Of a DNA stretch of 44,293 bases, positions 1-44,293 are shown in pieces. The notes under the pieces are model-generated. The model made no database searches. It saw nothing but the letters and a program-made list of their open reading frames with translations, and was not told where the DNA came from. The DNA is from Parvularia atlantis (lineage: Eukaryota; Opisthokonta; Rotosphaerida): contig CALSCO010000912.1 in assembly GCA_943704415.1 (NCBI GenBank), positions 1 to 44,293 on the forward strand. Direction: 5' to 3'. Position numbers and translations under genes: made by a program. Position 1 is the first letter of the stretch. The number at the start of each line of letters is the position of its first letter.

Positions 1-53
1 CCCCGCCCATCGCTGCCGCCGTCGCCCCGCGCACACTCACCCACGCCGCGCAG

Positions 54-3000
54 AAAAACGTCAGCGTCACCGGCCTCAACCTCGGCGACTTCCCGCCGCG
101 GCTACAGCGCGCACAGCTCGTGCAGGACAAGAGCCTGAACGAGGACCTGGCCGTGGTGCGTGCCTCGCATGACGCGCGCGCGCATACGCGATCGTCGTCG
201 TCGTGACGCGCCGTCACCCCCTTGTGGCCGCAGCAAGTCGACTTTGACGTCGTGTACCAGGGCGGCATTACGGTCACGATCGAGGTCGAGCTGGCCGCGG
301 GCCTGTTTGTGCCCGTGACCGTGCTCGTGACAGGCTTCATGGGCAAGGTGCGCCCGGCCTGCGCTGCGTCGTGAGCGCCGACGAGCGCGCCGAACAGCTA
401 CGCATCCGCGTCCCGCGCCCGGAGAACGCGACCGAGTTCAACATGACCTTCGTGTCCGACCCGAATCTGAGCCTGCAAGTGACGGTGCGTCCGGCCGCTT
501 TTCTGCCGCCGCGCCCAGACCCGGGGCTCACGCGCGCTGCCAAAGTCGCGCTTCGTGCACAACGACAACGAGTACACGCTCTTCCGCGACCAGCTCAACT
601 CGTTCCTGGCCAAGAAGCTCAAGCAGGTCTTTGTCGAGACGTGGACGCTGCCCACCTGGCGCTTCTTCGACCTGCCGCTCGTGAGCATGCCGACGTTTGT
701 GCACGTGCGTCGTCCACCTGCGTGCGCGCTCGCTGTCGCGTGTGCTCAGCCGCCGCGTAGCCCAACTGCAAATGCAACCTCAACGCGCCGATCAAGCCCC
801 TTGGCGACATCGTCAGCGCCTCGCCCACCAACAGCACCCCGACGCTCTTCCCCCTCTCGATCACGCCGATGAAGGAGGCCGCGGTCGACCTCTCCGAGGG
901 CCTCATCCAGCGGTGCGCGCGTGCGCTGCCGTGCCCGCCTCTGCCGCTGGTGCTGAGCCCGGCGCAGCGTGCTCCAAGTCGTGCAGAGCACGGGTGTCAA
1001 CGACTGGCAGGTCGTCAAGAACAAGAACGGCGTGCTCGTGCAGAAGGAGAAGCGCCGGCTGATCTCGCGCGACGACGCGCACATCATCAAGGGGGCCGTC
1101 GCGATTCGCTGCGACCCCAAGCGTGTGTTCAACGTGCGTCGCGCGCGCGCGTGCGAGGCGCTATGGTATGCCGCCTCTGACCGGCGCGCGCGCAGGTGCT
1201 CGCAAACCCACGCCTCAACCTGCACATCGACAAAGACTTCATCGACAATGTCAACCTCGAAGACGTGCGCGCGCTGACGCTTGACGCGCCTCGCCTTGCC
1301 TCTCATGCGCCGAGCCGCGCGCAGTTTGGCGAAGGCCAGATGGTGCGCAACTTTGGCTACCGCAAGCGTGACACGGTCCTGTTTGAGGTGGCGCGCAAGG
1401 TGCCCAACATGCCCCTCGACACGTGGATTGTGGCGCAGCGCAGCGTGCAGGTGCGTGCCGGAGAGCGTAGGGGTGGCTGGCGCACGTGCTCACGGCCCTG
1501 CGACAGATGCCCGCCGGCTCGACCGTCAACTGGGACCCGGCCAAGCACCAGCGCGCGATCGTGCACTTGTTTGCGTACCACGTCGAGGCCATCGCGGGCG
1601 ACAAGAACGTGTGCACGGTTGTGTGCATGAGCCAGATGAGTGCGTTGCAGCTGCAGTCCACGCGCACTCTCGCATGCGCCTGCTCACGGCCAACGCGCTC
1701 ACGCAGGCTCGGCCATGGCGCGCCAGAACGTCAGCTGGCAGCGCCTCGTCGACATCCGCCAGCTGATCGAGCAGCTGCTGCAGCGCGCCCGCGTACGCGC
1801 ACTCGCGGCGGCGACCCGCTGCGCGCTGACCCACGGGTGGCAGACACCCGCGCCGCTCGTGCCCAAGCGCGTGCAAGACCTGTCGTCGTCGGCCGCCGCG
1901 GCGCCGGCCTCGCCCGGCGGCAGCAGCGCCAGCAGTGCGGCCACCAGCGACGAGTGCGCACCGCCCACGTGCGCTGGCTGCCGCGCTAAGGCGCCGCGGC
2001 AACGCAGAAAAGCGCCCGACCGCAGCGCCTCCGAGGCGCCCGCAACGCCGTCCTCAGCCGCCATCGAGCAGCCGCCGCTATCGCTCGACGACGCGAGCGG
2101 TGCGCCTGAGCGGCCGTGCAGCGGTCTCCTTGACGTGCGCCGTGCATAGCCCTGTCCAAGCCCGACCGTTCAGCCGAGGATGTCGACGGCGCCGGCAGCA
2201 ACGACGACGAGAACGACGACGAGGACGGCGTCGCGCCCGACGAAGACGAGGAGCACGTCGCCGTGGACAGCACCGCGACCTTTGCCGAGGACGACCACGC
2301 TGAGGTGCGCAGGCGGCGCGCTCTCGGACCTGCGCTGGAACGCTCATCGCACGCGCACGCGTACGTGTGCAGGAGGACACGGCCGCACTCGTGCGCTCCA
2401 GCAGCGCGTTATCGCAGCGGCCGACAGGCTCGCAGGCGCCCGTGCCGCTGACGACGGCCAGCAAGGTGTCGTCGGACACGTACAAGGTGCGCTTTGCGTG
2501 CGTGCGCGTCTGCGTTTGAGCTGACGCCAGGGTGTACAGGAGCTCGTCAAGGAGACTGTCGCCTACTTTCTCGCATACGCGCGCCGCGAGAACGACGGCC
2601 TGTACATCAAGCCGTGGCGTCCGGTAAAGGCGAGCGTGCCCGGCCTGAGCATCCAGCGCAAGATCGCCGACGAGAGCATCCCCGCCGACGTCGTGCGCGG
2701 GTACACGGCACTGCAGTGCTCCGCGCAGACGGTGTTTGCCGCGCTGAAGGGTCCGTCGCCGCCACCCGCGGTTTGCGCACGGCTGACATGTTACCCGGCG
2801 CGCAGGACCGCGCTACCGCAACGTCACCAACCCGGACCTGGTCACATGCGACACGCTCACCGCGTACGAGGACGGCGTGGCCGTGCGCCACTACCGCTAC
2901 AAAGGCTCGCTCCTGCCGGACCGCGACTGCGTCGTGCTCGAGATCGCGCAGCAGATCTCGCCAACCGAGTGGGTCGTGGTGCAGGTGCGCAAACCCGTGC

Positions 3001-4903
3001 ATGGGCGCACGGTGCACTTGAGGCTGAGCGCCTGTCGAGCGCAGCGCTCCGTGGCCGGCGACGATGTCGTGTCGAAGGACATGGCCCTGCGCTTCCAGGT
3101 GTACATCGCGGGCTATCACATCCAGACGGCGGGCGAGGGCGGTGGTGCGCACGCGTGTCAGGCGAGCGTGCGGCGTTTGCGCTGATGCCGCCAGCAGCGC
3201 CCGGCACGCCGCTCACAGGCGACGCGCCGTCTGTCGCGGCATCGGGCGCGTGTGTGCTCACGCACGTCAGCCAGCTCACGGCCGACTACGCCTCGGTGCT
3301 GCTGTCGTGGTGCGTGCGCTGTCGGCGCGCGGAGAGCCACGCGGTGCTGACCGCAGCTGCACAGGCTGCGCGTTGGCTGGGCGCGCAACCTCCCGCGCGT
3401 CAAGTACGCGCTCGAGCGCTCGTCCGAGTCGGTCGCGACGACGATCCTGCCGGCCGAGACGGCGCTGGGCTACACCGGTGCGCCGAAGCGGCGCACACGA
3501 CGGCAGCGGCGGCCCGCTGACGGTTGCGCGCACACGCACATAGACGCGGTCGTGCGCGCGGGCGGGCTCTTGTGGGTCGCGCTCCCGCACACGGTGCAGC
3601 TGGCGAGCCCGCAGCAGCAGCCGCTCGACGCCGCCGCGGGACCGGGCAGCGATGAGCCGCGCACGCATCGGGGCCAGCTCGTGTGGGAGTTCAGCACGCG
3701 CGCCAACGACATCCGCTTTGGCGTGGTGTTTGTGCCGCTCGCACCCGCGGCGCTGGACGCACCGCCGCTGCCAGCACGGTCGCGGGCGGCCACGATTGCG
3801 GCGGGCGGCGCGTCTGTGGCGCGGATGGAGCAGGTCAACCTGTCGTCCAAGGACATGGCCGAGCGCGTGCCGCCGTGGGAGGGCAAGGGGCGCGCGGTGC
3901 TGCCGTCGGCGCGGTTCAACGCGCACGTGTGCCCGGTCTCGGGCACGGTGAACGCGTCGCTGCAGAGCTCGGGCACGTACTACCTCGTCTGGGACAACCG
4001 CATCGCGCGCTTCACCGACAAGCAGGTCACGTACAAGGCCACCATGGTCTACGCCGCCTTCGAGCCGTCGAGCGACGACAGCCTCGACCTGGCCACAGGC
4101 GACCCTCTTGAAGTCCTGCCGGAGCGCACGCTGTCGGCGGACGCGCTCAACGTCGCCGCGGGCCCGGACGTGCAGGCGCGTCAGCGGGCCGGCACGGCGG
4201 GCGACATGCCCGACGCGTCGACCGCGTCCGCGCCGCCCACACCGCGTCGCAAGTCGATCTCGTCGGGCGTGGCGCTCGCTTCAGGTTCGCCGCAGATGCC
4301 ATCCCTCGGCAGCCCGCCGCTGGCGGCGACGGCACCGTCTTCAGCGACGTCGCTCGCAGCCAACCCGCTCAGCCTGCCGCCGTCGGCGCTGTCGCTGTCT
4401 GCGGTGGGCCGCACGGGCCCGCAGCGGCCGCGCCTGCTCAGCACGACCGTGCTGCCGCCGACCAACCAGGCGCTGTCGGGCGACGCCGTGATCGCCGCCA
4501 AGGAGGAGATGCGCGTGCCGCTCGACCTGCAGGTGCCGTGGGACGACGTGCGACTCGTCTGGGAGTTCCGCTCGGGCAAAGACGACATTGAGTTCTCGAT
4601 CGTGTTTGAGGAGTGGGACGCGGCCAACCGGCCCCTCATGCTGGCGGGCGAGCCGCGGCGGGCGCTGCTCCTGCCGAAGACGCACATCAGCCCGGCCAAC
4701 GACCAGGAGGTGTGCGCGTTGCTTGGCTGTGCCGGGCCGCGATCTGAGCACCCGCGGCGCAGGCCGTCTCGGGCGAGCTCGTTGTGCCGGGCAAGCAGGG
4801 CCGGTACATGTTCGTCTGGGACAACCGCTTCAGCCGGTGGAAGAGCAAGAACCTGTCGTTCTCGGTCGCGCTCGTCGCGCGCGTCCCCGCTGCCGTCTTG
4901 TAG
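54..4903 (+). CDS. SMP - START - START - GOLD - GOLD lipid-transfer protein (5' partial, many introns)
   Basis: The gene enters from the left edge; the first visible exon starts after a CAG at 51-53 and the stop is TAG at 4901-4903. Exons at 54-155, 234-347 and about 398-690 encode the C-terminal part of an SMP lipid-binding domain (for example VDFDVVYQGGITVTIEVEL, then FVSDPNLSLQV). Exons from about 970 to 1790 look like a START domain (GVNDWQVVKNKNGVLVQKEK, RDDAHIIKGAV, TWIVAQRSVQ). An acidic Ser-rich linker follows (about 1860-2480). A second, clearer START spans about 2530-3420 (RYRNVTNPDLV, SPTEWVVVQ, CVLTHVSQL, NLPRVKYALE). Two GOLD domains come last, at about 3660-4070 (GQLVWEFSTRANDIRFGVVF, YYLVWDNRIARF) and 4520-4900 (VRLVWEFRSGKDDIEFSIVF, YMFVWDNRFSRW). 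SMP and START domains bind or move lipids at membrane contacts; GOLD domains are found in Golgi and Sec14-type lipid proteins. A role at organelle contact sites is inferred. An N-terminal membrane anchor, if any, lies outside the window. Confidence 0.82.
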
Positions 4904-5180
4904 AGCGCGCGCAGTGCCTCTGTCTGATGTACAACACACAAAGAAACGGGTCAAGTCAGCTCGGAGTGACGCATCGCCGCATGCACAGCGCCGCGGTCGA
5001 CACGGCCACGACGACGGCGGTCAACTGCGCACAGGGTCAGCCTGTCAGCCTGTACACCGTGCGCGGACAAACCTGCAGCGTCCACAGCAGCGACCACGCG
5101 GCGCCAGGCAGCACGAGCTGTGCGGGGTCGTGCCCCGCTGGCGCAGACGTCTGACGAGCGCACGCGCGGGCGTCAGCGCC

Positions 5181-5190
5181 CTTTATTTAT
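5181..5190 (-). promoter_or_regulatory. Poly(A)-signal-like AATAAATAAA overlapping the ERO1 stop codon
   Basis: On the minus strand the last codons read GAC CAA TAA followed by ATAAAGG, so an AATAAA-type hexamer overlaps the stop codon. Such AT-rich sequence is rare in this GC-rich region. Whether it directs cleavage is not shown; the next gene's 3' end (4903) is 283 bp away. Confidence 0.35.
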
Positions 5191-7165
5191 TGGTCGACTT
5201 CAGCGCCGCCGCGCACGTTCGCAGTGCTGTCGGCGGTCTCGGCAGCCGCGATCCTGCGCGCCCGTCCGCGGTACGCCTCGAGCTCGATCAGGCTCTCCGA
5301 CAGGCGGCCGAGCAGGTTGAACAGGGCAACAACCTGCGACGCGCGGGGCCATGTCAGTTGTGACGCGGGCGCGCTGACATCGGTCGCCCACCTCGTTGCG
5401 GCGCAGGTCGTAGTCGACGACGGCGCCCGGCGGCGCGTCGTACGAGAAGAGGATTTTAAGGGCCGTGCCGAGGCCCTGGATCTGCAGCTTGCCCCACTGC
5501 GGCGCGTGCGCGGCATCAGGGGCTGTCGCGCAGTGCACCGCTGCAGCAGCACGCACCAGGCGGCACTTTTCGCACCCGACGCAGTCCATGATGCGCGAGA
5601 TGTTGCGGAAGTGCGTCTTGAACTGCTCTTTCAGCTCCTGCGTCGGTCGCGCGCGCGTCAGATGCGGCAGAGAGCTCACGCGTGCAGACGCACGGTTGAG
5701 TCTGGCGAGGCAAAGAGCGTCGACTCGTCGAAGGTGCGCGGGCACGACTGCGCCAGCACCACGACACTGCGCATCAGACTCTGTGCGAGCGTGCGCGTCA
5801 GTTCGCGTGAGAGGCGCGCACGCGTGTGGGCGATGTGCCTCTGCCTGCCCATCCTCGGCCGGGTTGCCCGTCGTGAGGTCGTACTCGTCGATGTACGGCG
5901 CGACCTTGGCCACCGCACGCAGCACGACGTTGTAGACAAAGTACAGGTTCTCGAGCCGGTCCGCGTGCGCGCCTAGGCGCTGCGAGAACAGCGTGTCGTT
6001 GTGCGTCTGTTTTGCGGGCGTCAGCTCTTGATCGCGGCCGACACGCAGACCGACGCTTACCCAGGCCTGCAGGTCGCGGTCAAAGTAGCGGCTGGCCAGG
6101 TGCGCGGCGATCGACGAGTGCAGGCCTGCCCGACCGTCAGCCGCTGAAAACGTTGCATCACGCAAGCGAGTGCGCACACCGGACACGAGGCGGTAGAACA
6201 CGCGCTTCTCGTTGCACGAGAACGCGGCTCCGCCGGCGCCACCGGCGAGGTCGCCGCGGTCGGGCTTGAAGCAGTTCTCGTCGTAGACGCTGTGGAGCGG
6301 TTGGCGACGCACGGCTGCGAGCCTTCCGCGCGCGCACCTGCGCCAGATGCGGTGCGCCGACGGCCCGGCGTAGCCCGTATACGCCTCGGGGTTGCGCAGC
6401 AGGTCGACGTAGTGGCAGTCTGCGCGCCGCGTCAGCATCGCACGCACACCGCGCGGGCGCGCCGCACCCGGCGACGCGTCGCCCTCGCTGAAGCAAAAGT
6501 CCTTGTCGCTCGTGCGGCAGTTCTTGACGAGCGGAAAGCCCTGCGCACACCGCACCGCGTGAGCCGCTTATCTACACGGGGTGGCACGCACGAGGTTGCT
6601 AAAGTCGACCGCGCCAAGCTCGTCGCGCTCGCGCAGCGCCGGCGGCACGTCCTCCTGCGCGACGACGCGTGAGCTGGGCGCTCAATCGAGGGCGCGGGGG
6701 CGGGCGCGCACGTCGGGGCACTCGTGCACGCTGCAGTCGCGGATGTGGCACTGGCTGTCGTCGGGCCAGAACGGGCACCCGGCGTGCAGATTGACCTGGC
6801 GCGATGCGTCAAACGCGGCGCACGTGCTCGAGTCGCACGATGCCTTGTAGTGCCGGAAGAACTGCGTCTGCAGCAGCTCGAGCAGCGCCGGCGCGAGCTG
6901 CGCGTTGCTGTGCTCGACCGTTTCGTAGTCGCAGCAGCAGTCGCGCACGGGCCCGCGCAGGTCCTGCGTCGGGCGCAATGAGCGCACGTGCGCGCCTCAC
7001 GTGGTTCACGCGCGCACGCACCACGCAGACGCACGCATCGGCCTGCGCCTGCTGTGCCAGCTGCGCATGCTGCACGAGCGGCGACGCCGGCACCAGCAGC
7101 TGCGTCGCCGCCGCCGCGGCACCGACCAGCAGCAGCAGCAGCAGCACAAGAGCCGGCCAGCGCAT
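5187..7165 (-). CDS. ERO1: ERO1, endoplasmic reticulum thiol oxidase
   Basis: ERO1 is the FAD enzyme that re-oxidises protein disulphide isomerase in the ER lumen, passing electrons to oxygen. The ATG at 7165 opens a signal peptide (MRWPALVLLLLLLVGAAAAA). Downstream are all family landmarks: DCCCDYETVEHSNAQL; GCPFWPDDSQC; the shuttle cysteine pair in RDCSVHEC; YVDLLRNPEAYTGYAGPSAH; ENCFKPDRG; KRVFYRLVSG; LENLYFVYNVVLRAVAKV; and the active-site block FRNISRIMDCVGCEKCRL with its CxxCxxC, followed by WGKLQIQGLGTALKILFS. The stop is TAA at 5187-5189. Several short introns interrupt it; the first lies between the CVCV and DLRGPV codons. An unusual extra CDSSTC motif sits just before GCPFW. Divergent neighbour to the small basic protein (ATGs 130 bp apart). 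Confidence 0.95.
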
Positions 7166-7295
7166 CGGATGACTCAAGTGTCACACTATCGAATGTCAAA
7201 CACCGCATGGCCAACTCGTCTCTCGCTCTCTCGCGCCTCACGCCTCGCTCGTCCGGTGCCACGGGCTGAACGCGCGCGGCGGCAGCAGCGCACAG

Positions 7296-7800
7296 ATGGC
7301 GCGCACGGTGAACCGGCGCCGCGAGCACCATGCACGCGACTGGCGCGCGCGGCGCGCCAACCACCCGCCGGCGGCGGCGGCTTCGGCGGCGGGGGCGACT
7401 GGGACGACGTCTGCGGCGGCCGGGCCGAGCGGCAAGACGCCCGCCGTGCTGCGCCGCTCCAATCGCACGCCAGAGGTCTCGCTCGGCGCCAAGAAGGTAC
7501 GGCAGCGCGAGCGGCGGGCGCGGCACGTGCAGCAGCAGCAGCAGCAGCTCGTCGCCACCGAGGGCGCCATCGATGCAGCGGGCTTGAGCGCTGGCGCGTC
7601 TTCTGCGGCGGCCGGGGGTGAGGATGACGGCGACGACTCGATGTGGGAGGACATCAAGGCGGCAGCGGGCGGTGCGCTACCCCTGTGCACGCGGCGCGCT
7701 CTCACAGGCACTGCACGCAGGCAAGCGCGCGCAGCAGCGGGCGCAGGCGCGGCTGCTGGCGAAGCAGCAGAAGCGGCCGGACGCGATGCAGGCGAAGTGA
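7296..7800 (+). CDS. Small basic protein of unknown function (about 151 aa)
   Basis: The ATG at 7296 begins MARTVNRRREHHARDW. Exon 1 (7296-7671) is Arg/Ala-rich, with a central KTPAVLRRSNRTPEVSLGAK segment, a basic QRERRARHVQQQQQQ stretch and an acidic GEDDGDDSMWEDIKAA segment. A GTGCGC donor at 7672 and a CAG at 7718-7720 join phase-correctly to exon 2 (7721-7800), ending GKRAQQRAQARLLAKQQKRP and a TGA. The frame also stays open without splicing to about 7829, so the intron is inferred from the local splice grammar. The basic/acidic composition would fit a nuclear or nucleolar protein, possibly a ribosome-assembly factor, but I do not recognise a family. Confidence 0.55.
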
Positions 7801-7843
7801 CGCTGGCACAAGGTCTGTACGGTGTGTGACGATGCGCTCACAG

Positions 7844-8455
7844 TCACGACGGTGCGAGCAGCGAGTCGGTGATGACCGCCGCAGTCGAGAACGAGCGAAC
7901 GGAAGCGCAGATGAGCAGCTGGCAGCGCCTCTGGCGGCTCGTCAGCGTCCAGAGCGGCAGCAAAGCGCACACCGTAAACGCGCAAAGAACTACCGTGCTG
8001 CTCGAGCAGCTCGCACACGGTCGCGAACGAGTCGGCGGGCGCGGGCGGCTTGAGCGTGATGAAGCGGCGCTCGTGGCCGCTCGGCTGCACCGTTTGCGTC
8101 AGCAGCAGCTCCGATGACAGGCCCGCCAGCAGCGACAGGACCAGCAGGTGAACGCAAGCGTCTGGTTGTTTTCGCCAATGACGCAAAGTAATGGTAGCAG
8201 CGCCTGCTTCAGGTTCCTGACTAAGGGGTCAAAGTCGTCCAGCACGAGCAGGAGCAGCACCTTGGCTGTCGCCGGCTGCTCGTGTTCGCGGCGGATCGCG
8301 TCAGCGAGCAGCTGAACATGTGGCGAAGGGCTGCCAGGCGGTGAGACGCAAGAGCCCGCCCGGAACACGTCGACAACGTGCTTGATCAGTTCGCAGTGCT
8401 CGAACCACGCGGCGACACGGCCCACGTCCCAACCGCGCGCCAGCTCAAGCTCCAT
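7844..8455 (-). CDS. Unrecognised protein with a possible SAM-like start, spliced
   Basis: The ATG at 8455 gives MELELARGWDVGRVAAWFEH, reminiscent of the first helices of a SAM domain, although the rest does not clearly fit one. Further exons encode HVQLLADAIRREHEQPATAK, a hydrophobic strand with acidic end (VLLLLVLDDFDPLVRNLKQ), then RRFITLKPPAPADSFATVCE and LLEQHGSSLRVYG. A GTGCGC donor after that glycine, a CTGAC motif and a CCAG acceptor lead to a final exon RRCQLLICASVRSFSTAAV and a stop at 7844-7846. One internal junction (around 8110-8190) must contain another intron because the frame changes; I could not fix its donor. The hydrophobic-Asp-Asp strand would fit a RecA-like or Rossmann-like fold, but no family is claimed. 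Tail-to-tail with the small basic gene (43 bp). Confidence 0.5.
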
Positions 8456-8617
8456 GGGGTGCCGGAAGCTGGCAATGGCCGTCGGCACAAGACACGAAGA
8501 CACAGAGGGGGTGAGAGCAGATGTGGGGCACAACAAGCGGACGCCGAGAGGGGAGGGAGACGGACAGAAGCACGCCGGCCCCGGGGGGCCACGCCCACTC
8601 GGCGGGCGGAGGCGTGT

Positions 8618-9729
8618 TTACGACGGCATGGGCGGGAAGGGCACGCCGAGCTCGAGCAGCTTGGCGTAAGCCACGGCAAAGTCGCGGAAGAACAGGGACT
8701 GGTCCTTGGCGTAGGTCTCGACCCACTTCTTGAAGGCCGGGTCGCGAATGAGGGCCATGTCCGACTCGAGCATCATGAGCTCGCCGGTCGGGTCCTCGTA
8801 CTGCTTGGGGCCGTTCCACTTCTTGACCGTCCACGTGTTCTCGAGCAGCTCGCGGAAGTACTCGTTCGTGAAAGCGGTCGGGACGCGCGTCCAGGGGCCC
8901 GAGAAGCCCGAGCGCGTGGTATGGCACCGGCCGAGCGAGTGCGCGCCGAGCAGGGCAACGATCTCGCGGTCGTTGAAGCCGAGGCGGTAGAAGACGTCGC
9001 GCACGTGGTCGGCCTGCTTGCCGCCGTCGGGCAGGCGGCCATCGGGCGGCGAGCGGCGGCCGTCGGGCTCGTCCGACCGGCCGGGGCGCCACGGGACCTT
9101 GGGGCCGCCGAGATACTCGATCGCGACCACGCCGACAAAGGTGTAGAGGTCGGCGTAGGTCACCTCCGGGTGGCGCTTCTTGATCGGCTCGAGCAGGCTG
9201 CGGGCAAAGTCGAGGCCGGCGTTGCCCGAGTACTTGGACTCGGGCTCGAAGCGGATGCGGCCGCCGTCCGAGCCGCCGTCCTTCTTGTTCTTGTCGTACG
9301 AGCCCGAGGCGTGCCACGCCAGGCGCACAAACATCGGGCCGTACGAGCCGTCGTCATAGTCGGCCGGCGCCGAGTCGATCACCGCCTCGAGGTCCTTGCG
9401 CAGCTTGGACCAGTCGGCGCCGCCGTAGTACTTGGTGTCGGCCGCGGCCGAGCCGGCCGAGGCGAAGGCCGCGAGGCCCGCGACGGCGAGGCCCGTGGCG
9501 GCGGCGGCGGCGGCGGGGAAGAGCAGCGAGCGCGCGCGCGCGCCGGCGGGCGCGGCGGTCGACAGGGCGCGGGCGGCGACGGCGGGGCCGGCGCGCGGGC
9601 GGGCGAGCGCTGTGGGCACGGGCACGTGGCGCACGCGTGAGTAAGATCTGGGCGCGCGGGCGAGGAGGGTGGCGCCTGCGCACCGGCCGCACGGGCACCG
9701 GCGCGGGCGACACGCATCACGGTGGCCAT
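8618..9729 (-). CDS. Class I haem peroxidase, hybrid ascorbate/cytochrome c peroxidase type, mitochondrial
   Basis: This 345-residue protein has one intron. The ATG at 9729 starts a 46-nt exon ([15 protein letters not shown]); intron 9610-9683; the second exon runs from 9609 to the TAA at 8618-8620. The N-terminus is Arg/Ala-rich, then has a hydrophobic stretch ([17 protein letters not shown]) before [19 protein letters not shown], as in bipartite presequences for the mitochondrial intermembrane space. Distal haem residues are in [16 protein letters not shown], the proximal His is in [13 protein letters not shown], and the proximal Trp is in [11 protein letters not shown]. The C-terminal half ([35 protein letters not shown]) is closest to cytochrome c peroxidases. 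An Arg in HTTRSGF sits where ascorbate peroxidases have their substrate Arg172. It removes hydrogen peroxide; the electron donor cannot be settled from sequence. Confidence 0.92.
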
Positions 9730-10060
9730 TCGTCCTCCTGGGGGGGCTGGCGGCTGTCGTACGGCGCGGCGGACCGTGTGAGCGCGCGCCCCAAGCGAGC
9801 GGGACGGAAGAAAAAGGGAGACAAAGCGCGCGCGGCATCCCGCGCCACACCACGCCGCACCGCACCGCACCGCAGCAACAGCGACAGCACGACTGCGCAC
9901 ACAAGCGCGCGCGCGTGGGGGGAGAGGGAGAGAGAGAGAGAGAGAGAGAGAGAAAGGGACGGAAGCCGCCGGAAACGCGCGCCGATCGATCCGTTAATGT
10001 GAGGTACAACAGCACTTGTGCGTCAAGTGACAAACGTCGCCCATACATACGATTCCCGCG
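9730..10060. promoter_or_regulatory. Divergent intergenic region between peroxidase and RasGAP
   Basis: These 331 bp separate two head-to-head start codons, so both promoters should lie here. Antisense frames are open but have no family features. The region includes a GA microsatellite and a short CCGCACCGCACCGCACCGCA repeat near 9850-9872. I recognise no TATA box or known operator. Confidence 0.45.
9921..9953. repeat. (GA)n microsatellite
   Basis: An uninterrupted run of AG dinucleotides of about 12 units (9929-9953) is preceded by imperfect GGAGAGGG. It lies between divergent genes, where GA tracts can exclude nucleosomes or form triplexes; a regulatory role is only possible. Confidence 0.9.
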
Positions 10061-13000
10061 ATGACCGCGCCCTCGGCCGCGTCGGCCGCGGCCTCGGCGG
10101 CGCTGGCCGCGCGCCCGCCGCCGCCCAAGCGCGTGCTCAACTCGCTGTGGCTTAAGGTGAGCGAGGCCAAGGAGTTCTCGGACGGCGCGGGTGCGTCTAG
10201 ATCTCCCGCCCACGCCCACCACGCGCGCCTAAACACCGGCAACGCGCGCGCGCGCGCCCCCAGAGCTCGACACGTTTGTCTCGGTCAACGTCAACCACAC
10301 AGAGAAGCTGCGCAGCAAGACGATCTTCGTCAACGCGACGCCGATGTGGGACGAGGACGTGCAAGTGTGCGTGGGCCCCCGACGCGAGCGCGGCCCTCAC
10401 GCGCACGTGACGCAGCGAGGTGAACGAGGAGCCGCAGGTCGACGTGATCCTGTGGGAGTCGGCCACGCGCTTCAGCGCCGACCGGCCCATCGGCAAGGTC
10501 ATCCTCACGGCCAAGGAGATCCTCGCGGGCGCACCCGAGCCGCAGGAGAAGTGGCTGCCGGTGCTGGAGCGCCGATTATGCGCACGGCGTCCGGTCTGAC
10601 ACCCGCATCCGGCTGCGCAGCTCGCCGTGGCCGACACCGAGGGCACCGTCTCCGGCACGATCGAGATCGCCCTCTTGCTCACGCCGCCCGAGAACAACCA
10701 GTGCAAACTCACCGTCAACCTGCTCAGCGGCACCAACCTCGTCAGCCGCGACGTGAACGGTGGGGCCGACGACCGCACCGCAGCCCGGCTGAACGCACGC
10801 ACTCGCGCGCGCGCTCCCAGGCCTCTCGGACCCGTACATCGTCTTTAGCGTCCTGCCGGATCCGGACGGCGCGTCGTGCCAGTCGTCCAAGATCAAGAAG
10901 AAGACCCTCAACCCCAAGTGGCACCCGGAGACGTTCGAGTTCCCGATGTGCGCGCCGCCCGCCCTCGCCGCCGTGTGCGCCTCGCTCACACGCGCGCACG
11001 CATGCAGCCCTGCGCCCGGCAACGCGCTCGTGCCCGGCACGACCCTGCACCTCACGTGCTGGGACTGGGACCGCTTCACCGACGACGACTTTATGGGCCA
11101 CTGCTCGCTCGACCTCACGCGCGTGCAGACGGGTGTCAAGGTCGGCCGGTCGATCCCGCTGCAGCCCAAGCCCGGTGCGCGCCGTGTGCACGCGCGAAAT
11201 CGCACTGACGCGAGCGCGTGCGCGCAGTCGCCGTGCGCGAAACCGACTCGTCCGGCGTCGCCGGCGGCAAGAAGGACCATCTGTCCAAGGCGCGCATGTT
11301 TGTGCACGACATCCAGACGGTCACGGCCGACATGATCAACACGCGCGTGCCCGGCACCGTGCGCATCAAGTGGAAGTACACGGTGTGCGCCCGCCGCCCC
11401 TGCCGGCGCGCACGCTCACGCGAGCGGTCGCGTCGCAGGAGGAGGTCGTGCTGGACGGGCACCGCTACGACCGGCTGATCAAGGTAAGCGGGGGGCGTTG
11501 CTTGGGCGCGCCCCGTGCCCCCAGCTCAGCTCCGCCGCGCCAGGTCATCGCCGATAAACAGTTCCTGCTGCCAGTCGTCCTCGGCAAGACGTCGAACGAG
11601 CGCGAGGCGGCAGCATGGTGCGTGCGCAGCCGACACGCGTGCCCGGCTCACGCTGCCGGCGCACCAGGGCCCTCGTCAAGACGTACAAGTACTTTGGCGA
11701 CGCCGTGACGTGCCTCAACGCGGTGATCGACCACGAAATCCGCACGACGCGTGCGTCCCTGCCGTGAACACGCGCGCACGCACGCTGACCGACGCCTGGG
11801 CAGTCGATGTCAACACAATCTTTCGCGGCAATTCGATGGCGTCCAAGGGCATCGACGTGTTCATGAAGCTGATCGGTGCACGGCGCAGCGCCACGCGCCT
11901 CGCACGTCTCACGCACGCACAACCCCCCGCCAGCCATGCGGTACCTCCACAACACGCTCGATGGACCGATCAAGGAGGTCGTCAACGGCAAGAAGTCGTG
12001 CGAGGTGCGTGCTGCACGCGGCGCCCCCGCGCGCGCTCGCTCATCGTGTGCTTTCGGTTCGCAGGTCGACCCGACGCGGCTCGAGAAGGGCGAGGACATC
12101 AAGAAGAACTGGAAGCACCTCAAGGCCGCCGTGACGCTCTTTGTCGACGCCATCTTCAGCTCGAGCAGCAAGATGCCCGCGTGCGTGCTCTCTGCGCGCC
12201 GCACGCTGCACAGCCCGTGCTCACCCTCGCCCCGGAAGCGACCTTGTCGCCATCTTCGCGCACCTGCGCCAGTCGGTCAAGACTCGCTTCTCAGACAACG
12301 CGGTCGCGCAGTACACGGCGATCAGCGGCTTCATCTTCCTGAGGCTCTTCGTCGCCGCGACGCTCTCGCCGACGCTGTTTGACCTGTGGCCCGGTGCGGC
12401 CGCCACGTCACACGCCTGCGCGCACTGCTCACCACCGCGCGCCGCAGAGGCACTCGACAAGCGCTCCGCCCGCACGTTCACGCTCGTCGCCAAGACGATC
12501 CAGAACCTGGCCAACCTGGTCGAGTTTGGGCAGAAGGAGGCGTACATGAAGGAGATGAACACGGTGATCAACGAGCGCATGCCCGAGATGCGCAAGTTCC
12601 TCGACGAGATCTCGGTGCGCCACGCGTGCCTCGGTCGTGCGCGCGTCCCTCACACGCGCCCGACGTGCAGACCGTGGGCAAGGCGCCCGGCGCGCCCCCA
12701 GTCGAGAAGAAGCGCAGCAGCTCGGGCTTCTTCACGTTTGGGCGCCGGTCCATGGACGAAGACGGCACGCGGTCCTGGTTCGCGGTGTGCCGCGCGCTGA
12801 CGCATCGCCGTCGCGCGAACACAGCGCCGCAGAGCAACTTCCAGGAGCAGCTCAAGATCGATGTGGCCAAGGAGAGCTCTAAGCTGTTCCACCACTTTGA
12901 CCGCCTGCGCGACCGCATCATCGCCGAGAAGGACAACGAGGTGCGCGGGGCGGCGCGCGGCCGTGCCCGGCCGACGCCGATGCGCGCCGGTGGCGCAGCA

Positions 13001-13079
13001 CATCCCCGACGACCTGCTGCAGGAGATGACGAGCACGCTCGACGAGCTGCGGCCGCTGCACGTCATCCCGACCAAGTGA
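10061..13079 (+). CDS. Tandem-C2 Ras GTPase-activating protein
   Basis: The ATG at 10061 follows the divergent region and the stop is TGA at 13077-13079. The first C2-like domain ([52 protein letters not shown]) lacks the usual calcium-binding Asp pairs. The second C2 ([49 protein letters not shown]) keeps them. The RasGAP domain follows: [19 protein letters not shown], whose Arg in FRGN is the expected arginine finger; [36 protein letters not shown]; and [20 protein letters not shown], the FLR-type signature. The C-terminus has a helical tail ([19 protein letters not shown]). The order C2-C2-RasGAP resembles RASAL/RASA4 proteins, which stimulate GTP hydrolysis on Ras after calcium-driven membrane binding; I see no PH-Btk module. 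At least a dozen GTGCGY introns interrupt the gene. Confidence 0.93.
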
Positions 13080-13231
13080 GCGCTGCCGGCCGCCCTCCCC
13101 GATTTATCTTTGTGTCTCCCGCCCCCGCGCGCGCGTGTGTGTCTTCTTTCTCTCTCCTCTGTGCGCCCTGGCTGGCCGGCTTGGCTGCGCTGTGCGCCCT
13201 GCGGCCGCTGCTTTGATTGCGATCTCGAACG

Positions 13232-13868
13232 ATGGCCGGACTGCCGCCAAAGAACTCGGCCGTGACCGCGTCATCGCTCGCCCTGGGCGACGTCGTCAGC
13301 GACGCGGCGGCGCGCCCGGTCGAGTTGACGCGGCTGACGAGCGCGTTCGACGCGCGCTACGCCTTCGACTTCTTCGACCGGCGCAAGGAGGGCGCAATCT
13401 CGATCAAGGTGCGCCGCGGAGGATGTGCGCGTCTCTCGACTCATCGCACACGCGCGCGTGCAGGACCTCGGCACGCTGCTCGCGCTGCACGGCGTCAACC
13501 CGCGCAGCCCGCGCATCGAGGCGCTCGTGGCGGCCGCGGGCGTGACCGACCGCGTCGCCTTCGCCGCGTTCGAGGCAATCTGCGCCCAGGCCCTGCCCAA
13601 GACGCCGCCCGCCCCCGCGCCCACGGCCGAGCAACTCGCGGCGGCCGTGCGCGACGTCACGTCGTACCTCGCCGCCGCGGCCGCCGACGCCGGCGCGGGC
13701 GCGGACGGGGCGCTGGTCGATTGGGCGCTCGTGCATGGGCCCGATGCGCTGTCCAAGGCCGAGCACAGCCAGCTGCGCCGCCTCGCGCTCACCCAGGGCT
13801 TCGAGCGCGGCGGCCAGGTCGACGTCGAGCGCCTGCTGCTGTCCGAGCCGAGCAAGCCGACGCTCTGA
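13232..13868 (+). CDS. EF-hand-like protein (calmodulin-superfamily, degenerate)
   Basis: The ATG at 13232 gives MAGLPPKNSAVTASSLALGD. A GTGCGC donor after ISIK and a CAG before DLGTLL define one intron; the stop is TGA at 13866-13868. FDARYAFDFFDRRKEGAISI joined to KDLGTLLALHGVNPRSPRIE has the helix-loop-helix pattern of an EF-hand (F..FD....G.I....L...L...G.NP), but the loop has Arg at position 3 and Glu at 5, so calcium binding is doubtful. Later segments (VTDRVAFAAFEAICAQAL; GALVDWALVHGPDALSKAEH) may be further decayed hands. Such proteins include centrin- and myosin-light-chain-like subunits; a specific role is not assigned. It lies 152 bp downstream of RasGAP on the same strand and tail-to-tail with NIPA (62 bp). 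Confidence 0.72.
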
Positions 13869-13930
13869 GCACGCGCGCGCGCCACCGCATTGTGCAAACG
13901 CCCTACACAACGAACGAACATGGGTCAAGA

Positions 13931-14736
13931 TCACAGCTGGTCGTCCTGCACCAGCGACGACAACGGCGATGGGTCGACCGCCTGCGACACCACCGGCGCA
14001 GGCAGCTTGAGTGGCTTGGATGCGTTGAGCGAGACCTGCTCCACGTCGAGCGAGACCTGCTCCACGTCCGGCTCGCCGCGCAGCAGCGGCGTCGCTTCGG
14101 TGCTGCGTCGCAGTTGAGCGATCGCGAACACGCAGCGACGGCAGACAGGCCGCACCTCAGCGCGTCCGACACGCCAAGCTCCTTCGCGTCCGTCTTGGGC
14201 TGCGACAGGAACCAGACGCCGATGAGCATGACGACGATGCCGACGGCGATGAACACGCTGCTGAGCGGGCTGAAGCAGACCCACTATCGCGCCGCGCATC
14301 ATGAGCGTGCGCGTGCGCCTGGCATGCGCTGTGCGCACCTGGTCAAAGTAGACCATCGTCTCGATCATCGAGAGCACCGTGAAGAAGCAGAAAAAGATCG
14401 GTACGACGATGCGCTGCTCGCCCGTGGCCAGCGCCGAGTTGAGGAAGACCATCTGGAACACGCCCACGACCGCGAGCGAGCCCTGCGTCGACCGTGGGCG
14501 CGTCAAGTGAGGCGCGCGGCAGGCACGGCCGGGCGCACCAGGATAAAGTACGTCCCGACGTCGGTGAACTGGTTGTCGTTGTACGTGAACGTGGTGATGC
14601 CGATCTCGACGCTATTGCGCCGTTTCAGCGCACGGCGGGCCGCGGCACAGGCGCGACACGCACGCGGCCTTGCCGAGCAGTAGCACGCTGGCGCCTAGTG
14701 CGCCGGCAATCGTCGCGTGGATGAACGCGCGCCACT
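13931..14736 (-). CDS. NIPA-type magnesium transporter, 3' half (separated from its 5' half by 3.6 kb)
   Basis: Exons read AEWRAFIHATIAGALGASVLLLG-like sequence from 14736, then GITTFTYNDNQFTDVGTYFI, then VVGVFQMVFLNSALATGEQR with IVVPIFFCFFTVLSMIETMV, then FSPLSSVFIAVGIVVMLIG, matching the last four membrane segments of NIPA (DUF803) transporters. NIPA proteins move magnesium and other divalent cations across plasma or endosomal membranes. The tail STEATPLLRGEPDVEQ holds an acidic dileucine-like ATPLL that could be an endosomal sorting signal; the stop is at 13931-13933. Introns begin GTGCGT/GTGCGC. The first acceptor (CAG at 14737-14739) requires an upstream phase-1 donor. The matching first half is at 18405-19345. 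Confidence 0.85.
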
Positions 14737-14746
14737 CTGCCGGTGG

Positions 14747-14766
14747 CCCCCCCCCCCCCCCCCCCC
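14747..14766. repeat. Poly(C) tract, C20, left border of the inserted segment
   Basis: Twenty C residues on the plus strand lie directly upstream of the NIPA intron acceptor. The quinone oxidoreductase gene runs into the same tract from the other side. A second, same-orientation tract at 18328-18350 forms the right border. Confidence 0.95.
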
Positions 14767-14784
14767 TGCCCTGCGGCGACGCAC

Positions 14785-15377
14785 GGGCACGCAGATGTAC
14801 TGCGCGTACGCGCCTGTGAAGCTGCCGCCGTACACCTGCGCGGCCCGCTCTCGTTAGCCTCATGACCGGGTGCACCTCCGCAGTGCGCCCACCTTGTCGC
14901 CAGGCTTGTACTCGTGCACGTTCTTGCCCGCGGCGTCGACGGTGCCGGCAAACTGCGCGTCAATGTGCGATGCAGTCAGCCGGTTCACGAGCACGCGCAG
15001 GTACGTGACGTCGCCACAACCTCGGCGCCGGGGACTGCGATGCCCGGCGGGCGACGTGCGGTGTGAGTGCGAGCGGATGCGCTGCAGCGCCGCGCACTGA
15101 ACGGAAAGGGCGGCTTGAACTGGTACTTGCCCTGGACCTGGAGGATGTCGAAGAAGTTGACGGCGACGGCCTCGACGCGCACGCGCACGGCGTCGTCGTC
15201 GACCTGCGTTCGCGTGCGCGTGCGCAGAGGTTCCACACGTGTGACACTTCACGGCGCGACGCGCGCGCGCGAGGGGAGGCGCACGTCGGGCACGGGCCAG
15301 TCGATCGGCCTGAGCTCGCGCACGGACGAGAGCCATCCGTCCTGCACGACGAGCGCGCGCATCGTGGCCGGTGCCAT
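14785..15377 (-). CDS. Quinone oxidoreductase / zinc-type alcohol dehydrogenase family, N-terminal part only
   Basis: The ATG at 15377 (or 15362, giving MRALVVQDGWLSSVRELRPI) opens a GroES-like domain. Spliced exons give VDDDAVRVRVEAVAVNFFDI, LQVQGKYQFKPPFPF, IPGAEVVA, FAGTVDAAGKNVHEYKPGDK and VYGGSFTGAYAQYICVP, the pattern of NADPH:quinone oxidoreductases (medium-chain dehydrogenase/reductase family). These use NADPH to reduce quinones or enals. The nucleotide-binding Rossmann half is missing: the last exon ends near 14785 and the gene then meets the poly(C) border. Its 3' part is therefore outside this segment or absent. Exons use the same GTGCGC grammar. It starts 32 bp downstream of the GNAT-like stop, on the same strand. 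Confidence 0.8.
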
Positions 15378-15409
15378 CGCTCAACGCAAACAAAGAATAC
15401 ACCGTGCGT

Positions 15410-16366
15410 CTACGCGTCCCACGGCGCCCAGGTGTGCACGGGGTGGGGCCGCAGCTGCGTCATGGCCGAGTGCATCGCCTTGCCCGTCACGCCCAGCAGG
15501 CCCAGCTCGGCGTAGGGCGTGCGCACGAGCAGGTCCCACTCGGCCGCGCGAGCCGGCGCGCCCGTGCGCACGCGCCACTGCTGCGCGATGGCGCCGAGCG
15601 GCAGCAGCGGCGGCATCGACCGCTCGTGCGCGTGCAGGTTGAGGTGCGTGTAGACGCCGCACGCGCCCACGCGGTCCATCATGAACCGCGCCGTAGCCTG
15701 GAACACGGTCTCGCCCTGCCCCTCGACCTCGGCCGCGCCCTCGGCCACGCCCTCGCCCGGCACGTACAGCTGCACGGCCTCGCGCGTCGCCGCGAGAAAG
15801 AGCTCGACCCGGCGCTCGCGCCCACAGCAGCCAAAGCCGTCGATCGTCGCGCCCAGCGCGTCCATCCGCTCGACGACCGTGTCGACCGCGTGGAACATGA
15901 GCGCGGCACCGCGCGACGACGCCACGGCCGCCTTGGTCAGGCGCGCGTCCGGGCCCTCGTCCTCGCTCGGGTCGAGCATGACGTGCGCGCCCACGACCTC
16001 GCCGTCGCCTGTGAGCAGGATGGTCGAGAGCGGGTCGCGCTGGCTCGCGCGCTGCTCGAGCATGTGCAGCATCATCGTGCGCAGGTCCTCGCGCGAGATG
16101 CCCGACTCGTGCGTGAGCGAGTCGCCCGCGAAGAACGCGTCGCCCACGAGCTCGGCCACCGCCGGCACGAGCGCCATCCCGAGCGGCTCGGCGCGCAGGC
16201 CGCCGCGCGCGAGCAGGGCGCGAGCACGCGCGGCGTGCGCGGGCTTCATCCGCGCGAGCACGGCCTCCTGCTCGAGCCGCACGCGCATCGGCGCCCAGAC
16301 CGCCGCCTCAAACTCGCGCGCGAGCGACCGCTGCCACGCCACCCGATCGATCGCCGGCGCAGCCAT
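15410..16366 (-). CDS. GNAT-like N-acyltransferase, single exon (318 aa)
   Basis: An uninterrupted frame from ATG 16366 (MAAPAIDRVAWQRSLAREFE) to TAG at 15410-15412; an upstream in-frame ATG at 16402 would add 12 residues. The core GMALVPAVAELVGDAFFAGD, SGISREDLRTMMLHML, LSTILLTGDGEVVGAHVML resembles the first strands of GNAT acetyltransferases of the arylalkylamine type, in which a helix-rich start is followed by beta4 facing acetyl-CoA. A later segment (ACGVYTHLNLHAHERSMPPL) may form the second lobe. Substrate is unknown. It is one of few genes here with no intron. It stands head-to-head with the LRR gene, with start codons 34 bp apart or overlapping. Confidence 0.6.
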   Translation of the reverse strand: MAAPAIDRVAWQRSLAREFEAAVWAPMRVRLEQEAVLARMKPAHAARARALLARGGLRAEPLGMALVPAVAELVGDAFFAGDSLTHESGISREDLRTMMLHMLEQRASQRDPLSTILLTGDGEVVGAHVMLDPSEDEGPDARLTKAAVASSRGAALMFHAVDTVVERMDALGATIDGFGCCGRERRVELFLAATREAVQLYVPGEGVAEGAAEVEGQGETVFQATARFMMDRVGACGVYTHLNLHAHERSMPPLLPLGAIAQQWRVRTGAPARAAEWDLLVRTPYAELGLLGVTGKAMHSAMTQLRPHPVHTWAPWDA

Positions 16367-16400
16367 CACGCCCCGTGAAGGTCGCAGGGTCGTTTCTGAC

Positions 16401-16465
16401 ATGACGTCCAACGTGCGCGCGGTCGCGGGCGTCGCGGCAACGCAGCGCGTCGGGAGGGCAGCGTC

Positions 16466-16497
<32 letters not shown>

Positions 16498-18319
16498 GGT
16501 CGACGCCGACGCTGCTGCCGGCGGGCCGGCCGAGTGGCGCGGCGGCCGCGCAGGACGGCGGCGGCGCGTCGGACGCTGCGAACGACCAGCGCCAGCCGCC
16601 GCCGCCGCAGCACGACAGCGCAGTCGCACGCGGCGCCACGCCCGCGCGGCTCTCGCGGCAGGCCACGCTCGAGCGCATCGAAGCCTCGCAGCAGCACACG
16701 CTCGACGTCATCTCGTCCTGGGAGGAGAAGCGCAACGCGAACGTGCGGCGGCTGATGGACGCGCTCGCGCGCGACGTGACCGCGCGGCAGCTCAACCTTG
16801 TCGGTGCGCCTCTTTCTCCAGGGGGGGGGGGGGGGGGGGGAGGGCGCTGCTCACGCTGCCGCGCGCGCTCGCGTCCAGAGCTGCACCTCAAGACGGACGG
16901 CCTGCGCCACCTGGCCGAGGCGCTCAAGCGCAACCACGCCCTGCACTCGCTCGTCCTTGGGAGCGCGTTTGGCGGTGCGCGCTCCCGCGCGGCGGGTGCC
17001 GTGTGCCGACGGCCCGTGCGCGCTCAGGCACGATCATCGAGCTCGAGGGCGCGGCGCACCTCGCCTCGGCCCTCGCCGTCAACGCGACGCTGCAGAGCCT
17101 GCAGCTGCAGAGTATGGTGCCCTGGTTTTTGTGGCCGATCACCGGCCCTCACCCGCGACGCCCCGCGCCAGAGTGCGACATCGGCGACAAGGGCATGGCC
17201 CTGCTGGCAGCCGCCCTCGCAACCAACAAGGCGCTCAAGACGCTCGACGTGTCATGTGCGCCGCGGCACCCGCCCGCCGGCGAAGCGCGCGAAACGGTCG
17301 GTCTCAACGCTTCGCCCTCGTTGCAGGGAACCATCTCGGCCCGGCGTCGGCAGAGCACCTCGGCCGCGCGCTCAAGAGCAACACGTGTCTGCTCACGCTC
17401 GTGCTCAACAGTGCGCCCCGGCCGCGCGCGCTCGGGCGCACTGATGCTGACACGCGTGTGCGCGTGTCGCTGGTCGCAGAGAACGCGTTCAAGAGCCAGG
17501 GCGCACAGCACCTCGCCGACGGCCTCTTTGGCAACCGCACGCTCAAGAACCTAAGCCTTGCCAGTGCGTGGTGCCGACGGCTGCCTGGCTCGCGTGCGGC
17601 GTCTCACATCGCCGCGTCAACAGGCAACGGCATCGGGCCTGAGGGCGCCGCGGTCATGAGCAGCGCGCTCCAGAGCAACGGCACGCTGGACAAGCTCGAC
17701 ATGACCGGTGCGTTGCGTGCGGTGGTGCCCTTGCGACGCTGCGTGCCTGAGCATTGCGCTGCCAGGCAACAACCTCGGCGAGCAGGGCGCGCGCTTCTTC
17801 GCCGGCCTGCTCAAGTTTAGCAACGGCCTGACGCACCTGATCTTGACCAGTACGTTGCGCGTCCGTCTGTGCGTGCGTGCACACAACATGTGTCGGCGGC
17901 AGAAAACCACATCGGCAACGAGGGCATCGCGCTCATCGCCGACGCGCTCAAGGTCGACCGCGGGCTGTACTCGCTCGACGTGAGCGGTGCGACCGGCCGC
18001 TGCCTTTTTTTTTTTTTTTTTTTTTTTTGGGGTGCCGCACTCTGACGTGCCCGCGCAGAGAATGGCATCGACTCGGACGGCGTGGCCGCGCTCAGCCAGG
18101 CCATCAAGGTCAACACGACCCTGCGCTCGCTCATCCTCACCGGTGCGCGCTCGGTGTGCAGGCCCGCGGTCGCTCACACGCCATGTGGCACAAATAGGCA
18201 ACAGCATCACGCGCGCCGGCGCGCAGCACCTTGCCGAGGCGCTCTTTGTGCAGTGGGAGAAGATGCACCTGTTGTTTCTCAAGCACCTCGAGTGCGCCGT
18301 CCGAGCGGTGGCATTTTGA
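16401..18319 (+). CDS. Leucine-rich-repeat protein, ribonuclease-inhibitor type, one repeat per exon
   Basis: Exon 1 (16401-16803) encodes a Gly/Ala/Pro-rich start, then RQATLERIEASQQHTLDVIS and a helical region ending ARQLNLVG. Ten LRR exons follow: 16879-16974, 17028-17111, 17172-17255, 17327-17410, 17480-17563, 17624-17707, 17766-17849, 17903-17986, 18059-18142 and the last from 18198 to the TGA at 18317-18319. Repeats read like GNNLGEQGARFFAGLLKFSN + GLTHLILTS, the 28-residue RI/NLRC3 pattern (GN.IG.EGA..LA.AL..N..L..L.L). Introns are all phase 1. No NACHT or kinase domain is present, so a scaffolding or binding role is the most that can be inferred. The last repeat departs from the pattern (QWEKMHLLFLKHLECAV). 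Confidence 0.88.
16821..16840. repeat. Poly(G) tract, G20, in LRR gene intron 1
   Basis: Twenty G residues on the sense strand within the intron that begins GTGCGCCTC at 16804. Coding phase is preserved across it. Confidence 0.95.
18005..18028. repeat. Poly(T) tract, T24, in an LRR gene intron
   Basis: Twenty-four T residues in the intron between the LRR exons 17903-17986 and 18059-18142. It precedes a CTGAC motif and a CAG acceptor and is exceptional in so GC-rich a region. Confidence 0.95.
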
Positions 18320-18327
18320 CGCTCATG

Positions 18328-18350
18328 CCCCCCCCCCCCCCCCCCCCCCC
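18328..18350. repeat. Poly(C) tract, C23, right border of the inserted segment
   Basis: Twenty-three C residues directly after the LRR stop and 54 bp before the NIPA donor on the other strand. Same orientation as the tract at 14747-14766. Confidence 0.95.
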
Positions 18351-18404
18351 GCCCCCGCGGCCGTCAGGCGGGAGGGCCGCATGCGCCGCGCGTTCTGGAC
18401 GCAC

Positions 18405-19345
18405 CGAGCAGCTTGTCGGCCGGGTAGTCGGCGAGCCAGCTCGGCTTGGCGTCGCCGTGTATGCTGCACCACTCGAGGAACCGCCCGAACGAGTAGCTGA
18501 GGACGACGTAAGCGAGGAAGAAGCACATGTAGACAATCATCGTCGGGCTGCCAAAAAGCCGGATCAGCTGGGCGATGTCGAACGCTGCGAGCGCCCGTGA
18601 GCGTGATGCTGCGTCTGCGCAGGCGCGCGACGCACTGCCTTGCGGCGCGTAGCCAAAGTAGGCGATGAGCACGGCGCCGCCCGCGGCCACCAGCGTCCCG
18701 ATGAGGTCCTTGATCGTGAAGCGCTCGCCCAGCATCAAGTAGGCGAAGAGTGCGTTGAACGCGAGTGTGATCGACCCGAGCGGTGCAACGATGCTCGGCG
18801 GGATGAAGACTGGGAGGTGCGGGCGGCACGCATGAGCACGCCGAGAGGGTGACGGCTGCACGCACTCAGCGCGAGCGGTTGCCCGGCTAGCTGGCTGATG
18901 AGGTAGATCCACAGCCCTGCGCGGGCGCGTGGGACGAGCGCGATTGGGCGCAATCGGACGCGATTGGACGCGGCGCACCGACGTGCCACACGGCCATGCG
19001 GTAGACGGGTGTGCGCTGGGGCTCGGGCAGGGCCTGCTGCTTGGCGTGAGCGTACTTCTGCATGGCCATCCTGCGCGCCGCGTGGTTGGGACGCGCGCCG
19101 CCGCCGCCGCCGCCGCCGCCCCGGTCCGATGCGCACCCGAGCGCCTGCAGGCACGATGCGAGGAAGCAGATGATCACGCCCGGGGCGATGCTCGCGCCCA
19201 GGCCCGGCACGGCCCCAATCGGGTCGCCGCTGGCGCCCGCACGTGTCAGGACGCAGCCCTGCTCTGCGCGGCCGCACTTGTCATCGTAGACCACGAGCTC
19301 GACGAGATCGATGCAGAGCGCGTCCAGCGTCGCGTTCTCCGACAT
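18405..19345 (-). CDS. NIPA-type magnesium transporter, 5' half
   Basis: The ATG at 19345 starts MSENATLDALCIDLVELVVY. SIAPGVIICFLASCLQALG is the first membrane segment; YRMAVWHVG, then LWIYLISQLAGQPLALS, then VFIPPSIVAPLGSITLAFNA, LFAYLMLGERFTIKDLIGTL and VAAGGAVLIAYFGYAP follow, the diagnostic NIPA/DUF803 block (compare the family's APASLVAPLGS and GE.F...D..GT). SPTMIVYMCFFLAYVVLSYS is the next segment. The exon ends YPADKLL plus one base at 18405, with donor GTGCGTCC. It pairs in phase with the acceptor at 14737, so this and 13931-14736 are one gene of nine membrane segments. It is head-to-head with the FUSC gene, 215 bp apart. Confidence 0.88.
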
Positions 19346-19560
19346 CGCGAGGCGCGCGGGCTGGGCAGGGCGCGATGCGGGCCGACTGCTGCAGTGATGG
19401 GGGGGCTCTCCCACAGTGCCTACACCGCACTTGTGCGTTGAAACCTATCTGCGGGACGTAATGCGCGGGACCCGGGCGTCACTCCGTCTTGTGCGCGCTG
19501 ACGGTCAGCACGCGCGAGCCGTCTGCCCCGCCGCCGCGCCGCCGCGCCACCGCGCCACGC

Positions 19561-21357
19561 ATGCGCCGCGTGCTCGTGTACCTGCGCGCGATCACGCGCG
19601 ATGAGTGGGTGGCCGTGCTCAAGGTGCGCCGCTCCCCCGCTGCCGCGCTTTGCCGACGACGCGCGCACCAGGAGTTCCTCATGATGTACTGGGCCGCCGT
19701 GCTCGTCATCCCGTCGTCGCGCGCCCTCGGCCCGCTCGCGTACATCGCGCCCTTCCCGACTGGCTTCGTCCGCTCGAGCACGCCGCTCGGCACGCTCTGG
19801 CGGCAGCTGCTGGCCATCGAGATCGGTGCGCCAGCGCACCGGCGCACGACAGACGGCACGCTCACGTCGCGCGCGCACGCAGGCGCCGCCGTCGGCATCT
19901 ACTACGGCGTGGCGGTGCTGTACCTGTTCCCGGACAGCGCGATCGCCCACGTGCGCGCCGCCGCCCGCCTCGAAACGGGCGCTGACCACGCAGTGTGCAG
20001 TGCGCGGGCCTCGCCGGCCTCGTCCTCGTCACGTCGTGGGCGCGCGCGCTGCAGCAGCAGATCTTCTCGTCGGCCTACATCTTCATGGGCCTGCTGGCAC
20101 GTCGCGCGCGGTCGTCTGCGCTGCACTGACGGCGGCGTTCGGCGTCCACAGGCCATCGTCATGGTCAGCCAGGGCGCGACCGCGCCGAGCGTGCCGACGA
20201 TCGCGTGGGAGATGCTCAGCGCGGCATCGCTCGGCGTCGGCACGGCTCTGTTCTTCAACGTCGCACTCTTCCCGCTCTTCGCCACGGCGCTGTACCGGCG
20301 CCGCCTCGCCGACTCGATCAGCGAGGCCGCCGAGATCGTGCGCCAGTCACGCGCGGTGCTGCTGGGCGAGCCGGCGTCGCCCGTGCTCGTCGACGCCGAA
20401 GCCGACGACTTTGTCGCCGCATCTGAAGTCGTGCCGCTGCGACCGCTGCGACCGCACACGCGCCCCTCGCCGTACGGACTGCGGCCACACGTCGGCGACG
20501 ACAACGGCGACGACGACACGCACAACGACGACAGCGGCATGGACGTGCACCTGTGGCAGTCGCCTGTGCGTGACGAGCCGCGGCGACGCGGCAGGCTGCG
20601 CAGCCCCGTCGGCTCAGCCGCCCTGGCAGCGCACCGCGGCAGCGCCATCGGCCTGCTGCCCGAGCGCACCGACGCGACCGCGCCGCTGTTGCCCGGCGGC
20701 GGCGTGCGGCGATCGGGCTCGTGGGCGTCGCCGCTGTCGCTGCCGTCGCCGATGCGCCGCGAGCCGCGCGTGCGTGTGCAGCCGCCGCCGCCGCCGCCGC
20801 GGAGCACGCGCTGGCTGTTCCAGCCGATGCTCAACCTCGCCGCGTCGTACGGCGACACGCCGCCACCGACGCCTGTGCGCCAGGCGCCAATGCAGCAGCC
20901 GGTCGCGCGCAGCCCGATCGACAGCCGCCTGCCGTCGCCGCAGCTCTCGCCGGCGTCGTCGACCGAGTCGCTCTCGGCCGCGTCGTCGTGGTCGGCGCCG
21001 TCGTCGGCCTCGTCGTTTGGCTCGGCGTCGTACTCGTCGTCGTCGGGGCGGCAGCGTGACTCGTTGGGCGAGCAGCTGCACGCGCTGTCGCAGCTCGTGC
21101 GCAAGTGCCAGGCGCACACCGTGGCCGTGCAGGACCGCAGCGTTGAGGCGCGGTACGAGTTTGGCCAGGGCACGTTCCGGCAGGGCCAGGTCCACCTCGT
21201 CGTGACCGCCCACGCCCGCCTCATGCAGCTCGTGATCGCCATTGGCGAGTTTGCGCTGCACCGGCGCAGCCTGCGCGGACACTTTGCCCGCCAGCTGGCG
21301 CACTCGCTCGCGAGCTCGGCTAACGAGAGCCCGCGCGTTTTTCGCGTGCCGGGCACG

Positions 21358-21410
<53 letters not shown>

Positions 21411-23433
21411 CGCACCTGCTGGGCCCGCCGCCAGCGCGAGCACGCCAGCACTCGCCGCCAAGCCGGGCGAGAGTGGCGATATGACGCTCGCCCGCAGCGA
21501 CATGCTCGAGCGCTTCCTGGACCTGTTTGAGCGGCCGCTGGCGCATGCCTTTGACGTGCTGCAGGGCGTGCTGAGCGATCTGCACCAGCGTGTGCGGCTG
21601 CATCGCGTCGGCACCGACGAGCCCGAGCGGTGGGGCCGCTTGGACTGCGTTGACCTCGGGCTCCTTGACGCGGCGCAGCGCGAGCTGTTATCGCTCTTCT
21701 GCATCGGCACGGACCTGCACCCGCTGCACTACCTGATCAACGTGCTGCGCGAGCTGCGCCTGCAGCTGGAGCTGTTTGCGGCGTGCGAAGCGGCCCTGCA
21801 CACGCCGCGGCCGTGGACGAGCTACCTGTGGCCGTCGTCGTGGCTCGCGGGCGGCGACACGGCGCTACTTGGCACGCTGTCGTCGGCCGGAACGGCGCCG
21901 CTGCGCGAGCGCGCCGAGCCGCCGCGGTTCGGCATGCAGCAGGAAGGCAGCGAGCTGCGCATGCGCCTGTGGCGCGCATTCAGCGTGCTCGAGTCGAGCG
22001 AGTTCCGCTTCGCGCTCAAGACAACCATCGCCTTCCTCATCGTCGCCCTGCCCTTCTTCCTGATCGAGGCCCTCCAGGCCTTCCGGTTCTACTGGGCCAT
22101 GTTCACGGTCATCGGCGTGTCGACGCCGTTCCACGGGACCAACATCACCACAGCGACCAGTCGCATCGTCGGCGTGGTCGCGGCCGCCGCGTACGCCGTC
22201 CCGACGTGGCTCGCCGCGAAGGACAACGGCGTTGTGCTCGCGTTCATGTTCATCCCGTACTTTGCCCTGGCTGCGTTCATCAAGGGCGCGACGCCGTACT
22301 TCCGCGTGGGCGTGCAGACGGTCATCACGTACTCGTGCGTGCGAGGCCCGTGCGTGCTTGTGCGTGCCTCGCGCTGACACGCGCGCGGCAGCATCACCGT
22401 GCTCGCGCTGTACGTCAACCGCGACAACCCCAACTACGACTCAATTTACGAGCTCGTGTACAAGCGCACCGTCGCGACGGTCGCGGGCATCATCACCGTG
22501 CTCATCGTCGGCCGCCTGTTTTGGCCGTTCCTGGCGCGCGTCGAGCTGCGCAAGGTGCGGGCACGTGCCAAAACGTCCTAGTCTGCGCTCAGTATCGACG
22601 GCCGTGCAGGTGCTCGCTCGGGCCGTGTACGATGCCGGCCTGGCCTTCACGCAGACCAACTGGCTGTTCTCGCGCGGCTACATCCGTGTGAGCGACACGC
22701 ACGTGCTCGTGCGCCTGCTCTCGATCCTCCAGGCACGCACGCACGCCTTGTGAATGTCACTCGCGCGCGCGCAGCTGACTGCGAGCGCTTTTGCGCCAGA
22801 ACGACCTGAACCAGTGCCGTGAGCTGCTCGGCTGGAGCCGCACCGAGGCGCGCATCAAGGGCCCGTTCAACCGCGCCGAGTTCCGCGCTATAATCGACCG
22901 CGTGCAGCTGATCCACAGCCACCTCGCGTCGGCCGCGACTCTCATCGACCGCGGTGCGCGCTCGGGCGGCTGCCCGCGCGTGCTTGCGCCGCTCACACTG
23001 CGCAGGCGTCGGCATCGAGCTGCGCAGCGAGGTGCTGGTGCTGCTAAAGGATGAGCGGCGCGAGTACTTTATGACGATCGCGCAGCTCTTCTACGTGATC
23101 GCGTCGTCTGTGCGGACCAAGTTCCCGTGCGTGCCAGCCCGCACACGCACAACGACCTCCTCATACTTACGCATGTGCAGGCTGCCGTCGTACGTGCCCG
23201 ACCCGTCGTGCTCGGTGCACCGCCTGCTCCGGCGCATGCGCACGCTGCCGGTTATGCACCAGCGCTTCCCGCCCGGCAAGCTGATCCACTACTTTGCCTT
23301 CCTCGAACTGATCAAGGAGATCACGCACGAGCTCGCGCACATTCGCGCGTCGGTGCAGCGCCTGTACGGCGTGAACCACATCTTTGCGCTTGCGTCCGAG
23401 GAGCGGTACCAGCATCTCAGAGCGATTGTGTAA
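19561..23433 (+). CDS. FUSC/aromatic-acid-exporter-type membrane protein
   Basis: The ATG at 19561 (MRRVLVYLRAITRDEWVAVL) is the only in-frame start near the first exon; the stop is TAA at 23431-23433. Two membrane bundles are separated by a long cytosolic region. The first includes FLMMYWAAVLVIPSSRALGP, AAVGIYYGVAVLYLFP, and LGVGTALFFNVALFPLFATA. The loop is Pro/Ser/Asp-rich with a 17-Gln tract. The second includes FALKTTIAFLIVALPFFLIE, FRFYWAMFTVIGVSTPF, SRIVGVVAAAAYAVPTWLA, VVLAFMFIPYFALAAFI and VATVAGIITVLIVGRLFWPF. The tail (RLLRQNDLNQCRELLGW, VHRLLRRMRTLPVMHQRFPP) is helical. This is the plan of fungal and protist FUSC_2/BRE4-like proteins, related to bacterial aromatic-acid exporters and plant ALMT channels. 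The transported substrate is unknown. Introns occur near both ends; the polyQ-bearing central exon is very long. Confidence 0.85.
21358..21408 (+). repeat. CAG/CAA repeat coding for 17 glutamines
   Basis: Seventeen CAG/CAA codons in frame in the FUSC gene loop, with two CAA interruptions. Shorter CAG tracts occur in the CEP192-like (about 32130-32157), CCCH (about 30911-30945) and IleRS 5' exons. Confidence 0.95.
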
Positions 23434-23469
23434 TCCTCGCGCACGTGTACAGCCGCGCGCCGCATTCTG

Positions 23470-25200
23470 CTAGATGCCAGCGACCTCGCGGATGGCTGCG
23501 GCGAGCCGCTCGGCCGCGACAGCGAGCGCGGCGGCGTCGTTGTACGTAAAGCCGACGCGGATGTGATTCGGGTACTGCGACGCACGCGTGTGGGCTCGGC
23601 AGTTGTCGGCACAGCAGCAGCGTGCGCGCACCTGCTTGCGAATGGTTGACCAGTTGCCGGGCTGGAAGATGACATGGTACTTGGTGCGAGCCAGCTCGAG
23701 CAACTGCTGCACGCGTCAGATGGCGCAGCACGCGCCCGCACGCACGAGCGCACCGCCTCGGCATCGACGCCCTCGGGCAGGCGCGCCCACACGAAGAAGC
23801 CACCGTCCGGGTCGTGCATGCTGATCGCACCCCGCGGCAGGTGCGCCCGCAGGCCCGCCGTCAGCACCGCGCAGCGCTCGGCGTAGGTCGCGCGGGTGAA
23901 CTCGAGCAGGTCGTCCAGGCGGCGTGTCTCGAGCGCCACGCGCATGATGCCTGACGTGAGGTGGTTGGGGCTGCCGCCACTGTAGTAGATCCCGCTGCTC
24001 GGCGAGTGAGGCTGGGGGCTCGACGCGCGTGCTGGCGAGCGCGCGCACCTCTGCGCGATCACGTTGATAATCCACTCGCGCGTTTCGATCCAGCCCAGAC
24101 GCAGGCCCGGCCCGAAGATCTTTGAAAACGAGCCTGCGCCCACGCGTGTGATCTGCCATTCGCGGCGTCGCACGGGAGCGCACGCACCGTTGCTGATGAC
24201 GCAGCCGTGCCCTTCCGTGTCGAGCGCGACGAGCCGCGGCGGGGGCGACGGCCGCCCGGGGAAGCGGATGAGGTCGTAGCTGCGCGCGCGGCAGACGTCA
24301 ACGGCCCGCTCGCCTGCCGTGTGCGCAGGTGCCACAAACACGTCGTCGCAAGCGATCAGGCAGCCGTGCTTGCGCGCGCACGCAATCAGCTCGTGGCGGC
24401 GCGCGAGCGGCAGCGTGGCCGAGGTCGGGTTGCAGAATGTGGGCACGAGGTAGATCTGCGCAGCGGTGGGCGACGGCGGGGCAGGCATGCACGCGCGCGC
24501 ACCAGCGCCGAAAACACGTCCTGGTGGCCGGGCTCGGCGGCCGCGTTGGGCTGCACGCCGTGCTCGGCGAGGGCCGCGGCGAGCTCGTCCATGCACATGC
24601 CGTCGTCGTCGCTGCGCACGGGCACGATCGTGAGGCCCGCGTCGCGGAAGATGTCGCGCGCCACAAAGTAGCACGGGTCCTGCGCTGCCGCGATCAGCAC
24701 GCTCATTGTCCGCGAGCCGCGCGACGCACGGGCACGAAGACGCATCGGCCCGGGCGCATGAACAGGTGGCACAACACCGTCAGCCCGAACGACGCGCCGC
24801 TCGTCACGACCAGGCGCTCGCGCAGCACGTCGCCGCCGCCGTACTGGCGCGTGAGGAAGCGCGCGAGCTGCGTGAGGAAGCCGCCGTCGCCCTGGCGCGT
24901 CGTCTGAGCGGCGTACTGCACCTACGCACACGCACGCACACCATCGTCGGCCCGTACTGGAACAGGCTGTTGGCCGTGGGCCGGCGCAGCGCCTCGGCGG
25001 CCGCGGCCTCGTACACGGCCCGGGCCGCGACGAGCACGACCTCGTCGGGCGCGCCGACGCCGAGGGAGATGTCGCCTGGTGCGCGCATCAGCGTCACAAT
25101 CAGCAGCAGCGGCGGCGGCGGCACCCGGCGCGACGTTGAAGAGCGTGCTGCCGTCCTCGGCCGGGAACTCGTGCTGGACGAGCAGCTGCAGATGCGCCAT
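23470..25200 (-). CDS. PLP-dependent class I/II aminotransferase (YER152C / 2-aminoadipate aminotransferase-like)
   Basis: The ATG at 25200 gives [20 protein letters not shown]. Spliced exons encode [116 protein letters not shown], the PLP-lysine motif [33 protein letters not shown] and [20 protein letters not shown]. The stop is TAG at 23470-23472. NPTS, the aspartate in CDDVF and SFSK-plus-Arg mark fold type I. The layout is that of the eukaryotic aminotransferases related to bacterial LysN/MocR C-terminal domains; substrate (2-aminoadipate, kynurenine or aromatic amino acids) is not determined. Head-to-head with IleRS, only 45 bp between the start codons. Confidence 0.85.
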
Positions 25201-25245
25201 CGGGCGTGGGTGCGGTGGGTGCGTCACGGTAGTGACGATTACATC

Positions 25246-28200
25246 ATGTCAGGCAACTGTCTGGCATCGGACGGGCCGTGCCTCTGCGCGCCCGCCGCGC
25301 CCCCCGCGGCCGCCGCGGCGCGGGCCACGGGCAAGGCGAAGCAGCCGCCACCGCAGCAGCAGCAGCCGAAGCAGCAGCCGCAACAGCAGCGCACCGTCAA
25401 CTCGGTCTTTGCTGACGGTGAGAGCAGAGCAGCACAGCAGCACGTGGCGGCGGCTGACGCGCACGCCGTGCCCCCGCCCGCCAGTGCCAGAGAAGGTCTC
25501 GTTCCCGGGCGAGGAGACGGCGACGCTCGCGTTCTGGGAGGCGATCGACGCGTTCAAGACGTCGCTCAAGATGTCCGAGGGCCGCCCGCCCTACACCTTC
25601 TACGACGGCCCGCCCTTCGCCACGGGCCTGCCGCACTACGGCCACCTGCTCGCGGGCTCGATCAAGGCGCGCGATGCGATGCGGCAGGCATATTGCTGCT
25701 CAGTGGCTGACGACACGCGACGCAGGACATCGTCACGCGCTACTGGCACCAGCAGGGCCGCTACGTCGAGCGCCGCTTCGGATGGGACTGCCACGGCCTC
25801 CCGGTCGAGTACGAGATCGACAAGAAGCTCGACATCAAGGCGCGGCCTCGCCCCCCCCCCCCCCCCCCTTCCCGAAGGATGCAGCGGTGCTGACGGCGCG
25901 CACGCGATCGGCGCGGCCGCGCAGAGCAAGGACGATGTGATCAAGATGGGCATCGCAAAGTACAACGCCGAGTGCCGCGCCATCGTCATGCGCTACGCCA
26001 AGGCACGGGCTCGCCGGTCGACACGCGCGTGGCAGGCCCCCCCTCACGCACCGCGCCGTGCAGGAGTGGGAGGTCACGGTCAAGCGCATCGGCCGCTGGA
26101 TCGACTTCGAGAACGACTACAAGACGCTCAACGCGGACTTCATGGAGTCGGTCTGGTGGGTGTTCTCGGAGATGCACAAGAAGAACCTCGTCTACCGCGG
26201 CTTTAAGGTGCGTGCCAGCGTGACGACGGAGCACGTGCGCATCCCTCGTGACGTGCGTGCACGTGCCCAGGTCATGCCGTACTCGACCGGCTGCACCACG
26301 CCGCTGTCCAACTTCGAGGCCGGCCAGAACTACAAGGACGTTAACGACCCGGCCGGTATGCGGTGCCGCGCCGCGACCCGGTGTGCGTGCCGTGCCTCAC
26401 GCGCGCGGCGCCAGTCATCGTCTCGTTCCCGCTCGTCGACGAGCCCGAGACGCTCGTGCTCGCGTGGACGACGACGCCGTGGACGCTGCCGTCCAACCTC
26501 GCGCTGTGCGTGCACCCGACGTTTGAGTACGTCAAGATCAAGGGTGCGTGCGCGCCTGTGCACTGACGCGCTGCGCCTGCTGACCCGTGCGCACGCGGCA
26601 GACACTGCCACCGGGCAGACGTACATCCTGCTCGAGAAGCGCCTGTCGCAGCTGTACAAGAACCCAGAGAACCAGGAGCAGTACAAGGTGCGCGTCTGTC
26701 GTGTGCGGCGCGCAGAAGCTCACGAGGCCGCAGGTGCTCGACCGCTTTGTGGGAGCCAAGCTCGAGGGCAAGCGCTACCTGCCGCTGTTTGACTACTTCT
26801 ACGAGGCACGCACCCGGCGCGTGTGCTGTGTGCGTGCGTCTGTGCTGAGCGATCGCCGCAGCGCATGAAGGGCACGGCGTTCTGCGTCGTGATGGACACG
26901 TACGTCACGGACGACAGCGGCACGGGCATCGTGCACCAGGCGCCCGCGTTCGGTGAGGACGACTTCCGGTGCACCGCCCTCGTGCGCGTGCCACGCTGCG
27001 CGCTAACCGCAGCACCGCCAGCATTTGCCTCAAGTACGGCGTGTTCGACCGCGAGGAGATCATCTGCCCCGTCGACGAGGTCGGGCGGTTTACGAAGGAG
27101 GTGACGGATTTTGCGGGCAAGTACATCAAGGTGCAGCCTGGTCAGTGCGCCAGCGGGCGCCGTTGCTCACGCGCGCTGGCGGCAGGATGCCGACAAGGAC
27201 ATCACCAAGATGCTCAAGGCGAAGGGGCGCCTCGTTCACAGCGGTACGCTCATGCACTCGTACCCGTTCTGCTGGCGGTGCGCGCGCTGCGCTCAACGGA
27301 CCCGTGCACGGCGGGGCTGAGCGCACGTGTCGACAAGCTCCGACACGCCGCTCATTTACAAGGCCGTGCCGTCGTGGTTCATCCGCGTCGAGCAGCTGGT
27401 CGAGCGCCTGCTGGCCAACAACAAGCAGAGCTACTGGTGCGTGCGCCCGGCCGTGTCACAGCGCTTCTGACGCGGTGCGCGGCCAGGGTGCCCGAGTTTG
27501 TGCAGGAGAACCGCTTCGGCAACTGGCTGCGCGACGCGCGCGACTGGGCCGTCTCGCGCAACCGCTACTGGGGCACGCCGATCCCGCTGTGGGTCAGCAG
27601 CGACGGCGAGGAGGTGCGGTCCGCGAACGTGGCCGCCGTCGTGCTGAGCGCTCAGCCCTCAGATCGTCTGCGTCGAGTCAGTCAAGCACCTCGAAGAGCT
27701 CTCGGGCGTGCGCGTGACCGACCTGCACCGCGAGAGGTACGTACGCACGACGGCCAAGTGTCGGTCGCGATGCTGACGTGCGCCGCAGCATCGACCACAT
27801 CACGATCCCGTCCAAGATGGGCAAGGGCGATCTGCGGCGCGTGGAGGAGGTTTTTGACTGCTGGTTCGAGTCGGGCAGGTGCGGTACAAAGTGGCTCTCA
27901 GAGGAGGCACACAGCTGACCCTGAGCGCGCAGCATGCCCTACGCCCAGCAGCACTACCCGTTCGAGAACCGCACCAAGTTTGAGTCGGCCTTCCCCGCCG
28001 ACTTCATCGCCGAGGGCCTTGACCAGACGCGCGGGTGGTTCTACACGCTGCTCGTCATTTCGACCGCGCTGTTTGACAAGCCGCCGTTCCGCAACCTGAT
28101 CGTCAACGGCCTCGTCCTGGCCGCGGACGGCAAGAAGATGTCCAAGCGCCTCAAGAACTACCCGGACCCGAGCGAGATCCTGAACAAGTACGGCGCCGAC

Positions 28201-30120
28201 GCGCTGCGGTGCGTGACACACGCGCTTTGCTTGGCGGCGGCTGACGTGGCGGCGCAGGCTGTACCTGATCAACTCGCCCGTCGTGCGCGCCGAGACGCTG
28301 CGGTTCAAGGAGGAGGTGAGGACCGCGCCCGAGCTGGTCGACAATGCGCTGACGCGGCCGCGCGCGCGAGCCAGGGCGTGAAAGACGTGATTAAGGACGT
28401 GTTCCTGCCGTGGTTCAACGCGTACCGCTTCTTTGTGCAGAACGTGCACCGCCTCGAGCTGGAGACGTCGCACAAGTTCAAGTATGACGCGAACGGTGCG
28501 GGTGCTGCTGCTGTGTGTGCACCTAAGCGCGCGGCTGACCGCCCGCCCGACCGCGCGCAGGCACGATCAACGTGTCTAACACGATGGACCGGTGGCTGCT
28601 CGCGTCGACGCAGTCGCTGATCAAGTTTGTGCACAAGGAGATGGGCGCGTACCGGCTGTACACGGTCGTGCCGCGGCTCGTGCGGTTCATCGAGGACCTG
28701 ACCAACTGGTACGTGCGGCTGAACCGCCCGCGGCTCAAGGGCGTGCACGGCACGGAGGACTGCCTGAACGCGCTGAGCACGCTGTACGAGTGCCTGCTGA
28801 CCCTGTGCCGCGTGATGGTGCGGGTCTGCGCGCACGCTGCCGCCAGGGCCGCGCTCATGCCGTGCGCCGACGCAGGCGCCTTTCACGCCGTTCCTCACCG
28901 AGCACATGTACCAGAACCTGCGGCGCGCCCTGCCCGACACGCCCGACAACAAGTCGGTGCACTTCACGCTCTTCCCGGACGTGAAGGAGTCGTACTTCGA
29001 CGACGCGATCGAGCGCGCCGTGTCGCTCATGCAGCGTGTGATCAACCTCGGCCGCGTCAGCCGCGAGCGCCGCAACCTCCCGATCAAGACGCCGCTCAAG
29101 GAGGCGATCGTGATCCACCATGACCCGCAGGTGCTGTCAGACCTGCGCGCACTCGAGTCGTACATCGTCCTCGTGCGTGGCTCCGCTATCGAGGCAGCGC
29201 AAGGCTGAGCGCGCGGCGCCGTGCAGGAGCTCAACGTGCGCCTGTTCACATGCTCGAGCGCCCAGAGCGGCTTCAGCGAGGTGCTGCGTGCGGACCCCAA
29301 CCTGCCCGTGCTCGGCAAACGCCTCGGCAAGGACCTGAAGGAGGTGCGCGAGTGCACCTGGCACTGCCTCGCGACGCTGAGCCGCGCTCGCAGGTGACGG
29401 CACGCGTTCGTGCGCTCACGACGGCCGAGGTGCGCAAGCTGCAGGACGACGACGGCTCACTGCAGATTGGCGCACACAAGCTGACGGCTGACGACGTGCT
29501 GGTGGCGTGCTGCGGACGCAGTCGGTGGGGCGCGCGGCTGACACGATGCTCCGACAGATCCGCAAAGAGTACGACCTCGGCGGCTCGACCACGCTCGAGT
29601 GCAACAGCGACGGCGACCTCACGGTCGTGCTCGACTGCGTCAACGAGTCGGCGCTGGTGCTTGAGGGCCTGGCGCGGGAGCTGATCAACCGCATCCAGAA
29701 GCTGAGGAAAAAGGTGCGGCGGCCGCGGCGGCCGGTTGTTGTGCGTGCTCACGGTGCAACGCAGGCGTTGCTCAAGGCGGCCGACAACATCGTCACGTTC
29801 TATGAGCTGCAAGACGACGTCAACGACCAGGTGCGTGCCGCTGCTGCGCCTGATGACGCCCCACCCGTCGCTGAGCGGCGCGCAGCTCGCCGAGACGCTC
29901 GTAACGCAGCGCGAGTTCCTGCTGAGCAACCTCAAGGCGCTGCCGCTGCCGGCGAGCGAGATCGCGACGCGCTTCCCGACGGCGCAGGCTATCATCGCCG
30001 AGGACCAGGAGGTGCGCTGTGCCGACGGGACTCGCACGCGCGAGCGGTGCTGACAGTGAGCTCGCGCACGTGCAGATCCGCAAGTCGACGTTGCGCCTGA
30101 TCCTGTACTGGGGTGAATGA
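25246..30120 (+). CDS. Isoleucyl-tRNA synthetase, cytosolic
   Basis: The ATG at 25246 starts [20 protein letters not shown], a variable Gln/Pro-rich extension. [20 protein letters not shown] leads to the HIGH-type motif ([16 protein letters not shown]). [72 protein letters not shown] (editing domain), [51 protein letters not shown] and [15 protein letters not shown] (KMSKS) follow in order, closely matching eukaryotic cytosolic IleRS. The anticodon region includes [20 protein letters not shown]. The stop is TGA at 30118-30120. The C-terminal repeats found in vertebrate IleRS are absent. Three introns (25667-25725, 25840-25924, 26003-26063) start GC rather than GT, each after AAG; none has a length divisible by three, so they must be removed. 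Confidence 0.97.
25851..25868. repeat. Poly(C) tract, C18, in an IleRS GC-AG intron
   Basis: Eighteen C residues 11 bp after the GC donor at 25840. The protein reads through conservatively from DIK to [10 protein letters not shown] across it. Confidence 0.95.
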
Positions 30121-30237
30121 GGGGTGCTTTTCTGTCGTGCCGTCGCGCCGCGGACGCGCTTCGTTGCCCCCCCCCACCAAAAAAAAATAAAAAAAAAAAA
30201 AATTGCACACAATTACTCCGGGGGCAGGCGGACGTCG
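30121..30237. other. Short convergent 3' intergenic region with C9 and A-rich tract
   Basis: Between the IleRS and CCCH stops lie a C9 run (30167-30175) and an A-rich stretch (about 30179-30202, interrupted by a T). It can serve both 3' ends; AATAA-type sequence is present on the plus strand, but no specific signal is proved. Confidence 0.5.
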
Positions 30238-30911
30238 TCACATCTGCGCGGCGCTGGCTGACACACCGCCGCCGCTGCTCGCGGCGGGCCGGGCCGACTC
30301 CTTGTCAAGCAGCGCGGCGGCGACGCAGGTGCACACGCCCAGGTTCCTGCACGTCTCGTTGCCGCAGTCGTACACGAAGCCCTTGCAGCAGTGACAGCTG
30401 GCCGAGGCGGGGATCCACGTGTCGCGCAGCGCCGCGAGCTCGCCGAGGGTCAGATCCGAGTTTGGGTCGGTCAGGCGCGCGACGGTCTTGTCGAGCTCGG
30501 CGCCGAGGAACGGGTCGATGGCCTCGCCGAGGGGCGTCGTGAGCTGTGCGTACTCCTGATTGCTGCTTGAGCGGTAAAACTGCGTACGCAGCCCGCTCCC
30601 GCCGCCGCCAATGTCGCCGCCGACGTCGAACGAGCCGGCCGAGCCCTCGCTCGCGTCGTCGTCGGGGAAGCCCTCGTCCTCCTCCTCGTTGTACGGCCAC
30701 GCGCCGCCCGCGCCACCGCCGCCGCCGCCGCCGCCGTAGCCGAGCATCGCGGCCGTCTGCGCGTCGATGTCGCCCACGCCGCCGTTGCCGCCGCCGCCGC
30801 TTACGTAGTCGTACGCGTACGGTGGGTAGTCGTAGCCGGGCGGCGGGTACACCGGCCCACCCGCGTAGCCGCCGCCGCCGCCGAGGTGCAGCGCGCCGAG
30901 CCCGCTCTCCA

Positions 30912-30942
<31 letters not shown>

Positions 30943-31122
30943 TTGCGCCAGCGTGGGGCGCGGCGACGGCCGCTGGTGCACGCGCCGCTCGGCCTCCAGC
31001 CGCTCGGGCGCGAGCGGCGAGCTGCTGGCCGAGCCGTACATGCGCCGGCCGTACGGGTGCTGGAACCTGCAGTCGGCGCGGACGCAGTCGACGCCATCGC
31101 GGCACGGCCGCGAGTCGCCCAT
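30238..31122 (-). CDS. CCCH zinc-finger protein with Gly-rich middle and Cys-rich C-terminus, intron-free (294 aa)
   Basis: The ATG at 31122 begins MGDSRPCRDGVDCVRADCRF, containing a single CCCH finger (C-x5-C-x4-C-x3-H, ending QHPYG), a type that binds RNA. Then come an Ala/Ser/Gln region with a polyQ run and a Gly/Tyr-rich low-complexity section (YAGGPVYPPPGYDYPPYAYD), typical of condensate-forming RNA-binding proteins. The C-terminal third is ordered: REAYAQL-like segment EYAQLTTPLGEAIDPFLGAE, LTLGELAALRDTWIPA, and a Cys cluster CHCCKGFVYDCGNETCRNLG + VCTC. The stop is TGA at 30238-30240. A role in mRNA handling is inferred from the finger only; the Cys cluster is not recognised. Its start codon is 69 bp from the CEP192-like start. 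Confidence 0.75.
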
Positions 31123-31191
31123 CGTGCGGTGACGCGGCGACCTCGGAATAGCAAATAATTTCGGCCTAGCGCACACGCGGTAACTGCCACC

Positions 31192-34100
31192 ATGGCGGGG
31201 GCGGCGGCGTCGTTCGGCGCGTTTGCGGCGGGCCTCGCGCGGCGCGACGTGGCGGACGGCGTCGCGACGACGGCGGCGACGGCGGCGACGTTGGCGGATG
31301 GCGCGGAGGCGCGCGAGAGCTCGCGGTTCTGGCACGAGTTCTTCCGTGAGCACCGCGACGAGTTTGCGCGGCGTGCGGACGTGGCCGAGGCGCCCGGCAA
31401 CCAGGACGAGGAGGAGGGGGGCGATCTCGCGGCGCTCGGACACGACGAGCTGCTCGACAAGCTGCACGGCGTAGTGGCACGGCTCACGCGCGAGCTCGAG
31501 CAGATGCGCGACGGAGAGCTGCTCAGGTCCGCCGCGCGCCGCGCGCCCGCCCTCGACCGCTCGCACGTCTCGTCCGCCTCGGCCATGTCAATCGAGATGG
31601 CGCGGCTGCTGCCGCTGGTGATGGGCGTGCGCCGTGACGCCGAGACCGTCGACTTCCCGACGCCGTCGTTTGTACGCCGCGACACCGCCGCAGACGACGA
31701 CAACGACGATTCCGACGACGCCGACACGACCGTGCGCAGCAAGCGCGCCTCGCTGCTCGCCAGCGGCGTCGATCTGCTCAACGGCTCGTTCTACGACGAC
31801 GGCGCCGCACCTGCCAAGACGCCCGCACGCACACACGCACGTGCCCCCGTCCGCGTCTTCAGCCCGCCCTCGGACGACGGCAGCTCGTTCAAGTCGGTCG
31901 GTGCGTCGCCGCCCGCACACCCTTGTCCTGCGCGCGCTGCCAGCTGACCCAGCACGTGTGCAGCCTCATCGCAGCTCGACGATGTCTTTGGCAGCGGCAA
32001 CGGTAGCGGCAACGGCGATGACGACGCTGGCAGCTCGCTCGCGTCAATCGGCCTTGACTCGCTCAACCACCTCGTCCACGCGTTCACGCCGCTGCCGAGC
32101 GCGCCGCCGTCGCAGCGCACGCAGACGCGGCAGCAGCAGCAGCAGCAGCAGCAGCAGTCGGCGTCCGCGGCGGGCGGCTCGGAAACGCGCATCAACGGCG
32201 TCTCACCGGGTGACTTTTTCCGCGAAAAGTCGGGGGCGCTGGGTCGCCTGACGGGCTCGCCGCTGGACCCGCTGGACAAGGTGTGCACATCGGCGCTCAT
32301 GCACGCAAATACGTGGCCGCTGACCGGGAAATGTAGCCGCGCTTCGCCACGCCGCCCGATGCTGCCGCACGCACGGCGCGCGTCAACGCCGGCGACGACC
32401 AGCGCGAATACTTCCGCATGTCGGGCGCGCTGACGACGTCCGAGGACCCCGTGGCGCACACGTTCGCGTCGCTGTGGCCGCGCGCGCCCGTGCCGCCGGT
32501 GGCGCGGTCCGACCTGCCGTCTACCGTGCGCCAGCCGCACGCAGCAACGGCTGGCCCGTTTGGGCAGCAAGCCGTGCGCCAAGAACATGCGGCGGCGGCT
32601 GGCCCGTTTGAGCAGCCTGACGTGCGTCTGGTGACACAACACGACCTGCTCAGCACGATGCGCATGGAGCCTGCCCTGCGCCACCCGTTCGGCACGATGC
32701 ACGAGCAACCCGCTGCACGCCACCTGCAAACGGCGACGGCCGAACCCTACGGTGCCATCGCGCACGAGCCGTTCGAGCAGCACGCCTCACGCCAACTGCA
32801 CACGGCCGCCAACAGAAAGACAGCCCCCGCACCGACCGTGCAGCAGCGTGCAGCTCCACAGGACGACGACAATAACGACGGCGACGACGACACGGTGACG
32901 CTGACGCTGTCGTCCCACCGCAGCCTACCAACCGTGCTCCACGGCCCCACCAGCCGGCACGCGCCCCTGTCGTCCACCAGCCTCGGCGCGACGGTGCAGC
33001 GCGGCGACAGCAGCAACGTTGTCGTGCTCGCGCCGAGCTCGGCGGGCATGAGCTTTGGCGCGGTTGCCACGCCACAGACGCGCGAGGTCGTCGTGGTCAA
33101 CGTCGGTCGCAAGCCCGCGTACGTCCGCGCGCTCGTCAAGGCCGCCGCGCCCAACAACGCCCTCGCGCTGGACCTGAACGCGCGCTCCATCACGCTCGAG
33201 CCCAACCGGCACGTTGCGCTGCGCATCACAGTCAAACCCGTCAGGGCCTACCGCGGGCCTGTGGCCGACTGCCGGTGCGCCGCAAGAGGCCTGCCGTGCA
33301 TGGTTGCGCTCACTCACACACGCGCGCGCGCGGCAGGTGGATGCTGGACGTGCTGAGCGTGGACCACGACTTGCGCGTGGCGGCCGCGACGGGCGCGGCA
33401 CAGCAAGAGCTCTTGAACCAGGCAACGCAGGTGCACCGGCTCGACGTCTCTGCCTCGACTGCTGGCACGGGCGACGGCACGGGCGAGGTCGAGCTTGTGC
33501 CACCGAGCGACTGGCACGTCAGCCCCCGCGCGCTCGCCGTGGGCCCGGCCGACGCCGTGCCGCCCGGCTGGACCGTCGTCGTGACCAACACGTCCGACGT
33601 CGACATTGTCTTTGAGGCGTCATGGCCGGCGGTGTGCGCACACCAGCCGCTGCGCGCTGGCTGCCGGCTGACGTTGTGGCGCGGCAGGCGCATCTAGACG
33701 TCTTCCCCGCCACGGCACGCGTGCCCGCACACGCAGGACGCAAGCTGCACGTCACGCCGCTCAACCTCAGCGGTCGCACGCACGGTGCGCGCTCGTGACC
33801 TGCGCGCTTCCGCTCGCTCACACAAAGCTGCGCGCGCAGACTGGCGCGGACGGATAACGATCGCCGCGGGTACGCACGTGCACCACGTCGACGTCGCCAT
33901 CGCCGCATCGAGGCTCACGGTCAACGGACGCGTGGGTGCGCGCCTGAGGCCGCTTGTCCGGCTACGACTCTCACACTTGTGCATCCGACCAGGCGCGCCG
34001 TCGCAGCAGCCAAGCGTCGTGAGCGTGCCGACGTCGGCAAACTTCCCCGCGGTGCTGGTTGGGCGCAGTGCCGAGCGCTTCATTGTCGTCGAGAACCGCT

Positions 34101-34994
34101 CGGCCGAGCCGCAGACGGTGCAGGCTGCCGTCTCCGGCTCGGCGTTTGCGCTCGCAGCGGGACACGGCGCGAGCTTGTCGGTTGGCTCGCGCAGCGCAGC
34201 ACAGGTGTGCTGCGGCGCGCGCTCCGCGTGGGCGCTGACAGCCCGCGGCAGATCCCACTGCTGTTCAGGCCGGCAGCCGAGGGGCGCTTCGAGGGCAAGC
34301 TCAGCGTGACGGTGCGCGCTGCCGTGCAGCAGGCCGGCTGTGCCGTCTCACCCGCGCGGCACGCAGACGTCGGGGGGCGCCACGACTACGTGCTTCCTGT
34401 TTGGCCTGGGCGTGGTCGGCAGCGAGGACGGCGTGGCGCCGGCACAGGCCGCGAGCGTCTCGGGCTCGCTGCGTGCCGACCGCGCCGTGCTGGACTTTGG
34501 CTCGGTGCCGTACAACGGCGTGGCGGTCGTCCGGTGCGCGTGTGGCGAGTGCGTGCACGAGTGCACTTGCTCACCCGGCAGCACGCGCCGCAGGCACATT
34601 ACGCTGGCTAACCACAGCGACGTCAACTGCACCGTGGTCGTATGCGGCTTGCGTCAGGACGAGGGCCTGTTCCGCGTGAGCGAGGAGCACCAGGTGCGCC
34701 GCTCGCTGTGTCGTCGATCGGCCATCTGACGGCGCGCGGCAGGTCATCCCGCTGCGCCGTCGCCAGTTTGTCAAGGTGCCGGTGACGTTTGTGCCACCGA
34801 CGTCGGCCTGGGAGCGGCCGCCGGGCCGGCACGAGACGAGCGCGGTCTTTGTCAGGTGTGAGCTGCTCGGCGCGGTTGCCCTGCGCGCAGGCTGACCCCC
34901 CGCGGCGTGCAGCGACGCCGACCCCGAGCCCGTTTACGTCTCACTAAGCGCGACCGTGGCGGGCGAGGCCGGAGCGTTGTCGAGGTCTCTGTAA
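31192..34994 (+). CDS. CEP192/SPD-2-like ASH-domain protein (centrosome or basal body)
   Basis: The ATG at 31192 lies in CCACCATGG, an optimal start context. The N-terminal exon has RESSRFWHEFFREHRDEFAR, an acidic stretch and GVDLLNGSFYDDG; then a long disordered Ser/Gln region with GLDSLNHLVHAFTPLPSAPP. From about 33000 on there are immunoglobulin-like ASH units: LAPSSAGMSFGAVATPQTRE + VVVVNVGRKPAYVRALVKAA; WHVSPRALAVGPADAVPPGW; VVSVPTSANFPAVLVGRSAE; and LRADRAVLDFGSVPYNGVAV + HITLANHSDVNCTVVV. The end PEPVYVSLSATVAGEAG and a TAA at 34992-34994 close it. The disordered start plus C-terminal ASH array resembles SPD-2/CEP192, which recruits kinases and pericentriolar material to centrioles. 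A hydin-like ciliary protein is the main alternative. Confidence 0.68.
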
Positions 34995-35433
34995 CGTGTT
35001 CCACCAGCGACAAGATCAGAAGGGTACACGAGGGCGAGGGCGGTCAGAGGCTGTCGATGTCGGTGTCGATCCACTGGCGGCGCCGCGGCGTCAGCCTGAG
35101 GTGCCGTGCCGCGCCACTCTTCGTAGCTGCTCAGCAGCTGCGTCGCGGTGAAGGTGTGGGCCTTTGACGCCCGTGTTTTTCGCGACCGGAAGCAGCAACT
35201 CTAGCAGGGTCACGATCGCGCGATCGTGACCGGCGCGATCGTGACCGGCGCGCTCGGGCGAGCTCTTGCGACAGCCGCAGCAGAGCACACGTCGCTGGGC
35301 CACAGTCAAGCGCCTGGTCGAGTGCTTGCGCCATCGCCGCGCTTGAGTTACCGTCTGTTCTTAACAGTGCGTTTCATTGGTCACGCCCCAGCGACTGGCA
35401 TTCAATGCTACTGCACATGTGAACTCATTGCTC
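34995..35433. other. Gene-free convergent intergenic region (439 bp)
   Basis: No supported coding sequence. It separates two 3' ends, so it holds two terminator or polyadenylation regions; the only clear structure is the palindrome described separately. It includes a locally AT-richer part (35330-35440). Confidence 0.5.
35208..35231. repeat. Perfect 24-bp palindrome with a flanking direct repeat
   Basis: Each half-site reads GGTCACGATCGC, meeting at 35219/35220. The right arm motif GCGATCGTGACCG is repeated at about 35235-35247. It could form a hairpin in RNA or bind a dimeric protein; it lies in a convergent intergenic region. Confidence 0.85.
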
Positions 35434-37759
35434 TCACGAACTCACGCGGAGGCGCGGCGCGAGCGGGAAGACGAGCGTCTGGATCTCGGGCGGGAGGCAG
35501 CGCCCCTGACACAGCGTATGCGCGTCAGCGTCAGTTGCGCGGCGCGGCCGGCACGCACCGTGGCCAGCTCCGGGTGGCGCTGCACCGTGCGCACGCACAG
35601 GTTCACGAGTGACGGCACGCCTGCCTGCTCGTAGAGTCGGATGGCCAGCGGCATTGCCACCAAGAGATCGTGCCCGTCGGGGCGGAATGCGAGGCCGTTG
35701 ATCTCCTGTGACACGTGCAGTACCTGCGAGCGTGTGCCGTGTGAGACGCACAGCACCGCCGAGGGGCGCGCACGCACCTGTCGCTCGTCAGTCGCGACGT
35801 CGTACACGTGCACGCACAGCGAGCGCATCGAGAACACCAGCAGATTCTCGGCCACGGGCGAGAACGCGACGGCGTATGTCGGCCCTGGCACGGTCGCGCG
35901 CGTCTCAGCCTCGTCACGCACGACGAAGGCACGCACCGCCCGCGTCGATCTTGCGCACGACGGTGCGCTGCGCCGCGTCGACCACGTTGACGTAGCGGCC
36001 TGTGTCGGTCGTGACCGCGACGTGCTTGCTGTCGCGGCTCCAAGCGACGTACTGGCACGTTGTCTCGCTCTCGCGCCGCGCGTTCTCGTCGGCCAAGACT
36101 ATGCCGAGTCAGACCGCAGCAGCCACAGCATGCGCAACGCACCGAGAGGCACGCGTTCGGGCGTCCCGAACGTCATTTGCGCGGCGCCGGTCTCCGGGTG
36201 GCGGCCTGGCGTGACGGGAGTCAGGTACAGGTCGCTCCCGTCGCCGACGGACGCCAGCAGCGAGCCGTCAGGCGCAATCTGTCCGACCGAGCGCGTGAGT
36301 GACGCAAAGAGGGTGGGCAAGCGGCGGCGCGTACGCGTGTGTCGTTCATGCGCACGTGGTAGCCGCGAATGACGTGGTGCTCCTCGAGGCTCGGGAAAGA
36401 CAGGACTGCGCATGGCGCACACGTATCAGCCGTACCGCATACGCCGCACCGCGCGCGCACGCCGCACCCTTGACCGTGCGGTCGTTGCACGACAGCACGA
36501 CGCGCAGGGTCTCGCCGTCGAGGTCGACGATGATGTCGACGCTGTTGTTCATCGTGCGCGACACGCGGCGTGTCACCGTCGCGGGCGCGTCCTGCGAGCT
36601 GTGCGTCGTACGCGCGTCAGCACCTAGCACCTTCTGGCCCGACCGACGCGCGCACTTGGTGTTGATGCACATCATGTGCCCGTTGGCCGACGCGACAACG
36701 ACCCAACCGTACTTGACCGTCATGCAGATCGGGCGGAAGCGCAGGCGCGCCACGACGGACTGCGCGGGGGGGGGGGGGGGGGGGATCAGGCGTGCGGTGC
36801 GGGCACGCAACCGTCCAGACACGCACCGCCGCCGCGCCAAACTCGGGCGCCTTTATCACGTTGAAGCCCTGCACAAAGTAGACGTCCGAGTTGGTCGGGC
36901 AGCACAGGGCGTTGGCGCACTGGAAGTGGTGTGCGCTCGTGCGAGCGGCCATCTCGTTGTTGCGCGCGCGGCACTGGAGCAGCACCTTGCGCTTGCCCGC
37001 GCGCACGGCCGCGTCCTCGATCTCGTCAACGCCGGCGGACAGGCGCGCACTGTGCACGTGGGTCAGCGCAGCCACAGCGCAACGACGCTCGACCGGTGGC
37101 ACGCACGCAAACACGTTGGCCATGACGTCGTGCAAGCTGTCGATGGGTGGTCTGACCGGCGGTGCCGCGGCCGGCCGGCGCACGCCGTGGAAGCGCTGCG
37201 GCGGCAGTGGCGGCGTCGGCAGCGGCTCATCCCGCGGTGCGGGCGGCGGCGTGGGCGCGTGGTCCATCGCATCGTCGTCCTCCGCGCTGCTTTCGCTTGC
37301 CCGCGCCGCCGCCGCCGCTGCCTCGGCCTCGCCACGAGCTGGGCGCGCCGTCTCGGTCTCGCCCTGCATCGCCGCAGCCTCGTCCTCGTCGTCCTCGTCC
37401 TCGTCCTCCCCGTCCAGCCACGCGTCGTCGTCGTCATCGTCGTCGTCGTCATCGTCGTCGTCGTCGAACTCCTCGTCGACCCAGTCTGCGTCGTCGCCGT
37501 TGTCGTCGGTCCATTCCTCGTCCTCGTCCTCGTCGTCCTCGTCCATCGCGTCGCCCTCGTCCCAGTCGACATAGGTCGCGTCCATCTCGTCGTCGTCGTC
37601 CTCGTCGTCGCCCTCGTCATCGCCCTCGCCCCGCTGCAGCCGGTTGAGCTGCCACAGCTGCGCGGCTATGTCGTGCGGCTCCATCGCCTCGAGCATCACG
37701 CGCATGATGCGCTCGATCGCCTCGGCGCGCGACGCGTCTGACGGCGCACGGTCGCCCAT
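35434..37759 (-). CDS. Acidic WD40 protein, DUF2415-like
   Basis: The ATG at 37759 gives MGDRAPSDASRAEAIERIMR and EPHDIAAQLWQLNRLQRGEG, then a very long Asp/Glu region (37370-37630). The folded part includes HHFQCANALCCPTNSDVYFV, FNVIKAPEFG, ICMTVKYGWVVVASANGHMM, THSSQDAPATVTRRVSRTMN + NSVDIIVD, LRVVLSCNDRTVKVLSFPSL, APDGSLLASVGDGSDLYLTP, YVAWSRDSKHVAVTTDTGRY and AVAFSPVAENLLVFSMRSLC, a beta-propeller. The NNSVDI / SCNDRTVK pair resembles fungal WD40 proteins with a DUF2415 domain. The last exon ends LPPEIQTLVFPLAPRL and a stop at 35434-35436, an F-box or SOCS-like tail motif. Function is unknown; a substrate-adaptor role is only suggested. The intron at about 36766 has a C19 sense tract just before its AG. 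Start codon is 29 bp from that of PheRS. Confidence 0.72.
36766..36784. repeat. Poly(G) tract, G19, in an intron of the WD40 gene (C19 on the sense strand)
   Basis: On the coding strand this is a C19 run immediately before GCGCAG, so it acts as an extreme polypyrimidine tract. Confidence 0.95.
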
Positions 37760-37788
37760 GTCAGTTGTAAGCTACTGTGACATACACG

Positions 37789-39551
37789 ATGAGGACCGTC
37801 GCATCCGGTCTGTGCGCGTTCACTCGCGCGCCCCAACGCTGACGCGGCCGTGCAGAGTTGCGCCGGCGGTTCGGCCTGGTCGCGGACGAGGCGTGCAACG
37901 TGCCGCTGAGCATCGTCGACAAGGGCGGGCGCGAGCTGCACAACCAGCCTAACCACCCGCTCGGCATGATCAAGCAACGCGTCGTGCAGAGTCTGCAGCG
38001 GAGGTGCGCGCCGCCCGCGTGGGATTCACGCAGCGCACGCGTGCGGCTGACATCGGCGCGATCGCGGCCGAGCAGCTGCGAGCGGAGAGGCCGCGCGCCG
38101 TTTGAGCTGTTTGACCAGCTCGCGCCCTTTGTCAGCGTGCGCCAGAATTTTGACGACCTGCTCGTGCCGCCCGGGCACACGTCGCGCCGGCCGAGCGACA
38201 CGTACTACGTCAGCCGCGACACGGTCCTGCGCACGCACACGTCCGCGCACCAGAGCGAGCTCATCCGCGCAGCCAGGGTACACGTGTGCGCGCCACCCAC
38301 GTGATCGCGCTGATCGCACGGAGCGCAGCGCGCCTTCCTCGTCGCCTCGGACGTGTACCGGCGCGACGAGATCGACAGCTCGCACTACCCGGTCTTTCAC
38401 CAGGTGTGGTGGCGGTGGCGGCGCTGAGCGGGCGCCCGCTCAGCAGATCGCAGATGGAGGGCGTGCGGCTGTTTGCGATCGACTCGCCCGAGGTTCAGGC
38501 GGCCGTGCGCGCCGGTGGCGGCGGCGATGGGCCCGTAGTCGACCCCACGAAGCTCGACGAGGGCGAGAAGCAGACAGGGTGCGCTTCTCTCGCTGCGCTG
38601 TGCTTGCGTGCTCATGTGCTGCCAGGCCGATCACCGGGCCGCTGCGGCCACAGCCGGCGCACCTGCCGGCCGCCGCGCGCTTCGTCGAAGACGACATGAA
38701 GCAGACGGTGGAGGACATGGCCGAGGACCTGTTTGGCAAGAACGTGCAGGTGCGGCGCGGGTGACGCAAGAGCCAGCGCGGCCCTGCTCACGTGCGCGTG
38801 CGCCGCGGGCAGATGCGCTGGGTCGACGGCTTCTTCCCGTTCACCCGCCCGTCGCTCGAGCTCGAGGTGTACTTCCAAGACCGCTGGATGGAGGTTATGG
38901 GCTGCGGCGTCGTGCAGCAGAAGATCCTCGCGAGCAACGGCGCGGGCGACTACATCGGCTGGGCGTTTGGTGCGCGCTTCTTACTCCTGCGCGCGCGGGG
39001 TGCGTGCGTCTGACCCGTCGCAGGCTTCGGGCTCGAGCGGCTTGCGCTCAAGCTGTTTGACATCCCCGACGTGCGCCTGTTCTGGAGCACGGTGCGCGCG
39101 CTTGTGCACAGAGCGACCGCGAAAGGCACGGTTGTGACGCGCGCACGCGGTCAGGACCCGCGCTTCCTGTCGCAGTTCGAGGCGGGCAAGCGCGACGTGC
39201 GCTTCGTGCCCTTCTCCAAGTACCCGCACTGCTACAAGGACATCACGTTCTGGTTGCCGCAGCGCGCGTACCATGACAACGACTTTTTCGAGGTCGTGCG
39301 CGACGTGGCCGGCGACCTGGTCGAGAACGTGCAGCTGGTGCGGCCGAGCATGCGCGCGCAAGCGTGTCGGCTCACTGAGCGCCGCGCCACAGGTGGACAC
39401 GTTCACCCACCCGAAGCGCCAGCGCAAGAGCCGGTGTTACCGCATCCTCTACCGCTCGATGGACCGCTCGCTCACGAACGACGAGATCAACGAGCTGCAG
39501 GCGCAAGTGCGGCAGCGCGTCGAGAGCGTGCTCGGCGGCGAGCTGCGGTAG
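37789..39551 (+). CDS. Phenylalanyl-tRNA synthetase, mitochondrial monomeric type
   Basis: The ATG at 37789 starts a 19-nt exon (MRTVAS), spliced (donor 37808, acceptor CAG 37853-37855) to [80 protein letters not shown], motif 2 ([20 protein letters not shown]), [37 protein letters not shown], motif 3 ([20 protein letters not shown]) and the C-terminal anticodon-binding domain ([40 protein letters not shown]) match mitochondrial FARS2 in order. It charges mitochondrial tRNA-Phe. The stop is TAG at 39549-39551. The N-terminus is short for a targeting peptide, so a further start upstream or an organelle signal within the first 20 residues is possible. Confidence 0.95.
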
Positions 39552-39612
39552 ACGGCTGTACCGCGTTCTGGCGCGCACTGCAGAAACCGGGGCACAGACC
39601 ACACGCGCGTCG

Positions 39613-41983
39613 TCACAGCCGCACGTCCATGACGCAGACCTAGGTGCGCCCGGCAGCCTGAGCACGCGGAGCAAGCAGACAGTGCGGCGTACCGTGTTGT
39701 TGGACAGGCACGCCGCGATCCTGTTGCCCGCGCTGTTCCACGACACGTCGAAGATGCCGCCGCTCCCGCGGAACGACTTGACCAGTGCGCCGTCCTGCCG
39801 CGGCGCACGCAGACTGAGCCCGAGCCGCACGCGCGAGCGCACCGCAGCCCGCGCACCTTGACCGACCACACATAGAGCATGCAGTCGAAGGACCCCGACG
39901 CGACGTAGCGGCCGTCGGGCGAGTACGCGAGCGAGTAGACCTGTGGCCGGGCGGTCAGTTGCCCCTGCGCTGCTGAAGATGCCGCACCTGCTTGCGGTGC
40001 TTGCCAAAGGTCGTGACGCACTTGCCCACGTTCGCGTCCCACAGCTTGACGGTCGTGTCGAATGAGGCGCTGCGTGGGGCACGCGCATGCGTGCGGCTCA
40101 GCGGGCGGGAGCGCACGGCGTCCTCGTTGCACGCACCTGGCCAGCTGCAGCTCCGCGGTCGGGTTCCAGCTGATCGTGTAGATCTCCTTCGTGTGCTCGG
40201 TCAGGTCGAGGACGCAGTGCTCGTTGCTCACGCGCCAGATCTGTGCGCGCACGGCTGAGCGCACCGGAGACACGCGTCGCGCGCGCACCTTGGCCGTTGA
40301 GTCGTCCGAGCACGACGCGAGCAGCTTGCCCGAGGGGTCCCACTTGACCGCGTTGACGTCGCGCTGCGTGCCGCCGCACCCGCGCCCCGTGAGCGCTGCC
40401 GAGGGCGTCACAGCCGCCGCACCTTGTGGCCCTGGAACACCTGCACCGGCTTGCTCTCGCCCAGCTGGCACACGACGATCGAGCAGTCACTCGAGCAGCT
40501 CGCGAACGAGACGTTGTCGCGCCAGTCCACGTCGAGCGTGGGCGCTGCGTGTGTGCGCGCGCGCAGGTCAGGTCAGACGCGCGACCGCCGAGCACAGTGC
40601 GCGCGCACCCGTGTGGTACTCAAACTGCTGCCGCACCTCGCCCGTCTGCGTGTCCCACATCACGGCCGTGTTGTCGACCGAGCCCGACAGCAGCGAGTCG
40701 CCAGCCTTGTTCCACTTGAGCGCGAAGATGGGGCCCTTGTGTCGCTGGAGCGTGTGCACGAGCGCGCCTGCCGTGTGCGCGGTCGCAGCATGAGGTGATG
40801 CGGCAGAACTGCGGAACGCCCGCGCACCCTTGTCATCCCATATCCTTGCGAGGCCGTCGTACGAGCCCGTCGCGAGCAGGCTGCCGGCGGGCTGCGACCG
40901 CGACGGGTGAGCGTGCGACCGCGGTGTGCGCGTGACCACGCACGTTCCAGTCCAGCGTCGTCACATCCTTCGTGTTGGGCGTGAGCGGGCGCTGCATTCC
41001 CTCGTAGTGCCGCAGCACGACCGCGGGCGCGACCGCCGACGTTGCGTTCGTGGGGCTCGTCGGCACATCCCACACCATCGCCGAGGCATCGCCGGAGCTG
41101 TGCCGCGGCGCCACCGCGCATCAGTCGACCGCTCCGCACAGCGGCGCATGACGCACCCGGACGCGAGCAGCGACCGCTGCGGGTTCCACGCGCACGTGAA
41201 CACCTGGGCGCGCAGGCGGCGCGGTCAAGCGCGATACATCGTGCACGGCCGTGCCCACACGCACCTCCGACTCATGCCCCGTGAGCACGGTCACGTCGGC
41301 CGCGACAATCTCGCCGGCCAGCGGTTGCGCGGCGGCGTGGTCGTCGTCGCCGTAAGCTGCGCGCGTGCGGTCAGCCACAAGGACCGGCTCGCGGCACCGC
41401 GACCGCACCTGCGCCGTCCTCGGTCTTGAGACGCTTCTCCTTCTTCTCGCGGCGCTCGTCGCGGCTGTCCTTGCGCTCGCGCTTGATCTCTGCAATGGGC
41501 GTGAGAGGACGCCACACGAGGGGGCGGGTGCACACCGCGCTCTCGCGCGCGCTGCCGGGCCTCGGGCGACGGCGTCGGCTTGGGCCCGAGCGCGGTCAGG
41601 AGTGTCGGCGTGTCGTCGCAGTCGACCTCGAGGCCGTCCTGGCGCGCGCGCGTGCGCATCGTCAGTCGGGCGGATCGGGCGCGCCGGGGCAGGCCGGATG
41701 GCGCGTGCCTCGGTGACGTGCCACTCGACATCGACGTACTGCAGACCCTTCTGCAGCAGCGTCACGAGCCCGCCCGGCGGCACACTGCCCGACATGACGC
41801 TGCTCTTGCCCAGGTAGCTCTCGTTCCACAGCGCGAAGGCCGAGTGCTGGAACCCTGCCCGGATGCGCGCCGCGGCGCGTGCGCGTCAGCCAGCGCCCCG
41901 GCGGCGCATCGGCGCGAGCGCGCACCTGACTCCTGCAGGTACCGGTAGACGAGGAAGTTGACCTCGTCGCTCGTGAGGCTCAT
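39613..41983 (-). CDS. TBL1: TBL1/ebi-type LisH-WD40 corepressor subunit
   Basis: The ATG at 41983 opens the LisH domain [20 protein letters not shown], followed across an intron by [20 protein letters not shown] and [20 protein letters not shown], the TBL1 F-box-like region. A charged linker ([20 protein letters not shown]) leads to the propeller: [144 protein letters not shown] and [20 protein letters not shown], with a short last exon VCVMDVRL and a TGA (39613-39615). In animals TBL1/TBLR1 is part of the NCoR/SMRT-HDAC3 corepressor in the nucleus. Convergent with PheRS, 61 bp apart. Confidence 0.96.
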
Positions 41984-42144
41984 CGCCGTCGCCGCTGCCG
42001 CCGCTGCCGCTGCGGCGCCAGATGCGTCAGCCAAGCTGGCTATTGCCCACGCGATCTGTGTACGGCACAGGTAAATTCGGGAGCGCACGTGCGGCCGCCG
42101 TTCGCTCCTCCTCCGCCGTCACGACTCTTCTCGTCCTCGTGTCG

Positions 42145-44154
42145 ATGGCGCCGCAGCTCGAGGCCGAATCTGCGCCCGCCACGGTCGGCACAGTGCCGCA
42201 CGTGCCCGCGCTCGTCGTCTCGCACAAGCGCGCCGGCAAGAAGGCCGACGCGACGACGGCGGCAGCCCCAACGGCCGCGCCCGCCCCAACGGTCGCGGCC
42301 GAGGCGCCGCGCGCGTTCACGTGGCACGAGCTGGCGACGCACAACCGCGCCGACGACGCCTACATCGCGATCCGCGGCAAGGTGCGCCGCCCGGCCTCGT
42401 CCCTTGTGCCGCCGACGCGTGCCGCGCGCACGCGCAGGTCTACGACGTGACCCAGTGGATGCACCGGCACCCGGGCGGCCGCGACGTGTTGCTGTGCGCG
42501 GCCGGCCGCGACGTGACCAACGTGTTCGACTCGTACCACCAGCTCGCGACCGAGAAGATGCTGCAGTGCGCGCCCCTCCGCGCTCGAGTCGTCTCGTGCT
42601 GACTCCTGCTGCAGCAAATTCGAGGTCGGCGTGCTCGCGACCAACGAACTGCCCGTGTTCCCGGCCCGCAGCAAGTTCAACCTCACGCTGCGCCAGCGCG
42701 TCGAGGCGTACTTTCGCGACAACAATCTCGACCCCAAGGCACGCGCGGCCGCGCCGACTTTGCAGGTCGCGCTCCGCTGACACGGCGGACGCAGCACGCG
42801 CCGTGGATGTGGGTGCGCTACGCGTGTATCTTCAGCACCCTCGCGGTGTGCTGGTACGCGCAGCTCGTGCTCGCGCCGGTCTCGTTTGCGCTTGCGCTGC
42901 TGCCGGCGCTCGTGCTCGGCTGGTGCGGCGCGCTGGTGCGTCTGCCGGCGTCTGCTCTTCATGAAGTCATTCCGCTCACTGACTGGCTTCGCGCGCGCGC
43001 CGTTGCCGCAGATCGGCCTCATGCCCATGCACGATGGCTCGCACTTCTCGACGACGCATTCGCCGCTCGTGTGGAAGCTGCTGGGCGGCACGCACGACTT
43101 TTTCAACGGCGCCTCGTTCGTCCGCGCGCGCGCGCGCGCACGCCGCTTTGTACCGTCGCTGACCGGCGTGCCGCCCGTCCAGCTACCTCGTGTGGCTGTA
43201 CCAGCACATGCTCGGCCACCACGCCTACACCAACATCGACGGCGCCGACCCCGACATCGACTACGGCGATGGCGACATCCGGCGCATCAAGGGCAGCCAG
43301 CCGTGGTACATGCAGTACCTGTACCAGCACCTGTACGGCCCGGTCATCTACGGCCTGCTGGGCATGCGCACGCGTGCGCAAGACATCAACATCCTGCACG
43401 TGCTCAAGACCGACGGCCCGATCCGCGTCAACGAGCCGACGACGTCGCAGCTGGCCGTGTTCTGGGCCGGCAAGGTGCGGCGTGCGCCTCGTGCACAGTG
43501 GCAGCGGCTTCCCCTCATGCGGCCGTCGCGTGTGCGCGCAGGTGTTCCACGTGATCTACCGGCTCGTTGTGCCGGCGCTGTTCCTGCCGCTGTGGCAGGT
43601 CGTCGTGCTGTACGCCGTCGCCGACGCCGTCTCGTCGTACTGGCTCGCAATCCTGTTCCAGGCCAACCACGTCGTGTCCAACCTCGCCTGGCCGAAGCCA
43701 GACAAGCGCGGCGTGGTCAACATGGACTGGGCCGAGATGCAAGTACGCGCGCTGCCGCCGCACGCGTCGGCCGCTGACGTGCACGGGGCGCACGCGCACA
43801 CAGGTCGTCACGTCGCAGGACTACGCACACGGCTCGTGGTTCTGGACCGTGTTCTCGGGCTCGCTCAACTACCAGGTGCGGCGGGCTGCGCGCGTGCCCA
43901 GGTGCGGACTGAGCCGCCCGCGCAGGTCGTGCACCACCTGTTCCCGGGCATCAACCAGTTCTACTACCCGATGATTGCGCCGATCGTCATGCGCACGTGC
44001 GCCGAGTACGGCGTCCAGTACACGGTCCAAGTGCGTCTCGCGCAACAGGCGAAAATGCGCGTGTGCTGACGCGGGTGCGTGCCGTCAGAAAACGGCCGCG
44101 GCGGCCATCTGGGGCCACTTTGCGCACCTGTACACGATGGGCCGCGCGCACTGA
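42145..44154 (+). CDS. Cytochrome b5 front-end fatty-acid desaturase (Delta5-like)
   Basis: The ATG at 42145 begins MAPQLEAESAPATVGTVPHV. The cytochrome b5 domain follows (FTWHELATHNRADDAYIAIR, VYDVTQWMHRHPGGRDVLLC, NVFDSYHQLA), with the haem His in HPGG and in SYH. Membrane segments (ACIFSTLAVCWYAQLVLAPV, LALLPALVLGWCGALV) and the three histidine boxes come next: MPMHDGSHFS, WLYQHMLGHHAYTNIDGADP and VVHHLFPG, where the third begins with Gln as in front-end desaturases. The block HHAYTNIDGADPDIDYGDGD resembles Delta5 desaturases of stramenopiles and fungi, which make arachidonic and eicosapentaenoic acid in the ER; regiospecificity is not proved. The last exon ends GHFAHLYTMGRAH and a TGA at 44152-44154. 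Divergent from TBL1, 161 bp. Confidence 0.93.
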
Positions 44155-44293
44155 CGCCGCTGGCTCAGCGGACGCACGATTTGCACGACAAGCGAAATGC
44201 TGTGTACGCATCAGTTACGCAGCACAGGAAAGATGAGGTCTGTACGGAGGCCGCTCCCGACAGTGCCGCTCACGCGCCGCGCCGCGCCGGCCC

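Follow-up and report, generated by a model that had tools for sequence, protein, structure and literature searches.

Is a gene that appears in two halves on a genome contig truly split by other genes, or did the assembler put them there? The stretch analysed here, 44,293 nucleotides of Parvularia atlantis DNA (the window; contig C227 in an assembly whose 616 contigs total 16.25 Mb), raises this question at a NIPA-like magnesium transporter gene. The window is 69.6% GC, and an intron of the NIPA gene appears to contain a 3.58-kb segment with three other genes, bounded by poly(C). Nested genes are genes that lie within the intron of another gene. At face value, the contig shows such a nest together with a truncated enzyme gene, and both would be false annotations. 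We are confident that a split NIPA intron with nested genes is not a real feature of this genome. The segment in the intron is very probably the product of an assembly misjoin at poly(C).

The evidence supports both NIPA halves being parts of one gene, as an earlier note on this DNA had claimed. The 5′ half covers positions 6-156 of the Pfam profile PF05653 (48 bits, E 1.3e-12) and the 3′ half covers positions 176-292 (45.3 bits). The joined halves reach 82.4 bits, more than either does by itself. The note's reconstruction of the intron was also reproduced. When 14767-18350 is omitted, the intron measures 84 nt, of which 64 nt are not tract, with donor GTGCGTCC, a CAG acceptor, and phase 1 on both sides. 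The predicted protein then reads DKLL-E-WRAFIHATIAG at the rejoined splice. As assembled, the gap in NIPA is 3,668 nt, and the 21 other introns predicted in these genes are 51-81 nt long. A genome search, which gives lower bounds, located four further NIPA copies, one each on C312 and C469 and two on C54; each has all its matches within 0.95-1.18 kb.

The distance of 3.67 kb between the halves could mean that they are two pseudogene halves or separate fragments, and not one gene. We consider this highly unlikely, since the two PF05653 parts are complementary and do not overlap, and phase, open frames and splice sites all agree. In addition, the NIPA paralogue on C469 has its 5′ and 3′ parts together.

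Table 1. Features of the interrupted NIPA locus and of the GOLPH3 halves. Positions are those of the window unless another contig is named.
Feature	Position	Strand	Remarks
NIPA 3′ half	13931..14736	-	Exons from 14736; PF05653 match
Acceptor side of interrupted NIPA intron	14737..14746	-	CCACCGGCAG
C20 tract	14747..14766	+	Proposed false join, NIPA 3′ half / QOR 5′ half
Five 5′-most predicted exons of the quinone-oxidoreductase-like (QOR) gene	14785..15377	-	109 aa with ADH_N only; donor GTGCGTCG at the cut
Intact single-exon ORF	15410..16366	-	318 aa; without Pfam match
LRR protein gene, 11 predicted exons	16401..18319	+	In-frame stop 18317-18319
G20 tract in LRR intron 1	16821..16840	+	Reading consistent across the tract; no spanning domain as proof
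T24 tract in an LRR intron	18005..18028	+	Repeat pattern goes on past the tract
C23 tract	18328..18350	+	Proposed false join, LRR gene / NIPA 5′ half
Donor side of interrupted NIPA intron	18351..18404	-	GTGCGTCC ... CTGAC ...
NIPA-like magnesium transporter, 5′ half	18405..19345	-	Predicted splicing and Pfam PF05653 match
Five predicted exons of NIPA 5′ half	19345-19137, 19070-18979, 18916-18866, 18809-18636, 18584-18405	-	
GOLPH3 3′ half	C75:40504-41020	-	Beside C tract at C75:41054
GOLPH3 5′ half	C191:42-194	-	Ends at donor and C18 that opens the contig

The C20 and C23 tracts reported to bound the segment are indeed present (Table 1). They have the same orientation, and both lie inside the split NIPA intron. 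Between them are three predicted genes, not all of which are complete. QOR runs on the minus strand from 15377 to a GTGCG donor at 14784, where the tract follows. It keeps only its first 109 aa (ADH_N), and the chains of 42 matched structures are 295-389 aa long. In the LRR gene, 8 of the 11 predicted exons have a size of 84 nt, each equal to one 28-aa repeat. The LRR frame passes a possible donor at 18292 and reaches a stop at 18317-18319, so this gene may be complete; otherwise it may be cut at the tract. No relative of the 318-aa ORF was found in viral_contigs or genome_contigs. The earlier note described three foreign genes, one of them truncated. The truncation of QOR at the tract stands, and the word foreign is not supported. 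The ORF and the LRR gene score like neighbouring genes and QOR does so patchily, under a model whose training sequence included the segment's own genes. By these scores the intervening genes look native.

The two borders bring together gene parts that do not fit each other. At 14747, a QOR donor in phase 0 faces a NIPA acceptor in phase 1, and an intron there would measure 48 nt in total, or 28 nt with the tract left out. At 18328, the coding strands of LRR and NIPA are opposite. Insertion of a gene-carrying transposable element would explain a discrete segment within an intron, and we judge it extremely unlikely. Such an element should have terminal inverted repeats or a target duplication, and be present in more than one copy. 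Besides the C tracts, no repeat common to both borders was seen in 14 direct families or, of the 59 inverted pairs, in the 25 longest, there is no second copy of 14767-18350 in the assembly, and none of the segment's three genes has a Pfam match to a transposase.

Evidence from elsewhere in the assembly indicates that contigs break at homopolymers. Six contigs start in a tract. In five of them a G run begins at the very first base (C80, C139, C445, C463 and C480), and C191 opens with a C run (C18). By chance, the first 34 nt of the 616 contigs should together hold 0.28 of the 214 tracts, and five gives P ~1e-5. Two of these starts, those of C191 and C445, cut a named gene.

The first of these genes is GOLPH3, whose halves cover positions 1-52 and 58-141 of the GPP34 profile. 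Rejoined, they give one 208-bit alignment to Vps74 that is continuous over the join, and the genome search returned no PF05719 match besides these two halves on C191 and C75. On the other side of the tract at C75:41054 lies a plus-strand 3′ half that we read as CDC5L-like (Myb_Cef, E 0.001, below the Pfam cut-off), so that two gene ends stand back to back. The second is SND1. Its 5′ part lies at C19:12649, and its 3′ part follows the G run that opens C445. Taken separately, the 5′ part has an SNase match and no TUDOR match, and the 3′ part matches TUDOR 57-117 with 66.2 bits. Joined, the parts match TUDOR 5-117 with 84.6 bits and align with SND1 (PDB 3bdl) in one alignment over the join. On the other side of C19:12649, a Vps45-like gene halts at a donor on the strand opposite to the SND1 5′ part. 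Here two gene beginnings stand face to face, and position 18328 of the window would be alike if the LRR gene is cut. By our reading, both breaks are in phase 0 on both sides in each gene.

The junctions at C75:41054 and C19:12649 look chimeric, and from their gene content we infer that they are assembly errors. At least two conserved genes of this assembly were apparently split by the same error, so gene content and synteny should be checked near its poly(C/G) tracts, which number more than 200. The earlier note had left the choice between an assembler joining at poly(C) and an insertion. The two chimeric-looking junctions back the former, and no positive evidence emerged for the latter.

For the window, we infer a misjoin at both junctions, and a path through the assembly graph that would produce it, because contigs start in tracts, two further junctions have the wrong gene content, phase and strand conflict at the borders, and the intron is of such a size. 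In the organism, the NIPA intron would then lack the 3.58-kb segment. A genuine poly(C/G) tract, about 20 nt long, would be present in each of three genes, NIPA, QOR and LRR (in the last case perhaps in the 3′ flank), and the assembler would have taken the three tracts as one repeat. From the NIPA 3′ half, the assembly path would have left by the wrong exit into the QOR-ORF-LRR piece, and returned through poly(C) to the NIPA 5′ half. The locus is like nested genes in that genes appear inside the NIPA intron. It is unlike them in that the contained QOR is cut at the border, and in that the borders are homopolymers where assembly appears to fail. Among the literature matches listed, none deals directly with misjoining at homopolymers. 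For Physarum polycephalum, the passage cited here attributes assembly gaps in part to large homopolymer tracts (PMC4758236). Homopolymers are held responsible for a broken assembly in both organisms; the Physarum text speaks of gaps, whereas in P. atlantis false joins appear to occur as well.

Alternatively, a poly(C)-bounded piece, reaching from the QOR intron to the 3′ side of LRR, could have recombined into poly(C) of the NIPA intron. The organism would then have a NIPA intron of 3.67 kb, with the truncated QOR inside it together with the intact ORF and the LRR gene. Border C tracts of the same orientation are what would result if a circle with one tract had recombined here, only one copy of the segment exists in the assembly, and the 3′ half of QOR was not found in genome searches. 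The two NIPA halves share a contig and stand in the correct order there, which is also compatible with a real insertion. G/C tracts can also be fragile, since C. elegans without the DOG-1 helicase acquires deletions that begin in them, according to the portion of that study cited here (PMC2211496). We nevertheless regard a real insertion as unlikely, given that two other tracts with the same signature have the fitting gene half at a contig start, and that the intron would be about 45 times the longest of the 21 others predicted in these genes. A broader version is that intronic poly(C) tracts are real recombination points which move gene blocks between introns, with NIPA holding one such block and the other chimeric junctions being real rearrangements or allele differences. 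This too strikes us as improbable.

Other points that count against a misjoin are the QOR 3′ half that was not found, the small fraction of tracts recognised as chimeric, and a strand discordance at tracts only somewhat above the ordinary. On the first point, searches of the genome with PF00107 and PF13602, and tblastn, found no QOR 3′ half beside any tract. PF00107 had matches on nine contigs. On six of these contigs the genes are different ones of ADH type, each having a 5′ part of its own, and no tract lies there; the match on C12, near a C25 tract, belongs to a Zn-ADH that continues through the tract; these seven were rejected. The matches on C193 and C552 lie outside the flank comparison. 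The PF13602 search gave one further match, a weak one on C41 whose flanks are likewise outside the comparison, and QOR pieces from this genome gave no new candidate by tblastn against 73 loci. Among those listed, contigs of known size all exceed 10 kb (the smallest is 10,022), which suggests that short contigs were filtered from the assembly. The short contigs presumably removed may therefore hold the missing half.

On the second point, 2 of the 67 tracts examined outside the window were recognised as chimeric, a count that can judge a tract only where a clear gene lies on either side of it. The misjoin error therefore looks rare. On the third, coding strands were discordant at 8 of 54 tracts compared with 74 of 972 ordinary points, the latter drawn from the window and part of the fetched loci. 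Seven discordant tracts outside the window were among those listed. Two are taken to be chimeric (L080 and L039), two are continuous by reading (L094, which is U2AF35, and L053), and L067, L072 and L087 look intergenic. With two of seven taken to be chimeric, strand discordance is too blunt a measure of misjoining.

The tracts themselves, at about 13 per Mb and mostly intronic in our sample, are the more interesting biology. At least 214 C runs of 18 or more occur in the 16.25 Mb. About 0.12 would be expected from base composition, so the tracts are not due to chance. The base before the run is G in 136 cases, T in 45 and A in 33. Poly(C) tracts are found in this genome generally, and having them does not set the NIPA site apart.

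We sampled 72 C/G tracts of at least 15 with enough flank in the fetched loci, a set that is non-random and was not selected by content. A GT-YAG intron joins the coding chains that flank 51 of the 72, and the donor is GTGCG in 36 of these 51 introns. The 51 include the junctions at 14747 and C75:41054, and coding chains on both sides are thus no proof of continuity. In a Pfam scan of 40 of 49 proteins from predicted splices (all except L073, L076 and L088-L094), from which the window's 14747 and L080 had been removed beforehand as mismatches, a single domain runs through the tract in 21. These domains include tRNA-synt_1 (at 25851 in this window), PI3_PI4_kinase, myosin head, actin, Sec1, a fatty acid synthase domain, PP2C and AAA. 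As one domain crosses each of them, at least 21 tracts sit harmlessly in introns and are correctly assembled. Most of the other 19 scanned proteins show a match on a single side or none at all. In L086, AMP_N lies to the left of the tract and M24 to the right; in L063, FYVE is on the left and Ost-alpha on the right. Artificial poly-G tails of reads are not favoured as the source of the tracts, because the sampled tracts lie mostly between splice sites and because T24 and A33 tracts occur too. The tracts look real.

Similar tracts have been described in Caenorhabditis by Zhao, O'Neil and Rose (2007). The part of their paper cited here reports 396 poly-G/poly-C tracts of at least 18 in 100 Mb, far above chance, nearly all outside exons and many in introns (PMC2211496). 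P. atlantis is alike in having tracts of this length far above chance and in introns. It is also alike in that the coding strand carries C more often than G, 30 versus 21 in our sample and 84 versus 47 in theirs (PMC2211496). The two differ in density, with about 13 per Mb here and 396 in 100 Mb there (PMC2211496). They differ further in setting: P. atlantis is about 70% GC, and its tract-bearing introns are short, 48-140 nt in the sample with a median of 79.

Runs of C or G of 18 or more look like a real feature of this genome. They occur at 214 places in the whole assembly, about 13 per Mb, a density that looks higher than the published C. elegans figure (PMC2211496). In the sample of fetched loci, most C/G tracts lay in short introns, and on the coding strand C was commoner than G (30 vs 21).

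In the isoleucyl-tRNA synthetase (IleRS) gene, a Pfam scan of the predicted splice found the tRNA-synt_1 domain continuous across the C18 tract at window 25851. On reading, this tract appears to lie inside a GC-AG intron (25840-25924).

A C20 tract near position 495 of locus L063 (C391:8724) has a FYVE domain on its left and an Ost-alpha transporter domain on its right, on the same strand; these may be neighbours, a fusion or a further misjoin. A G24 tract adjoins a fragment at the start of contig C538 (L072 1-236), which carries a TnpB/Cas12f1-like TNB domain (PF07282, E 1e-7).

Positions of C/G tracts and of NIPA copies on contig C54
Feature	Location	Strand
C/G tract	window 14747	
C/G tract	window 16821	
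C/G tract	window 18328	
C/G tract	window 25851	
C/G tract	window 36766	
NIPA copy	G000:C54 13246-14253	-
NIPA copy	G000:C54 14847-16024	+

The two C54 NIPA copies are oppositely oriented and one exon scores equally in both; the pair may be an inverted duplicate or a palindromic assembly. Of the 11 exons predicted for the LRR gene (window 16401-18319), 8 share a length of exactly 84 nt, and each of these encodes one 28-aa repeat.
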